From: [Borrelia] tanukii
GTDB lineage: Bacteria > Spirochaetota > Spirochaetia > Borreliales > Borreliaceae
Reading direction: 5' to 3'
Assembly (NCBI RefSeq): GCF_030436345.1
Contig: NZ_CP124038.1
Location: forward strand, 434,001 to 498,000
DNA length: 64,000 nucleotides
The position numbers were made by a program, and so were the translations under genes. The notes beneath the pieces are model-generated. The model searched no databases and was not told where the DNA came from. It saw only the letters and a program-made list of their open reading frames with translations. Positions 1-64,000 of the stretch are shown here, one piece after another; position 1 is the stretch's first letter, and every line of letters starts with the position of its first letter.

Positions 1-26
1 TTTCCTCTTTTCTTTAACCACCAGGG
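1..26 (-). rRNA. rrf: 5S rRNA, 5' part only (second unit, cut by window edge)
   Basis: Bases 1-26 are identical to the 5' end of the complete 5S gene at 3151-3262, and the same spacer leads into a 23S gene. The gene reads on the minus strand, so its 3' part lies off the left edge of the window. Confidence 0.9.
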
Positions 27-47
27 TTTTTATAAGGAAGACAAAAA

Positions 48-2981
<2,934 letters not shown>

Positions 2982-3029
2982 TTTTATCTTCCGTCTCTAT
3001 TTTGCCAATTTGTTTATGCAACATAGAAT

Positions 3030-3058
3030 AATATATATCTTTGTTCAATCCATGTCAA
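3030..3058 (-). promoter_or_regulatory. Promoter of distal 23S-5S unit
   Basis: On the minus strand TTGACA (3058-3053) is followed after exactly 17 bases by TATATT (3035-3030), a near-consensus vegetative sigma promoter. Transcription would start near 3023, about 40 bases before the 23S 5' end, so the leader contains the processing stem. This indicates that the distal 23S-5S unit can be transcribed on its own rather than only by read-through from 16S. Confidence 0.75.
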
Positions 3059-3150
3059 TATCTATTTTATTTTTTACATTATTTGAATAAAGCATTCAAA
3101 AATATGAACATTTAAAAATTGAACTCAATATTTAAAGTACAAAATAAAAA

Positions 3151-3262
3151 CCCTGGCAATAACTTACTCTCCCGCGAACTCGCAGTACCATCAGCGAATA
3201 AGAGCTTAACTTCTGTGTTCGGAATGATAACAGGTGTTTCCTCTTTTCTTTAACCACCAGGG
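3151..3262 (-). rRNA. rrf: 5S rRNA (proximal unit)
   Basis: 112-base 5S rRNA on the minus strand. The ends CCCTGG and CCAGGG pair to form helix I, and the conserved CCGAACACAGAAGTTAAGC block is present. It starts 21 bases beyond the 3' end of the proximal 23S copy. The 3' end runs into a T-rich stretch, so helix I plus the T-run could serve as the unit's terminator. Confidence 0.96.
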
Positions 3263-3283
3263 TTTTTATAAGGAAGACAAAAA

Positions 3284-6217
<2,934 letters not shown>

Positions 6218-6267
6218 TTTTATCTTCCGTCTCTATTTTGCCAATTTGTTTATGCAACATAGAATAA

Positions 6268-6296
6268 TATATATATCTTTGTTCAATCCATGTCAA
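6268..6296 (-). promoter_or_regulatory. Promoter of proximal 23S-5S unit (TA-expanded)
   Basis: Same TTGACA box as the distal promoter (6296-6291), but the following AT run carries one more TA dinucleotide. At 17 bases the hexamer is TATATA (6273-6268). The TATATT used by the other copy now lies 19 bases from the -35 box. Both copies should work, but perhaps not with the same strength or start point. Confidence 0.7.
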
Positions 6297-6413
6297 TACT
6301 TATCTCAATATTTTAATAAATAAATTTACAAAAACATATTATAAGTAAAAAATTTATATTTTAAATAAAAGATTTTACTAAAAAAGCAGATACATTAAAA
6401 ATTAAAATATAAA

Positions 6414-7256
6414 TTATTCATATTTAATGTCAAGCTCAAAAAAATCAATTAAAAACCTAGCAACACCATCCTCATTATTACTAAATTTTGTTATTTCATT
6501 ATTTGTTAAATTAATTTTAAGAAATTCATTGGCATTTTTCATTAAAACCCCTTTGCCAAGATTTTTGAGCATCTCATAATCATTATTATTGTCTCCAAAA
6601 GCTACAACATCACACAATGGAACGCTTTCAAGAAAAGCAATATTTTTAATAGCATTATATTTATCAGCATTAATATTAGTAACCTCTAATAAATCCCTAG
6701 AAGAAAAAAATACCCTTATGTCTTGAAAATCTTTACTCCTAATATCATTGTTAAGTTTATTAAGAGTTGCTAAATCGTCACAATAATAAACAATCTTAGA
6801 AACAGAATCAACGTCTAATTCAGCCAAGTCTTTAATGATAGCATTTAAACCTAAATCCGTAATAAAATGTTTCATAATAGGACTCTTAACATATGAATTA
6901 GAATACCAAGTATCAAAAGTATAAAGATTAACATCAGCATTACCTGTATGTATCTTGAGAATTTCTTTCACTAAACCATAATTCATTGCATGTCTAAAAA
7001 TTAAATTTTCTTGCAAAAACACTTCGGCTCCATTCGCCGTTACAAGATAATTCTCATTAATATTATTTTTTTTTAATTGATTCCTGATATTTCTAACCTC
7101 ACTCAACCTTCTACCGGTTGCAATAATTATTTTAAAATCTTTCTCCAAAGTCAAAAGAACCTTAAGAGTTAAAAAACTAATCTCATGACTATTGTTCAAC
7201 AAAGTGCCATCAAGGTCAAAAACCAACATTTTATATCTTTTATAATTAGAATTCAT
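6414..7256 (-). CDS. HAD-superfamily phosphatase, Cof type
   Basis: 280-residue cytosolic phosphatase of the Cof-type (type IIB cap) HAD branch. Members remove phosphate from sugar phosphates, nucleotides or flavin precursors, and the substrate cannot be read from sequence. Motif I is FDLDGTLL (nucleophile Asp14, acid/base Asp16), motif II lies in IIIATGR, and motif IV is AFGDNNNDYEML near residue 220. Length is typical. The chosen ATG has an AGAGAG ribosome site. An internal ATG at residue 10, right before the motif, is an alternative start. It lies downstream of the glycosylase gene on the same strand, with a gap of 127 bases. Confidence 0.85.
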   Translation of the reverse strand: MNSNYKRYKMLVFDLDGTLLNNSHEISFLTLKVLLTLEKDFKIIIATGRRLSEVRNIRNQLKKNNINENYLVTANGAEVFLQENLIFRHAMNYGLVKEILKIHTGNADVNLYTFDTWYSNSYVKSPIMKHFITDLGLNAIIKDLAELDVDSVSKIVYYCDDLATLNKLNNDIRSKDFQDIRVFFSSRDLLEVTNINADKYNAIKNIAFLESVPLCDVVAFGDNNNDYEMLKNLGKGVLMKNANEFLKINLTNNEITKFSNNEDGVARFLIDFFELDIKYE

Positions 7257-7383
7257 ATACCAATCTCTCTTGTAAGATATAATATCACAAATAATTTATT
7301 CTCAATAAATTGTTGTTAAAGCATAAAATAAATCGAATTTAATAATATATTTCTTGATTTTTTAAACTTTATTTAAACGAAAA

Positions 7384-7944
7384 TCAACGTCTTGAAACAA
7401 ATTTATTATCTTTAATATAAAATCTCCAAGGCTTGTTTATATCACACTCTTGTGCATAATCAATATTTATTCTTTTTGAACAAATTATACTAAAATCTAA
7501 ATTTAAACCTCTTTGTAAAAAAAGCTCATCATTCCCAATAAGATCAACTTTATTAAAAGTTAAATCAATGTTTAAAAATTTTGTAAGTTTACCAGGACCA
7601 TTAGTAAGAATGCTTTTCTCTCCCAGCAATGGAGAAATAGGTTCTACGCTTCTAATTAAAACGGCTTGGGGATTATTTTTATCCGCAGTCACAATGTTAA
7701 ACATATAGTGCATGCCATATATTATATACACATAAGAATAGCCTCCTATGCTATACATAGCACTTGTGCGATTTGTCCTCTTACCACTATAAGAATGACA
7801 AGCACTATCTGTTATTCCCATATAAGCTTCCGTTTCAACAATTTTGACAACTATTTCCTTTTTATTAATCTTCCTGATCAATAAATTGCCAAGCAATAAC
7901 TTTGCAACAGTAGTAGCATCTTGCATAAAAAAATATCGATCCAT
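7384..7944 (-). CDS. 3-methyladenine DNA glycosylase (AAG/MPG family)
   Basis: 186-residue base-excision repair enzyme that removes alkylated purines such as 3-methyladenine from DNA. It belongs to the AAG/MPG fold family rather than the TagA/AlkA families. The family core VETEAY...DSACHS is at residues 36-51: Glu39 matches the general base of human AAG, and Tyr41 and His50 match pocket residues. The Arg in LIRSVEP (Arg98) is also conserved, as is YVYIIYGMHYMFN. Length matches bacterial members. The gene faces the 23S region and is preceded by a long noncoding stretch. Confidence 0.9.
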   Translation of the reverse strand: MDRYFFMQDATTVAKLLLGNLLIRKINKKEIVVKIVETEAYMGITDSACHSYSGKRTNRTSAMYSIGGYSYVYIIYGMHYMFNIVTADKNNPQAVLIRSVEPISPLLGEKSILTNGPGKLTKFLNIDLTFNKVDLIGNDELFLQRGLNLDFSIICSKRINIDYAQECDINKPWRFYIKDNKFVSRR

Positions 7945-8323
7945 AAAATCAATTTTAAAACAAGATAAGTAATAAAAAAATTATTACCAAAACATACATG
8001 TAAAATACAAGAAAATGTTACCCACAATAAAAATAAAAACCAAAATGGTTCAATCACCCAATAAATACATATTTAAATAAAATTCTTGGCTAGTTAATAA
8101 ATTTTTTTGCTTTTTAATCAAAAAAATTTAAAACTACACAAAATCATATATTTTAGAACCGCCTATATGTCGGCTTAAATAAGTTTATATGAAAATACGG
8201 ATCTAAAATATCTAAACGGTAAAAATAAAAAGTATTTTATAAAAAACTTATTACACCTCAAAAAAAATATTTTTACCTTTTTAAAAAATCCTTAAAATAA
8301 TTCTAAAAGCCTACAAAACAAAA

Positions 8324-8381
8324 ATAGCATTATTTCTTTATTTAACTTTTTTGAGAAAATTAAGCAAAGAAATAATGCTAT
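8324..8381 (-). terminator. Perfect 16-bp hairpin, possible leftward terminator
   Basis: The arms 8324-8339 and 8366-8381 are perfectly complementary with a 26-base loop. Read on the minus strand, the stem is followed by TTTTTGTTTTG. It lies beyond the 16S, tRNA-Ala and decayed 16S in the direction of their transcription, so it may end that transcript. The loop is long for an intrinsic terminator, so the role is uncertain. Confidence 0.4.
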
Positions 8382-8566
8382 AATTTTAAAAATTTTTATG
8401 ACTTGCTCACAACAAGTCCATAATAAATACTGCAATTTTAATATCAAAAAATTGACATCCACTACAATAATTTTTTAAACAAGGAAAAATAAAATTAACA
8501 AATCTTATAAAACACTTATATAAAATAGTAAGCATTGATAATATATAAAAAATATAAACTATATGC

Positions 8567-8603
8567 AATATCTCTTACATCTTGAAAAGATATAAGAGAT
8601 ATT
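8567..8603. repeat. Hairpin abutting tRNA-Ile promoter
   Basis: Arms of 11 and 5 base pairs (8567-8577 with 8593-8603, 8579-8583 with 8587-8591) are separated by one C-A mismatch and close on a three-base loop. The right arm overlaps the first bases of the -35 box of the tRNA-Ile promoter. It might terminate opposing transcription or bind a regulator; there is too little U-run to decide. Confidence 0.45.
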
Positions 8604-8630
8604 GACAAAGTCAAAAGATTTAAATAAAAT
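8602..8630 (+). promoter_or_regulatory. Promoter of tRNA-Ile
   Basis: TTGACA (8602-8607), a 17-base spacer and TAAAAT (8625-8630) form a strong vegetative promoter 24 bases before the tRNA. It reads rightward, opposite to the rRNA genes, so tRNA-Ile is a separate transcription unit. Confidence 0.75.
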
Positions 8631-8653
8631 TTGTAAAGAATTGGTATGTTTAA

Positions 8654-8727
8654 GGGATCATAGCTCAGGTGGTTAGAGCGCAGGTCTGATAAACCTGAGG
8701 TCGGATGTTCAACTCATCCTGGTCCCA
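8654..8727 (+). tRNA. tRNA-Ile (anticodon GAU)
   Basis: 74-base tRNA with a full cloverleaf: acceptor GGGATCA pairs with TGGTCCC (one U-G pair), D stem GCTC/GAGC, anticodon loop CTGATAA with GAT, and T stem GGATG/CATCC. CCA is not encoded. In most bacteria tRNA-Ile lies inside the rRNA spacer on the rRNA strand; here it faces the 16S gene on the opposite strand. Confidence 0.97.
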
Positions 8728-8971
8728 ATGTATTATAATGCGCTCTCATTTTTAAAATACATATTTGATAATATAAAAACCTTTCACCTCAAAAATTTGA
8801 AGTTACTATTAACAAATCTTAATTTAATATAAAGCTGTATAACACCAAACATTCGCTAAAGATCTATTTTTTCCTAAAGTTTAAACTAAAAACTTACTTT
8901 GGCTTCAAAACTTTTTCATCAAAATAAAAATACAAAAAAGTCAATAAAATTAATCTTAATTCATCTTTCCC
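8728..8971. other. Spacer including eroded 16S 3' flank
   Basis: No gene seen. From about 8880 rightward the sequence resembles the 3' flank of the intact 16S gene (from about 10565), for example TGGCTTCAAAACT against TGGTTTCAAAAACT. The ancient 16S duplication therefore included flanking sequence. Confidence 0.55.
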
Positions 8972-10290
8972 TTAGAGAGCGCGTGGTCTAGTCACACCTT
9001 CTAGTAAAAAATCGCCTTGCTAAGACCTCACCTGCCCCACTAAACACGTCTTGGGTGTCTTTTTCTTACGGACTACTAGAATAATAGCCCCCGTACATCT
9101 CTTCAACTCGGATATGGGACTAGCAGTGGCGTATAAAAGGCCTATAACATACTCACAGTATCATTTTGATACATAATTACTAACGACTTCAATTCGCACT
9201 AAAACTTATTTTATGGCATTCTGCTTCACAGCGCTGTTTCGCTTCGCGAAAACACCCTTGTAGCCCAGGATATAAAAGCCACAATGATTTGACACTCTCC
9301 CCCAACTTCCTCTAACTTATCAACAGCAATCTTATCTGATTTTTCACCTTTATCATATGTTGATAACAAATAATAAAGGTCGTGACCGTTACAAGACTTA
9401 ATCCATAAAAGTTCACGATAACCATTTAGCACCTTCATACAGAATCAAACGAGAAATAATTTTCTCCGGCTATATCCTATATACGTCAAAACTCTGGCAA
9501 GATTCCTCGTGTACAATCGAATTAATCCACATACACCCAGCACACAGACGACACACTTAACACGGTAACTTCGAAATTAACCTTTAATTAGCACCAAGTG
9601 TGCATCGTTTGCAACACAGACACCGAAATATCTCATACCGTTTTGTCACCACACTTTCATGATTCATCGGTACTAGTCTTGACCGGAAGCTTCCACCTTC
9701 ACATCTGATATTCTTCCTGATATCAATGAATTACACCTTACGCTATAAATGCTAACTTACTCTATCGGGCTCTAGATATATAATATCCAACATAGCGCCA
9801 AAGTTGAGCTGTGATATTTTACATAAACTTATATATTTGTCTATTCATGCCCTACATTCCACTGATCAGAACTTATCCCTACTTATTACTAAGGCCGCTA
9901 ACATATAATTAGCCGAAGATTATTCCTAATTTATAAAAGAATTTTACAATCTTCTGCCCTTCTTTACTCACGCAGTGTCGATCCGTTAAAATTTTACCCA
10001 TTGCAGAAAATTTTTAGATGCTGCTTCTAGTAGAAATCTGAACCGTATCTCAGCTCCAGTACAACCGTTCGCCTTTTTAAACCGGCTACTTATCATCATC
10101 TTGGAAGATATTTGTTTCACCAACTAACTAATAGAACGCAAGCTTCTTTTATCAATTAACAAATCTAATTGTACTTATTCATATTAGCTACTAGAAACAG
10201 TAGCTACTTCCATATGATGGATACTAACAGGTTAGCATCTAAATAAATTGATACATTTCGTTTGACTTGAGTGCTTTAAACCCTTCGTTA
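8972..10290 (-). pseudogene. Decayed second 16S rRNA gene
   Basis: This stretch follows the intact 16S gene (10664-12200) from end to end in order, with very many substitutions and several deletions; by eye identity is roughly 70-75%. The anti-Shine-Dalgarno CCTCC is destroyed at the 3' end and the 530-loop GCCGCGGTAATAC is scrambled. About 50 bases around the 900 region and about 40 bases just 5' of the 530 loop are missing. The copy cannot be a working 16S. Similarity continues past the 5' end into the leader (10290-10400). The reading frame at 9226-9438 is inside it and is not coding. Compare the intact segments at 10937-11020 and 9226-9290 for the clearest match. Confidence 0.9.
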
Positions 10291-10420
10291 ATTATATTTT
10301 ATCTAAAAACCTAACAAGCTTTGCTTAGCTTTTAGCCTTACTTAAAGTTTTTCCCATCTCATCTTTCAATAATTATTTTAACTTTAATAACCTGCTTAAT
10401 CTCAAGAATATGACCAATAG
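10291..10420 (-). pseudogene. Relic of a 16S leader/promoter region
   Basis: Upstream of the decayed 16S, 10300-10380 aligns with the leader of the intact 16S (12220-12300): both contain AACAAG, a CTTACTTAA block and CATCTTtCAATAAT. Near 10407-10419 a TGACCAAT resembles the TGTCAAT that carries the intact gene's -35 box, so the promoter itself may have been copied and lost. Confidence 0.5.
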
Positions 10421-10421
10421 A

Positions 10422-10495
10422 TGGAGGTTAAGGGACTCGAACCCTTGACCCTCGGCTTGCAAAGCCGATGCTCTAGCCAACTGAGCTAAACCCCC
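10422..10495 (-). tRNA. tRNA-Ala (anticodon UGC)
   Basis: 74-base tRNA on the minus strand in the 16S transcript direction. Acceptor GGGGGTT pairs with AACCTCC, the anticodon loop contains TGC, and the T loop TTCGAGT is canonical. CCA is not encoded. It lies 168 bases beyond the 16S 3' end, between the intact and the decayed 16S copies. Confidence 0.97.
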
Positions 10496-10597
10496 AATCA
10501 ATCTAAACCTAAACTTAATAAAGTTTTTTAACATTGTCAATAAAAACCACATAAAAAAACTTCTCTTAAGTTTATAGATATAAACCTGGTTTCAAAA

Positions 10598-10621
10598 ACT
10601 CTTTTATAAAAAGAAAAGAGT
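10598..10621 (-). repeat. Hairpin between 16S and tRNA-Ala
   Basis: Perfect 8-base stem ACTCTTTT/AAAAGAGT with an 8-base loop, just outside the 16S processing stem. A second small stem GTTTATA/TATAAAC lies at about 10570-10585. These may guide cleavage between pre-16S and tRNA-Ala. Confidence 0.4.
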
Positions 10622-10634
10622 AGGGAAGAGTTAA
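10622..10634 (-). other. 3' arm of pre-16S processing stem
   Basis: AGGGAAGAGTTAA at 10622-10634 is perfectly complementary to TTAACTCTTCCCT at 12266-12278 on the far side of the 16S gene. Such long-range stems flanking 16S are cut by RNase III in other bacteria. Neither arm survives in the decayed copy. Confidence 0.7.
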
Positions 10635-10663
10635 TGGAATTAGCCTTAATTTACCTTTCTCTT

Positions 10664-12200
<1,537 letters not shown>

Positions 12201-12265
12201 TTCTTATTTTTTATTTAAAAAATTAACAAGTTTTGTTTATTCTTTTGCTTGGCTTTCAACCTTAC

Positions 12266-12278
12266 TTAACTCTTCCCT
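12266..12278 (-). other. 5' arm of pre-16S processing stem
   Basis: Leader segment TTAACTCTTCCCT, the perfect 13-base complement of 10622-10634. It brings the two ends of pre-16S together. Confidence 0.7.
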
Positions 12279-12313
12279 TCTCTCATCTTCCAATAATCAT
12301 TTCAACCTTTAAT

Positions 12314-12343
12314 ACTTTAACAAAAGTAGAATCATATTGTCAA
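12314..12343 (-). promoter_or_regulatory. Promoter of 16S-tRNA-Ala transcript
   Basis: On the minus strand TTGACA (12343-12338) is followed after 18 bases by TAAAGT (12319-12314). The -35 box is perfect and the -10 box matches 4 of 6. Transcription would start about 105 bases upstream of mature 16S, so the leader holds the processing-stem arm. Similar TTGACA boxes precede both 23S units and tRNA-Ile. Confidence 0.55.
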
Positions 12344-12413
12344 TACTTTTTCATTATTTTATTAACACAAAACATAAAAAAATAAATTTTATTAATCAAC
12401 CCTGATAAAAGCA

Positions 12414-12962
12414 TTAACAACCACATTTTTCATTAACAGGTAAAGTTGTAAGAATTTTTTTCAATTTATTTCCTAATTTAGCTTTTAAATAATCAAAGAA
12501 AGTCCTAAAATTTTCATTATCTCCTTTAAATTTAATCCACAGTTCTTTAAAGGTTAAAATTCCTTCTTTAAGATCCTTGTAATTAGAAAAAGACGCATTA
12601 CAATCACTATACATTAAATTATAAAAATCAGAATCTTGTTTATCTTTGAAAAAGTCTATACTTGGTATTTTTTTAGCAAAGGCAAATCCTCTCTCATAAG
12701 CCGTGCCTGCATCAACATAATTAACCAAAGCTAAAACAATATCGCTGCTAACCAACTCTTTTAAATCTATTTCTCTTATTTTTTCTCTTATGTCTCCATT
12801 TGCAAACTTATAATCAACCTTTTCAAGCAATCCCATCTTTTTTACAGCATGATGCTCTGGAGAAAATACATCTAAATTGAACTCTTCAAGAAATTTTAAA
12901 ACCTCATCCCTTAGTTTAATTTGCTCTTCGTTAAAAAATGGAGAAGCTAAATAAATTTTCAT
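12414..12962 (-). CDS. Nucleoside 2-deoxyribosyltransferase-like protein
   Basis: 182-residue cytosolic protein of the nucleoside 2-deoxyribosyltransferase family, which moves deoxyribose between bases in purine/pyrimidine salvage. Family marks are the N-terminal IYLASPFF loop, SDIVLALV with Asp74, and DAGTAYERGFA with the candidate catalytic Glu90. Borrelia depends on salvage because it lacks de novo purine synthesis, which fits. The C-terminus ends Cys-Gly-Cys, unusual for the family and of unknown meaning. Transfer activity is inferred; some family members act instead as nucleotide hydrolases. Confidence 0.85.
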   Translation of the reverse strand: MKIYLASPFFNEEQIKLRDEVLKFLEEFNLDVFSPEHHAVKKMGLLEKVDYKFANGDIREKIREIDLKELVSSDIVLALVNYVDAGTAYERGFAFAKKIPSIDFFKDKQDSDFYNLMYSDCNASFSNYKDLKEGILTFKELWIKFKGDNENFRTFFDYLKAKLGNKLKKILTTLPVNEKCGC

Positions 12963-13056
12963 AAAAACCCCTATTAAAATTCAATTATAACATAATAAAT
13001 CAATCGAATAAAATCAACAACAAATAAAGTTTTGATATCTAAATAGAAAAAATTTA

Positions 13057-13731
13057 TTATGAACGACTTCTGCTGACTAAAATAGTAAATTCTCCTTTAA
13101 TCTTCTCCTTACTCGATTCAAAATAATTTTTTAATTCCAAAGGCTTACCAATTTGATATTCTTCGTAAATTTTTGTCATCTCTCGACCAACAAGAATCTT
13201 AGCATCTAAACTAACAGAAGAAATTTCAACAAGCAATTTCAAAAGCCTGTGACTAGATTCAAGCAACACAAATGCATCGCCTCTTTTATACAACTCGGCA
13301 ATTCTTTTAAATCTTTTAAGGCCCTTGTTGGGCAAAAATCCCTCAAAAAGCACAGACTTATCTCTAAAAGGATTAACGCTTACAATAGCATTAAAAGAGC
13401 TTGCTCCAGGAATTGGACAAACTTTGTATCCTTCTCTAAAAGCAGCAGCAACTAACAGACTACCGGGATCACTAAGACCTGGAGTGCCAGCATCACTAAC
13501 AAAAGCAACTGAATCTCCTTTTGACAAAAAATCCAATAATAAACTTACCTTCTTATTTTCTGTTACGGCATTACAAGAAATCATTTTTTTATTAATTTTA
13601 TATCGCGACAAAAGTTTGCTAGTAACTCTCGTATCTTCTGCAAAGATAACATTTACCGATTTTAAAACATCAACTGCCCTATAAGTAATATCTTCTAAAT
13701 TGCCTATTGGCGTACCAACAATATACAACAT
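13057..13731 (-). CDS. rsmI: 16S rRNA 2'-O-methyltransferase RsmI
   Basis: SAM-dependent tetrapyrrole-methylase-fold enzyme that methylates the ribose of C1402 in 16S rRNA, at the decoding site. It opens with LYIVGTPIGNLEDIT and has AEDTR, SDAGTPGLSDPG (SAM site) and PGASSFNA, all diagnostic. The frame can be extended upstream to a TTG at 13752. That extension contains the GGAGG that serves as ribosome site, so the ATG at 13731 (224 residues) is preferred. C-terminal FEGFLPNKG is also family-typical. It lies 94 bases from the deoxyribosyltransferase gene on the same strand. Confidence 0.93.
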   Translation of the reverse strand: MLYIVGTPIGNLEDITYRAVDVLKSVNVIFAEDTRVTSKLLSRYKINKKMISCNAVTENKKVSLLLDFLSKGDSVAFVSDAGTPGLSDPGSLLVAAAFREGYKVCPIPGASSFNAIVSVNPFRDKSVLFEGFLPNKGLKRFKRIAELYKRGDAFVLLESSHRLLKLLVEISSVSLDAKILVGREMTKIYEEYQIGKPLELKNYFESSKEKIKGEFTILVSRSRS

Positions 13732-13938
13732 AACTTCTTTTAATTCCTCCAAAAACCAAAAATAAATATATTAAAAGCATCTTTCTTAATGATAAAAATC
13801 TAAAATCTTTTATTTACCAAACGCAAAAATACGCTATAGACCATATTTCATATGCCTATAAAAATACTTGCTTTTGTATTACATTTAGTTATATCATTAA
13901 GTATTAGTGATTAAAAAGTTAAAAGAAAGGGAAAATTT

Positions 13939-14256
13939 ATGTTTGCATTAATTAGAAAAATATTTATAATTTATTTTCTATGCATTACTCTTGCAGGTTT
14001 TGCTATGATTTTCATTGACAGCAAATTTACCGAACAGCCCGATATTAAAGAGAATCAAAGCAAAATTAATCAACATACAATTGAACCTAATTTAATTATG
14101 TTTACATCTTCCATAGGAGGATTTTTAGGTGTTTATGCTGGAATTTGGATCTTTAACTACGATAAAAATAATTTTTACCTAAATTGGGGAAATTTAATAA
14201 TATTGATATACAATATAGCCCTAATTATCACCGTATACTCAAAGTCACATAGCTAG
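13939..14256 (+). CDS. Small inner-membrane protein, three predicted helices
   Basis: 105-residue protein of unrecognised family. Hydrophobic segments at about 6-27, 52-72 and 82-100 suggest three membrane helices, with a polar Lys/Gln-rich loop of about 24 residues after the first. The ribosome site AAGAAAGGG is well placed. It is a lone plus-strand gene between minus-strand neighbours. The coding signal is good (clean start, typical codon use), but the role is unknown. Confidence 0.75.
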   Translation: MFALIRKIFIIYFLCITLAGFAMIFIDSKFTEQPDIKENQSKINQHTIEPNLIMFTSSIGGFLGVYAGIWIFNYDKNNFYLNWGNLIILIYNIALIITVYSKSHS

Positions 14257-14284
14257 TAAAACATAGTTTAATTATTCTAATAAT

Positions 14285-14674
14285 TTACAAATTATTAACT
14301 ATAATACCCCTTTTAATCATATACTTATAAACCTCTTCGGGATTTTCTAAGCTTTCAATCAAGTTTTCTGCCCTATCATTTATTTTTTCCACTAATTTTT
14401 TATAAGCTACTTTTATTCCTCTACTTTCTAAAAAATCCTTTGCGGGTTGAGAAACAACCCCAGCTTGAACATTTTGAAGCCCTATATTATAAATAATAAT
14501 AGCAGCTGCCTTGCCCACAACTTTATCATAAATCTCAAGCCCCTCTTTATTCTGAATATACTTATTAATAAAATTATCTACTTCTAAAAGAGGTTTCAAT
14601 CCTCTTTCCATATTAGAATAAAGTATTTTATGATCTTTAAACAACCTTAATGTTGGATTCAAGCCTGATATCAT
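14285..14674 (-). CDS. DUF1893 family protein
   Basis: 129-residue protein resembling the DUF1893 family (cytidine-deaminase-like fold, function unknown). Marks are LRLFKDHKILYSNMERGLKPLLE, then DKVVGKAAAIIIYNIGLQNVQAGVVS and FLESRGIKVAYKKLVEKI. It lacks the HAE and PCxxC zinc motifs of true deaminases, as the family does. It converges with the small membrane protein gene, their ends 28 bases apart. Confidence 0.75.
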   Translation of the reverse strand: MISGLNPTLRLFKDHKILYSNMERGLKPLLEVDNFINKYIQNKEGLEIYDKVVGKAAAIIIYNIGLQNVQAGVVSQPAKDFLESRGIKVAYKKLVEKINDRAENLIESLENPEEVYKYMIKRGIIVNNL

Positions 14675-14792
14675 TAAAAACCCCTTTTCTTGACCATGCT
14701 TTATAATAATTAATAATAAAAATAAACAATATTAATAATATACATAAACAATAAATACTGCAATATCTAAAAAGATAGTATACTTATGCTAT

Positions 14793-15398
14793 ATGATATT
14801 CGTGCCAAAAAACAACAATAATTCTAAAATTGAAATAAAAAAATCTATCTTCGTTTCATATATTTTTAATATTGAAAAAAAAGAAGATATAAATAAAACT
14901 ATTAAAAAATACAAAATAAAATTTAAAAATGCTACACATGTGGTTTATGGATTTAGAATTGGTAACAAAAATTCATTCCTAAATGGAATGAGTGATGACA
15001 GAGAGCCTAATTTAACAGCCGGAAAACCTACATTAGATGCCATAATTCATAATAATTTAACCGATACATTAATAATCACATTACGATATTTTGGAGGCAC
15101 TTTGCTTGGTAGAGGAGGATTAATCAAAGCATATTACAAGTCTGCCAAAAAAGTTATTAATAATGCGTCTATAATAGAAAAAGAGGAATTAGAAACTTTA
15201 AAATTAAAGTTAAATTACAATCAATACAATTCACTATTAAAAATGAAAAATAAGCTTGAAATAGAAATAACAGATTCCAACTTTTCAAACAAAATAAACA
15301 CTTCAATTAAATTTAAAACAAAAAATAAACAAAAAATATCGGAATTTTTTGCAAAAAACGATTTAATTCAAGAAATTTTCAAGTTTCATAAAGAATAA
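14793..15398 (+). CDS. IMPACT/YigZ family protein
   Basis: 201-residue YigZ/IMPACT-family protein. The N-terminal domain is diagnostic: ATHVVYGFRIG, SDDREPNLTAGKP and TLRYFGGTLLGRGGLIKAYY, at about residues 48-115. A shorter C-terminal ferredoxin-like half follows. The eukaryotic relative IMPACT regulates GCN2; bacterial members may bind ribosomes or nucleic acid, and the true role is unsettled. In most family members the motif is SDDGEPxGTAGKP; here Arg replaces the Gly and Asn-Leu replaces x-Gly. Confidence 0.85.
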   Translation: MIFVPKNNNNSKIEIKKSIFVSYIFNIEKKEDINKTIKKYKIKFKNATHVVYGFRIGNKNSFLNGMSDDREPNLTAGKPTLDAIIHNNLTDTLIITLRYFGGTLLGRGGLIKAYYKSAKKVINNASIIEKEELETLKLKLNYNQYNSLLKMKNKLEIEITDSNFSNKINTSIKFKTKNKQKISEFFAKNDLIQEIFKFHKE

Positions 15399-15504
15399 CA
15401 TACATGAAATGCTCAAATATTTAAAAACTACTCTAAGTATTATTGTTTTTACCATTTATGTTTTAAAATATAAAAATAAAACCAAATAAAAAGAGAAAAT
15501 TTAT

Positions 15505-16257
15505 ATGAAAATAATATCTGTAATCAATCAAAAAGGAGGCGTAGGAAAAACCACAAGCGCCATTAATATTTCTTATTCAATGACTCTGCTTGATAAAAAA
15601 ATTCTTCTAATAGATATTGATTCACAAGGAAACTCTACTAGCGGCACAAACACCTCAGAACATACAGCTGAAAACTCAAGTTACGAACTTATTAATAAAA
15701 AAATAAAGGTCAAGCCTTTAAATCATTTTAAATTAGACATAATTCCATCTAGTATTAAATTAGCTTTACTTGAAAAGGAATTGATAAATGAACTTTCAAG
15801 AGAAAATTTTTTAAAAAATGCATTAACGCTGTATGAAAAAGATAAGTATGATTTTATTATTATCGATTGCCCTCCCACACTTTCAATATTAACTATAAAT
15901 GCTCTTATTGCAAGCAATTACTTGCTAATACCAATCGAAACAGAATTTTTTGCATTTGAGGGTATAAATCAACTAATAGACACAATAAATACCGTAAAGC
16001 AAATAAATAAAAATTTAGAAATTACTGGTGTTTTCATAAACAAATACGATATAAGAAACAAAAGCAAAGAAAAATATGTAAGCTCGTTAAAAAAAGTTTT
16101 TAAAGAAAAGCTTTTAAATACAAAAATAAGAAAGAATATAACTATTTCAAAATCTCAAGAAGCAAAAATGCCTGTATATGAATATGACAAAGAAAGTAAT
16201 GCTGCAAAAGACTTCTTAGAGCTCTCAAAAGAGATAATAAACAAAATTAAGGAATAA
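15505..16257 (+). CDS. parA: Chromosome partition ATPase ParA
   Basis: 250-residue Walker-type partition ATPase that forms DNA-bound gradients driving origin copies apart. The deviant Walker A KGGVGKTTS is at residues 10-18 with the signature Lys10, Walker A' is LIDIDSQGNST, and Walker B is FIIIDCPPTLS. Length matches the Borrelia plasmid ParA family (PF32), so this is the chromosomal counterpart. It is followed after two bases by parZ, and parB, parS and gyrA come next. Ribosome site AAAAAGAGAAAA is modest. Confidence 0.93.
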   Translation: MKIISVINQKGGVGKTTSAINISYSMTLLDKKILLIDIDSQGNSTSGTNTSEHTAENSSYELINKKIKVKPLNHFKLDIIPSSIKLALLEKELINELSRENFLKNALTLYEKDKYDFIIIDCPPTLSILTINALIASNYLLIPIETEFFAFEGINQLIDTINTVKQINKNLEITGVFINKYDIRNKSKEKYVSSLKKVFKEKLLNTKIRKNITISKSQEAKMPVYEYDKESNAAKDFLELSKEIINKIKE

Positions 16258-16259
16258 CT

Positions 16260-16973
16260 ATGTCTGATAATCTAGAAACTTTAATGTTTCTAATGGGAAA
16301 AAAATTAGAAACATCTTCAAACAATTTAGAAAATGTCGAAAAAAAAGAAATTATTTCAATTGAAAGAAAAAATTTTGACTACACAAAGCTAGATAAAGAT
16401 CTTGCTGATTTTTTAAAAACAAAGCAGTATGAAATTTTCAATATCTTTAATAATACTTATACAAAAATTGGAAAAATACTTAAAGAAACTCAAGATAAAT
16501 TAAAAGGGAATAATCAATATAACGGACTTTTTTATCAATGGTTCAAAAGTATGGGATTTAAAAAAGATAAGGTTTACGCTTTAATATCAAGATATAATCT
16601 GCTTATCGAAAATTCCGACAAGCAACTCACTATAGAAAAATTACCATTATCATTATCATATGAAATATCTAAAAAATCTTGCCCTTCTATTTTAAAAACC
16701 GAAGTTCTAAATGGCAAAATAAATTCTTTAAAAGAATTTAAAATTGTTTATAAAAAAAGTTTTGATTTAAAGGGCGCAGACAAATCATTGCTTAAGAAAG
16801 ATAAAAAATATGAAAAAGATATAAAAGAAACATTGGATTTCATATTAAAAAATATAAAAGAATTTAAAAATATTGAATTTAATAAATTAAACCAAGAAAA
16901 CTTAAAATTATTTTTTTACTATATCTTGGAAATAAAGAAAAAAATAAAATATATTAAAAATAATTCTATCTAA
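16260..16973 (+). CDS. parZ: ParZ, ParA partner resembling plasmid partition proteins
   Basis: 237-residue basic protein, read with parA as one operon (2-base gap). The central part YNGLFYQWFKSMGFKK...YNLLIEN and the EKLPLSLSYEISKK block resemble Borrelia plasmid partition proteins (PF49/PF50-type, Plasmid_parti). From published work on Lyme Borrelia I recall that the gene directly after chromosomal parA encodes ParZ, a DNA-binding protein that works with ParA in origin segregation in place of ParB. The symbol rests on that position. The C-terminus is Lys-rich, which fits DNA binding. Confidence 0.75.
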   Translation: MSDNLETLMFLMGKKLETSSNNLENVEKKEIISIERKNFDYTKLDKDLADFLKTKQYEIFNIFNNTYTKIGKILKETQDKLKGNNQYNGLFYQWFKSMGFKKDKVYALISRYNLLIENSDKQLTIEKLPLSLSYEISKKSCPSILKTEVLNGKINSLKEFKIVYKKSFDLKGADKSLLKKDKKYEKDIKETLDFILKNIKEFKNIEFNKLNQENLKLFFYYILEIKKKIKYIKNNSI

Positions 16974-17241
16974 ATTTAAAACTACACTAATAAGTATAAA
17001 TACTATATATATTCTTATTGTTCATTTTGAAAATATTAGATTGTTTTTTTACTTTTAAATTTAACTATAAATAACAAAATATAAACTTTATCCTTCATTT
17101 AAAGCTTAAGATTTATTTATAAAAACTAAATAATTTTAAAACAAACTTAAAAAATTTACGCATTGTAACAAATACCTAAAAACAAAAATTCTTATAAAAT
17201 TAAGAAAAGTTATTTTACAATCTTTAAATTATAAAAACAAT
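16974..17241. other. 268-base noncoding spacer between parZ and parB
   Basis: AT-rich convergent spacer; no gene, clear terminator or parS-like palindrome seen. It could carry ParZ-binding sites, but none is evident by eye. Confidence 0.4.
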
Positions 17242-18024
17242 TTAGCCAATATGGCCAAAAAAGGAAACAATCCTTCTTAAATCACCTGCTGTAAAATACT
17301 CTATTTCTATTTTACCTTTATCTTGATTCCCTTTAATATCTATTTTTGTTTGAATTTTATCAAATAAAAATTCTTTTATATTGCTCAAAAAAGGATCTTG
17401 TTCCAATTTACTTTTTTTTACTATAGATTTATAAAAATTTTTAACATATTTTTCTGCATCTCTTACAGAAAAATTTTTTTTAAGTATCATTAAATAAAGA
17501 TTATACCTATCTTGCTTATCTTTTAATGATAAAATAACTTTCGCATGCCCAAAAGAAATTTCTTTTCTATGAATTGCATTTAATATTTCTTGCTCAAGAT
17601 CCAAGATTCTAACCAAATTTGAGATATAGGCTCTACTTTTACCAATTTTTTCAGATAAATCTTTTTGAGTTAAAGAATATTTATTCATTACATTTTTATA
17701 GGCATAGGCTTCCTCAACAGGCGTAAAATTTTCTCTTTGAATATTCTCAACCAAAGGCATAAAATCTCTACAAGATTCTTTAATATCAACTTCTATAACA
17801 GGAATATTTGTCATTTGGATAAGTTTAGCAGCCCTAAACCTTCTTTCTCCTACTATTATTTTATATCTCTCATTTGTTTTACAAACAATTATGGGTTGCA
17901 AAATTCCATTTTCTTTTATCGAAATACTTAACTCTTCTAATTCAACAAGACTAACAGATTTTCTTGGCTGATCATTATCAATATCTAAAAGTTGAATATC
18001 TATCATTTTAAAAACTCCATCCAT
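17242..18024 (-). CDS. parB: Chromosome partition protein ParB (Spo0J)
   Basis: 260-residue ParB-family CTPase clamp that loads at parS. N-terminal positions hold DQPRK and ENGILQPIIV, then the ParB/CTP box GERRFRAAKLI (about residues 78-88), ENIQRENFTPVEEA, and a helix-turn-helix LTQKDLSEKIGKSRAYISNLVRILDL that reads parS. The gene is convergent with parA-parZ rather than co-transcribed with them, unusual for par loci. The GGAGG 10 bases before the first ATG supports that start; an ATG at residue 7 is possible. Confidence 0.92.
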   Translation of the reverse strand: MDGVFKMIDIQLLDIDNDQPRKSVSLVELEELSISIKENGILQPIIVCKTNERYKIIVGERRFRAAKLIQMTNIPVIEVDIKESCRDFMPLVENIQRENFTPVEEAYAYKNVMNKYSLTQKDLSEKIGKSRAYISNLVRILDLEQEILNAIHRKEISFGHAKVILSLKDKQDRYNLYLMILKKNFSVRDAEKYVKNFYKSIVKKSKLEQDPFLSNIKEFLFDKIQTKIDIKGNQDKGKIEIEYFTAGDLRRIVSFFGHIG

Positions 18025-18089
18025 ATTATCAGAACCTCCTACAACACAAAATTTTACCAGGTTATAATATTGAATTACAATTTAAGAAT

Positions 18090-18120
18090 AAAAAAAAAGA
18101 ATGCTCCACGTGGAACATTC
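18090..18120 (-). terminator. gyrA intrinsic terminator formed by the parS palindrome
   Basis: Downstream of gyrA on the minus strand, a 22-base palindrome (18120-18099) can fold into a hairpin with at least 9 pairs including one U-G. It is followed at once by nine T residues (18098-18090). This is a textbook Rho-independent terminator, 23 bases past the gyrA stop, and it is built from the parS sequence. Confidence 0.75.
18102..18117. promoter_or_regulatory. parS centromere site
   Basis: TGCTCCACGTGGAACA matches the bacterial parS consensus TGTTCCACGTGGAACA at 15 of 16 positions. It lies between parB and gyrA, about 6 kb from the probable origin, where ParB would nucleate. The palindrome extends to 18099-18120 with one mismatch. 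Confidence 0.88.
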
Positions 18121-18142
18121 TTAAATAAGAAAAACCAATTCT

Positions 18143-20575
18143 TCATTTAATAAATTTTGAAACAGAAATCAAGCTGTCATTATCTAAAAATAATACTTGA
18201 ATTCCTCTAGCATCTTTACCTTGTTCAGATACTTTTCCAGCTACTGTTCTTAAAGCTTTTGAACGTTTACTTACAAGCAAGATTTCATCATTCTCTGAAA
18301 CTGCTATAGCATCAACAACACTACCCGCTTTTTTATCAGACTTTTTATAACTAGTATAACCAGTGGCCCCTCTTTTAAGCTCAGATATTTTAGAAATGCT
18401 TAATCTTTTTCCATACCCATTCTCAGAAATAATCAAAAGATAAGGATTTTCTCTAACTGCCAAAAATTTAACAAACAAATCGCCTTCTTTTAATTTCATT
18501 CCACAAACACCCTGGGTACCTCTATTAGTAAGCCTAACATCTCTTGAATTAAATATAAATGCACTACCCTTTTTAGAAAGACAAATTACTTTTTCATCTT
18601 TAAAAACAATCTCTGCACTTGTAACAAAATCTTTATCATTAAGTTTAATAACAATAACACCTCGTGACTTTACTGTTTTAAAATCCGTAGATTCAAATCT
18701 AGCTATCTTTCCACTTGCAGTTGTAAGCAATAAATAGGCATCCTCAGTAAAATCTTTACTATTCTTAATAGTCAAGATTTCTTCCCGATCTCCCAAATTA
18801 ATAAGCTCATTAATATTTTGCCCCTTTGAAGCTCTTGAAGAATCTTTTATTTCATAAGCATTGATTACATAAAGCTTTCCTTCATTTGAAATCATAAACA
18901 AATAATCATGAGTATTAACACACAAAGCAATAACAATCTCATCTCCATCATTAAGATCAAAAGAACTGAGACCTTTTCCTCCCGTGCCTTGCAATTTATA
19001 CTCATTTTGTGAAAGTCTTTTAAGGAAACCTTTCTTTGTAAGCATAACAACAATATTTTCTTTTTGAATTAAATCCGACATACTAGTTTTTAAAACCTCC
19101 TCATCATAAATTATTTTAGTTCGACGTTCATCGCCAAATTTCAAACCTAAATTTATAGTTTCTTCTCTTATAATATTAATAATCCTTACTGGATTCAAGA
19201 GAATATCTTCATAATCTTTTATTAAGCTTAAAAGCACATTAAGCTCCTCTTCAAGCTTATAAATCTCAAGAGCTGTAAGTTTTTGCAATTTCATATCAAG
19301 AACTGAATTAGCCTGAATCTCTGAAAGGCCAAAATTTACAACAAGTCTTTCCTTTGCATCTTTTGCTAATTTAGATGATTTAATAATCTTAATAACCTCA
19401 TCTATATTATTTAAAGCAATATTCAATCCCTCAAGAACATGTGCTTTCTCTTTTGCCTTCCTCAAGTCAAATTCAATACGTCTTTCGATAATATTTTTTC
19501 TATGCTTAATAAATTCAAATAATAATTCTTCCAAATTCAACTGCTTGGGAATACCATCAACAAGAGCCAAATTATTTATACTAAAATGCTTTTTAAATTC
19601 AGTATATTCATAAAGCAAATTCATAATAACATGGGGATCGAACCCTCTTTTAACTTCAAGAACTATTCTAATGCCTTCTCGATCAGACTCATCTCTTATA
19701 TCTAAAAGTCCTTCTAGCTTTTCTTCTTTTGCCAAAAACGCAACTTTCATAAGAAGTGCAGATTTATTTACTGTATAAGGTATTTCTGTAACAATTATAG
19801 CATTTCTATCTTCTGTTCTTTCTTCAATATGATATTTTGCCCTAATAACAACACTTCCCTTGCCAGTTTTGTATGCTTTAATTAAATTATCATTGTAAAC
19901 AATCTCTCCAAAAGTTGGAAAATCAGGACCTTTAACTATCTTAAGCAAATCAAACATAGAAGCATTCTCATTATCCAACATATAAACAATAGCATCACAA
20001 ATTTCTCTTAAATTGTGAGGTGCCATATTAGTAGCCATTCCAACAGCAATTCCACTAGAGCCATTTACCAAAAGAAATGGAAATGATGAGGGCATAATCT
20101 CAGGCTCAGTTAAAGAATCGTCATAATTAGGCTTAAAATTAACGGTTTCTTTGTCTATATCCTTAACAATATATTCTGTTATTCTTTCCATTTTAGCTTC
20201 AGTATATCGCATAGCAGCAGGCGGATCTCCATCAATAGATCCAAAATTTCCCTGTCCACGTATTACAGGATATCTAAGTGAAAAATCTTGAGCAAGCCTT
20301 ACAAGAGCATCATAAATTGATTGATCTCCATGAGGATGATATTTCCCAAGAACATCACCTACTATTCTTCCAGCTTTTTTAAAAGCTTTATCAGATCGAA
20401 GTCCCATTTCATACATGGAATAAAGTATTCTCCTATGAACTGGCTTAAGACCATCTCTTACATCTGGAAGAGCTCTGGAAACAATAACTGACATTGCATA
20501 ATTCAAATAAGAAGTCTTTATTTCATCTTCTATCTTAATATTTAATATTTGTTCTTTATCTTCTCCAACTGCCAT
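18143..20575 (-). CDS. gyrA: DNA gyrase subunit A
   Basis: 810-residue breakage-reunion subunit of DNA gyrase. The catalytic Tyr124 lies in AAMRYTEAKM, and the quinolone region reads GKYHPHGDQSIYDALVR. C-terminal beta-pinwheel blades follow, and the gyrase box appears as QGTGGKG. The frame opens upstream with GTG TTG ATG. The GGAG ribosome site lies 5 bases before the ATG at 20575, so that start is used. It follows gyrB by 11 bases, forming a gyrB-gyrA operon. Position 85, equivalent to E. coli Ser83, is Gln. Confidence 0.97.
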   Translation of the reverse strand: MAVGEDKEQILNIKIEDEIKTSYLNYAMSVIVSRALPDVRDGLKPVHRRILYSMYEMGLRSDKAFKKAGRIVGDVLGKYHPHGDQSIYDALVRLAQDFSLRYPVIRGQGNFGSIDGDPPAAMRYTEAKMERITEYIVKDIDKETVNFKPNYDDSLTEPEIMPSSFPFLLVNGSSGIAVGMATNMAPHNLREICDAIVYMLDNENASMFDLLKIVKGPDFPTFGEIVYNDNLIKAYKTGKGSVVIRAKYHIEERTEDRNAIIVTEIPYTVNKSALLMKVAFLAKEEKLEGLLDIRDESDREGIRIVLEVKRGFDPHVIMNLLYEYTEFKKHFSINNLALVDGIPKQLNLEELLFEFIKHRKNIIERRIEFDLRKAKEKAHVLEGLNIALNNIDEVIKIIKSSKLAKDAKERLVVNFGLSEIQANSVLDMKLQKLTALEIYKLEEELNVLLSLIKDYEDILLNPVRIINIIREETINLGLKFGDERRTKIIYDEEVLKTSMSDLIQKENIVVMLTKKGFLKRLSQNEYKLQGTGGKGLSSFDLNDGDEIVIALCVNTHDYLFMISNEGKLYVINAYEIKDSSRASKGQNINELINLGDREEILTIKNSKDFTEDAYLLLTTASGKIARFESTDFKTVKSRGVIVIKLNDKDFVTSAEIVFKDEKVICLSKKGSAFIFNSRDVRLTNRGTQGVCGMKLKEGDLFVKFLAVRENPYLLIISENGYGKRLSISKISELKRGATGYTSYKKSDKKAGSVVDAIAVSENDEILLVSKRSKALRTVAGKVSEQGKDARGIQVLFLDNDSLISVSKFIK

Positions 20576-20586
20576 CAACACTCCAA

Positions 20587-22506
<1,920 letters not shown>

Positions 22507-22617
22507 TTAATCAAAATCTAGACATAGATAAATTCTACATTTAAAAAAATAATATCTACTACATACAAAGTACCAAAAATTTTTAAAAATTCACAAACAA
22601 TTTAAATAGAATCCTAA

Positions 22618-22644
22618 TTTAACATTATACTATATAATGTTAAA
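22618..22644. promoter_or_regulatory. Perfect palindrome over the dnaA promoter
   Basis: TTTAACATTATA (22618-22629) and TATAATGTTAAA (22633-22644) are perfect inverted 12-base arms around a three-base centre. The right arm contains TATAAT (22633-22638), a consensus -10 box 38 bases before the dnaA start; no good -35 box is seen. The arrangement suggests an operator for dnaA, or a shared one for dnaA and gyrB. The binding protein is unknown. Confidence 0.6.
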
Positions 22645-22675
22645 AGTATAGTACTAAAACCAACAAGGACAAAAA

Positions 22676-24133
22676 ATGGAAAAATCAAAAAATATATGGA
22701 GCTTGATTTTAACAGAAATAAAAAAAGAACTCTCGGAAGAAGAATTTTATGTTTGGTTTGAAAATTTGTGCTTTTTAGAATCAATAGGTGACAATATTCA
22801 AATATCTACTCCAAATTTATTTCACAAAAATCAAATAGAAAAAAGATTTACAAAAAAAATTAAAGAAATTCTTATAAAAAATGGCTACAATAACACAGTC
22901 ATTGTATTTACAGATCAACCACCTAAAACCTATTCTAGCAAACAAGAAAACGAAAAAACAACTTTTAACGAAACTTTTCCAAATTTAGACAAGCTCAAAG
23001 GAAACACACTCTCTAAAGAACCAATTCAAAGCATTAAAGATCGTATAAAAATGTATATCAAAAAAGAAGAAGGACCTACAAATTTTAAAAACCCATTTCT
23101 CAAAAAAAGATATACATTTGAAAATTTTATTATAGGACCAAATAATAAACTTGCATACAACGCCAGCTTATCAATCTCAAAAAATCCAGGGAAAAAATAT
23201 AATCCGTGTTTAATTTACGGCGGAGTTGGACTTGGAAAAACACATTTGCTTCAAAGCATAGGAAATAAAACAGAAGAATTGCATCACAACCTCAAGATAT
23301 TATACGTTACTGCTGAAAATTTTTTAAATGAATTTGTAGAAAGCATAAAAACACATGAAACAAAAAAATTTAAAAAAAAATATAGATACTTAGACATGTT
23401 ACTTATAGACGATATTCACGACTTACAAAAAAAAGAAGGCATACAAGAAGAGCTTTTTCACACATTTAATGCCCTTTATGAAGACAATAAACAATTGGTA
23501 TTCACATGTGACCGACCTCCTTCTGAACTTACAAATTTTACAGATCGATTAAAAAGCAGATTCACAAGAGGACTAAATGTTGATATATCAAAACCCAATT
23601 TTGAACTCAGAGTAGCTATTATTGAAAAAAAAGCAGAAGAAGATGGTATAAAGGTCCCTAAAAATATACTCAATTTGGTTGCCCAAAAAGTTACAACAAA
23701 TGTAAGAGACCTTGAAGCTGCTGTGACAAAACTAAAAGCATATATAGATTTGGAAAATATAGAAATTGACATTGATATTGTTGAGAAAATAATCAAAGAA
23801 ATAATAATTTACGAAAAAGAAACAACCAACGAACCAAGCAGTAAAATCAATATCGAAAATATAAAAAAAATACTCTTAAGAGAGCTAAAAATTGCACATA
23901 AAGACATTGAGGGGCATAGTAAAAAACCAGAGATAACAAAAGCTAGGCATATTTATGCGTACCTTTTGAGGAATTTTACAGAGCTATCAACAGTTGAAAT
24001 TGGAAAAATTATTGGAGGGAAAACCCATTCAACAGTGCTTTATTCGATAAATAAAATAGATAAAGACAGAAATAATGACAAAGAAATTAACAATTTAATC
24101 ACAGAACTTATGAACAAAATAAAAAAAAATTAA
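22676..24133 (+). CDS. dnaA: Replication initiator DnaA
   Basis: 485-residue AAA+ initiator that binds origin boxes and melts DNA. Domain I is at residues 1-85, with a short linker; the AAA+ core has Walker A GGVGLGKTHLL and Walker B LLIDDIHDL. Domain IV has the signature EITKARHIYAYLLRNFTELS and the recognition helix GGKTHSTVLYSI. The family's FIANFLKGK-like segment is absent. Plus-strand codon use here is A/C-rich, unlike dnaN just downstream, so the gene lies on the left replichore and is read against its fork. Confidence 0.97.
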   Translation: MEKSKNIWSLILTEIKKELSEEEFYVWFENLCFLESIGDNIQISTPNLFHKNQIEKRFTKKIKEILIKNGYNNTVIVFTDQPPKTYSSKQENEKTTFNETFPNLDKLKGNTLSKEPIQSIKDRIKMYIKKEEGPTNFKNPFLKKRYTFENFIIGPNNKLAYNASLSISKNPGKKYNPCLIYGGVGLGKTHLLQSIGNKTEELHHNLKILYVTAENFLNEFVESIKTHETKKFKKKYRYLDMLLIDDIHDLQKKEGIQEELFHTFNALYEDNKQLVFTCDRPPSELTNFTDRLKSRFTRGLNVDISKPNFELRVAIIEKKAEEDGIKVPKNILNLVAQKVTTNVRDLEAAVTKLKAYIDLENIEIDIDIVEKIIKEIIIYEKETTNEPSSKINIENIKKILLRELKIAHKDIEGHSKKPEITKARHIYAYLLRNFTELSTVEIGKIIGGKTHSTVLYSINKIDKDRNNDKEINNLITELMNKIKKN

Positions 24134-24374
24134 ACCTATTTGAAAAATCAAAAATTCTTTTAAACAATTAAAACAAGTAATTTATCAAAAATCCAACAAA
24201 AAATAACCTACAATTCAACAAGATAATTCTTTATACTGCATAACATTAAATACAATTAAACAATTAAACAGAGACTTACTACTATTACTATTATAAATAT
24301 CTATGAAAAATAAAAATGCAAAATCTATGAAAACTTACAGAGATAAAATGTAATAAAATATATAAGGAGGCATC
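24134..24374. other. Probable chromosomal origin oriC
   Basis: 241-base AT-rich spacer between dnaA and dnaN, the known origin location in Borrelia. By eye the plus strand is A/C-rich to its left and G/T-rich to its right. It contains TTATCAAAA (24182-24190; 7 of 9 to TTATCCACA), repeats of CAATTAAA, a tract TTACTACTATTACTATTA (24276-24293), and two copies of ATCTATGAAAA. No box perfectly matches the E. coli DnaA consensus. Confidence 0.7.
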
Positions 24375-25535
24375 ATGCTAAATAACACATTTTTTATTTG
24401 CGAAACAAATCAAATTACAAGTGAGATAGAAAAAGCAAAGGGAATAATATTGAATAGAAATATGAATGACATTTGGAGTGCATTGTTAATTGAAGTGAAA
24501 AGATCTAATCTCATAATTAAATCAACAGACAGAAATATATTTTTTGAAAGCACAATTCCGATTATTTCAGAAACAGATTTTAAGGTATTAATTAATGCCT
24601 CAAATTTTTATGATGCAGTAAAAGCATTTAGTTTTTACAAGAAAATTAAAATAGTTTTTAATGAAAATAACAGCAAATTGGAAATTATGGGAGAATTAAA
24701 AGATGAAAAAGAAGAAGAGTATGTAGATCATTTAAAAGAACCTACCTTTTCACACGAAGAAATAGAAAATTACAATTATGATATGATTAACGAAGATTAC
24801 ACTTTTGAAATCGAAGTAAAACAAAAATCTCTTAAAAAAATAATAAACAGAATAGCTTTTTCAGCGCATTTTGATGAATCCAAGAATGTATTAAATGGTG
24901 TTTATTTTACAAAAGATGAAGATTCTAAGTTACTGCTTGTTTCTACTAATGGGCACAGGATGTCTATTTGCAAAACAGAAGTCATAGTTGAAGAAAATGT
25001 AAATTTCATAGTTCCTGTAAAAATATTTAACTTTTTAAAACATCTTATGTCAGGAGAAGGTATAGTTAAAGTAAAGTCTTCGGATAAAAAATTTTATGTT
25101 GAATTTGATAATTATAAAATAGCTTGCAGTTTGATTAGCGGCAATTATCCTGATTATAAAAGCATTATACCCAAAGAACAAAAAAATAAATCTTTGGTTT
25201 CTCTAGGCATTTTAAAAGATAGACTTACAAGAGTCAATTTATATGTTGACAAGTCAAAAAAGTTAGTTTTAACTTTTTCTGAATTTCAATTAAAACTTCT
25301 TGGAGAAGATTTAATTACTGGAAGAAAAGGTGAATTTTTTATTAAAAATCCGAACTATTTGTATGATGGGGCAGATGAGGTTATGGCTATTAATATTTCA
25401 TATTTTGTTGAAGCTATTAGTGTTTTTGAAACTTCAAAGATAGAAATACAATTTAATTCAGGGAATGTATTAAAATTGAGTGAACCTGAAAATTTTGATT
25501 TTACACACTTGATAATGCCGATGTCTTTGGGTTGA
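24375..25535 (+). CDS. dnaN: DNA polymerase III beta sliding clamp
   Basis: 386-residue clamp that encircles DNA and holds the replicative polymerase. Three repeated clamp domains are visible, with landmark segments NGVYF, LLLVSTNGHRMSICKTEV, SGNYPDYKSIIPKE and the C-terminal FTHLIMPMSLG. The length is typical. Start is an ATG after a strong AAGGAGG (spacing 5). It is the first gene on the right replichore. In many bacteria recF follows; none is here. Confidence 0.96.
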   Translation: MLNNTFFICETNQITSEIEKAKGIILNRNMNDIWSALLIEVKRSNLIIKSTDRNIFFESTIPIISETDFKVLINASNFYDAVKAFSFYKKIKIVFNENNSKLEIMGELKDEKEEEYVDHLKEPTFSHEEIENYNYDMINEDYTFEIEVKQKSLKKIINRIAFSAHFDESKNVLNGVYFTKDEDSKLLLVSTNGHRMSICKTEVIVEENVNFIVPVKIFNFLKHLMSGEGIVKVKSSDKKFYVEFDNYKIACSLISGNYPDYKSIIPKEQKNKSLVSLGILKDRLTRVNLYVDKSKKLVLTFSEFQLKLLGEDLITGRKGEFFIKNPNYLYDGADEVMAINISYFVEAISVFETSKIEIQFNSGNVLKLSEPENFDFTHLIMPMSLG

Positions 25536-25626
25536 AGTAAACTATTAATGTGATTTTGAGTATTAAAATAAGTTTTTCTAAAGTTTATTCAATATTGTTT
25601 TTTGCATTGCGGTATAAAAAGTTACT

Positions 25627-25926
25627 ATGAATGATTCTTCTTTTAAAAAAATAGATAATGTTCTTAAAGATTATTTAGAATCTAATTTGCTTGTTAATAA
25701 AAAAATAAGTTCAAAATTATTGATTGCTGATAAATGGAATCAAATTTTTGAGGCTTTATCAGCTGATGTTAAATTTTTAGATTTTAAAAATGAACAGGTC
25801 CTTTTTGTTGAGGTAAGTAATTCAAGTATTTTGTATAGCATATCAATCAATAAGTCAAAGATAATAAATTCAATAAAAGGATTAACAGGGATTAAAATAA
25901 TAGATATAAAGGTTTTAGTAAAGTAA
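25627..25926 (+). CDS. DUF721/DciA-like protein, candidate helicase loader
   Basis: 99-residue protein with the DUF721/DciA layout: an N-terminal helix, W-N-Q-I-F near residue 37, then hydrophobic strands LDFKNEQVLFVEVSNSSILYSI and KSKIINSI with the C-terminal IKIIDIKVLVK. DciA loads or stimulates the replicative helicase DnaB in bacteria without DnaC/DnaI. Its place directly after dnaN beside the origin, as in other spirochaetes and actinobacteria, strongly supports this. The sequence is short and divergent, so the assignment is partly from context. Confidence 0.7.
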   Translation: MNDSSFKKIDNVLKDYLESNLLVNKKISSKLLIADKWNQIFEALSADVKFLDFKNEQVLFVEVSNSSILYSISINKSKIINSIKGLTGIKIIDIKVLVK

Positions 25927-25932
25927 TTATTA

Positions 25933-25961
25933 TTGACAATCGCATTTATATGCTATACCAT
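25933..25961 (+). promoter_or_regulatory. Promoter of rpmH-rnpA-yidC-jag
   Basis: TTGACA at 25933-25938, then TATACC (25954-25959, preceded by TGC as in extended -10 promoters, spacer 15) or TACCAT (25956-25961, spacer 17). It lies about 57 bases before rpmH. Confidence 0.55.
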
Positions 25962-26017
25962 GGTAGTGTTCAATTTGCAGCTTATTAGCGGGAAATTGTT
26001 TTTAATGGAGGAGCGTT

Positions 26018-26173
26018 TTGAAAAGAACTTATCAGCCTAGTCGTGTTAAAAGAAATAGAAAATTTGGGTTTAGAGCTAGAATGAAGACTAAAGGTGGAAG
26101 ACTTATTCTTGCAAGACGAAGGGCAAAAGGAAGAATAAAATTAACTGTTTCTGATGAGAAAAAGAAATATTAG
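26018..26173 (+). CDS. rpmH: Ribosomal protein L34
   Basis: 51-residue L34 of the large subunit, very basic: [18 protein letters not shown], then [19 protein letters not shown], the family signature. It begins with TTG (26018) after GGAGGAG and is easy to miss because of that start. The end overlaps rnpA by 20 bases, as in many bacteria. It completes the rpmH-rnpA-yidC-jag gene order next to the origin. Confidence 0.96.
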
Positions 26174-26489
26174 TCTAAAATCAAAAGTAGAAATTCAAAA
26201 AATTTTCAAAGAAGGCAATCTGATCAGATTTAGCAATCTTAATCTTAAAATGTTTTGTAAATCGAATCATTTGATCTATTCTAGACTTCTTGTTACCTTT
26301 TCTAAAGGTTTTAGAGGGGCTGTTAAAAGGAATCGCGTTAGAAGACTTTTTAAAGAAGCTTTTAGGAAAAGATTGGAATTGTCAGAAGGTAGAGCTGTAG
26401 ATATTATTTTTGTAATTTCTTATAACAGGTTAAATTTTACGTATTTTGGCATTGAATCTCTTATGAAAAGTTTAGTTTTAATGGTGTGA
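26154..26489 (+). CDS. rnpA: Ribonuclease P protein component
   Basis: 111-residue basic protein subunit of RNase P, which matures tRNA 5' ends together with the RNA subunit (not in this window). The RNR signature is [17 protein letters not shown] at about residues 55-71, with LLVTFSKGF before it. It starts inside rpmH, so translation of the two is probably coupled. Confidence 0.94.
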
Positions 26490-26498
26490 GGGGCATAA

Positions 26499-28133
26499 TT
26501 GAATCAAAGTAAAAGAATTTTAAGAACGGTTTATTTGTCTTTATTTTTAATAGGTCTTTTTATGCTTATTAATGATATTTTTTCCCCCCAAATGTTAAGT
26601 TTTAAGCCTTCTGATAAGGAAGTGCAGTTTGATTTAAACAAAAGTTTTGATGATAATGAAATGTTTTTAAGTAAAAGCAATAGCTTTAATTTGATTAATA
26701 AGTCTCAAGATATTGTTGTAGAAACAGGGATATATGTTGCTACTTTTTCAACATTTAGAGGGAATTTGGTTTCATTAAAGCTTAAAAATCATTTAAATTT
26801 GGAAAAAGATCCTACAGATTTGATTAATGTTGATTATAAAAATGAAACTTTTTTTGATGTTAGTTTTGACTATTTAGTAGAGGATTTGTTTTTGTATAAG
26901 AAAATAGATGATTTTAATCATGAATTTAAAGCTTATTTTAAAAATAACGGTAAAACTTATGAATATGTAAAGAGGTATACATTCTCTAAAAAAAATGAAT
27001 ACCTGATGAAATTTAAAGTTACTGTAAATGGCCTTGAGGATGATAACTTATTTGATATTGATTCTTATAAGATTATTTTTAGTTCTGAGATTGAAAGGTT
27101 GAGTGATAAAGCCAAGCTTCAATATAATAATTATTTATCTCAAATAATTTATTATGATAATAAGCTTAAGTATGGTAAAGATGGTCTAATGATTAACAAT
27201 CCTAGATGGATTGGTTCTAGTACTAAATATTTTGGAGTGTTAGTTTTTAAAGAAAATATGGAAGTTGAGTTTAAGAAGGAAAAAGAAATCCTCAAGTCGT
27301 TTATTGTCAATAATGTTGGAAATAAAAAAAATATTAGTGATGAGTTTTTTATTTATGCTGGACCTAAGGACAATAGATATCTAGACATTTTTGATAAGAA
27401 TGGTGACAATACCTTTGGCTTATCTGATATTGCTTTTGGAATGTCAGTGGAAAAGAGTTTGTGGCATTTAATTCAAGTTCCTATGCAAATGGTAATGCAA
27501 GTTTTTTATGATGTTATACCTAATTGGGGACTTTCAATTATTTTTTTGACAATTGTTGTTAGAATACTTATATTTCCTTTGACATTTAAAGGATTTAGAG
27601 CTACTGCAGAGCTTTCCAAGCTTCAACCTAAAATGAAAGAACTTCAAGCAAAGTTTAAACATGATCCCAAGAAATTGAATGAAGAGATGGGAAGGCTTTA
27701 TAAAGAAGAAGGAGTTAATCCTTTTGGAGGATGTTTTCCTGTAATCTTGCAGCTTCCTATATTTTTTGCTCTTTATTCACTTGTAAATAATTTATTTTTA
27801 TTAAGAGGGGCCAGTTTTATTCCAGGATGGATTGATGATTTATCTATTGGTGACAGTGTATATCATATTGGATACAAGCTTTATTTTGTTTCTTGGACTG
27901 ATATTAGAATTTTGCCTTTTATTATGATGTTTACTCAATTGGGATCTACAATTGTTAGTTCTAATGTTGATTTAAAAAATCTTGGAGCGCAGCAGAAATT
28001 TTTATATTTTGGAATGCCTATTATGTTTTTTTTCATACTTTACAATATGCCATCGGGGCTTTTAATATATTGGATTACAACAAATATTTTTACTATTTTG
28101 CAACAATACTATATAAGAATACATTTGTCTTAA
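26499..28133 (+). CDS. yidC: Membrane protein insertase YidC
   Basis: 544-residue inner-membrane insertase. A first membrane helix (about 8-26) precedes a large periplasmic domain (about 30-320). The conserved C-terminal core has five helices and includes [58 protein letters not shown] and the end [20 protein letters not shown]. The long periplasmic part marks the Gram-negative type. The start is TTG after GAGGGG. It inserts membrane proteins alone or with SecYEG, and sits next to jag in the usual order. Confidence 0.96.
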
Positions 28134-28145
28134 AGGGGGAATAAT

Positions 28146-28874
28146 ATGAGCTATGAATTTTACGGAAAAACCGAACAAGAAGCAATAAAGAAAGCAATGA
28201 GAGATCTGGAATTAAAAGAAGGTGAGTTTGATGTAGAAATTTTAGATAAAGAAAGGGTTGGATTTTTATTTAAGAAAGAAATGATTAAAATAAGGGTTTC
28301 TCCGCATGTAAAAGAAGTTAAAAAAGTCGGTTTTGAAATTAAAATTGGGGATGAAATTTGTGATAAAATTTTAGAATTTGTAAAAGAAATGCTAATCAAA
28401 ATGGGATATTCTGTAAATTTGACAATAGAGCCCAAAGAAGGAGGGCACATTAAGATCTCTATTGAGACAGATAGTCCAAATATTTTGATTGGACGAGAGG
28501 GTAAAAATTTAGATTCTCTACAGCTTTTGACAAATGTTTACGCTTCTAAGCTTATTGGTGAAACTGGCGCCTTTAGTAGAGTTATACTGGACATTGGAGA
28601 TTATAGAGAACGATTTAAATCTAGGTTTATTAATTTAGCAATAAATTCTTTTCATAAAGTCAAAAGAACCAGACGTTCTATTTTATTGCCATCAATGAAT
28701 CCTTTTGAAAGAAGAATTGTTCATACAACTTTAAATCGTTATAGTGATATCAAAACTGAAAGCGAGGGTGATGGAAATATAAAAAGGATAAGAGTGTCTT
28801 ATGTTAGAAATAATAGGTTTAGCAGCAATAATTCTCGCAGTTATCAAAAGAGAGATTTTGGTTTTAAAAAATAG
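28146..28874 (+). CDS. jag: RNA-binding protein Jag/KhpB
   Basis: 242-residue Jag (KhpB/EloR) protein. The Jag-N domain SYEFYGKTEQEAIKKA opens it. A KH domain in the middle has IGREGKNLDSLQLLTN, and an R3H domain has the MNPFERRIVHTTLNRYSDIKTESEG motif. It binds small and messenger RNAs and influences cell elongation in Firmicutes; the role in spirochaetes is not established. It follows yidC by 12 bases. The C-terminus is Arg/Ser/Asn-rich. Confidence 0.93.
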   Translation: MSYEFYGKTEQEAIKKAMRDLELKEGEFDVEILDKERVGFLFKKEMIKIRVSPHVKEVKKVGFEIKIGDEICDKILEFVKEMLIKMGYSVNLTIEPKEGGHIKISIETDSPNILIGREGKNLDSLQLLTNVYASKLIGETGAFSRVILDIGDYRERFKSRFINLAINSFHKVKRTRRSILLPSMNPFERRIVHTTLNRYSDIKTESEGDGNIKRIRVSYVRNNRFSSNNSRSYQKRDFGFKK

Positions 28875-28919
28875 ATTGATAGTGTTGATTTGTATTAAAT
28901 TTTAAAGAGGAATGATGAT

Positions 28920-29987
28920 ATGAAGATTTTTTTAACCGGAATTGCGGGGTTTATTGGATTTCATGTAGCTAAAAAGCTTGCAGAAAAAGGGCATGAAGTT
29001 TTAGGTGTAGATGTATTAAATGATTATTATGAACTCAAATTTAAGCATGAAAGATTAGAGGCTTTAGGTTTTTGTTCTAAGGATGTCAAAACCCATGAGA
29101 TTATTAAGAGTAAAAAATATGATAACTTATCTTTTGCATATCTTGATATACTAAATAAAGATAAACTGCTTGAACTTTTTAAAGAGTATAAATTTACACA
29201 TGTTTGTCATTTGGCTGCTCAGGCGGGTATTAGAGATAGCCTTGAAAATCCTGATAGCTATGTTTCAATAAATATTGTTGGGTTTTTTAATGTTTTAGAT
29301 GTATGTAGAATTTATAAAGAAAACATAAAACATTTTGTTTATGCTTCGACGTCATCAGTTTATGGTATAAATGAGAATATTCCGTCTAATGAAGATTCTA
29401 TTACGGATCACCCTTTAAATTTATATGCAGCTAGTAAAAAATCTAACGAAATGATAGCGCATGCTTATAGTGCGTCTTTTAATATTCCCACAACAGGACT
29501 TAGATTTTTTACAGTTTATGGAACCTATGGAAGACCCGATATGGCTTTATATTTATTTGCAGATGGAATTAAAAATGGCAAATCCATTAATATTTTTAAC
29601 AATGGTAATATGGCTAGAGATTTTACATATGTTAGCGATATTGCAAATGGTGTTTATAAAGTGTTAAAAAATCCAGCTAAGAGTGATTGTAATTTTGATG
29701 TTAAGAATCCAAATTCGTCAACATCTTCTTTCCCTTACAGAATATATAATATAGGAACTGGACATGCAACTAAATTGTTAGATTTTATTAAAGAGCTTGA
29801 AGCGAATTTTGATAAAAAGGCTTTAAAAAATTATATGCCTATGCAAAAAGCAGATGTTGTGGAAAGTTGTTGTGACATTTTAAAGCTTAAAAATGATGTT
29901 GGGTATGAAGCCAAAATTTCTATTAAAGAGGGAATAAAAGAGTTTTCAGAGTGGTATAAAATGCTAGAGTCTACTGAGAATGTTTAA
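28920..29987 (+). CDS. Nucleotide-sugar epimerase (SDR, UDP-glucuronate 4-epimerase-like)
   Basis: 355-residue extended short-chain dehydrogenase. The NAD site GIAGFIG is at residues 7-13, followed by LAAQAGIRDSLENPDSY. The catalytic triad lies in YASTSSVYG and LYAASKKSNE (Tyr-x3-Lys), and FFTVYGTYGRPDMA is typical of UDP-glucuronate/UDP-galactose 4-epimerases. It would interconvert sugar nucleotides, perhaps supplying the glycolipid galactosyltransferase at 39549-40697. The exact substrate is not fixed by sequence. An SSSFPYRIYN insert appears before the NIGTGHATKL segment. Confidence 0.88.
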   Translation: MKIFLTGIAGFIGFHVAKKLAEKGHEVLGVDVLNDYYELKFKHERLEALGFCSKDVKTHEIIKSKKYDNLSFAYLDILNKDKLLELFKEYKFTHVCHLAAQAGIRDSLENPDSYVSINIVGFFNVLDVCRIYKENIKHFVYASTSSVYGINENIPSNEDSITDHPLNLYAASKKSNEMIAHAYSASFNIPTTGLRFFTVYGTYGRPDMALYLFADGIKNGKSINIFNNGNMARDFTYVSDIANGVYKVLKNPAKSDCNFDVKNPNSSTSSFPYRIYNIGTGHATKLLDFIKELEANFDKKALKNYMPMQKADVVESCCDILKLKNDVGYEAKISIKEGIKEFSEWYKMLESTENV

Positions 29988-30144
29988 TTTTAAACTTTTT
30001 TATGCAGAATGGTAGATTTTTAATAAATTTTATACTCGCTTTTGGTTTAATAATTATTTATTTAAATTCAATTCTACTTCTTAGGTGTATAATTTATTAT
30101 AGGCATTTGATAAAAGAAAAAATAAGATAGAAAGGAGCATATAA

Positions 30145-31224
30145 ATGGGTGTTTTAGACAAGATTAAACCAGGTGTAGTTTATGGAAAAGAGCTACATTC
30201 TTTATATGAAATATGTAAAAAGGAAGGATTTGCTATTCCTTCTATTAATTGTATAGGAACAAATTCTATTAATGCAGTTTTGGAGGCAGCAAAAGAAATC
30301 AATTCTCCTATTATGATACAATTTTCCAATAGTGGTTCTGCTTTTATTTGCGGTAAAGGGTTGAAGATGGAAAAACCACAAGGAGTTTCAATAGTTGGAG
30401 CTATTTCTGGCGCTATGCATGTTCATTTGATGGCAGAGCATTATGGCGTTCCTGTTGTTCTTCACACAGATCATTGTGCTAAAAATTTGCTTCCTTGGGT
30501 TGAGGGGCTTTTGGAGTATGGTGAGAAATACTATAGTCAGCACAAAAAGCCATTATTTTCTTCGCATATGTTAGATTTGTCAGAAGAACCTATTAAAGAA
30601 AATATTGAAATTTCTAAAAAATTCTTAGAAAGAATGGCAAAGATTGAAATGTTTTTAGAAATAGAGCTTGGAATTACGGGTGGTGAAGAAGATGGAGTTG
30701 ACAATTCGGATAGGGCTCTGCATGAACTATTTTCGACTCCTGAGGATATTTATTATGGATATTCAGAACTTTTAAAGATTAGTCCAAATTTTCAAATTGC
30801 AGCAGCTTTTGGAAATGTTCATGGAGTGTATAAACCGGGGAATGTTAAGCTTACTCCAAGAGTGTTAAAAGATGGCCAAGATTATGTCATATCAAAAACA
30901 GGAACAAATATTGCTAAACCAGTTTCTTATGTTTTTCATGGAGGATCTGGATCTACAATTGATGAGATTAATGAGGCACTTTCTTATGGGGTTGTAAAGA
31001 TGAATATTGATACAGATACACAGTGGGCTGCCTGGGAGGGTGTTTTAAATTATTATAAAAAAAATGAAAATCGCTTGCAAGGTCAATTAGGAGATGGTAA
31101 GGACGCTGATATTCCAAATAAGAAATTTTATGATCCAAGGGTTTGGTTAAGAGAAGCTGAAGTTTCTATGAAAGACCGCGTGAAGATTGCATGCAAAAAT
31201 CTTAATAATATTAATAGGAATTAA
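30145..31224 (+). CDS. fba: Class II fructose-bisphosphate aldolase
   Basis: 359-residue zinc-dependent class II aldolase of glycolysis, cleaving fructose 1,6-bisphosphate to two triose phosphates. Borrelia lives on glycolysis, so this is a core enzyme. Zinc and active-site motifs are VVLHTDHCAKNLLPW, SSHMLDLSEEP, EIELGITGGEEDGVDN, NVHGVYKPGNVKL, FHGGSGS and KMNIDTDTQWA. Length matches the E. coli FbaA type. Ribosome site AAAGGAG. A good terminator follows at 31252. Confidence 0.96.
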   Translation: MGVLDKIKPGVVYGKELHSLYEICKKEGFAIPSINCIGTNSINAVLEAAKEINSPIMIQFSNSGSAFICGKGLKMEKPQGVSIVGAISGAMHVHLMAEHYGVPVVLHTDHCAKNLLPWVEGLLEYGEKYYSQHKKPLFSSHMLDLSEEPIKENIEISKKFLERMAKIEMFLEIELGITGGEEDGVDNSDRALHELFSTPEDIYYGYSELLKISPNFQIAAAFGNVHGVYKPGNVKLTPRVLKDGQDYVISKTGTNIAKPVSYVFHGGSGSTIDEINEALSYGVVKMNIDTDTQWAAWEGVLNYYKKNENRLQGQLGDGKDADIPNKKFYDPRVWLREAEVSMKDRVKIACKNLNNINRN

Positions 31225-31251
31225 ATAAAAATTCACTAATTTTTATTTGTA

Positions 31252-31275
31252 AGCTGCTTTTTGAGCGGCTTTTTT
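31252..31275 (+). terminator. fba terminator
   Basis: AGCTGCT (31252-31258), a five-base loop and AGCGGCT (31264-31270) form a 7-pair stem with one G-U, followed by a T-run. It lies 28 bases after the fba stop. Confidence 0.8.
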
Positions 31276-31659
31276 ATTATTTTATTAATTTTAGATATTG
31301 AATAAAAATTATTGGGTATTAGGTATATTTTTTCTATTATTTATTTAGTCATCTTTTTTGTTATTTTTGATTATTTTTTAAGAACTTAAATAAAAATAAA
31401 TTTATTTTTAGAATGATTGTTAAATATTGTGTTTATGGAGTTGTTATTCTTGAAGAATACAATTAATATTGTTGCTAAATTTTAAACAACATTTTATTTT
31501 GGATTTACTTTGTGTGTTTTTATAGTTTTTTATTGTTTGTAAAAAATAAACTTGAGCTTTGAGATTAAATTTCTTGAAAAATAGTGGTCTACTGGAAGAT
31601 TCTCAGGAATATAGATAACTGATTTTTATAATTTTAAAGGTGTGGTTAAGCTTATGAAT
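31276..31659. other. Noncoding spacer between fba and aspS
   Basis: About 380 T-rich bases between convergent genes, downstream of the fba terminator. No reading frame, RNA or repeat could be supported. Confidence 0.5.
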
Positions 31660-33420
31660 TTAAGTGTCATCAGCAACAATATTGATTCCCAGTTCTTTGA
31701 GTTGTTCATTTGAAATTTTAGAGGGGGAGTTGTCAAGAGGGCTTGCTGCAAAAGAATTCTTGGGGAATAGTATTACATCTTTTATTGAAGTTGATTTTGT
31801 CATTAGCATTATTAGCCTATCAATACCAATTGCAATGCCACCATGATTAGGAGCCCCATATTCTAATGCTTTTAGAAAAAATCCAAATCTATCTTCTGAT
31901 TTTTCCTTTTGAAATCCTATTATGTTAAAGATTCTTTGTTGAAGTTCTTTATCATGTATTCTAATTGAACCTGAACCAAGCTCTACACCATTTAAAACAA
32001 GATCATAAATTTCGCCTATGGTTTTGTTTGGATTTTTTTCTAAATTGGCAATATATCGCTTTTTGGGAAGCGAGAACATGTGGTGAGCTGGTGTATAGGT
32101 CTTTGTATCTTCGTCATATTCAAATAGTGGAAAGTCGTAGACCCATAGAAATTCAAATTTATTTTCATCTATTAGTCCAAGATCGTTTGCAATTTTTATT
32201 CTAATTTGCCCCATAGCTTTGCAAGCAGTTTCCCATTTATTATTAGCTGTAAAGAAAATTATGTCATTATTTTCTAGAGAATAGGCTTTTATTAATTGCT
32301 GTTCTTCTGTTTTTAAAAATTTTGCAATTCCTCCAGAAAATTTATTGTTTTCGATTTTTGTAAAATAAAACCCTTGTGTTTTGTAAAGCTTTGCAACTTC
32401 TTCTAAATTATTTATTTTTGCTCTTGAAAACTTATCAGCTTGATCTTTTACTATTAAAATTTTAATTGAGCCTTTGTTTTTTAGAGTATCTTTGAATACA
32501 TTGAATTCTGAATTTTTAAGATTGCGACTTATATCTTGTAATGTAAGTTCAAATCTAGTATCTGGTTTATCGCTTCCATATTTGTCCATTGCTTGTTTGT
32601 ATGTTATTTTTTTGAATTTTTTAGGTAAGTTAATATTAAGGCAATTTTTAAATATTGAAAAAAGCATGCTTTCCATTAATTTAAAAATATTTTCTTTTTT
32701 CACAAAGCTCATTTCAAGATCTAGTTGTGTGAACTCCGGTTGCCTATCTCCTCTTGAATCTTCGTCTCTATAACAACGGGCTATTTGGAAGTATTTGTCA
32801 AATCCCGCTATCATTATAAGCTGTTTATAAAGTTGTGGAGATTGGGGTAAAGCATAAAAAGATCCTTTGTGGATCCTTGATGGTATTACAAAGTCTCTTG
32901 CGCCTTCTGGTGTTGATTTTACAAAAGTTGGAGTTTCTAGTTCTAAAAATTTTCTTTTTACTAAAAAATTTCTAATAAGATGAGTTGCCTGGCATCTTAA
33001 AATGATCTTATTTTTCAATGAATCTCTTCTTAAATCTAAGTATCTATATTCAAGTTTTGAGTTTTCATTTGCATTATTGTCATCTTCTATCATGAACGGT
33101 AATTCATTACATTTTGAGATAATTTCAATGTTTTTTGCCAATATTTCAAAATGTCCTGTTTTCATATTTATGTTTATCATATTGGAAGGTCTTTTAATCA
33201 ATATTCCTTGAATTTTAATGCAATATTCAAGTTTTATTTTTTCTGCGATTTTTAAAAGGTGTTCTTCGGCTATTAGAACTTGAGCTTTTTCATATCTGTC
33301 TCTTATGTTTAGAAAGGTAAATTTTCCGTGATGTCTAATTTTTTTTACCCAAGCATTTATTTCAACTTTTTTGTTTATTAATTTTTCATTCAACTCATTA
33401 CATTTGATAACTTTAAACAT
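31660..33420 (-). CDS. aspS: Aspartyl-tRNA synthetase
   Basis: 586-residue class II synthetase of the bacterial type. An N-terminal OB-fold for the anticodon has [20 protein letters not shown]. Motif 2 is [20 protein letters not shown], a GAD insert follows, then [13 protein letters not shown] and motif 3 [14 protein letters not shown]. It charges tRNA-Asp; whether it also charges tRNA-Asn cannot be told here. It is the last gene of the ChrA-rpoN-antiporter series, 3 bases after the antiporter gene, and probably co-transcribed. Confidence 0.96.
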
Positions 33421-33423
33421 AAT

Positions 33424-35529
33424 TTAGCTCACTATTATATTATAAATTTCTTTGTCTGTTTTTGCATTTAAAATTTCTTTTTTGTACAGATCAACTTTGC
33501 CCACAACAGATGCTAAAATTCTAGGGTAGCTAACATAATCTTTTGCTGGGCACAATATTAATATGAAAACATGGCTTAAATTCTTGTCAAGAGCATTGAA
33601 GTCGATCCCTTCATGGCTAATTCCTATTGCAATATGTATTTTTGAGATTAAATCTGTTTTTAAATGAGGAATAGCAAAACCTTCTTTTAGTGCAGTAGTA
33701 ATTAATTTTTCTCTTTCCATTAAATCTTGAAATATTCTTTCTTTGTCAATTTCAATGTTTATTACGCTTAAGAGTTCTCTTAGTACATCAGCTTTGTTGT
33801 TTGCTTTTAATTCTAGAATAATGTTTTCCTTTTTTAGTCTTTTATTTAGGTTGATATTACTAAGGATTTTATCATAATTTATTGAGTAATCTAGTTTTTT
33901 TGCTCTTAAAGAGACTGTTTCAACTTCTTTGGTTATTTTTTCTAGGTTTAAGATTGTTTCTCTAAAAAGATCTTGTATTATGATTAGGTGATTATTTGGG
34001 CATTCAAATGTGATTTTGCTACCTTCTCGCTTTATTGAGAATGATATATTGTTTTTTCTTGCATTAATATATTGTGAAGAATCATTTTTAATTTGTTGCG
34101 TGAAAAATCCTTCTTTTCTTAACTCATTTTTTAAGTCCCATATAAGAATTTTGGCCAAATTGTCATATTCAAATGATACGCATATATGTGTATTTTGATC
34201 TATTGCTAGTTCTTTTTTAAGTCCGCTTTTGTTTATTTTGAATAAAAAGTTTATTATGGGTGTTGCAATGATTGTTGGCAAAAATACCATTATTATTATG
34301 ATTCCAAATATTTTTTGGCTAATAAATCCTGAAGATAATGCTACATTTGCCATAATCAGTGAGACTTCTCCTCTTGGGACCATTCCAGTTGCAATTTTTA
34401 AGGCTCCAAGTTTATTAAATCCTAAAAAGAGTGCTGGAATAAAGCAAAATGTACTTTTAGTAATTATTGCTATCGCACTAATTGCTGATCCTAAAATAAG
34501 AACTTCTTTTGAGAGTATTTCATTAATATCTGACATAAGTCCAATTGATGTAAAAAAGATTGGAATAAAAAATCTTTCAAAGATTGTTAGTTTATCTTGA
34601 ATTACATATACAATGTCTGTTTTTGACATGGCAAGTCCAAATACGTAAGCTCCAACCACAAAAGACATTCCTAGATTTTGGAAGATGCTTGCAATAGTAA
34701 AGGTTAGAGAAAGTGTTATTACGGTTGCTAAGGTGACACTGTTTAATTTTTTCAACAGCCTTGAGAGTGTTTCTGATACATATATTAAGGAAAAAGTTAA
34801 GCATAGCCAAATTACTATGTTTTGAATTATGCTTTTAAGAGAGCTTGCTATATCAAGATCCGATATAGATCTTGATATAGTTATTACACTTGTAAGCATG
34901 AGCATTGAAAGTACATCATCAATAATTGAAGTTGATATTATTGTCACTCCTTCTGAAGTACTCATTTTTTTCTTTGCTGAGAGTATACTTGCTGCGATTC
35001 CTGCTGATGTTGGAGTTCCAATTATTCCAATAAAAAGCGAGGTTGGACTTATTAAAGGAACATTAAAAATTATGCTGGCCATTAGTACAAAGCTTGTAAA
35101 GGTGCCAACAACTTCTGTTATTCCAATAATTCCTCCGCGCGGCAAAAATTTGATAAACAATTTTAAGTCAGTTTCAAGTCCTGCTGTGAAAAGCAGTATT
35201 ATTGAAGCTATGGTAGAGATTGCAAATATTTTTTCATTTATTAAATAATTTTCTCCAATTTGAGTTATCCCTAATGGGAATAATAAAGGTATTTTAATTT
35301 TTCCAAAGGCATTAGGACTTAGAATTATTCCTGCTGTTATTTGTCCTATTACTTTTGGAATCCCTATTTGCGCTACTAGATTACCTAGCGAAATAGATGA
35401 GATTACAATAATTGCCAGACTCATGACAAAAGATGACATATTTGCTTCAATGTCATAATTTGTTGAGTATGAAAATAGAAGATTAGGTAAATTCAGTAAC
35501 ACTATTATGTAAAAATTTTTTTTGTTCAT
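33424..35529 (-). CDS. CPA2-type cation/proton antiporter fused to a PTS EIIA (Ntr-like) domain
   Basis: 701-residue inner-membrane protein. Residues about 30-425 hold some 12 hydrophobic segments of the Na+(K+)/H+ exchanger family, with IGQITAGIILSPNAFG, GLETDLKLF and GTPTSAGIAASIL. A soluble linker follows (about 440-550). The C-terminal 145 residues form a PTS EIIA type-2 domain close to EIIA-Ntr, with REKLITTALKEGFAIPH; His622 is the expected phosphorylation site. It overlaps the HPr-like gene by 4 bases. Phosphorylation through HPr could gate ion exchange. Ion specificity is not readable. Confidence 0.88.
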   Translation of the reverse strand: MNKKNFYIIVLLNLPNLLFSYSTNYDIEANMSSFVMSLAIIVISSISLGNLVAQIGIPKVIGQITAGIILSPNAFGKIKIPLLFPLGITQIGENYLINEKIFAISTIASIILLFTAGLETDLKLFIKFLPRGGIIGITEVVGTFTSFVLMASIIFNVPLISPTSLFIGIIGTPTSAGIAASILSAKKKMSTSEGVTIISTSIIDDVLSMLMLTSVITISRSISDLDIASSLKSIIQNIVIWLCLTFSLIYVSETLSRLLKKLNSVTLATVITLSLTFTIASIFQNLGMSFVVGAYVFGLAMSKTDIVYVIQDKLTIFERFFIPIFFTSIGLMSDINEILSKEVLILGSAISAIAIITKSTFCFIPALFLGFNKLGALKIATGMVPRGEVSLIMANVALSSGFISQKIFGIIIIMVFLPTIIATPIINFLFKINKSGLKKELAIDQNTHICVSFEYDNLAKILIWDLKNELRKEGFFTQQIKNDSSQYINARKNNISFSIKREGSKITFECPNNHLIIIQDLFRETILNLEKITKEVETVSLRAKKLDYSINYDKILSNINLNKRLKKENIILELKANNKADVLRELLSVINIEIDKERIFQDLMEREKLITTALKEGFAIPHLKTDLISKIHIAIGISHEGIDFNALDKNLSHVFILILCPAKDYVSYPRILASVVGKVDLYKKEILNAKTDKEIYNIIVS

Positions 35530-35807
35530 TTTCCAAGCTCTTTTGAAAAATTATATTTTAGTAAGTTTAACAAATTTTTAATTACCGTTTTTTCTTTTTT
35601 CCCAATGACTGTTATTTTTGCTTTTTCTTTGTGTATTATGCCTAATATAATAATTTCGATTATAGATTTTGCGTAAGATTTTCTGCCATCTTTTGTTGTT
35701 ATTTTTATATAGCACGAAGAGTGTTTATTTGCGAATTCAGCAATAATGTTTGCCGATCTTGAATGTGTTTCATCTTTATTTATTATTTCAATTTCTACTT
35801 CTTGCAT
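35526..35807 (-). CDS. ptsH: HPr-like phosphocarrier (NPr-type position)
   Basis: 93-residue HPr-fold protein. His15 stands where the phosphorylated His of HPr lies, but the usual GLHARPA is changed to ETHSRSA. KSIIEIIILG resembles the KSIMGVMMLG segment with a Ser near position 48. It lies between hpf and the EIIA-bearing antiporter, the place that NPr and PtsN share in proteobacterial rpoN operons. The likely role is phosphate transfer to the antiporter's EIIA domain. The symbol is by family; it may not be the cell's main sugar-PTS HPr. Confidence 0.78.
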   Translation of the reverse strand: MQEVEIEIINKDETHSRSANIIAEFANKHSSCYIKITTKDGRKSYAKSIIEIIILGIIHKEKAKITVIGKKEKTVIKNLLNLLKYNFSKELGK

Positions 35808-35819
35808 TTTTTATTTATC

Positions 35820-36113
35820 TTATTTGTTGTTTTTCTTCTCTTTTTCTTTAGTTGCTGTTTTGTAAAGTTTTTCTATTGAGCTATCAATAAGATTAAGAAG
35901 TATTTTTCCATCTTCTTTTATGTGTATTATTTTCCCCCAATTAAAGTGAGCATGTGCGTCGAATTCGAAAAGTTCACGTTCTTTTTTGATTGTAATTTTT
36001 AAATTTTCTACATGTTTTTTGATATGAGTATCAAATTTTTCTAGCTTTTTGAGAATAAAGATTTTTTCATTCTCATTTAAGTTAAAATTAACTGCTTGAA
36101 TTTTAGGTTCCAT
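35820..36113 (-). CDS. hpf: Ribosome hibernation promoting factor (short HPF)
   Basis: 97-residue protein of the short HPF/YfiA family, which binds the 30S decoding region and silences ribosomes in slow growth. Sequence marks are the predicted beta-alpha-beta fold with KKLEKFDTHIKK, LKITIKKER and FEFDAHAHFNWG. The C-terminal tail is Lys-rich and lacks the long-form dimerisation domain. The start overlaps the end of rpoN by 11 bases, as in the conserved rpoN-hpf pair. Confidence 0.85.
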   Translation of the reverse strand: MEPKIQAVNFNLNENEKIFILKKLEKFDTHIKKHVENLKITIKKERELFEFDAHAHFNWGKIIHIKEDGKILLNLIDSSIEKLYKTATKEKEKKNNK

Positions 36114-37362
36114 AATATGTTCTTCCTTTCTCAGATTTTAATTCATTTCTATACTTGTTTACTGTTCTTCTAGAAATAGAGATTCCTTTGGATTTCAGTA
36201 TAGCAGAAATCGCTTCATCTGACATCTTTTTATTTACTTCTAGCAACTTTTTTACTGTTATTTTAATGCTTAATTTTGAAAATTCATTTGTTTTTGCTCC
36301 ACCAACAGAGCTAAAGAGATCTTTGATTAATACTGTACCCCATTCGCATTTTAAATATTTATTTTTTATTGCTCTTGATATTGTTGATTTTGATACACCT
36401 ATTTTTTCTGACAAAATGCCCAAGTTCATTGGCCTTAAGCTTTTAAAACCTCTTCTTAGAAATTCTTTTTGGAGTGTATATATAGCTATTCCTATTTTTG
36501 CAAGTATTTCGTCTCTATAGCGTAACGATTCGATTAACCATTTTGCTTTTTTTTGTTTTTGAGGATTTTCAGCTGTTTTTTTAAGTTCTTTTTTAAAGAT
36601 GTTAACTTCTTTGATTTTAATTTCAAATTTGTTATTGTGGTTTATTATTAATATATCTGGGTCAACATAGAAATTGGTGTCGTCTGGGTCTTTAAATTCG
36701 AGTGTTGGGTTGGGGTTAAGTTTTTGCCTGATAATTTCTAAAGCTGTGTTAAATTCTTTACTTCTTATTTTAAGTTCTTCTTTTAACTTTTCTTGAGTTT
36801 TTTCAAGAAGTTCTGCTTTTTCAAGAATTTTAATAATATTACTTTCTAATTTATGATGCTTTGCTTGCAAAATTAACGATTCTATTATATTAGGGACACA
36901 AATTCCAATTGGATCAAATTTCTGAATAAGTTCAATTATTTTTTTTACTTTTTCTTTTTTTCCCTTTTCAAAAAGATCGTATGGGTTTATTATGTGAAAA
37001 CCTTTGTTGTTTAGATTATTTATTAATATTTCACCTATTTTAAGCTCATCTTCAGTTATTCTTTGAATTCTTAATTGTAGCAACAGGTGTTCTTTTAAAG
37101 AAGTATTTGTTTGTGTTTTTTCAAGAGCTATGTCGTGTTGATTTTTTATTATATCATTTTCTTTGTAAAAATTTTTTTTAAACTTATATGTTTTCAATGT
37201 TTCAAAAAATATTTTATTTGAGTCTATTTCTAGGCATTCGTTATTTTCACTTTCTTCTAATATAAGCTGTATCAGTTCTTTTTTATTAAGGCTCAATATT
37301 TTCATTGTTTGTATTTGAATTGAGTTTAAATTTTGAGATAATTTTAGTTTTTGTTTAATCAT
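36103..37362 (-). CDS. rpoN: RNA polymerase sigma-54 factor RpoN
   Basis: 419-residue sigma-54, which in Lyme Borrelia works with Rrp2 to switch on rpoS and tick-to-mammal transmission genes. Region I is LSQNLNSIQIQTMKILSLNKKELIQLI. The core-binding region follows, the helix-turn-helix is LSEKIGVSKSTISRAI, and the RpoN box is ISRRTVNKYRNELK near the end. The length is shorter than E. coli's 477, mostly in the acidic region II. It lies in an operon with two upstream ChrA genes, with hpf overlapping its 3' end. Confidence 0.95.
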   Translation of the reverse strand: MIKQKLKLSQNLNSIQIQTMKILSLNKKELIQLILEESENNECLEIDSNKIFFETLKTYKFKKNFYKENDIIKNQHDIALEKTQTNTSLKEHLLLQLRIQRITEDELKIGEILINNLNNKGFHIINPYDLFEKGKKEKVKKIIELIQKFDPIGICVPNIIESLILQAKHHKLESNIIKILEKAELLEKTQEKLKEELKIRSKEFNTALEIIRQKLNPNPTLEFKDPDDTNFYVDPDILIINHNNKFEIKIKEVNIFKKELKKTAENPQKQKKAKWLIESLRYRDEILAKIGIAIYTLQKEFLRRGFKSLRPMNLGILSEKIGVSKSTISRAIKNKYLKCEWGTVLIKDLFSSVGGAKTNEFSKLSIKITVKKLLEVNKKMSDEAISAILKSKGISISRRTVNKYRNELKSEKGRTYYGT

Positions 37363-37364
37363 AT

Positions 37365-37898
37365 TTATATTAATGTATAAAAAAATCCGCTAAGTATAAT
37401 TATTAATGCTGGGCTTATTTTATTATAAAAAAATAAAATAAAAAAATTAATTCCTGCAATAGTCAAGGTTTTTAAAAATTCTGTTTTGTCGTTTTCTATC
37501 TTTAAATATGTGTTTTCGATCAAAATGATTATTGTAATTATCCACAGTGCAACAATAATAGGGTTTAGCTTTTCTAGACAATAATTTAAAAAATTGATTT
37601 TGTGTAGGATTAGAAGTAACATTACCATTATTATTATTGGAGCTGTTATTAATGCTACGGTAGCAATTATTGCTCCTGAGATTCCTGCGGTTTTCATTCC
37701 AACGTATGTTGCTATGTTTGTGGCAATAGGTCCTGGGGTTATTCTTGATATTGTAATCATATTGACAAATTCTTCTTTTGTTATCCACTGTTTATTATTG
37801 ATTATTTCATTGTTTATTATTGCTGCAATTCCATTGCCGCCTCCAAAATTTAATAATCCGATTTTTAAAAATGTAATGAATAAATTTATTAAAATCAA
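37365..37898 (-). CDS. ChrA-type transporter, second half-protein
   Basis: 177-residue membrane protein of the chromate transporter (CHR) family, short single-domain form. Motif LKIGLLNFGGGNGIAAIINNEI with WITKEEFVNMITISRITPGPIATNIATYVGMK is diagnostic. About five membrane helices. It overlaps the preceding ChrA gene by 4 bases and ends 2 bases before rpoN. Such pairs act as heterodimers in Bacillus. The true substrate in this host is unknown; chromate efflux is unlikely to be its main role. Confidence 0.85.
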   Translation of the reverse strand: MILINLFITFLKIGLLNFGGGNGIAAIINNEIINNKQWITKEEFVNMITISRITPGPIATNIATYVGMKTAGISGAIIATVALITAPIIIMVMLLLILHKINFLNYCLEKLNPIIVALWIITIIILIENTYLKIENDKTEFLKTLTIAGINFFILFFYNKISPALIIILSGFFYTLI

Positions 37899-38500
37899 AC
37901 GATGTCCTTTTTCTGTTTAGTTAATATTTTTTTTATTGTTATATATTTTAATGTGTATATTAAAAAGAAGATTATCAATATATATGATATTCTTATTTTT
38001 AATTTAAAAATTGCAAAAATTACAAGAAAACATATTGTCCATTTTGTTACAGAATTATTCAACATTTTTTTTGAAAATTTTAAAACAACCGTTAACATTA
38101 TAATAATTGAAGAGATTTTTGCACCTTCAAGAAATTTTTCAACATGTATGTTGTTTGGTACTAATTTTAGATAAAGGAAAACCATTATTATTGCAATCAT
38201 GGAAGGTAAAATACCGGCAATAACAAGTAAAAGTGCACATGGGAAACCCCCAAATTTTCTTCCTATTAAAAATACAAAATTAATCGCTGTAACTCCAGGA
38301 ATAACATTTGATGTTGCTAGTATTTTGTTAAAATCGCTCTCAGATATTATTTTTCTTTTTTTAACAAATATTTTTTTAAGCTCAGATATAATTATTAATC
38401 CTCCGCCGATTGTAAGTGTTGTTGTTTTAAAGACAAGTAAAAACAAGCTCAGAATTTCATATATTTTTTTTTGTTTCTTTTTATTCATTTGTTTTGTCAA
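37895..38500 (-). CDS. ChrA-type transporter, first half-protein
   Basis: 201-residue membrane protein of the CHR family, first of the pair: FKTTTLTIGGGLIIISELKKIFV, then ILATSNVIPGVTAINFVFLIGRKFGGFPCALL. It carries an extra Lys-rich N-terminus and C-terminal tail compared with its partner. It is the first gene of the minus-strand rpoN operon, with a 209-base gap to mscS, so the operon promoter probably lies at 38501-38700. Confidence 0.83.
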   Translation of the reverse strand: MTKQMNKKKQKKIYEILSLFLLVFKTTTLTIGGGLIIISELKKIFVKKRKIISESDFNKILATSNVIPGVTAINFVFLIGRKFGGFPCALLLVIAGILPSMIAIIMVFLYLKLVPNNIHVEKFLEGAKISSIIIMLTVVLKFSKKMLNNSVTKWTICFLVIFAIFKLKIRISYILIIFFLIYTLKYITIKKILTKQKKDIV

Positions 38501-38709
38501 ATTTAGTAAAAACCTTTGGTAAACATTCTACCACAAATATTTGTTGTAATGTGTATTTTATTATTGAAAAGCGGTGATGAAAACATGCTTTATTATGGCT
38601 TTAAAACATTGATCTATTGTTTTTCCTAGAGGTTTTTATTGGAAAGGTTTGTTTGGTTTTTATGCTATAATTCAATTAATTTATGTGAAGCTTAGAAGGA
38701 AATTTTAGT

Positions 38710-39552
38710 TTGTTTAAGGAGCTTTTTATATTTCAAGATTATTTTAATCATATTTTTGAGGGTGTGGTAGGTTATGGCTTAAAGGTTTCGATTGCTGTAG
38801 CGCTATGGTATTTTTTAAAGTTAATAGTTAATAAAATGGGTAAAATCTTATTCAAGACTTTGGAAAAGTCTAAAATAGAGGAAAAATTAGAAGTTACAGT
38901 TTTTAACTTTTTAAAATCTTTTTTCAAAATATTAACAGATTTTGTTATTGTTTTAATAATATTGCCATATCTTGGAGTACCTATAACATCTATTATTGCT
39001 GTATTTGGATCATTAGGTCTTGCTATTGGGTTTGCTGCTCAGGGTATTTTATCTAATTTTGTTAGCGGAATTATTGTTTTAAATTCTAAGTTTTTTAAGT
39101 GTGGAGATCACATTAAATGTGAAGATGTTGAAGGTTTGGTTGAGAATATTCAAATTTTTTTTACTACACTTAAAACATTTGACGAAGAAATTATTAAAAT
39201 TCCAAACAGTAAGCTTACATCCAATTCTGTTGTTAATTTTTCGGCAAATCCCAGAAGAAGAGTTGTGTTTTCTTTTCAAGTTCCCCATGATACGAATATT
39301 GGTTTATTAAAAGATAAAATAGAGGATTTAGCAATTTTCAATAATAAGAAATTTAATGTTGAGGCTTGTTCTCCTACTCTTATTGTAAAAAAATACACTC
39401 CTTGTTATATAGTTGTGCAGGTTCGATTTTTTGTTAATACAGAGGTTTTTTGGGATTTTCAATATTTTATTGGTGAAGTTATTAAAAATGTTTTATTGGA
39501 TATGAAAATTAAGTTTCCAATATGTTTTATACCTTTTGAAAAGCTATATTAA
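38710..39552 (+). CDS. Small-conductance mechanosensitive channel (MscS family)
   Basis: 280-residue MscS homologue that releases solutes on osmotic downshock, useful for moves between tick and host. Three N-terminal membrane segments are followed by the pore helix AVFGSLGLAIGFAAQGILSN, with its Gly/Ala pattern, and FVSGIIVL. The soluble beta domain has FKCGDHIKC and IKIPNSKLTSNSVVNFS. The start is TTG after AGAAGGA. Its stop TAA overlaps the stop of the convergent glycosyltransferase gene. Confidence 0.92.
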   Translation: MFKELFIFQDYFNHIFEGVVGYGLKVSIAVALWYFLKLIVNKMGKILFKTLEKSKIEEKLEVTVFNFLKSFFKILTDFVIVLIILPYLGVPITSIIAVFGSLGLAIGFAAQGILSNFVSGIIVLNSKFFKCGDHIKCEDVEGLVENIQIFFTTLKTFDEEIIKIPNSKLTSNSVVNFSANPRRRVVFSFQVPHDTNIGLLKDKIEDLAIFNNKKFNVEACSPTLIVKKYTPCYIVVQVRFFVNTEVFWDFQYFIGEVIKNVLLDMKIKFPICFIPFEKLY

Positions 39553-40697
39553 TGATTTTTTCTTGCAATAATTTCTGAGTAATAATTTTCAATTTTTTTT
39601 GTAAAAAAATGACTTGAAAATTTAGTAGAGTATTTTTTTGCATTTTGTTTAAATGTTTTTAGTATTTCATCATCTTTTATTACTTTTTCTATGTATCGAG
39701 ATAAGTTTTCGCACTTTTTTATTAAAAATCCGTTTATTCCTTCTTTTATTACGTCTTTATATATATGATCATTTATTAAAATAGCGGGTATTCCAGCGGT
39801 TAATGCTTCTATTACTGTCATTGGATATACTTCGCTTTTTGATAGACTGGTGAAAATATCAGAAATTTTGTAGTAGTAGCATATTTCTTCCCAAGGAATT
39901 GTTCCTATTAGCAATATTTGTTTTTCAAGTCCATGTTTGATGCTAAAATTTTTTATTTCCTTTTCTTCGCTTCCTTTGCCAATAATGATAAGTTTATAAT
40001 TTTTATTTTGTATTAAAAGGTCTTTTAAATGTATTACTAATGAATCTATGTTTTTTTCTTTATTTATTCTTCCAACAAATATGATTATTTTGTCTGTTTG
40101 CTTTATATTGTGCTTTTTCAAAATTTCATCTTTTTTTTCTTTGCTTAAAGTTTTTATGAAAAGTTTTCTATCAACTCCATTTGGAATTATTTTATAGTTA
40201 GCATTATTTGAAAGGTGGAAATATCTCTCTTTTGCTTTGCTTGATGGGTAAATAAAATATTTTATTTTATTATAATGTTTTTTTATCATTTTATCTGGTT
40301 TAATAAAATGTTTAAAAATTCCTAGGTAATGCAAATAATAATCCCACATTGTATGGCTTGTGTGAACTATTGGTATGTTTTGTTTTAATGCAATTTGTTT
40401 TCCAATTTTTCCCATAGAAAACTCGGAGTGAGTATGAATGATGTCTGGTTTATAGCTTTGTATTATTTTAGATATTTTTCTTTTGTTGGGAAAAGCTATT
40501 ACAGCATCAAGTTTTTTATTTATTTGAATGGATAAACATCTGTAAACATTTTTTTCCTTTAAAGATTTTTTGGATTTTGGACAAAATATATAAACTTCAT
40601 AACCATTTTTTTCAAATCCTTCTTTAATTTGCTTTATTGATGTTGCTACTCCATTTTTTTCTGGGATATATGTATCTGTAAATATTGCAACTTTCAT
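39549..40697 (-). CDS. Glycolipid glycosyltransferase (GT4; probable monogalactosyl-diacylglycerol synthase)
   Basis: 382-residue GT4 glycosyltransferase with two Rossmann domains. N-terminal FTDTYIPEKNGVATSIKQI is shared with bacterial diacylglycerol glucosyl/galactosyltransferases. The C-terminal nucleotide site has FVGRINKEKNID and the EX7E motif EVYPMTVIEALTAGIPAI. The Lyme Borrelia enzyme of this family makes monogalactosyl-diacylglycerol, a main membrane glycolipid, and this gene's place next to mscS and holA matches. The protein is basic and membrane-associated in family members. Confidence 0.82.
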   Translation of the reverse strand: MKVAIFTDTYIPEKNGVATSIKQIKEGFEKNGYEVYIFCPKSKKSLKEKNVYRCLSIQINKKLDAVIAFPNKRKISKIIQSYKPDIIHTHSEFSMGKIGKQIALKQNIPIVHTSHTMWDYYLHYLGIFKHFIKPDKMIKKHYNKIKYFIYPSSKAKERYFHLSNNANYKIIPNGVDRKLFIKTLSKEKKDEILKKHNIKQTDKIIIFVGRINKEKNIDSLVIHLKDLLIQNKNYKLIIIGKGSEEKEIKNFSIKHGLEKQILLIGTIPWEEICYYYKISDIFTSLSKSEVYPMTVIEALTAGIPAILINDHIYKDVIKEGINGFLIKKCENLSRYIEKVIKDDEILKTFKQNAKKYSTKFSSHFFTKKIENYYSEIIARKNH

Positions 40698-40753
40698 ATT
40701 CTCCTCCTAGCTTAAGTATAATATATTTAGCACTTGGATTATAATTTACTTTG

Positions 40754-41743
40754 ATGCAAGTGGTTTATTTATTGTTGGGTAGTGAGCAAGGGTTAAAAGA
40801 AGCTTATTTAAAAGAACTGTTAATTAAGATGGATGCTTTTAAATCAGAAGTTTCAGTTACTAAAATTTTTTTGTCAGAACTCTCAGTTGTGGAATTTGCT
40901 GATAAGTTGTTTTCCAATTCTTTTTTTTCAAAAAAAGAAATTTTTATTGTTTATGAGTATGAACTTTTAAAAGCAGGAAAAGATTTAGAATTAGTATGTA
41001 ATGCAATTTTAAAGTCTATCAATAAAACTGTTATTTTTGTTTCTAGTAGTAATACATGTAACATTGATTTTAAGAATAAGCTCAAGTTTATAAAAAAAGT
41101 TTTTTATGAAATTTCTGATGATGATAAATTTACATTTGTAAAAAGAAATTTTTTTAATCTTAATATTAAAATTACAGATTCTGCAATAAACTTAATGCTT
41201 TTAATGCTAAATTCAGATACTAAAATTTTGAAATTTTATATAGATTCTTTTGCGCTTTTTGCTAAGAATAACACCATTGATGAGGAAGATATAACTTCTT
41301 GGATTAGTTTTGTTCGTTTTGAAAACACTTTTTCTTTATTTAATTCAATTTTAAAAAAAGATATGGCTCATTCTTTAATAAAGATTAAGTCTATTTTGGA
41401 TCAAGGAGAAGATTTGCTTAGTATTTTAATGAGTCTTATTTGGCAATTTAAAAGATTATTAAAGGTGCAGATGGATTATAGTATGTATGGAAGTTTACAG
41501 AGTGCATTGAATAAAAATAAAATCTTTTTTTCATTAAATAAAATTTATAGAGTAGGGGTTAAAAATTATTCGATTGCAGAAATAAAAATTGTTTTGAAAA
41601 TTTTATATAGGTTTGATTTATATTTAAGGATTTATTCTAAAAATGTTCATCAAAATTTGTCATATTTTTTAATATTTTCAATCTTAAATCTTAATAATAA
41701 TTTTTCAATTCGTTGTTCTACAGAATCAAAATTTAATTTTTAA
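40754..41743 (+). CDS. holA: DNA polymerase III delta subunit
   Basis: 329-residue clamp-loader delta subunit, AAA+-like but lacking a working Walker A. It opens with VVYLLLGSEQGLKEAYLKELL, followed by FSNSFFSKKEIFIVYEYELLK. The C-terminal collar has LLSILMSLIWQFKRLLKVQMDY, typical of DUF1887-like delta families. Start: ATG at 40754 is preferred over the TTG three bases before. It runs 3 bases before the lipoprotein gene, and works with dnaX at 48825. Confidence 0.85.
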   Translation: MQVVYLLLGSEQGLKEAYLKELLIKMDAFKSEVSVTKIFLSELSVVEFADKLFSNSFFSKKEIFIVYEYELLKAGKDLELVCNAILKSINKTVIFVSSSNTCNIDFKNKLKFIKKVFYEISDDDKFTFVKRNFFNLNIKITDSAINLMLLMLNSDTKILKFYIDSFALFAKNNTIDEEDITSWISFVRFENTFSLFNSILKKDMAHSLIKIKSILDQGEDLLSILMSLIWQFKRLLKVQMDYSMYGSLQSALNKNKIFFSLNKIYRVGVKNYSIAEIKIVLKILYRFDLYLRIYSKNVHQNLSYFLIFSILNLNNNFSIRCSTESKFNF

Positions 41744-41746
41744 ATT

Positions 41747-42382
41747 ATGAAACAAAAATTAAGTTGGATTGTGTTATTTTGTTGTTTATCTTGTAGCTCT
41801 GAATCTAGATTGGCGGAAATTGTTTTAATAAACTTTTTTGATTCTATTAAAAATTTACAAAGCAGTCCCGAAATATTTTTTGGTTATTTGAATATTCCAA
41901 GCGATGATGACCTGAGGGCAAAAATTTATGGATTAAAATCTCAGGCCAAGGATGATTTTATTTTTTATCCTTTATTTTTTAATAATCTAAGATATGAAAT
42001 AATAGGTAAAAAAAATATTTCCAAAGGCTTTGAATTTGAAGTTATTATTAAAAATATTAACTTTCAAAACGGGATAGAAAAGTTTTTGGCTAAACTAAAT
42101 AAAATTGAAGGAAGATCTTCAAAGATTAAAAATTTAGAAAAAAAAGAGCGTAAAAAAATATTTGACAATTTAATAAATGAAGTTATTGAAGATTTAGATG
42201 ATTTTGATTACACCGAGATTGTTCATTTTTTTAAAGTAGTTAAGAGTTCTTCTGAAGGTTATAAAATAGAGCTTTCAGGGGATGTTTTGAATATGCAAGT
42301 TAGAAACAAGCTTATTAATGATCTTTTTTTGGTTTTGTCGCCTGGAATTTCAAATAGTGTTTTTATTTTAAAAAAATATTAA
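41747..42382 (+). CDS. Putative lipoprotein of unknown function
   Basis: 211 residues. Signal sequence with a hydrophobic stretch 6-15 and a lipobox ending CLSC, so Cys16 would be lipidated; the neighbouring Cys12 and Cys13 are unusual. The mature part is mixed alpha/beta with Lys-rich stretches (KKERKKIF) and no family I recognise. It follows holA by 3 bases and is probably co-transcribed with it. Its location in inner or outer membrane cannot be judged from sequence. Confidence 0.7.
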   Translation: MKQKLSWIVLFCCLSCSSESRLAEIVLINFFDSIKNLQSSPEIFFGYLNIPSDDDLRAKIYGLKSQAKDDFIFYPLFFNNLRYEIIGKKNISKGFEFEVIIKNINFQNGIEKFLAKLNKIEGRSSKIKNLEKKERKKIFDNLINEVIEDLDDFDYTEIVHFFKVVKSSSEGYKIELSGDVLNMQVRNKLINDLFLVLSPGISNSVFILKKY

Positions 42383-42461
42383 TAAATAATAATCTGGCTT
42401 AAAATTTTGTAATTTTATCGTTGATTTATAAGTTATGTAAAATTTTAATTGAATTTAAAAT

Positions 42462-44273
42462 TTATTTATTGTGATTATAGTTTTTTATTGAGTTTTCTTT
42501 TATTGCAAATTCTTTTATTCTTTTTGCAAGTTGAATATTTACTTTTATTTTTTCTGAAATTTCATGTTCACTTAAAGGGAGTATATCCTTATAAGTTCCA
42601 ATTGATTTTAATATTTTTTTGGCCGTTTTTTCTCCAATTCCATGTATTTTTGTATACAATAGGGTTATTTTTTCTCTTCTTTTTTTGTTAAATCCGTTAG
42701 CTTTTCTGTGTGCCTCATCTCTTACATTTTGCAGTATCCTAAGAGCAGGATGTCCTTGAGGCAGATTTATTCCTTTTTTGTTGTTTGTTAAGAATATTGT
42801 TTCATGTTTTTTTGCCAACGAACAGATTTTAACTTTGTTTTCTATTTTTAATCCTTTTAAGATAGAAAAAGCAGCATTTAATTGTCCTTTCCCTCCGTCA
42901 ATTAAAATTAAATTTGGTAGTTCTAAGTTTTTATTGATTATTTCTGAATACCTTCTTGAGATTACTTCCTTTATTGCCTTAAAGTCGTCAATTTCTCCTT
43001 TTAATAGCGAATTTAGCTTGTAAAGCTTGTATTTTTCTTTAAAGGGAATTCCCATTTTAAAAGTAACCATAGAAGCTACTGTTTCTTGACCTTTAAGATG
43101 AGCAATATCAAATCCTTCAATTGTTTTGGGAAGTTTGTCCATTTCTAGAAAAATTTTCAAACTTTCAAGTGCTTTGTTGCTTTTATTTTCATATTCTCTT
43201 AAAGATAATTCAGCATTAGATATAGCCATTTCCATTATTTTTGAAATTTCTTCTGTTTCTTTGTAAATAATTTCTGTTTTTGTATTTTTAATTTCATTTA
43301 TTAGTTTTTCAGCATTTTTAGTGTCAATATCTTTGAGAAAAATATGAATTTTGTCGGGCACTATCATATTAATAGATGTGTAATATTGAATTAAAAATTG
43401 TAAAATCAACTCATTTTGTTTACATATGCTCTCATCGAAATTTGCATCTCTTTCAACTAATTTCCCATTTCTGTATTTTAACACTATTATTGTATTTACA
43501 TTTTCTCCTGGGTGAACATGCACATAGTCTATGTTTAAATTATTGGTTTTTGTAATGATTTGGATTTGATTAATTTCTATTAAGGAACTTTTAGTTTCTT
43601 TCAATTTAATAGCAGTTTCAAAATCTTCTTTTTGTATGGCAAGTTTTAATTTCATTTCAACTTGGCTTAATATTTCGGATATATTCCCGCTTAGTATGGA
43701 TTTTGCCTTATCTAGTTCTTTTTGATATTCTTTTTCAAGATTTTCCTTGTAGCATACTCCAAGGCACTGTCCCATGTGGTAATATAGACAAGGAGCATTG
43801 GATTTTTTTTTACACTTTCTAATTTTAAATGTTTTGTTAATAAAATTTAGCACTTGATCTAGTTTTTTTACATTAGTAAATGGTCCAAAATATTCGCTTT
43901 GGTCATTAATTATTTTTCTAGTTTTAAAAATCCTTGGATATTTTTCATGAGTTATTCTTACCATGGGATAACCTTTTCCGTCTTTTAATTTTACATTGTA
44001 ATCAGGTTTGTAGGTTTTGATTAGATTGCATTCTAGAAGTAATGCTTCGTATTCACTGTTTGTTGTAATAACTTCTATTGATTTTACATTTTTCATTAGT
44101 ATTTTGATTTTGTGACTATTTTTTTCTAAAAAATAACTTTTTATTCTTGATCTTAGATTTTTTGCTTTTCCAACATAGAGTATTTTTTTGTCTTCATTTA
44201 GCATTTTGTAGCAACCGCTTGTAGTTGGTAATTGCATTGCTTTTTCGAATAAACTTGTGAGATTCTCTTTCAT
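42462..44273 (-). CDS. uvrC: Excinuclease ABC subunit C
   Basis: 603-residue nuclease of nucleotide-excision repair, which cuts both sides of a lesion after UvrAB. The GIY-YIG domain is [20 protein letters not shown] (residues 20-39). A Cys cluster [20 protein letters not shown] follows (a likely metal site), then the UVR motif [15 protein letters not shown]. The RNase H-like nuclease has [14 protein letters not shown], and helix-hairpin-helix motifs lie at the C-terminus ([16 protein letters not shown]). It converges with the lipoprotein gene. Confidence 0.96.
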
Positions 44274-44394
44274 AATGTCAGGCAGTTTTTAGATTTTAAA
44301 AATCATCTTGTGATATAATATTGTATCATAAGACAGTTTGTTTTATGTTCTGAGGTATTTAAAAATATGAATAATAACAAGTAAAAGGTCAAAA

Positions 44395-45912
44395 ATGAGA
44401 TTAATTTTAATGCTCTTGCTATTTTTTTTGTGCTTTTCTATTCTTTTATCTCAAGAATTGAAGTTAATACTTGATTCAAAAAAAAATTTTAAATTTATTC
44501 AAGATTCTAGCAATATTACTTTTGAGCGGGATATGCGAGGTTTGCTTGGTATTTATTTGGATAGATATAAAACTGTTTTAGATTTAAATAATATTGATTT
44601 GCGCCTAGAAATAGGAAGGGATAACAAATTAAAAGACACATCTTCAAACTATTTAGTTAGTTCAGAAAGCTTGAGAGTTTCAAATGAATTTCGTAATGTC
44701 TCTAACGGCTCTTTAATTTTTTATTCAAATCAAAATCCTGTTAAGTTTAAGCCATTGACAAAGAAAGCTTTCTTTTCCTCGGGCAATACTGTTTCTGATT
44801 TTACTATTAAGTTTTGGGTATATCGAACAACCTCTGTTACAGGGGAAATTATTTTTAGTTGGGATGGCTATAAAAATATTAATAATTTATGGGTAGATCA
44901 GTCTATTAGATTAGAAAGTGATGAGGGAAATTTTGTTTGGGTTTTAAACAATGTTTTTTTAAAAGATAATAAAAACCCTATCAAAATTAGAATGAAAAGT
45001 AATGATGATTTTATTCCGAAAAAATGGCATTTACATACTTTAAGATATAGGCAAAGAGATGGAATACTTGAATATTTGATAGATTCTAAACCTCAGGCAA
45101 TAGAATATATAACAAATGACAAGAAGGAAGGATCAGGATATTTATTAAGTATTGGAAACTTTATTGATTTTACCTTGGGAACTTATTTTACTGGTGCAGT
45201 TGAGAATTTGGAAATACATAAAAGTTTTGAAGAGGTTAGTAATGCTTTTTTTTCAAAGAATATGGGATACATTATTACAGAGCCTATTAAGCTTTCTAAA
45301 TATTATTCTCAAGTATTGTCCTTTGATGTTGATTCTAATGTTCCTAAGGATACAGAGATTGTTTATTACTACAGATTAGATAATAAGGTATTTTATGATA
45401 CAGATAGCTATGGGAATATTAAAAAAAATTTAACTGGCGCGTGGATTCATTTTGATCCTAAAAAAGATTTTCCAGATTCAAAGATATCAAAATATATTCA
45501 AATAAAAGTTGAATTTTATCCTAGTGGGGATTCTGTAAGCAGTCCTTCTCTTTATAGTATGTCGATTACTTATGTTCCCGAAGCAGCTCCATTTCCTCCT
45601 GTGATAACAAAAGTTATTCCAGGCTCTAGAGAAGTTTTTATTGAGTGGATTCCTGTTGTTAATAGTAGCGTTGAAGGATATTATATTTATATTGGCGTTG
45701 CCTCTGGTAATTATCATGGAAAAACTAGTGGTGTTTTAACTTCTCCTATTGATGTTGGAAATCAAACTTCTTTTAAGATTACAGGATTAGAAGATGGAAG
45801 ACTTTATTATATTAGTATTGCTGCTTACAATTTAGATAAAAGCGTTAATAAGACTTCTTTTTCAAAGGAAATTTCTGTAAGGCCTATGGAGATTTTTAAA
45901 AAATATGAATAA
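44395..45912 (+). CDS. Secreted protein with LamG-like and fibronectin type III-like domains
   Basis: 505 residues with a cleavable signal peptide (hydrophobic 2-18, cleavage near SQE). The middle (about 120-300) has features of a concanavalin/LamG-like sandwich: DFTIKFWVYRTTSVTGEIIF, WHLHTLRYRQRDGILEYLID and FTLGTYFTGAVENLEIHKS. The C-terminus (about 400-497) is a fibronectin type III fold: PPVITKVIPGSREVFIEWIP, YYIYIG and LEDGRLYYISIAAYN. Probably periplasmic or surface-facing. No lipobox. It overlaps the TPR gene by 8 bases. Confidence 0.75.
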   Translation: MRLILMLLLFFLCFSILLSQELKLILDSKKNFKFIQDSSNITFERDMRGLLGIYLDRYKTVLDLNNIDLRLEIGRDNKLKDTSSNYLVSSESLRVSNEFRNVSNGSLIFYSNQNPVKFKPLTKKAFFSSGNTVSDFTIKFWVYRTTSVTGEIIFSWDGYKNINNLWVDQSIRLESDEGNFVWVLNNVFLKDNKNPIKIRMKSNDDFIPKKWHLHTLRYRQRDGILEYLIDSKPQAIEYITNDKKEGSGYLLSIGNFIDFTLGTYFTGAVENLEIHKSFEEVSNAFFSKNMGYIITEPIKLSKYYSQVLSFDVDSNVPKDTEIVYYYRLDNKVFYDTDSYGNIKKNLTGAWIHFDPKKDFPDSKISKYIQIKVEFYPSGDSVSSPSLYSMSITYVPEAAPFPPVITKVIPGSREVFIEWIPVVNSSVEGYYIYIGVASGNYHGKTSGVLTSPIDVGNQTSFKITGLEDGRLYYISIAAYNLDKSVNKTSFSKEISVRPMEIFKKYE

Positions 45913-47215
45913 CTTTAGTTTTGAAAAAGCTTTAAATTTTTATAAAAATGGTGACTTTAAAAGTGCTCTTGACAATTTAGATGTTTTTGATGAGAATTTT
46001 GATTCTCTTTCACTTAAAGCGCTTATTTATTTTAAGAAAAAGGATTATAAGGCTCTTTTATATGTGTTAAATACTTATCCTGTTGTTTTGAGTGAATATA
46101 ATTTTTTAGTTAAGCTTATAGATTATGGTAAAGTTGAAAAAAATAAAGATGATTTGAGTCCTTTTGAGAATTATAATTTGGGTGTTTTTTATTTTAATTT
46201 AAAAGAATATGAACTTGCGTTAAATTGTTTTTTGAAAGCTAAAGAGCAAAAATCTGATTTTATACAAGCTTTAAACAATAGTGCTGTTTTATTTGAAATG
46301 TTGGGCAACAAGGATGAGGCTTTGAAATTATTTTTTGAGGCTAGAGGTTTGGACCAAAACAATTCTCTTGTTAAGCTTAATATTTGGATTTTAAAAAATA
46401 TCAAATCTCTTGAAATAGCAAGCTTTTTGAAAGCAAGCGAAATTTTTTTTGGTGCCAATCTTGCTCTTGTTGTTAATTATTTAATGTATTATTTATATTC
46501 TATTGGAGAAATAAGCAGGGCCATTAGACTTTCTGAAAAATTTTTAACAGATTCTCATTATTCTAAGTATATTTGGCACAATAGAGCAACTATTTTTCAT
46601 AAAATAGGCAACATGACTCAAGCTACAGCATCTTATGTTAAAGCCATCTTGAATTTTTCAAATATTTATACAATTTATAATATGCATATTGCAACAATTG
46701 AGCTTTTAAAATTTTCTCCTAAAAAGTCTATTGAGAGAATGGTTAATGATTATTCTAATCTAGATTTGATATATTTGTATGCAACCTTATTTTTTCTTAG
46801 AAATCGTGATCTTGAGGATGCCTATTTTTACATGAAAAAACTTTGTGAGCTTAATCCAGAGCCTTATTTAAAATTTTTAAAATTACTTGAGTCTAGCGAG
46901 GATATGTTAATTGAAAATTTGCTTGAGGAATTTGCAGTATCTTTAAGAGTAAATTGGTATTTGGAGTATTTATTTTTTATTGACAATTCTTTAAATTTGA
47001 GAGATCCTATTTTTATTTTTGATCACAATATAAGGGTAAATACATATATTTGGAGAATTAAAGATGAGTACATTGAATTGAAATTTAGCAATAATGAGGA
47101 AAAAATGGTTCAAGAGATCTTGCGTGAAGAATGTATTTATTCTGGAGTTGACATTTCTATTGGGGATTTTCAAAATCTAATAGAGGCTTATAAAGAGTTT
47201 AGAAGAAATTACTAA
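45905..47215 (+). CDS. Tetratricopeptide-repeat protein
   Basis: 436-residue helical repeat protein without signal peptide. TPR-like units include EKALNFYKNGDFKSALDNLD, YNLGVFYFNLKEYELALNCFLKAKEQ, ALNNSAVLFEMLGNKDEALKLFFEARG and HNRATIFHKIGNMTQATASYVKAI. It would serve as a protein-binding scaffold. It is translationally coupled to the secreted LamG/FN3 protein, suggesting joint function, perhaps one inside and one outside the membrane. The C-terminal 100 residues do not look like TPRs. Confidence 0.8.
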   Translation: MNNFSFEKALNFYKNGDFKSALDNLDVFDENFDSLSLKALIYFKKKDYKALLYVLNTYPVVLSEYNFLVKLIDYGKVEKNKDDLSPFENYNLGVFYFNLKEYELALNCFLKAKEQKSDFIQALNNSAVLFEMLGNKDEALKLFFEARGLDQNNSLVKLNIWILKNIKSLEIASFLKASEIFFGANLALVVNYLMYYLYSIGEISRAIRLSEKFLTDSHYSKYIWHNRATIFHKIGNMTQATASYVKAILNFSNIYTIYNMHIATIELLKFSPKKSIERMVNDYSNLDLIYLYATLFFLRNRDLEDAYFYMKKLCELNPEPYLKFLKLLESSEDMLIENLLEEFAVSLRVNWYLEYLFFIDNSLNLRDPIFIFDHNIRVNTYIWRIKDEYIELKFSNNEEKMVQEILREECIYSGVDISIGDFQNLIEAYKEFRRNY

Positions 47216-47233
47216 TATTTGCAGTTTATTTAG

Positions 47234-47261
47234 TTGACAATAATAATATCTCTAAGATAAT
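47234..47261 (+). promoter_or_regulatory. Promoter of tRNA-Ser (GCU)
   Basis: TTGACA (47234-47239), 16-base spacer and GATAAT (47256-47261), 16 bases before the tRNA. Confidence 0.65.
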
Positions 47262-47277
47262 ATGTATTAATGTTGTA

Positions 47278-47366
47278 GGAGAGATGCCAGAGTGGCCGAA
47301 TGGGGCTTCCTGCTAAGAAGTTGTCCTTTTAAAAGGGGACCATGGGTTCGAATCCCATTCTCTCCG
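47278..47366 (+). tRNA. tRNA-Ser (anticodon GCU)
   Basis: 89-base class II tRNA. Acceptor GGAGAGA/TCTCTCC, anticodon loop CTGCTAA, long variable arm GTCC...GGAC closed by TTTTAAAA, and T loop TTCGAAT. Discriminator G. Reads AGC/AGU. Confidence 0.97.
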
Positions 47367-47380
47367 TAATTATTTAAATC

Positions 47381-47409
47381 TTGACAGTGCATACTTTATT
47401 TATTAGAAT
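47381..47409 (+). promoter_or_regulatory. Promoter of tRNA-Ser (UGA)
   Basis: TTGACA (47381-47386), 17-base spacer, TAGAAT (47404-47409), 13 bases before the tRNA. Each tRNA-Ser here has its own strong promoter. Confidence 0.75.
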
Positions 47410-47422
47410 TTATGTTAACTCT

Positions 47423-47509
47423 GGAGAGGTGGCAGAGTGGTTTAATGCTACGGTCTTGAAAACCGTTGTAGGTGTAAGCCTACCGTGAGTTCGAATCTCA
47501 CCCTCTCCG
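47423..47509 (+). tRNA. tRNA-Ser (anticodon UGA)
   Basis: 87-base class II tRNA. Acceptor GGAGAGG/CCTCTCC, anticodon loop CTTGAAA with TGA, variable arm GTAGG...CCTAC, T loop TTCGAAT, discriminator G. Reads UCA and other UCN codons. Confidence 0.97.
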
Positions 47510-47534
47510 TAATTGTTGTGTTTGATTTTAAGAA

Positions 47535-48242
47535 TTAAGAGCGTGTGTGTTTATTGTGCTGATGCTCATATTCTGTATTTTCATGTATAGGGAATTGAAA
47601 TTCGATTTTATCGCAGTTATTACAATCAATTAAGAATGGATCATAAAAAATTATAATTTGGTTATTTTTAAAGTAATATTTGTACCTTGAAAAGATTGTT
47701 GTGAATTTGTTTTCCAATTCATTTGGATTTTGGTTATCTTTTACGCTAAGATCTTTAATCTTATTTTTTACCTGTTCTTTTAATACTTTTATTAGAGAAT
47801 CTAGCTGATCTTTTGATATTATTTCTGAAATTTCTATTTTTTTGTTTCCTTTTAAGTTTAAAGAGTAGTACTTTAAAAAAGTGCTTGATTCTTTTTCTTT
47901 AAAGGATTCTTTATATAAAATAGATGTAATACCAATATTTTCATTTTTAAATACTGTAAAGCTGGAAAAATAAAAATATTCATTTTTTGAATTTTCGGTT
48001 TTTGATATTTTATTTTCTATATCTTTTTTCCATTTTTTTATAAGATTTTCAAATTCAAAGTTTGTATTTTCCATAAAAGGAATTTTTGCATCTATGTTGA
48101 GAATATTATTGTTTTTTAGTATTTCTTTTTCTTTAATATTTTTAGTTTTAATTGTGAATTCAGAATTAACCTTATTCAAGGTTGATTTAGAGCATGATAA
48201 AATAGATAATATTAAAATAAAAATTATTATTTTAGTTCTCAC
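47535..48242 (-). CDS. Putative lipoprotein with DUF3298-like C-terminus
   Basis: 235 residues with a signal peptide and lipobox LSC at Cys17. The C-terminal half (EISKDQLDSLIKVLKEQV, then FKNNQIIIFYDPFLIDCNNC and IEFQFPI) resembles the DUF3298/DUF4163 module found in RsiV-type and other extracytoplasmic proteins. A Cys pair (CNNC) in the mature part is unusual for Borrelia lipoproteins. It lies in the tRNA cluster on the opposite strand and ends 25 bases after tRNA-Ser. Confidence 0.7.
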   Translation of the reverse strand: MRTKIIIFILILSILSCSKSTLNKVNSEFTIKTKNIKEKEILKNNNILNIDAKIPFMENTNFEFENLIKKWKKDIENKISKTENSKNEYFYFSSFTVFKNENIGITSILYKESFKEKESSTFLKYYSLNLKGNKKIEISEIISKDQLDSLIKVLKEQVKNKIKDLSVKDNQNPNELENKFTTIFSRYKYYFKNNQIIIFYDPFLIDCNNCDKIEFQFPIHENTEYEHQHNKHTRS

Positions 48243-48285
48243 AACTTCTCCATTTTCTGTTGAATATTTTTATTGTAATAAATAG

Positions 48286-48309
48286 TAATTTTTATTACAA
48301 TAAAAATTA
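48286..48309. repeat. Perfect 11-bp inverted repeat upstream of tRNA-Arg
   Basis: TAATTTTTATT and AATAAAAATTA are perfect inverted arms around AC, between the divergent lipoprotein start (48242) and tRNA-Arg (48317). It may be an operator for the lipoprotein gene or a terminator of the minus-strand direction. Confidence 0.45.
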
Positions 48310-48316
48310 ATTGTTT

Positions 48317-48390
48317 GTGTCCATAGCTCAGTTGGATAGAGCGTTAGATTGCGATTCTTAAGGTCGGAGGTTCAAGTCCTCTTGGACACG
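48317..48390 (+). tRNA. tRNA-Arg (anticodon GCG)
   Basis: 74-base tRNA: acceptor GTGTCCA/TGGACAC, D stem GCTC/GAGC, T stem GGAGG/CCTCT with one G-U, discriminator G. The anticodon loop is TTGCGAT, so the anticodon is GCG. The anticodon stem TTAGA/TCTTA holds one U-U mismatch. Most bacteria use ACG, edited to ICG, to read CGU/CGC/CGA. Confidence 0.9.
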
Positions 48391-48406
48391 AAAAATTTGT
48401 TAGTTT

Positions 48407-48493
48407 GGAGAGATGGCCGAGTGGCTTAAGGCGCACGCTTGGAAAGCGTGTATACAGTAAAATGTATCATGGGTTCGAATCCCATTCTCTCCG
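48407..48493 (+). tRNA. tRNA-Ser (anticodon GGA)
   Basis: 87-base class II tRNA. Acceptor GGAGAGA/TCTCTCC, anticodon loop CTTGGAA with GGA, long variable arm with ATACA...TGTAT, T loop TTCGAAT, discriminator G. Reads UCC/UCU. A reading frame at 48405-48680 across it is not coding. Confidence 0.97.
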
Positions 48494-48496
48494 ATT

Positions 48497-48590
48497 CCTA
48501 GGACCCGTACTATCAAGTGTTGCTGAATCCCGTCAGGACTGGAAGGTAGCAGCGGTAAGCGATTTTTTTGGTGAGTACGTAAGTCTTAGG
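48497..48590 (+). ncRNA. ffs: Signal recognition particle RNA (4.5S type)
   Basis: The apical SRP domain IV is unmistakable: GTCAGGACTGGAAGGTAGCAGC (split here as GTCAGGACTGG then AAGGTAGCAGC) with the GCTG partner strand. The ends CCTAGGAC (48497-48504) and GTCTTAGG (48583-48590) pair with one G-U, giving a simple 94-base hairpin without Alu domain. It binds Ffh and targets membrane proteins. It begins 3 bases after tRNA-Ser, so the two are probably co-transcribed and cut apart. Confidence 0.92.
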
Positions 48591-48824
48591 TTTGATTTTG
48601 AGCCAAAATGTGATGCTTTTCTTTATGTTAAGACATGGATTTATCTTTTTGAAACTTTCAATCTTGTTTTATTTTCTTAGGAATCTTTTCTTTTTTAGAT
48701 ATTTTTTATGCTTTATAAAATTCTTTGGTAATTCTTTTAAAGTAATAGTTCTAAGATATAAATATGTTGTATAGTATATGTTTGTAACATTTTGCTTATT
48801 AAAGTATTGGGAGGTAAAAAGTTG

Positions 48825-50507
48825 ATGGCGTCTTCAAGAGGCACTGCTCTTAAGAAACGTCCAAGAGATTTCAACTCTCTTGAAGGGCAAGATTTTGTTG
48901 TTGAGACTTTAAAGCATTCTATAGAGAAAAATAAAATAGCAAATGCTTATATCTTTTCGGGGCCAAGAGGTGTTGGCAAAACTTCATCAGCTAGAGCTTT
49001 TGCTAGATGTTTAAATTGTAAGAATGGTCCCACAGTTATGCCTTGTGGAAAGTGTAACAATTGTAAATCTATTGAGAATGACAGCAGTCTTGATGTTATT
49101 GAAATTGATGGTGCTTCAAATACCTCGGTTCAAGATATTAGGCAAATTAAAGAAGAGATAATGTTTCCTCCTGCAATTTCCAAATATAGAATATATATTA
49201 TTGATGAAGTTCATATGCTTTCCAATTCTGCTTTTAATGCTCTTTTAAAGACAATTGAAGAGCCCCCAAATTATATTGTTTTTATTTTTGCTACCACAGA
49301 ATCGCACAAGCTTCCAGAGACAATAAAAAGCAGATGTCAGCATTTTAGTTTTAAACTTTTATCGCTAGACAAGATTTATAATATGCTTAAGAAGGTTTGT
49401 TTTGAGGATCATATTAAATATGAAGATGAGGCTTTAAAATGGATTGCATATAAAAGTAGTGGCAGTGTAAGAGATGCTTATACTCTTTTTGATCAAGTGG
49501 TTTCTTTTACTAATTCTGACATTAAATTAGATCAAATAAGATCTAAGATGGGCTTAACCAATGATGAATTTTTGGAGAAATTGTCAATTAGCATTCTTAG
49601 TGAAGATGTAAAAGAGTTAATTTGCGTTCTTGATTCTATTTTTTTGGCCGGAGTGTCTTATGAGCAATTTCTGCTAGATTCAATTGAATTTTTTAGAGAG
49701 GCATTATTTTTAAAGATAGGCATTAAAAATTTTGAGTTTATTGGGATTAAATCTGAGGATTTGAGAAAAAAATTAATTGAATTTGATTTGAACTATCTTG
49801 AGAGAATTATTGTTGTTTTGCTTGAAACTTACAGGGATTTGCAATTTTCAGTTAATCCAAGATATGAGCTTGAGATTAATTTTATTAAAATTTTAAGACT
49901 TAAAAACTATATTCCAAATCATGTTTTAATAAAACAAATTCAAAATATTGAGGATAATTTGTTAGAGAATATGTCTTTAGATTCAAACAGTTTGGATACT
50001 TTGGCAAATGAGAATAGTAAAGATGATTTAGCTTTTATTTCAACAAAACCTAGCTTAGAATATGAATTTCCCGAAATAAAATCTTTAGAAAAAGAGGAAA
50101 CTGGTTTCGATGAAAATTTGTCAACAAAAATTGATAAAAATCTTTTAAATACCAATAGTATTGACGAGATTGATGAGATTTTTATTGAAGATGATGATTC
50201 AAATGAAGTAAATGATTTTATTGATATAAGAGATAAATTTATTTATATTGTTTCAAGATATATTCAAACTTTAGTTCATTCAGGAGAAGTTGTTATTGAT
50301 GACAATGTTCTTTATTATAAGGTTTTTAGTGAATTCGAGTATAATGAGCTTCAAAATTATAAAGGCGAGATAAGATCTGAATTTTATAAAGAATTTCCCA
50401 ATTTAAGCATTGTATTTCAGAAAAATTTCAAAAACCTTGAAAAGGATTTTGAAAAATTAGAAACTGTAAAAAATATTTTTGGAGCAAGTGAAGTTTTGGA
50501 GGGATAA
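48825..50507 (+). CDS. dnaX: DNA polymerase III gamma/tau subunit
   Basis: 560-residue clamp-loader ATPase. Walker A SGPRGVGKTSSA, the zinc knuckle CLNCKNGPTVMPCGKCNNC, Walker B YIIDEVHMLS, SRC arginine finger in IKSRCQHF. The C-terminal third is acidic, tau-like. The frame opens further upstream at a TTG (48792), but GGGAGG at 48810-48815 lies inside that extension, so the ATG at 48825 is preferred (TTG at 48822 possible). It is followed after 3 bases by ebfC, a conserved pairing. No slippery frameshift site was seen. Confidence 0.95.
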   Translation: MASSRGTALKKRPRDFNSLEGQDFVVETLKHSIEKNKIANAYIFSGPRGVGKTSSARAFARCLNCKNGPTVMPCGKCNNCKSIENDSSLDVIEIDGASNTSVQDIRQIKEEIMFPPAISKYRIYIIDEVHMLSNSAFNALLKTIEEPPNYIVFIFATTESHKLPETIKSRCQHFSFKLLSLDKIYNMLKKVCFEDHIKYEDEALKWIAYKSSGSVRDAYTLFDQVVSFTNSDIKLDQIRSKMGLTNDEFLEKLSISILSEDVKELICVLDSIFLAGVSYEQFLLDSIEFFREALFLKIGIKNFEFIGIKSEDLRKKLIEFDLNYLERIIVVLLETYRDLQFSVNPRYELEINFIKILRLKNYIPNHVLIKQIQNIEDNLLENMSLDSNSLDTLANENSKDDLAFISTKPSLEYEFPEIKSLEKEETGFDENLSTKIDKNLLNTNSIDEIDEIFIEDDDSNEVNDFIDIRDKFIYIVSRYIQTLVHSGEVVIDDNVLYYKVFSEFEYNELQNYKGEIRSEFYKEFPNLSIVFQKNFKNLEKDFEKLETVKNIFGASEVLEG

Positions 50508-50510
50508 AAT

Positions 50511-50810
50511 ATGGCAGTAAATCCGTTAGATTTTTTGAAAAATATGTCTAATGTTAAGAGCAATATTGACAATATTAGAAAAGAAATGTCTAAAATTACG
50601 GTTTGTGGTAAAGCGGGTAGCAATATTGTTGCTATTGAGATGGATGGCGAATTTAATGTTAAAAAAGTTTCAATTAATAAGGAATTTTTTGATGATTTAG
50701 ACAATGATGCTTTTGAACAAATGGTTAAATCTGCTTTAAATGATGCTGTTTCTAAGGTTAAAGAAGAAATAAAGTTAAAAACCATGGGAGCTCTTCCTTT
50801 TGGAATGTAG
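50511..50810 (+). CDS. ebfC: Nucleoid-associated protein EbfC (YbaB family)
   Basis: 99-residue YbaB/EbfC protein, a dimeric DNA-binding tweezer. Marks are NPLDFLKNMSNVKSNIDNI, VCGKAGSNIVAIEMDGEFNVKKVSI and DNDAFEQMVKSALNDAVSKV. In Lyme Borrelia EbfC coats DNA, prefers GTnAC sites and regulates erp and other genes, including its own operon. Start ATG after GGAGGG, 3 bases past dnaX. Confidence 0.93.
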   Translation: MAVNPLDFLKNMSNVKSNIDNIRKEMSKITVCGKAGSNIVAIEMDGEFNVKKVSINKEFFDDLDNDAFEQMVKSALNDAVSKVKEEIKLKTMGALPFGM

Positions 50811-50981
50811 TTGTTAATTTTGTAAAAATTATATTTTGATTTTTCAATATAATGTTAAGTGCTTTATAATCTATAGCATTCCGTATAAATTTAATTAATC
50901 AGATATAATTTGGGTATTAAGTAAGTATTTTGATTTATTTAATTATTTTTAATAATGTTCTAAACTTAGGGGGGTATTTCA

Positions 50982-51485
50982 ATGTTATTACAAAAAACTT
51001 TATGTGTTATTAAGCCAGATGGAGTTAGGAGAGGTTTAATTGGCGATGTAGTTGCTAGGCTTGAAAGAGTAGGTTTAAAGATAGTGGCTGCCAAAATGCT
51101 TATTGTGGATGAGAGTCTAGCAAAAAAACATTATTTGTATGATGATATTGCTTTTAGGCATAGTGAGGCAGTTTGGAAGTCTTTAATTGAATTTATTTCA
51201 AATTCTCCTGTTTTTGCATTTGTTGTTGAAGGAGTTGAAAGCGTTGAGGTTGTTAGAAAGCTTTGTGGCGCTACTGAGCCAAAATTAGCTATTCCTGGAA
51301 CAATACGAGGAGATTTTTCTCATCACAGTTTTAGATATTCAAATGAAAAAGGTTTTTCAATTTATAATGTGATTCATGCATCTGCAAATGAGGTCGATGC
51401 AATTCGTGAAATACCAATTTGGTTTAAAGACAGTGAAATTTTAAACTACAAAAGAGATGATGAATGTGAGCATTATTATTGTTAA
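50982..51485 (+). CDS. ndk: Nucleoside diphosphate kinase
   Basis: 167-residue NDP kinase that balances nucleoside triphosphate pools by ping-pong phosphotransfer. Opening LCVIKPDGVRRGLIGDVVAR is typical. The active-site His lies in YNVIHASANEVDAIREI. RGDFS is conserved. It is about 25 residues longer than usual owing to a C-terminal tail ending DECEHYYC. Strong ribosome site AGGGGGG. Confidence 0.93.
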   Translation: MLLQKTLCVIKPDGVRRGLIGDVVARLERVGLKIVAAKMLIVDESLAKKHYLYDDIAFRHSEAVWKSLIEFISNSPVFAFVVEGVESVEVVRKLCGATEPKLAIPGTIRGDFSHHSFRYSNEKGFSIYNVIHASANEVDAIREIPIWFKDSEILNYKRDDECEHYYC

Positions 51486-51756
51486 TTTTTATAAATTGAT
51501 TTCTTTAAAGGTATGAGTTTGAAATTGCCAATTTAATTCCAATCCAAAATAAGAACAATTTTTATACGTTTGTGTTAATTTTTTGCATTTTCAGGAGAAT
51601 TTTTATACGAAAGATTGTTCTTGAGAGTGGTGTTTTTATTTTCCTTTCATGCCTTACATTATAATTGATTATATAAATAAATTTTGTTTAATAAGGTTTT
51701 CAATGTTATGTTTAATAAATTTTTAATGAAAATAAAAAATTCTAGTCTTGTGAAAA

Positions 51757-52290
51757 ATGTTTATGAGAATACTTAGGCTTTACTCGTTATTTTTGTTTTT
51801 TGCTTGTACTTTTGATTATGATGAATATTCTAATAGGTCTGATGTGGTTAAAAAATTTCCTTCAATACAAATATTAGGAATCAAGTATTATGATGTTGCA
51901 TATAACAAAGAACAAGCTGTTTTAGAGTCTTTAAGTTTTAGTTATTTTAATGACTATAAAATTTATAAGGCAGAGAATGGAAGGTTTTTATATCATTCGT
52001 TAGATAATGAAATTTCAGGAAAGTTTAATAATTTGGAAGGATCTTATATTACAAAAGATTTGGATATGAGAGATTCCGTAGAATTTAAAATAGAGGATAA
52101 AAATAATTATTATTTGCTTAATTCAAATAGGCTTTTATGGAAGAATAAAGACAAAAAATTGCAATCTCCCCCAAATGAGCTAATATTAATTAGATTTAAT
52201 GATAGCACAATAAAAGGAAAAGGATTTTCTTATTTTATAAGGAGCAATGTTTTTTATTTTGATTCTGGGGTTGAAGGGATCATGAATTGA
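51757..52290 (+). CDS. LptC-like lipoprotein
   Basis: 177 residues. Signal with FLFFAC, so Cys17 is the likely lipidated residue (from the first ATG; a second ATG is two codons on). The rest is beta-rich with repeating strands (LGIKYYDVAYNKEQAVLESLSFSYF, IYKAENGRFLYHSLDNEISGKFNNLEG), resembling LptC. It overlaps lptA-like by 4 bases and is followed by an LptB-like ATPase, so it very likely anchors a transport bridge in the inner membrane. Confidence 0.75.
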   Translation: MFMRILRLYSLFLFFACTFDYDEYSNRSDVVKKFPSIQILGIKYYDVAYNKEQAVLESLSFSYFNDYKIYKAENGRFLYHSLDNEISGKFNNLEGSYITKDLDMRDSVEFKIEDKNNYYLLNSNRLLWKNKDKKLQSPPNELILIRFNDSTIKGKGFSYFIRSNVFYFDSGVEGIMN

Positions 52291-52982
52291 GGGATTTGAT
52301 TTTAATATGGATTTTTATTATTTTTGTTAACAATATTCACGCAACGCAAATAGAATCTATGACTGAATCTGAAAGGCTTAAGGGAGAAGAAGATAAAAGC
52401 ACTAATTTTACCTTTAAGTCGGATTTTGCACAAGGGGTAGTGTCTTCTTTTTATAAAAAAATTGTTTTAAAAGGAAATTCAGAGGTTATTTCCTCAGATT
52501 TTAAACTTAGAGCAGATGAAATTGAAATTTATGGAGAAAATGGCTCTTATCTTGAAGCTCGGGGTAATGTTTTTTATGAAGATTATAAGAATAAAATGCA
52601 TGTTAAGGCTCAGTTTTTGTTTTTTAATAGAAAATTGGATAATTTTTATCTTAAAAAAGGGGTTGAGCTTGAAGATTTAGAAAATAATATGGTTATTAAA
52701 GCAGAAAGAATTGAAGGTAGCAATAAAGCCAATGTTTATATTATGCAATATTCTGTTAAAATATATAAGGATGATACTTTTGCAAGAGCTGAGAATGGGA
52801 CTTATAATAAAGAAGAAAAAGAAATGATTCTTGAAGGGGTTCCAGTAATTTACCAGAAAGATAATTATTATTCTGCTTCAAGAATAATTTTTAATACAAA
52901 AACTAATAGGTATAAACTTGAGGGAAGTGTTGAGGGAGAGTTTACTCAAGTTGAAAATGATGTTTCTGAAGAAAAAAAATAA
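52287..52982 (+). CDS. LptA/OstA-like periplasmic protein
   Basis: 231 residues with an N-terminal signal peptide (to about HAT). Repeated beta strands of the OstA/LptA jellyroll are visible: KLRADEIEIYGENGSYLEARGNVFY, then MVIKAERIEGSNKAN and ASRIIFNTKTNRYKLEGSVEG. It would form a periplasmic bridge between the LptBC-type complex and an outer-membrane partner. The start is TTG overlapping the lptC stop. Borrelia has no LPS, so the cargo must be something else. Confidence 0.8.
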   Translation: MRDLILIWIFIIFVNNIHATQIESMTESERLKGEEDKSTNFTFKSDFAQGVVSSFYKKIVLKGNSEVISSDFKLRADEIEIYGENGSYLEARGNVFYEDYKNKMHVKAQFLFFNRKLDNFYLKKGVELEDLENNMVIKAERIEGSNKANVYIMQYSVKIYKDDTFARAENGTYNKEEKEMILEGVPVIYQKDNYYSASRIIFNTKTNRYKLEGSVEGEFTQVENDVSEEKK

Positions 52983-53751
52983 AATAAAAGAGATTAAGGA
53001 AAGTCTTGATCTTAATTCTGTCAATAATGTTGTTTTAAAAGCAGACAACATTGTTAAAAAGTATGGTGAAAAGTTTGCTGTTAATGGCATTACGATCAAC
53101 ATTCACAAAGGTGAGGTTGTAGGGCTTCTTGGTCCAAATGGGGCCGGAAAAACAACAACATTTTATACAATTGTAGGTTTTATTAGACCCAATGCAGGCA
53201 AGGTTTTAATAAATGATTATAACATCTCATCTCTTAATATGTATGAGCGCGCACGGATAGGAATTGTGTATCTTCCCCAAGATGCTTCAATTTTTAGGGA
53301 GCTTACAGTTGAAGAAAATATTATGGTTGCTTTAGAGAGAAGAGAGGACCTATCTAATGCTGAGCGCAAGATAGAACTTGTGAATTTACTTAAAGAATTT
53401 GAGATAAAAAGAATACAAAGCCAAAAAGCTTATACTCTTTCTGGGGGAGAAAGAAGGCGTGCAGAGATAGCAAGAGCTTTGGCTGTAAATCCCTATTTCC
53501 TACTCTTAGATGAACCTTTTGCTGGTATTGATCCTATTGCGATTGGGGATATAAAGAATATAATAAAAATTTTAAAAGAAAGAAACATTGGAGTTCTTAT
53601 TACTGATCATAATGTAAGAGATGCTTTTGATATAATCGATAGAGCTTATATTGTTTATCAGGGGCAAGTGCTTGATGAGGGTGATGTTGATTATATAATA
53701 AGCAGTGAGAAAGCCAAGAAGCTTTATTTGGGAGAAGAATTTAGATTATGA
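52957..53751 (+). CDS. lptB: LptB-like ABC transporter ATPase
   Basis: ATPase of about 264 residues. Walker A GPNGAGKTTTF, Q-loop YLPQDASIFRELTVEENI (characteristic of LptB), signature LSGGERRRAEIARALA, Walker B YFLLLDEPFAGIDPIA, then ITDHNVRDAF. An N-terminal Lys-rich extension of about 30 residues precedes the canonical start (VVLKADNIVKKYG). The start codon is uncertain: ATG at 52957 or 52960, overlapping the LptA-like gene; a TTG at 52918 is less likely. It overlaps yfiH by 4 bases (ATGA). Confidence 0.9.
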   Translation: MMFLKKKNKIKEIKESLDLNSVNNVVLKADNIVKKYGEKFAVNGITINIHKGEVVGLLGPNGAGKTTTFYTIVGFIRPNAGKVLINDYNISSLNMYERARIGIVYLPQDASIFRELTVEENIMVALERREDLSNAERKIELVNLLKEFEIKRIQSQKAYTLSGGERRRAEIARALAVNPYFLLLDEPFAGIDPIAIGDIKNIIKILKERNIGVLITDHNVRDAFDIIDRAYIVYQGQVLDEGDVDYIISSEKAKKLYLGEEFRL

Positions 53752-54437
53752 AAATAATAGATCATGAACTTTATTATGAATTTAGGATAGCTAATGATGT
53801 TAAAATGATTTATACTAAAAAACCTTTTAGTCTAAATTTAAGAGAACTCAGTAATGATAATTTAAACTTTGTTCCTAAGTCGAAGAAAATAAAATATTTA
53901 AAACAATTGCATACAGATATTATTTATAAAGCCGAAGATGATTTTATAAATTTTCAAGAAGGAGATGGTCTTATATCTAGTTCTTTAGATGTAGCTCTTG
54001 TTGCTTACTTTGCAGATTGTCTTCCAATATACTTTTATGATTCAGTAAAGAAAATTATAGGGCTTATTCACAGTGGATATAAAGGAAGCTTTAACTTGAT
54101 TATTTTAAAAATGTTGTTTATGTTTGAAAAAATGGGATCAACTTTTGAAGATTTAAAAATTGTTTTTGGACCTTATAATAGATCTTGTTGTTATGAAGTT
54201 TCTGAAGTTTTTTTAAAAGAAGTAAGTAATAAATTTAGCAAAGATTTATTAGATACTTCTTTTGCTAAAAGAGACGGTAAAATATACTTTGATAATGGTA
54301 GTTTTAATTTGAGCGTGCTTTCTAGTTTTAATTTAAATATTTATAATTCAAAACTTTGTACGTATTGTTTGAAAAATCTTTATTCTTATAGAAGATTAAG
54401 GAAAGGTCAAAGTTATGCTTTAATTTGGAGAATTTGA
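53748..54437 (+). CDS. YfiH/DUF152 (laccase-domain) protein
   Basis: 229-residue protein of the YfiH/Cu-polyphenol-oxidase-like family, whose members act as purine nucleoside phosphorylases or peptidoglycan-related editing factors. Metal-site landmarks: KQLHTDIIY (His), DGLISSSLDVALVAYFADCLPI (Cys), GLIHSGYKGSF (His) and GPYNRSCCYEV. It starts on the ATGA that ends the LptB-like gene. The precise substrate in Borrelia is unknown; a salvage role would suit the organism. Confidence 0.85.
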   Translation: MKIIDHELYYEFRIANDVKMIYTKKPFSLNLRELSNDNLNFVPKSKKIKYLKQLHTDIIYKAEDDFINFQEGDGLISSSLDVALVAYFADCLPIYFYDSVKKIIGLIHSGYKGSFNLIILKMLFMFEKMGSTFEDLKIVFGPYNRSCCYEVSEVFLKEVSNKFSKDLLDTSFAKRDGKIYFDNGSFNLSVLSSFNLNIYNSKLCTYCLKNLYSYRRLRKGQSYALIWRI

Positions 54438-54438
54438 T

Positions 54439-55185
54439 TTGAACGTAAGAGATTTGTCTTTTAAACTTAATTCAATTTTTGATGTAAAGAAGTATGAGCA
54501 TGTTGATAAAAGTTTAAATGGTCTTCAAGTGGGGAATCTTAATGCCAAGGTTAACAAAGTTGCCTTTGCAGTTGATGCTAGCTATTCAACTTTAAAAGAA
54601 GCAAAAGGAAATGATTTTTTAATTACCCATCACGGTATTTTTTGGTCAAAAAAAGAGCGTATTGTTTCTAATATGTATGATAAAATGAAGTTTTTGATTG
54701 AAAATAATTTAGCTCTTTATTCAGTACACTTGCCTATGGATGCTCATTCTGTTTATTCACATAGCAGAGTGTTCTCAGATTTTTTAGGATTAAAAAATCC
54801 TTTTGCTTTCGCAAATTATGGAGGTTTTGATCTAGGAATTATTGCTGATTCTGATTTTAGCTTTTCTGAAATTTTAGAAAAAATCAAAAAGGAAAATAAA
54901 CACATTCTTTTTTCGAAGAAGTTTAAAGAATCGGTGAATAAGGTTGCAATTGTTAGTGGTTCTGGATACTCTTTTTTTGAAGAGGCTTTATGCCATGGTA
55001 TAGATTTGTTTATAACCGGAGATACTTCTCATCAAATATATTCTTTAGCAGAAGAGTGTGATGTGAGCTTAATTTTTGCGGGTCACTATTTTACTGAAAC
55101 TTTTGGTTTAATTAAATTAATGCAAGATTTCAAAATTCAAGAAGATTTAGAAGTTAAATTTATTTGTAAAAATACTAATTTATAA
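54439..55185 (+). CDS. NIF3/DUF34 family metal-binding protein
   Basis: 248-residue NIF3-like (YbgI) protein with the conserved dinuclear metal ligands: FLITHHGIFW (His-His), SVHLPMDAH (His, Asp) and the C-terminal AGHYFTETFG (His, Glu). N-terminal SLNGLQVGN is diagnostic. Members are annotated as GTP cyclohydrolase type 2, but the function is not firmly known. Start TTG, one base after yfiH. Single-domain form without the central insert found in Gram-positives. Confidence 0.88.
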   Translation: MNVRDLSFKLNSIFDVKKYEHVDKSLNGLQVGNLNAKVNKVAFAVDASYSTLKEAKGNDFLITHHGIFWSKKERIVSNMYDKMKFLIENNLALYSVHLPMDAHSVYSHSRVFSDFLGLKNPFAFANYGGFDLGIIADSDFSFSEILEKIKKENKHILFSKKFKESVNKVAIVSGSGYSFFEEALCHGIDLFITGDTSHQIYSLAEECDVSLIFAGHYFTETFGLIKLMQDFKIQEDLEVKFICKNTNL

Positions 55186-55195
55186 GGATTTTTGT

Positions 55196-55708
55196 ATGAG
55201 CACTAAAAGTAAACGATATTTCAAAATTTTTATATTTATTATTAGTTTAATTTTTTTTGATCAACTTACTAAGTATTTGGTTGTAAAGTATGTCAAATTG
55301 GGTTCAATATATTTTTCTTTTTTTGATAATTTTTTTAGGATAATACATGTAAGAAACACCGGCATTTTATTTTCTATGGGTTCTAATATTCATTATAGTT
55401 TGAAAAAAATTTTTTTTCTTGCAATGCCTATTTTCATTTTAATATTTGTTTTTTCTCTTTCTTTGAAAGAGAAAAATTGTATTGCCAGGACTTCACTTTT
55501 ATTAATTTTTTCAGGAGGAGTGGGGAATATTATTGATAGATTGTTTAGACCTTCTGGAGTTGTAGATTTTTTAGATTTCAAATTTTATGGAATTTTTGGA
55601 CTTGATAGATGGCCTACTTTTAATTTTGCAGATAGCTATGTTGTTGTAGGAATGATTTTATTTTTGGCTTATGATTTTTTTATAAAAAAAAAAGCGCTTA
55701 ATGTATGA
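55196..55708 (+). CDS. lspA: Lipoprotein signal peptidase
   Basis: 170-residue inner-membrane aspartyl protease that cleaves signal peptides of lipidated prolipoproteins; important here since Borrelia has an exceptional number of lipoproteins. Four membrane segments. Catalytic Asp residues lie in GVGNIIDRLFRPSGVVDFLDF and FNFADSYVVVG; the conserved NTGILFSMG is present. Start ATG, 10 bases after the NIF3 gene. It overlaps the next gene by 4 bases (ATGA). Confidence 0.95.
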   Translation: MSTKSKRYFKIFIFIISLIFFDQLTKYLVVKYVKLGSIYFSFFDNFFRIIHVRNTGILFSMGSNIHYSLKKIFFLAMPIFILIFVFSLSLKEKNCIARTSLLLIFSGGVGNIIDRLFRPSGVVDFLDFKFYGIFGLDRWPTFNFADSYVVVGMILFLAYDFFIKKKALNV

Positions 55709-55932
55709 AAATTTTGGGTTTTATTTTATGCGTGTTAATGAACCTATCTATAATGTTTTTAGTGTTCTTTTTAGAGTTTCTTTTAGTTGTTAAATTTAGT
55801 ATTATCGTAAAGCCTTATTTGCAATTTATATTGATTTTTATGATGATTGTTTTTGCTGTTTTTGTGGGGTATTTTGTGTCAATTTTTATTGTAAGAAGTC
55901 TGTTTATTAAGTTATTTGAATCAGATCAATAA
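55705..55932 (+). CDS. Small two-helix membrane protein
   Basis: 75 residues, almost wholly hydrophobic: helices at about 4-30 and 40-66. No recognised family. It is coupled to lspA by an ATGA overlap and precedes the YmdB-like gene, so the operon context is the only clue. Its end overlaps the longest possible start of the next gene. Confidence 0.7.
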   Translation: MKILGFILCVLMNLSIMFLVFFLEFLLVVKFSIIVKPYLQFILIFMMIVFAVFVGYFVSIFIVRSLFIKLFESDQ

Positions 55933-55945
55933 AAAGAGAGGCTTT

Positions 55946-56767
55946 GTGTCTTTAAGGGTTTTAATTACTGGCGAGGTTGTCGGTAAAGCTGGAATTATTG
56001 CAATAAAATCTTTTTTATCATCCTTTAAAGTTGAAAAAAAGATTGATTTTGTAATATCTGGCAATAATTTTACTACAGGTTTAAGGGGTCTTGGCAAGAA
56101 ACATGCCTTTTTATTGAAAAAGTATGGTGTTGATGTGTTAACCTTGGGTGAAAATGCTTTTGCAAAGTCTGATTTATCTAATGATCTTGACAAGTATAAT
56201 TTTATTTTAAAACCTTTAAATTGTCCTGCAAAATTAAAAGGATGTTCTTATTTTATTTATAATATTAATGGTAAAAAATTGGCTGTAATGAGAATTGTAG
56301 GGCAAACAGGAACAACTAAGTATAAATTTAATCATCCTTTTTATAGTTTTGATTCTTTTTATAAAAAAATCAAAATACAAACAAACCATATTATTGTTCT
56401 TTTTGATTCAAATACTACGGCCGAAGTTAATGCTTTGTTTTTTTATCTAAAATCAAGAGTTAGTGCTTGTCTTGGAACTGGGAAAAGGGTTTTAACAGCT
56501 GATTTGAGAATCTTAGATAATACTGCCATTATAACTGATTTGGGTAGAGTCGGAAGTTTGGATAGCGTTATGGGCTATGTTCCTAATTTAGAGGTGGATA
56601 AATTTTTGAAAGGATTTTTAAATCAGAGATTTGATGAATCTTGGGAAGGTCTTGGTTTTAACGGTGTTTTAATTGATATTGATGAGAATGGGCATTCTTT
56701 TTCTGTAGAGACTGTTAGAGAATATATAGATTGTAAATCAAGTTTAAAAGATATGGATATTTTTTGA
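55946..56767 (+). CDS. YmdB-like protein, probable pseudo-phosphoesterase
   Basis: 273-residue relative of YmdB/DR1281 metallophosphoesterases (2',3'-cyclic phosphodiesterase in Bacillus). The alignment is clear throughout: LITGEVVGKAG (for GDVVG), ISGNNFTTGLRGL (for NGENAA-GKGL), TLGENAFAK (for GNHTWDK), FDSNTTAEVNA (for FHAEATSEK), GTGKRVLTADLRILDN (for GTHTHVQTADNRI) and ITDLGRVGSLDSVMGY. Nearly all metal-binding His and Asp residues are replaced. GTG at 55946 has AGAGAGG ahead and fits the family start; a TTG at 55916 is an alternative. Confidence 0.85.
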   Translation: MSLRVLITGEVVGKAGIIAIKSFLSSFKVEKKIDFVISGNNFTTGLRGLGKKHAFLLKKYGVDVLTLGENAFAKSDLSNDLDKYNFILKPLNCPAKLKGCSYFIYNINGKKLAVMRIVGQTGTTKYKFNHPFYSFDSFYKKIKIQTNHIIVLFDSNTTAEVNALFFYLKSRVSACLGTGKRVLTADLRILDNTAIITDLGRVGSLDSVMGYVPNLEVDKFLKGFLNQRFDESWEGLGFNGVLIDIDENGHSFSVETVREYIDCKSSLKDMDIF

Positions 56768-56857
56768 TATTCATATCTTTAGATATTCTTTAAACTTAAT
56801 TGATCTTATCTGTGTGATTTAATTTTATTAGTTTTCTTATGTATAGGAGGATGGGTT

Positions 56858-58141
56858 ATGCATAGTTATATCGTAGAAGGTGGTTTTAAGATAGGTGGTC
56901 AAATTACAGCTAGTGGTAATAAAAATTCCGCTTTGCCTTGTATTTTAGCTGCTTTGCTTACCGATGAAGCTGTTGTTTTAGAAAATATCCCAAATATTAA
57001 TGATGTTAAAGTTCTTTTAGATATTTTAAGTGATATAGGAGCAGATATTGTAAGAGATGAGAGTACTTTAAAAATAAAAGTTTTAAATATTGTAAAAACA
57101 GAAATAAATTCCTCTCTTACGGATTTAATTAGGGCTTCCATACTTTTATTAGGACCTTTTGTTTCAAGATCCGGGAAAATAGATATGGCGCTTCCAGGAG
57201 GAGATGTGATTGGAAAGAGGCGACTTGATACTCATTTTTATGGTCTTTGTAAACTGGGAGCTAAGTTGAGCAAAAAAGACGGAAGGATTGTTTTGGAGGC
57301 CAACAAGCTTGTTGGAGCTGAAATGTTTTTAGATGAAGCTTCTGTTACAGCCACAGAGAATATTATTATGGCTTCAGTTCTTGCTGAAGGAAATACCGTT
57401 ATTATGAATGCTGCTTGTGAGCCACATGTTCAAGATTTATGTAATATGCTGAATTCAATGGGTGCTAATATTTTGGGGATTGGTTCAAATGTTTTAGAAA
57501 TAAAGGGTGTAAAAAAATTAAGTGGAACCACATTTAGAATAGGAGCCGATTTTATGCAAGTTGGTTCTTTGATTAGTCTTGCTGCATTAACAGGGGGTGA
57601 GTTAGAAATTAAAAAAGCAGACCCTCAGCATTTCAGATTAATTAGGCATATATATTCAAGACTTGGCATTAATTTTGAATATGACAGAGAAAATTTATAC
57701 GTAAGAGATAAACAAGAATTAAAAGTTAAGCTAGATTTTGGTGGACACATTCCAAAAATTGATGATGGTCCGTGGCCGGCCTTTCCAACAGACCTTATGA
57801 GCATTATTATAGTCACCGCAACTCAAGTAGAAGGCACAGTTCTTGTTTTTGAGAAGATGTTTGAATCCAGAATGTTTTTTGTAGACAAATTAATAAAAAT
57901 GGGGGCTCGAATTGTACTTTGTGATCCACACCGTGTAGTAGTTACGGGTAAATCTCCTCTTAAAGGTAATGTTTTATCTTCTCCAGATGTACGGGCAGGA
58001 ATGTCTCTTCTTATTGCTGCTTTTGTTGCTGAAGGTCGCAGCGAGATTCAAAATGTTTATCAAATTGAAAGGGGATACGAAGATGTGGTTAGCAAATTAA
58101 TTAATCTGGGAGCAAAAATCAAAAAAGTTGAAAGTCAATAG
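56858..58141 (+). CDS. murA: UDP-N-acetylglucosamine enolpyruvyl transferase MurA
   Basis: 427-residue enzyme of the first committed step of peptidoglycan synthesis, adding enolpyruvate from PEP to UDP-GlcNAc. N-terminal GNKNSALPCILAALL holds the substrate Lys-Asn. ALPGGDVIGKRRLDTHFYGL carries Asp116 where most bacteria have the reactive Cys115. DGPWPAFPTDLMS and SRMFFVDKL are conserved. Cys-to-Asp MurA enzymes are active but not inactivated by fosfomycin. Start ATG after AGGAGG. Separated by 90 bases from the previous operon. Confidence 0.97.
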   Translation: MHSYIVEGGFKIGGQITASGNKNSALPCILAALLTDEAVVLENIPNINDVKVLLDILSDIGADIVRDESTLKIKVLNIVKTEINSSLTDLIRASILLLGPFVSRSGKIDMALPGGDVIGKRRLDTHFYGLCKLGAKLSKKDGRIVLEANKLVGAEMFLDEASVTATENIIMASVLAEGNTVIMNAACEPHVQDLCNMLNSMGANILGIGSNVLEIKGVKKLSGTTFRIGADFMQVGSLISLAALTGGELEIKKADPQHFRLIRHIYSRLGINFEYDRENLYVRDKQELKVKLDFGGHIPKIDDGPWPAFPTDLMSIIIVTATQVEGTVLVFEKMFESRMFFVDKLIKMGARIVLCDPHRVVVTGKSPLKGNVLSSPDVRAGMSLLIAAFVAEGRSEIQNVYQIERGYEDVVSKLINLGAKIKKVESQ

Positions 58142-58733
58142 CTTGGCATTGGGCTTTATTATATTATATTTAATTTATGGAAAATGTTTTTAAAAGAGAA
58201 TAAATATAAAGTATTAATAAGTTGAATTATAAATAAATTTATATTAAATTGATTTTTATTATTGAGATTTTATCTAGTACTATTGAATTTTTTTTATTTT
58301 ATAGTCTAAAAATCTTGATATAAAAAATAATATTGAAAGGTTGAAAGAATTTGCAGGGATATTTTTGATTTTGAATTTTTACCTTTATAATATTAATTAT
58401 TATTTTAAATAAGTGCTTCTTACCCTGCTTTAATTCGTGAGAATGGTTTGAATTTTATTAATTACCGCTTATTTATGATTAACATCAGCATTATTGAATT
58501 TTTTATATCTGGTTTTAATTTTTTGTTTTTGGGTATGATTTTTTTGGAGTGGCAGGTTAATAGATTCTATTTATATCTTGACCAGTGTAGTTGATAACAT
58601 GTTGGCTCTAATTGTTTTAAGATTGCATATTGATTTTTAATTTTTGAAATTAATAATCAAATACTTTTTTATTTATGAATAAATTTGAGTTTAGATTTTT
58701 ATAAAAAAATATTTTAGATAAGGATAAAATTTT
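58142..58733. other. 592-base noncoding stretch between murA and the MATE gene
   Basis: AT-rich, T-biased. No convincing start, ribosome site or reading frame beyond about 30 codons, no tRNA and no strong hairpin with T-run. A promoter for the MATE gene probably lies near its right end. It may be the remains of a lost gene; nothing recognisable is left. Confidence 0.5.
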
Positions 58734-60104
58734 ATGTCTACAGATAAGAGTAAGACTAGAGAATTGATATTAAATGGCAATTTATATAAGGTTCTTTTTT
58801 TAATAAGTTTTCCTATTGTTGTAACCAATATTATTCAAGCTTTTTATGATCTTACTGATATGTTTTATGTTGGTAAGCTTGGAGCCATGCCTTTGTCAGC
58901 GCTTTCACTTGCTGGTCCTATAAATTTTTTTATTATGGCGATTGCTATGGGCATGGCTACAGGAAGCATTTCTTTGATTTCAAAGTGTATTGGAGAGGGA
59001 AATTTTTCTCGTTTTTCAAGGTATGCAGGGCAACTTATTGTTTTAAACTTTGTTTTATCTTTATTTGTTACTATTTGTGCTCTTTTTTTTATTGAACACC
59101 TTTTAGATTTATTGGGTGTAAAAGGCGAGCTTAAAGAACTTTCAAGAGTTTATTTTTATGTAACAATTTTTGGAATACCTATTATGTTTTTAAGTATTTC
59201 AATTACATATATTTTAAATGCTCAAGGAGAAACCATCCTTTCAATGATAATAGTTTTATTTGCCAATATTGTTAATTTTATTCTTGATCCAATTTTAATA
59301 TTTAGTTTTAATATGGGCATTGTTGGGGCTGCTTGGGCTACTTTATTTTCAAAATTATTAACAGTTGTTTTTTATTTATTTTTGACTTACAGACTAAATC
59401 GAGGATTAAAAATTTATCCGAAAGATTTAGCAATAGATATAAGATCTATTAAAGAAATTGTTAATTTAGGATTGCCTTCAACGTTTGGGCAAATAATGGT
59501 TTCGTTGTCTTTTTTTATTTTCAATTATATTGTTATTGAGATTAGTCCAAAATTTTTGGCAGCGTATGGACTTACAAATACTATTATTTCTTTTTTATTT
59601 CTTCCTGCTATGGGAATTGGTACCGGAATTATTTCAATTGTTGGTCAAAATCTTGGTGCTAAGAAAATCAATAGGGTGGGAGAAGTTTTGAAAAAAGGAT
59701 TTTTTATTTCTTTAGTAATTTTATTAATAATAAATTCAATTGTTATTATTAATAAACAGTTTATACTGAGATTGTTTACAAGTGATTTAGAAGTTTTAAA
59801 TTATGCTAATAATTATTTATTGTTAACAACTATTGGTACTTTTGGGTATGGACTGCAACAAGTATTTTTTGGAGGACTTATTGGGTCTGGTAGGACAAAA
59901 ATTGCAATGGTTATTGTTTTTATTAGGTTGTGGCTTATTCGCCTTCCAGTAGTTTTTATTTTTCAATATTTTGGTATAATTGAGGATTCTTTAGGTTATG
60001 CTTTTATAATTTCAAATTATTTGGCGATTATAATTTTAGTTATTTTTACTTCTACTCGTTATTGGACTAAGTCCGTTTTGATTAAAAAATACAATAGCAA
60101 TTAA
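58734..60104 (+). CDS. MATE family efflux transporter
   Basis: 456-residue inner-membrane protein with about 12 hydrophobic helices in two similar halves. The first half opens with FPIVVTNIIQAFYDLTDMFYVG and PLSALSLAGPI, the second with LGLPSTFGQIMVSLSFFIFN and IGTGIISIVGQNLGAKK, the MATE signatures. Members export drugs or cations in exchange for Na+ or H+. The substrate is unknown. It looks monocistronic, with convergent transcription on its right side. Confidence 0.9.
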   Translation: MSTDKSKTRELILNGNLYKVLFLISFPIVVTNIIQAFYDLTDMFYVGKLGAMPLSALSLAGPINFFIMAIAMGMATGSISLISKCIGEGNFSRFSRYAGQLIVLNFVLSLFVTICALFFIEHLLDLLGVKGELKELSRVYFYVTIFGIPIMFLSISITYILNAQGETILSMIIVLFANIVNFILDPILIFSFNMGIVGAAWATLFSKLLTVVFYLFLTYRLNRGLKIYPKDLAIDIRSIKEIVNLGLPSTFGQIMVSLSFFIFNYIVIEISPKFLAAYGLTNTIISFLFLPAMGIGTGIISIVGQNLGAKKINRVGEVLKKGFFISLVILLIINSIVIINKQFILRLFTSDLEVLNYANNYLLLTTIGTFGYGLQQVFFGGLIGSGRTKIAMVIVFIRLWLIRLPVVFIFQYFGIIEDSLGYAFIISNYLAIIILVIFTSTRYWTKSVLIKKYNSN

Positions 60105-60141
60105 GATTTTGAAATTTATTTATATTTGTATTTTGCTAAAG

Positions 60142-60186
60142 GAAATGGTTGATTTATTTTAAGAAAATTTGGTTTTAAACCATTTC
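60142..60186. terminator. Possible bidirectional terminator
   Basis: GAAATGGTT (60142-60150) and AACCATTTC (60178-60186) are perfect inverted arms between the MATE gene and the convergent small lipoprotein gene. The loop is 27 bases and includes a nested GGTTT/AAACC. T-runs lie on either side. It fits a shared terminator. Confidence 0.4.
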
Positions 60187-60192
60187 TCTTTG

Positions 60193-60582
60193 TTATTGTT
60201 TTTCAAAAATATATAATATGTTTTTTCTTTTAGTGTTAATTTTAGTTTTTAAATGAAAAGTTTTGGTCTCAAGTCCATTGAGTTTTTCTCTAATTAATTC
60301 ACCTGTTTTGCTGCCTTCTTTAAAAATTGCTAATGAATTTGCATTTATATTATCATTACTTTTGTTTTTTAGAGTAATTATTAGATTGTTTTTGCTGTCG
60401 GATTTATAGTTTACTATTTCTACTTTTTTATTAGTTTTTATAGTGCTAATAAGATATGTAATTTCTTTAGCATGTTCTTTTGATTTTATTGTGCTTGTTT
60501 TCATGCAAGACATAACAACAATTGAAATGCCCGGAATTGTAAATATTGGTAGTAATTTAAGCTTAAATTTTTTAGTTTTCAT
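60193..60582 (-). CDS. Small putative lipoprotein
   Basis: 129 residues. A Lys-rich N-terminus, hydrophobic stretch and lipobox MSC make Cys26 the likely lipidated residue. The mature part (about 100 residues) is Lys/Asn/Thr-rich and strand-forming (NNLIITLKNKSNDNINANSLAIF, TKTFHLKTKINTKRKNILYI), resembling a small immunoglobulin-like beta sandwich, but no family is recognised. It stands alone between convergent and divergent neighbours. Confidence 0.65.
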   Translation of the reverse strand: MKTKKFKLKLLPIFTIPGISIVVMSCMKTSTIKSKEHAKEITYLISTIKTNKKVEIVNYKSDSKNNLIITLKNKSNDNINANSLAIFKEGSKTGELIREKLNGLETKTFHLKTKINTKRKNILYIFEKQ

Positions 60583-60858
60583 TATTTTTATTATATTTTT
60601 TTATTGGGTTAGTGTTAATCTTTTTGATAAAATAAAGATTTTTGATCAATTTTAATTGATGACTAGATTTCAAAAATTATTTACTGTTTTTTTGAATTTC
60701 ATGGCTTTAAATGTATTGGTTGAACATTTCTTTATTTTAAATAGTTGTTTTTAAACTTTATTTTTTAGTATTTTGAGCTTTTCTTTAATGATATAAAGTT
60801 CATTTTAATTCTTAATACCATTGTTGTAAGATTGATTGAGTTTAAAAGTTAAATCGTG

Positions 60859-60887
60859 TTGACTATATTTTATAAAATGTGTAAAAT
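60859..60887 (+). promoter_or_regulatory. Promoter of tuf-S10 operon
   Basis: TTGACT (60859-60864), exactly 17 bases, then TAAAAT (60882-60887). It lies about 180 bases before tuf, leaving a long untranslated leader. Confidence 0.75.
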
Positions 60888-60904
60888 TTTAAAGCTATTA
60901 AAAT

Positions 60905-60955
60905 TTTTTAGAAAAACACGCGGTGCGGGTCAATTTCTAAAAATAGATTTTTTAT
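60905..60955 (+). promoter_or_regulatory. Leader hairpin with T-run upstream of tuf
   Basis: TTTTTAGAAA (60905-60914) pairs perfectly with TTTCTAAAAA (60934-60943) around a 19-base loop that is GC-rich (CACGCGGTGCGGGTC), unlike its surroundings. T-rich sequence follows (60948-60960). It looks like an attenuator or a protein-binding leader for the elongation factor/ribosomal operon. Confidence 0.5.
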
Positions 60956-61069
60956 TTTTTTGATTATTTGTAGCTATTTTCTTATTTTAATAAGATTGAA
61001 TTTGTTAAAATTTTTAAAAGAGATTAAATGTAAGTAGCTATTTAGAACGTGAAATTTAGGAGGTTAATC

Positions 61070-62254
61070 ATGGCAAAAGAAGTTTTTCAAAGAACAAAGC
61101 CGCACATGAATGTTGGAACAATAGGACATGTTGATCATGGTAAAACAACATTGACAGCGGCTATTAGTATTTATTGTTCAAAATTAAATAAAGATGCAAA
61201 AGCATTAAAGTATGAAGATATTGATAATGCACCCGAAGAGAAAGCAAGGGGAATAACAATTAATGCTAGACATATTGAGTACGAAACAGCTAATAGACAT
61301 TATGCTCATGTGGATTGTCCAGGTCATGCTGATTATATAAAAAATATGATTACAGGAGCAGCGCAAATGGATGCAGCGATACTTTTAGTTGCTGCTGATA
61401 GTGGTGCTGAGCCCCAAACAAAAGAGCATTTGCTTCTTGCTCAAAGAATGGGAATAAAGAAAATAATAGTTTTTTTAAATAAATTAGACTTGGCAGATCC
61501 TGAACTTGTTGAACTTGTTGAGGTTGAAGTTTTAGAGCTTGTTGAAAAATATGGTTTTTCATCTGAGACCCCAATAATCAAGGGTTCGGCTTTTGGGGCT
61601 ATGTCAAATCCAGAAGATCCTGAGTCTACAAAATGTGTTAAAGAGCTTCTTGAATCTATGGATAATTATTTTGATCTTCCAGAAAGAGATATTGACAAGC
61701 CATTTTTGCTTGCTGTTGAAGATGTATTTTCCATTTCAGGAAGAGGTACTGTTGCTACTGGGCGTATTGAAAGGGGTGTTATTAAGGTTGGCCAAGAAGT
61801 TGAAATAGTTGGTATAAAAGAAACCAGAAAAACTACTGTTACTGGTGTTGAAATGTTCCAAAAAATTCTTGAACAAGGTCAAGCAGGAGATAATGTTGGT
61901 CTTCTTTTGAGAGGAGTTGATAAAAAGGATATTGAGAGAGGACAAGTTTTGTCAGCTCCAGGTACAATTACTCCACACAAAAAGTTTAAAGCTTCAATTT
62001 ATTGTTTGACTAAAGAAGAAGGCGGTAGGCACAAGCCATTTTTCCCAGGGTATAGGCCACAATTCTTTTTTAGAACAACCGATGTTACTGGCGTTGTTGC
62101 TTTAGAAGGTAAAGAAATGGTTATGCCTGGGGATAATGTTGATATTATTGTTGAACTGATCTCTTCAATAGCTATGGATAAAAATGTAGAATTTGCTGTT
62201 CGAGAAGGTGGGAGAACTGTTGCCTCAGGAAGAATTCTTGAGATATTGGAATAG
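61070..62254 (+). CDS. tuf: Elongation factor Tu
   Basis: 394-residue GTPase that brings aminoacyl-tRNA to the ribosome. G1 [11 protein letters not shown]2 region [15 protein letters not shown]3 DCPGHADY, G4 NKLDLAD, G5 GSAF. Domains 2 and 3 are complete to [11 protein letters not shown]. The ATG at 61070 follows AGGAGG at 6-8 bases; an upstream in-frame codon at 61049 would include the ribosome site and is rejected. First gene of the operon leading into S10-L3-L4-L23. Confidence 0.98.
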
Positions 62255-62310
62255 TTTAAGACTTTAGGGATATATTTAATTTAATACTCCCTAAAGTTTA
62301 GGAGAATAAA

Positions 62311-62622
62311 TTGATTGCTAAAGATAAGATACGCGTAAGATTATTTAGTTTTGATGTTAAAATATTAGATCAGAGTGCCGAATCTATTGTTAAAGCTGTT
62401 CAGAAGGCTAAGGCTCAGATTAAAGGTCCAATTCCTTTGCCGACGAAAATAAAAAAATATACTGTTTTACGTTCTCCCCACGTCAATAAAAAGTCAAGAG
62501 AGCAATTTGAGATGAGAACTCATAAAAGGCTTATTGATATCTTAGAGCCCACTTCTGCTTTAATGGATTCTTTAATGAAATTAGAGCTTCCAGCAGGTGT
62601 TGAGGTAGATATTAAACAGTAA
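62311..62622 (+). CDS. rpsJ: Ribosomal protein S10
   Basis: 103-residue small-subunit protein, also NusE in antitermination. [58 protein letters not shown] (shown in part) are diagnostic. Starts with TTG after TAGGAGA. Between tuf and rpsJ an ACTCCCTAAAGTTTAGG stretch mirrors GACTTTAGGGA at 62261, a possible small stem. Confidence 0.97.
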
Positions 62623-62657
62623 ATGATATTTTAAGTATATGAATTTGAGGTGTTTTA

Positions 62658-63278
62658 ATGTTGGGATTGATTGGAAAAAAAGTTGGCATGACTCAGATAT
62701 TTCAGAAAAATGGCATTGTGGTTCCTGTTACTGTTATAGAGTTTCAGCCCAATTATATTATAGGGAAGAAAACAGTTGATAGAGATGGTTATAGTGCTCT
62801 TATAGCAGGTTCTGTTGATCTTAAAAGCTCTAAAGTTTCAAAGCCCATAAAAGGCCAGTATAAAAGTTTAAAAGATATTGAGCCTAAAAAATATGTAATA
62901 GAGCTTAAGGATCTTGATGGATATGATGCTGGTGATGAGATTAAGGTTGATGTTTTTAAGTCAGTTAAGTATGTAGATGTTACAGGTACTACTAAGGGTA
63001 AAGGTTTTCAAGGGGCTATGAAAAGGCATAATTTTAGTGGTGGGCCATCTTCTCATGGATCAAAATTCCATAGACATCTTGGTGGAACAGGACAAGCTAC
63101 TACTCCCGCAAGAACATTTAAAGGGACCAAAATGGCTGGTAGAATGGGTGGAAATCAACAAACTATTCAAAATCTTGAAGTTGTTTTAATTGATGAAGAA
63201 AAGAGAGCTATTCTAGTAAAAGGGGCTGTACCTGGTGCTAAGGGTTCTTTTGTTGTTGTTAAGAAATCTAAAAAGTAG
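62658..63278 (+). CDS. rplC: Ribosomal protein L3
   Basis: 206-residue large-subunit protein near the peptidyl-transferase centre. Opening LGLIGKKVGMTQIF, central GTTKGKGFQGAMKRHNFSGG and GTGQATTPARTFKGTKMAG with the Gly-Gly-Asn-Gln tip (GGNQQT) that reaches the active site. Length typical. 35 bases after rpsJ. Confidence 0.97.
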   Translation: MLGLIGKKVGMTQIFQKNGIVVPVTVIEFQPNYIIGKKTVDRDGYSALIAGSVDLKSSKVSKPIKGQYKSLKDIEPKKYVIELKDLDGYDAGDEIKVDVFKSVKYVDVTGTTKGKGFQGAMKRHNFSGGPSSHGSKFHRHLGGTGQATTPARTFKGTKMAGRMGGNQQTIQNLEVVLIDEEKRAILVKGAVPGAKGSFVVVKKSKK

Positions 63279-63287
63279 GTATTTAGT

Positions 63288-63917
63288 ATGGAAAGAAAAG
63301 TTTTTTCTAAGGATGGGAAAGAGATTAGAACTATAAATTTGGATGATAGAGTTTTTAATATAGAAATTAGTCATGGGTCTATCTATAATGCTATAAAAAA
63401 TGAGTTGTCTAATCTTAGGATTGGAACATCTTCAACTAAAACCAGATCAGAGGTCAGAGGTAGTTCTAAAAAGCCTTGGAAGCAAAAAGGAACTGGTAGA
63501 GCTAGAGTGGGTACAAAGCGAAACCCAATTTGGATTGGCGGAGGTATAGCATTAGGGCCAAAACCTAGAGATTATAGCTATAGATTGCCTAAAAAAGTAA
63601 AAAGGCTTGCATTTAAGTCTGTGTTAAGTTTACGTGCTGCTGATGAAAATAGTTTTAAAGTTATTGAGAATTTTAATATTGAATCGGGAAAAACAAAAGA
63701 TCTTGCTTTAATAATAAAGAATTTTGCAAGTTTCAATGGTAAAGTGGTTATTCTTTTAGGTAATGATGATCAAATGATCAAAAGGGCTGGTAAAAATATA
63801 AGAGATTTAAAGATTTTGTCTTTTGATAAACTTAGAGTTGTTGATTTGTTTTATGCAAAGAATTTAATAGCCCTAGAATCTGCTGTTAACAAACTCAATG
63901 AGTTTTACGTTAAATAA
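63288..63917 (+). CDS. rplD: Ribosomal protein L4
   Basis: 209-residue large-subunit protein lining the exit tunnel. TKTRSEVRGSSKKPWKQKGT and GRARVGTKRNPIWIGGGIALGPKPRDY form the conserved extended loop. In E. coli L4 also represses its own operon by binding the S10 leader; here no such leader adjoins rpsJ. 9 bases after rplC. Confidence 0.96.
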   Translation: MERKVFSKDGKEIRTINLDDRVFNIEISHGSIYNAIKNELSNLRIGTSSTKTRSEVRGSSKKPWKQKGTGRARVGTKRNPIWIGGGIALGPKPRDYSYRLPKKVKRLAFKSVLSLRAADENSFKVIENFNIESGKTKDLALIIKNFASFNGKVVILLGNDDQMIKRAGKNIRDLKILSFDKLRVVDLFYAKNLIALESAVNKLNEFYVK

Positions 63918-63937
63918 AAAAGATGTTGAGGATAAGT

Positions 63938-64000
63938 ATGAAAGCTTATGATATAATAATTTCACCTATGCTTACTGAAAAAACCAATACTCAAAGAGAA
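63938..64000 (+). CDS. rplW: Ribosomal protein L23, 5' end only
   Basis: First 21 codons, MKAYDIIISPMLTEKTNTQR and one more, match the L23 N-terminus (PxxTEKT). ATG after GAGG. The rest lies off the right edge. Gene order S10-L3-L4-L23 is conserved. Confidence 0.93.
   Translation, partial: MKAYDIIISPMLTEKTNTQRE

Follow-up and report, generated by a model that had tools for sequence, protein, structure and literature searches.

The spacer between tRNA-Ala and tRNA-Ile in the rRNA region of B. tanukii holds a decayed, near-full-length second copy of the 16S rRNA gene, and 16S-like sequence is distributed genus-wide in the same spacer of Borreliella. The copy of B. tanukii is a non-functional pseudogene, whose motifs are damaged and whose substitutions disregard both base pairs and conserved sites. 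We consider it very likely that it represents an ancestral 16S duplicate of the Borreliella stem, now dead and neutrally decaying, which was lost in parallel and with gene conversion.

Organization of the rRNA region

The window (the whole stretch of 64,000 nucleotides analysed, positions 434,001 to 498,000 of contig NZ_CP124038.1) contains, in this order, rrs, tRNA-Ala and the 16S pseudogene on the minus strand, tRNA-Ile on the plus strand, and then 23S, 5S and 23S genes on the minus strand. The intact 16S gene, rrs, is located at 10666..12201 (-) (RF00177, 1542 bits), with a promoter-like site TTGACA-18-TAAAGT at 12314..12343 (-) that was identified by consensus scan only. tRNA-Ala (TGC, 10420..10496, -) separates the two 16S copies, and tRNA-Ile (GAT, 8654..8727, +), on the opposite strand, bounds the spacer at its other side. 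Beyond it lie the first 23S copy (3285..6213, -), the 5S gene (3151..3261, -) and the second 23S copy (49..2977, -), and both 23S copies are full model matches (2796.6 and 2795.7 bits). The 16S pseudogene is situated in the tRNA-Ala/tRNA-Ile interval, ahead of the 23S-5S repeats and on the strand of rrs, and it and rrs are the only two 16S matches at E<=0.001 in the whole B. tanukii genome. On another contig of this genome, 3000 bases around guaA are 99.3% identical to a B. tanukii plasmid and 93.4% to the best record of the next species, in agreement with the species name. The consensus scan listed no promoter-like site at the head of the pseudogene, which is weak evidence; it listed 8 sites in the region, fewer than the mean of 12.0 in shuffles. 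A separate TTGACA hexamer occurs in the long rrs trailer (10535-10540, -) and starts 44 bases ahead of tRNA-Ala; it was not listed by the scan and is missing from all six trailers of the other genus that were compared. It is possibly a candidate promoter for tRNA-Ala itself.

Homology, extent and damage of the 16S copy

The core of the pseudogene (rrsB-type, 8976..10319, -) matched RF00177 from model position 1 to 1533 (cmscan, 221.5 bits, E 7e-67), and the tRNA-Ala/tRNA-Ile spacer, aligned locally to the rrs unit, scored 545.5, with 25 as the best of 100 dinucleotide shuffles. The earlier note, made from the letters of the window, had proposed a decayed but complete 16S copy in the orientation of rrs, and had named a shuffle-level alignment or a covariance hit confined to a short segment as evidence to the contrary; neither was seen. 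Identity to rrs depends on the method and lies between 67 and 74%: blastn gave 67% over 1089 bases and MAFFT 73.9% over 1297 aligned rrs positions. The copy has 16 deletions with 240 bases in total, and those of at least 20 bases measure 34, 27, 44, 51 and 28, the 34-base one being the first 34 bases of the 16S gene. Deletions of about 50 and 40 bases had been noted before, and these two are real (51 and 44), while the three others of at least 20 bases had been overlooked. Damage to the 530 loop and the anti-Shine-Dalgarno, likewise claimed in the note, is borne out by 12 of 19 matches left in the former and 8 of 14 left at the 3' end in the latter, and the decoding-centre motifs retain 6 of 13 matches in the 1400 region and 10 of 12 in the 1490 region.

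Similarity does continue into both flanks, as the note had it. A decayed copy of the rrs leader occupies 10320..10389 (-) (score 52.0, maximum of 200 shuffles 28.5), and a decayed copy of the rrs trailer occupies 8814..8975 (-) (44.5, maximum of 200 shuffles 28.0), its end falling by alignment near the start of tRNA-Ala in the intact unit. The extent of 8880-10420 given earlier is replaced by better limits for the whole duplicated unit, about 8814-10389, of which the upper one moves by about 20 bases with the scoring.

Decay without detectable constraint

Constraint was assessed on the Rfam structure of intact 16S (458 pairs) by redealing the substitutions among aligned sites of the same base 1000 times. 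The window copy kept 270 of 338 base pairs versus 263.0 (sd 5.9) simulated, carried 15 compensatory changes versus 16.3, and had 167 substitutions at conserved sites versus 164.4. Its GC-to-AT change was 0.355 per GC site and the reverse 0.130 per AT site. With neither pairs nor conserved sites spared and with change directed towards AT, we read the window copy as neutrally decaying, and no function of the B. tanukii copy was detectable by the structure, conserved-site and motif tests.

The other pseudogenes compared likewise lack structural constraint. Between 40 (garinii) and 978 (valaisiana) of the 1000 simulations reached or exceeded the number of kept pairs in nine of ten pseudogenes; the exception is californiensis (100 pairs kept versus 86.9 simulated, 2 of 1000 simulations as high), and its excess is ascribed to the conversion tract described below. 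Compensatory changes were somewhat high in valaisiana (16 versus 10.5, 49/1000) and garinii (12 versus 7.6, 60/1000), and conserved 16S sites were not significantly spared in any of the ten, the lowest being afzelii with 128 versus 139.1 (75/1000). Deletions are large and mostly different from lineage to lineage.

Distribution in Borreliella and the other genus

The family sample comprised 36 genomes, 18 of Borreliella and 18 of the other genus, which we take to be relapsing-fever and related Borrelia; a 16S match was found in 35, and the one Borreliella genome lacking it (G028) was excluded throughout. Nine of the 18 Borreliella genomes had a second 16S match at E<=0.001 (in 7 of them over the cut-off), against 0 of 18 of the other genus. 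By local alignment, 16S-like sequence lay between tRNA-Ala and tRNA-Ile in all 16 testable Borreliella species, every one of which outscored its 100 mononucleotide shuffles, the testable set being that without G028, B. chilensis (record without spacer and tRNA-Ala) and B. japonica (masked there). Scores ranged from 1126.5 in lusitaniae down to 78.5 in americana (shuffle maximum 24.0 in both), and even the B. burgdorferi spacer (G022), only 638 bases long, scored 96.0 against a shuffle maximum of 22.5, though this species is credited with a single 16S; a plasmid piece of G022 is 100% identical to that of strain B31. As a control, the 1500 bases beyond tRNA-Ile were at shuffle level in 17 of 17 genomes, and in the other genus 0 of 18 tRNA-Ala/tRNA-Ile spacers exceeded the maximum of 60 shuffles. 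One trace in that genus (G014), a single point above the maximum of 15 shuffles, was rejected, as it was gone with 60 shuffles. Identity of the pseudogenes within rrs runs from 90.0% (lusitaniae) to 65.1% (bissettiae).

Three further observations were made in these genomes. In B. chilensis (G025:C1:435500-445800), tRNA-Ile is located 246 bases past rrs, with neither tRNA-Ala nor the pseudogene spacer present; no close match to the tRNA-Ala gene was found elsewhere in this genome, which has 32 tRNA matches versus 33 in B. andersonii and B. maritima. A true loss is less likely than an assembly error, given that a tRNA-Ala is expected to be essential. In five genomes of the other genus (G013-G017) the spacer is about 3.2 kb long with a GC of 0.33-0.37, versus 274-535 bases in 12 of the 18, and these long spacers have no detectable 16S similarity. 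On a plasmid contig of B. andersonii (G021:C2:14954-15215), a GMP synthase domain match is split in two and has internal stops, while it is in one piece and without stops in the other 17 Borreliella genomes, so that guaA of this genome looks broken.

Unit and date of the duplication

Leader homology above shuffles was found in only 7 of 16 species and trailer homology in only 8 of 16. The onset of the leader copy is 9 to 32 bases past tRNA-Ala in six species and 48 bases past it in B. maritima; in B. lusitaniae and B. afzelii the copy covers the position of the rrs -35 hexamer. Seven of the eight trailer copies stop no more than 12 bases from the tRNA-Ala start of the intact unit, and that of garinii no more than 24 bases from it. 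No credible relic of a second tRNA-Ala was present after the pseudogene in any of the 11 species tried, which counts against a plain tandem duplication of the whole unit. Two candidate relics were rejected, as both alignments look like the 3' end of the 16S copy: the one in afzelii scored 13.5, more than any of 300 shuffles, and the one in californiensis 11.5, which exceeded the 95% point.

The rrs trailer measures 154-177 bases in 16 Borreliella, and 56-86 in 17 of 18 genomes of the other genus with 202 in the remaining one. Seven sites are fixed for different bases in the two genera; among the 70 cells of the pseudogenes at these sites, 52 have the Borreliella base, 4 that of the other genus, 4 a different base and 10 a gap. 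The long Borreliella trailer, the fixed-site count and the lack of any trace in the 18 genomes of the other genus together place the duplication on the Borreliella stem.

The pseudogene alignment contained 10 of the 16 species; those with short relics (burgdorferi, americana, lanei, finlandensis, andersonii and maritima) were left out of it, and chilensis, having no tRNA-Ala, was left out of the rrs alignment and of all analyses using that alignment. In a tree of leader, trailer and outer 16S, all ten pseudogenes formed one clade (UFBoot 100). With 16S columns alone and with rrs of the other genus added, the clade breaks, and spielmanii and garinii attach singly among rrs with supports of 31 and 33. 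Sharing its place and, with the flanks, one clade with them, the window copy appears orthologous to the B. afzelii/B. garinii copy, with the caveat that garinii stands outside the pseudogene clade (support 33) in the tree of 16S columns only with the other genus.

Probable gene conversion from rrs

Several pseudogenes have tracts of low divergence from rrs. In lusitaniae, mismatches were 0.051 in rrs 378-1352 and 0.185 outside, with a log-likelihood gain of 32.7 versus 8.6 in 60 permutations, and such tracts were also found in spielmanii (34.5 versus 9.5), californiensis (29.0 versus 8.2) and, weaker, afzelii (13.8 versus 8.0); the 60 permutations were run on a coarser grid (16) than the data (8), so that all permutation maxima are somewhat low. 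The garinii tract was marginal (8.1 versus 6.6), with its match to its own rrs ranking 13 of 16, and tanukii, turdi, valaisiana and yangtzensis had no significant low-divergence tract. A tract in bissettiae (gain 23.5, permutation maximum 6.3) was set aside for poor alignment.

Among 48 variable rrs sites, the own-species rrs was best or tied for lusitaniae, afzelii, spielmanii and californiensis and not for the other six. Over the ten pseudogenes, own-species matches came to 238 of 339, a modest result that was reached in 44 of 5000 label permutations; afzelii alone was weak, its best 300-base window being reached by 57 of 2000 permutations and its longest run by 385. Two of the three rrs alleles private to lusitaniae (837 and 1255, not 219) are found in the lusitaniae pseudogene and in no other, and the base at site 1278 unique to the rrs of afzelii and spielmanii is, among the pseudogenes, found in theirs only. 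In the middle-region tree (9 pseudogenes, without yangtzensis), the lusitaniae pseudogene pairs with its own rrs (UFBoot 97). Retained function as the source of the lusitaniae tract was rejected, since substitutions hit 77 of 665 conserved sites, about as many as simulated (75.1), and the species alleles fit conversion. An overwriting of part of the B. lusitaniae pseudogene by rrs through gene conversion is well supported by these sequence patterns, and similar overwriting, less clear than in lusitaniae, probably took place in afzelii, spielmanii and californiensis.

Timing of the decay and alternative explanations

Sharing of mutations was examined in six lineages, one pseudogene each, against 300 simulations. 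Death of the copy before the split should have left many mutations common to its descendants. Mutations common to at least four of the six lineages numbered 20 (simulated mean 13.3, maximum 27) and those common to at least three 92 (mean 71.2, maximum 87), and in the outer parts alone 68 were common to at least three (mean 52.5, maximum 68). In the part outside rrs 430-1060, into which the lusitaniae and californiensis tracts still extend, 14 were common to at least four lineages (10.6 simulated, maximum 20). Californiensis and bissettiae have 127 mutations in common versus 38.7 simulated (maximum 50), and 30 occur in all three of tanukii, valaisiana and yangtzensis versus 9.6 (maximum 18); afzelii and spielmanii (63 versus 50.5, maximum 66) and tanukii and turdi (64 versus 55.1, maximum 70) show no clear sharing. 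As sharing between deep lineages is near chance while close relatives share many, most of the decay would fall after the main lineages split, and the slight excess at three or more lineages indicates that some of it may be older. Probably, then, the Lyme-group lineages split at a time when the copy was near-intact or was being kept alike through gene conversion.

A single inactivation before the split of the Lyme species, with the shared mutations erased by later gene conversion, is conceivable and we hold it to be rather doubtful. It would draw on the tracts, which do exist, and on the excess common to at least three lineages, which lies above all 300 simulations; however, sharing by four or more lineages stays near chance outside rrs 430-1060, and turdi and tanukii, which have no significant tract, share a number of mutations within the simulated range. 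Parallel loss is the better of these two readings and not a proven one, and it modifies the earlier note, in which the spacer was a fossil of an ancestor with two 16S genes: that ancestor is supported, and a fossil inherited already dead is less so, since mutations shared near chance point to separate decay in several lineages. Independent duplications of rrs in single species would agree with the wide range of identity to rrs and with the failure of pseudogene monophyly without flanks, and yet are improbable, given that 16S similarity sits in the same interval in all 16 species, that the trailer copy ends at nearly the same point in seven of eight, and that the clade has a support of 100 with flanks. 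Still less probable is a constrained non-coding RNA or processing element derived from the old 16S: a recognisable form persists in all 16 species, but the structure test is neutral, the deletions are large and mostly lineage-specific, the burgdorferi spacer is reduced to 638 bases, and, in the available part of PMC3037291, no tRNA-Ala/tRNA-Ile transcript is recorded in strain N40, though the spacer of N40 is mostly deleted. A foreign 16S acquired by transfer, or an assembly artefact, can practically be dismissed, as we found no point in favour of either, while the pseudogenes have Borreliella bases at most sites fixed between the genera, the homology takes in the Borreliella leader and trailer, and the copy is present in many separate assemblies.

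Proposed history

Returning to the ancestral duplicate lost in parallel, we propose that a unit beginning at about the rrs promoter and taking in leader, 16S and trailer would have been duplicated beside the original on the Borreliella stem; this mechanism is our inference, while the outcome, a second 16S between tRNA-Ala and tRNA-Ile, is seen in position and homology. The second copy may then have stayed close to rrs for a time through function, gene conversion or both. After the split of the main Lyme lineages, several of them would each have lost it through deletions and substitutions towards AT, as the sharing statistics support, and the tracts and species alleles indicate that rrs would have rewritten part of the copy in B. 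lusitaniae and, with weaker signs, in afzelii, spielmanii and californiensis. Whether the Lyme-group ancestor had two working 16S genes kept alike by conversion, and several of the six lineages then each lost the second one while rrs still rewrote it in some species, we regard as an even question.

Significance

Lyme spirochetes are commonly typed by the rrs-to-rrl spacer. In some species this spacer contains a 16S pseudogene that apparently exchanges sequence with rrs, which matters for spacer typing and for how 16S genes are assembled and annotated. The pseudogenes form a graded series of decay in which structural constraint was not detected; it may serve as a neutral yardstick for mutation and deletion in Borreliella, and the same series is a natural case of rRNA copy-number reduction. 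If the ancestor did have two working 16S genes, a parallel reduction of rRNA gene number would be visible here at graded stages of decay.

Prior reports and comparison with known systems

The earlier note was unsure whether such a copy had been reported; a 16S pseudogene, rrsB, at the same place in B. afzelii and B. garinii had in fact been published with the genome of B. afzelii K78 (PMC4370689). The part of that paper examined counts a single 16S gene in B. burgdorferi and two, named rrsA and rrsB, in B. afzelii and B. garinii, and rrsB is 77-79% identical to rrsA, has a GC of about 38% and is an apparent pseudogene, for which a 1994 paper is cited; B. tanukii, gene conversion and further species are unmentioned in that part. 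In the available parts of other sources, B. garinii is given one 16S copy, contrary to PMC4370689 (PMC3037291), and the Lyme group is credited with one 16S gene (review, PMC8533607). For B. burgdorferi N40, and by statement B31, the same part of PMC3037291 describes by RT-PCR a single transcript of rrs and tRNA-Ala and no transcript joining tRNA-Ala and tRNA-Ile. In the literature searched, neither gene conversion nor the copy in further Lyme species was found described, which is weak evidence of novelty, as subscription journals were mostly outside the search. The kind of object is known and not widely noted, and the B. tanukii copy is a further member; what the present comparison adds is the genus-wide reading as ancestral duplicate, parallel loss and conversion.

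Like the window copy, rrsB of B. afzelii and B. garinii is a degenerate second 16S between tRNA-Ala and tRNA-Ile with a GC lower than that of rrs. The B. tanukii copy is more decayed (67-74% identity by method, against the 77-79% reported for rrsB in the part of PMC4370689 examined), and its deletions differ from those of rrsB in afzelii and garinii. From a functional second 16S gene it differs in having neither an intact decoding centre nor an intact anti-Shine-Dalgarno. The tandem 23S-5S duplication of the Lyme group (rrlA-rrfA, rrlB-rrfB) lies at the same locus and is likewise a duplication of rRNA genes; however, both of its 23S copies match the model in full in the window, whereas the 16S duplicate is dead.
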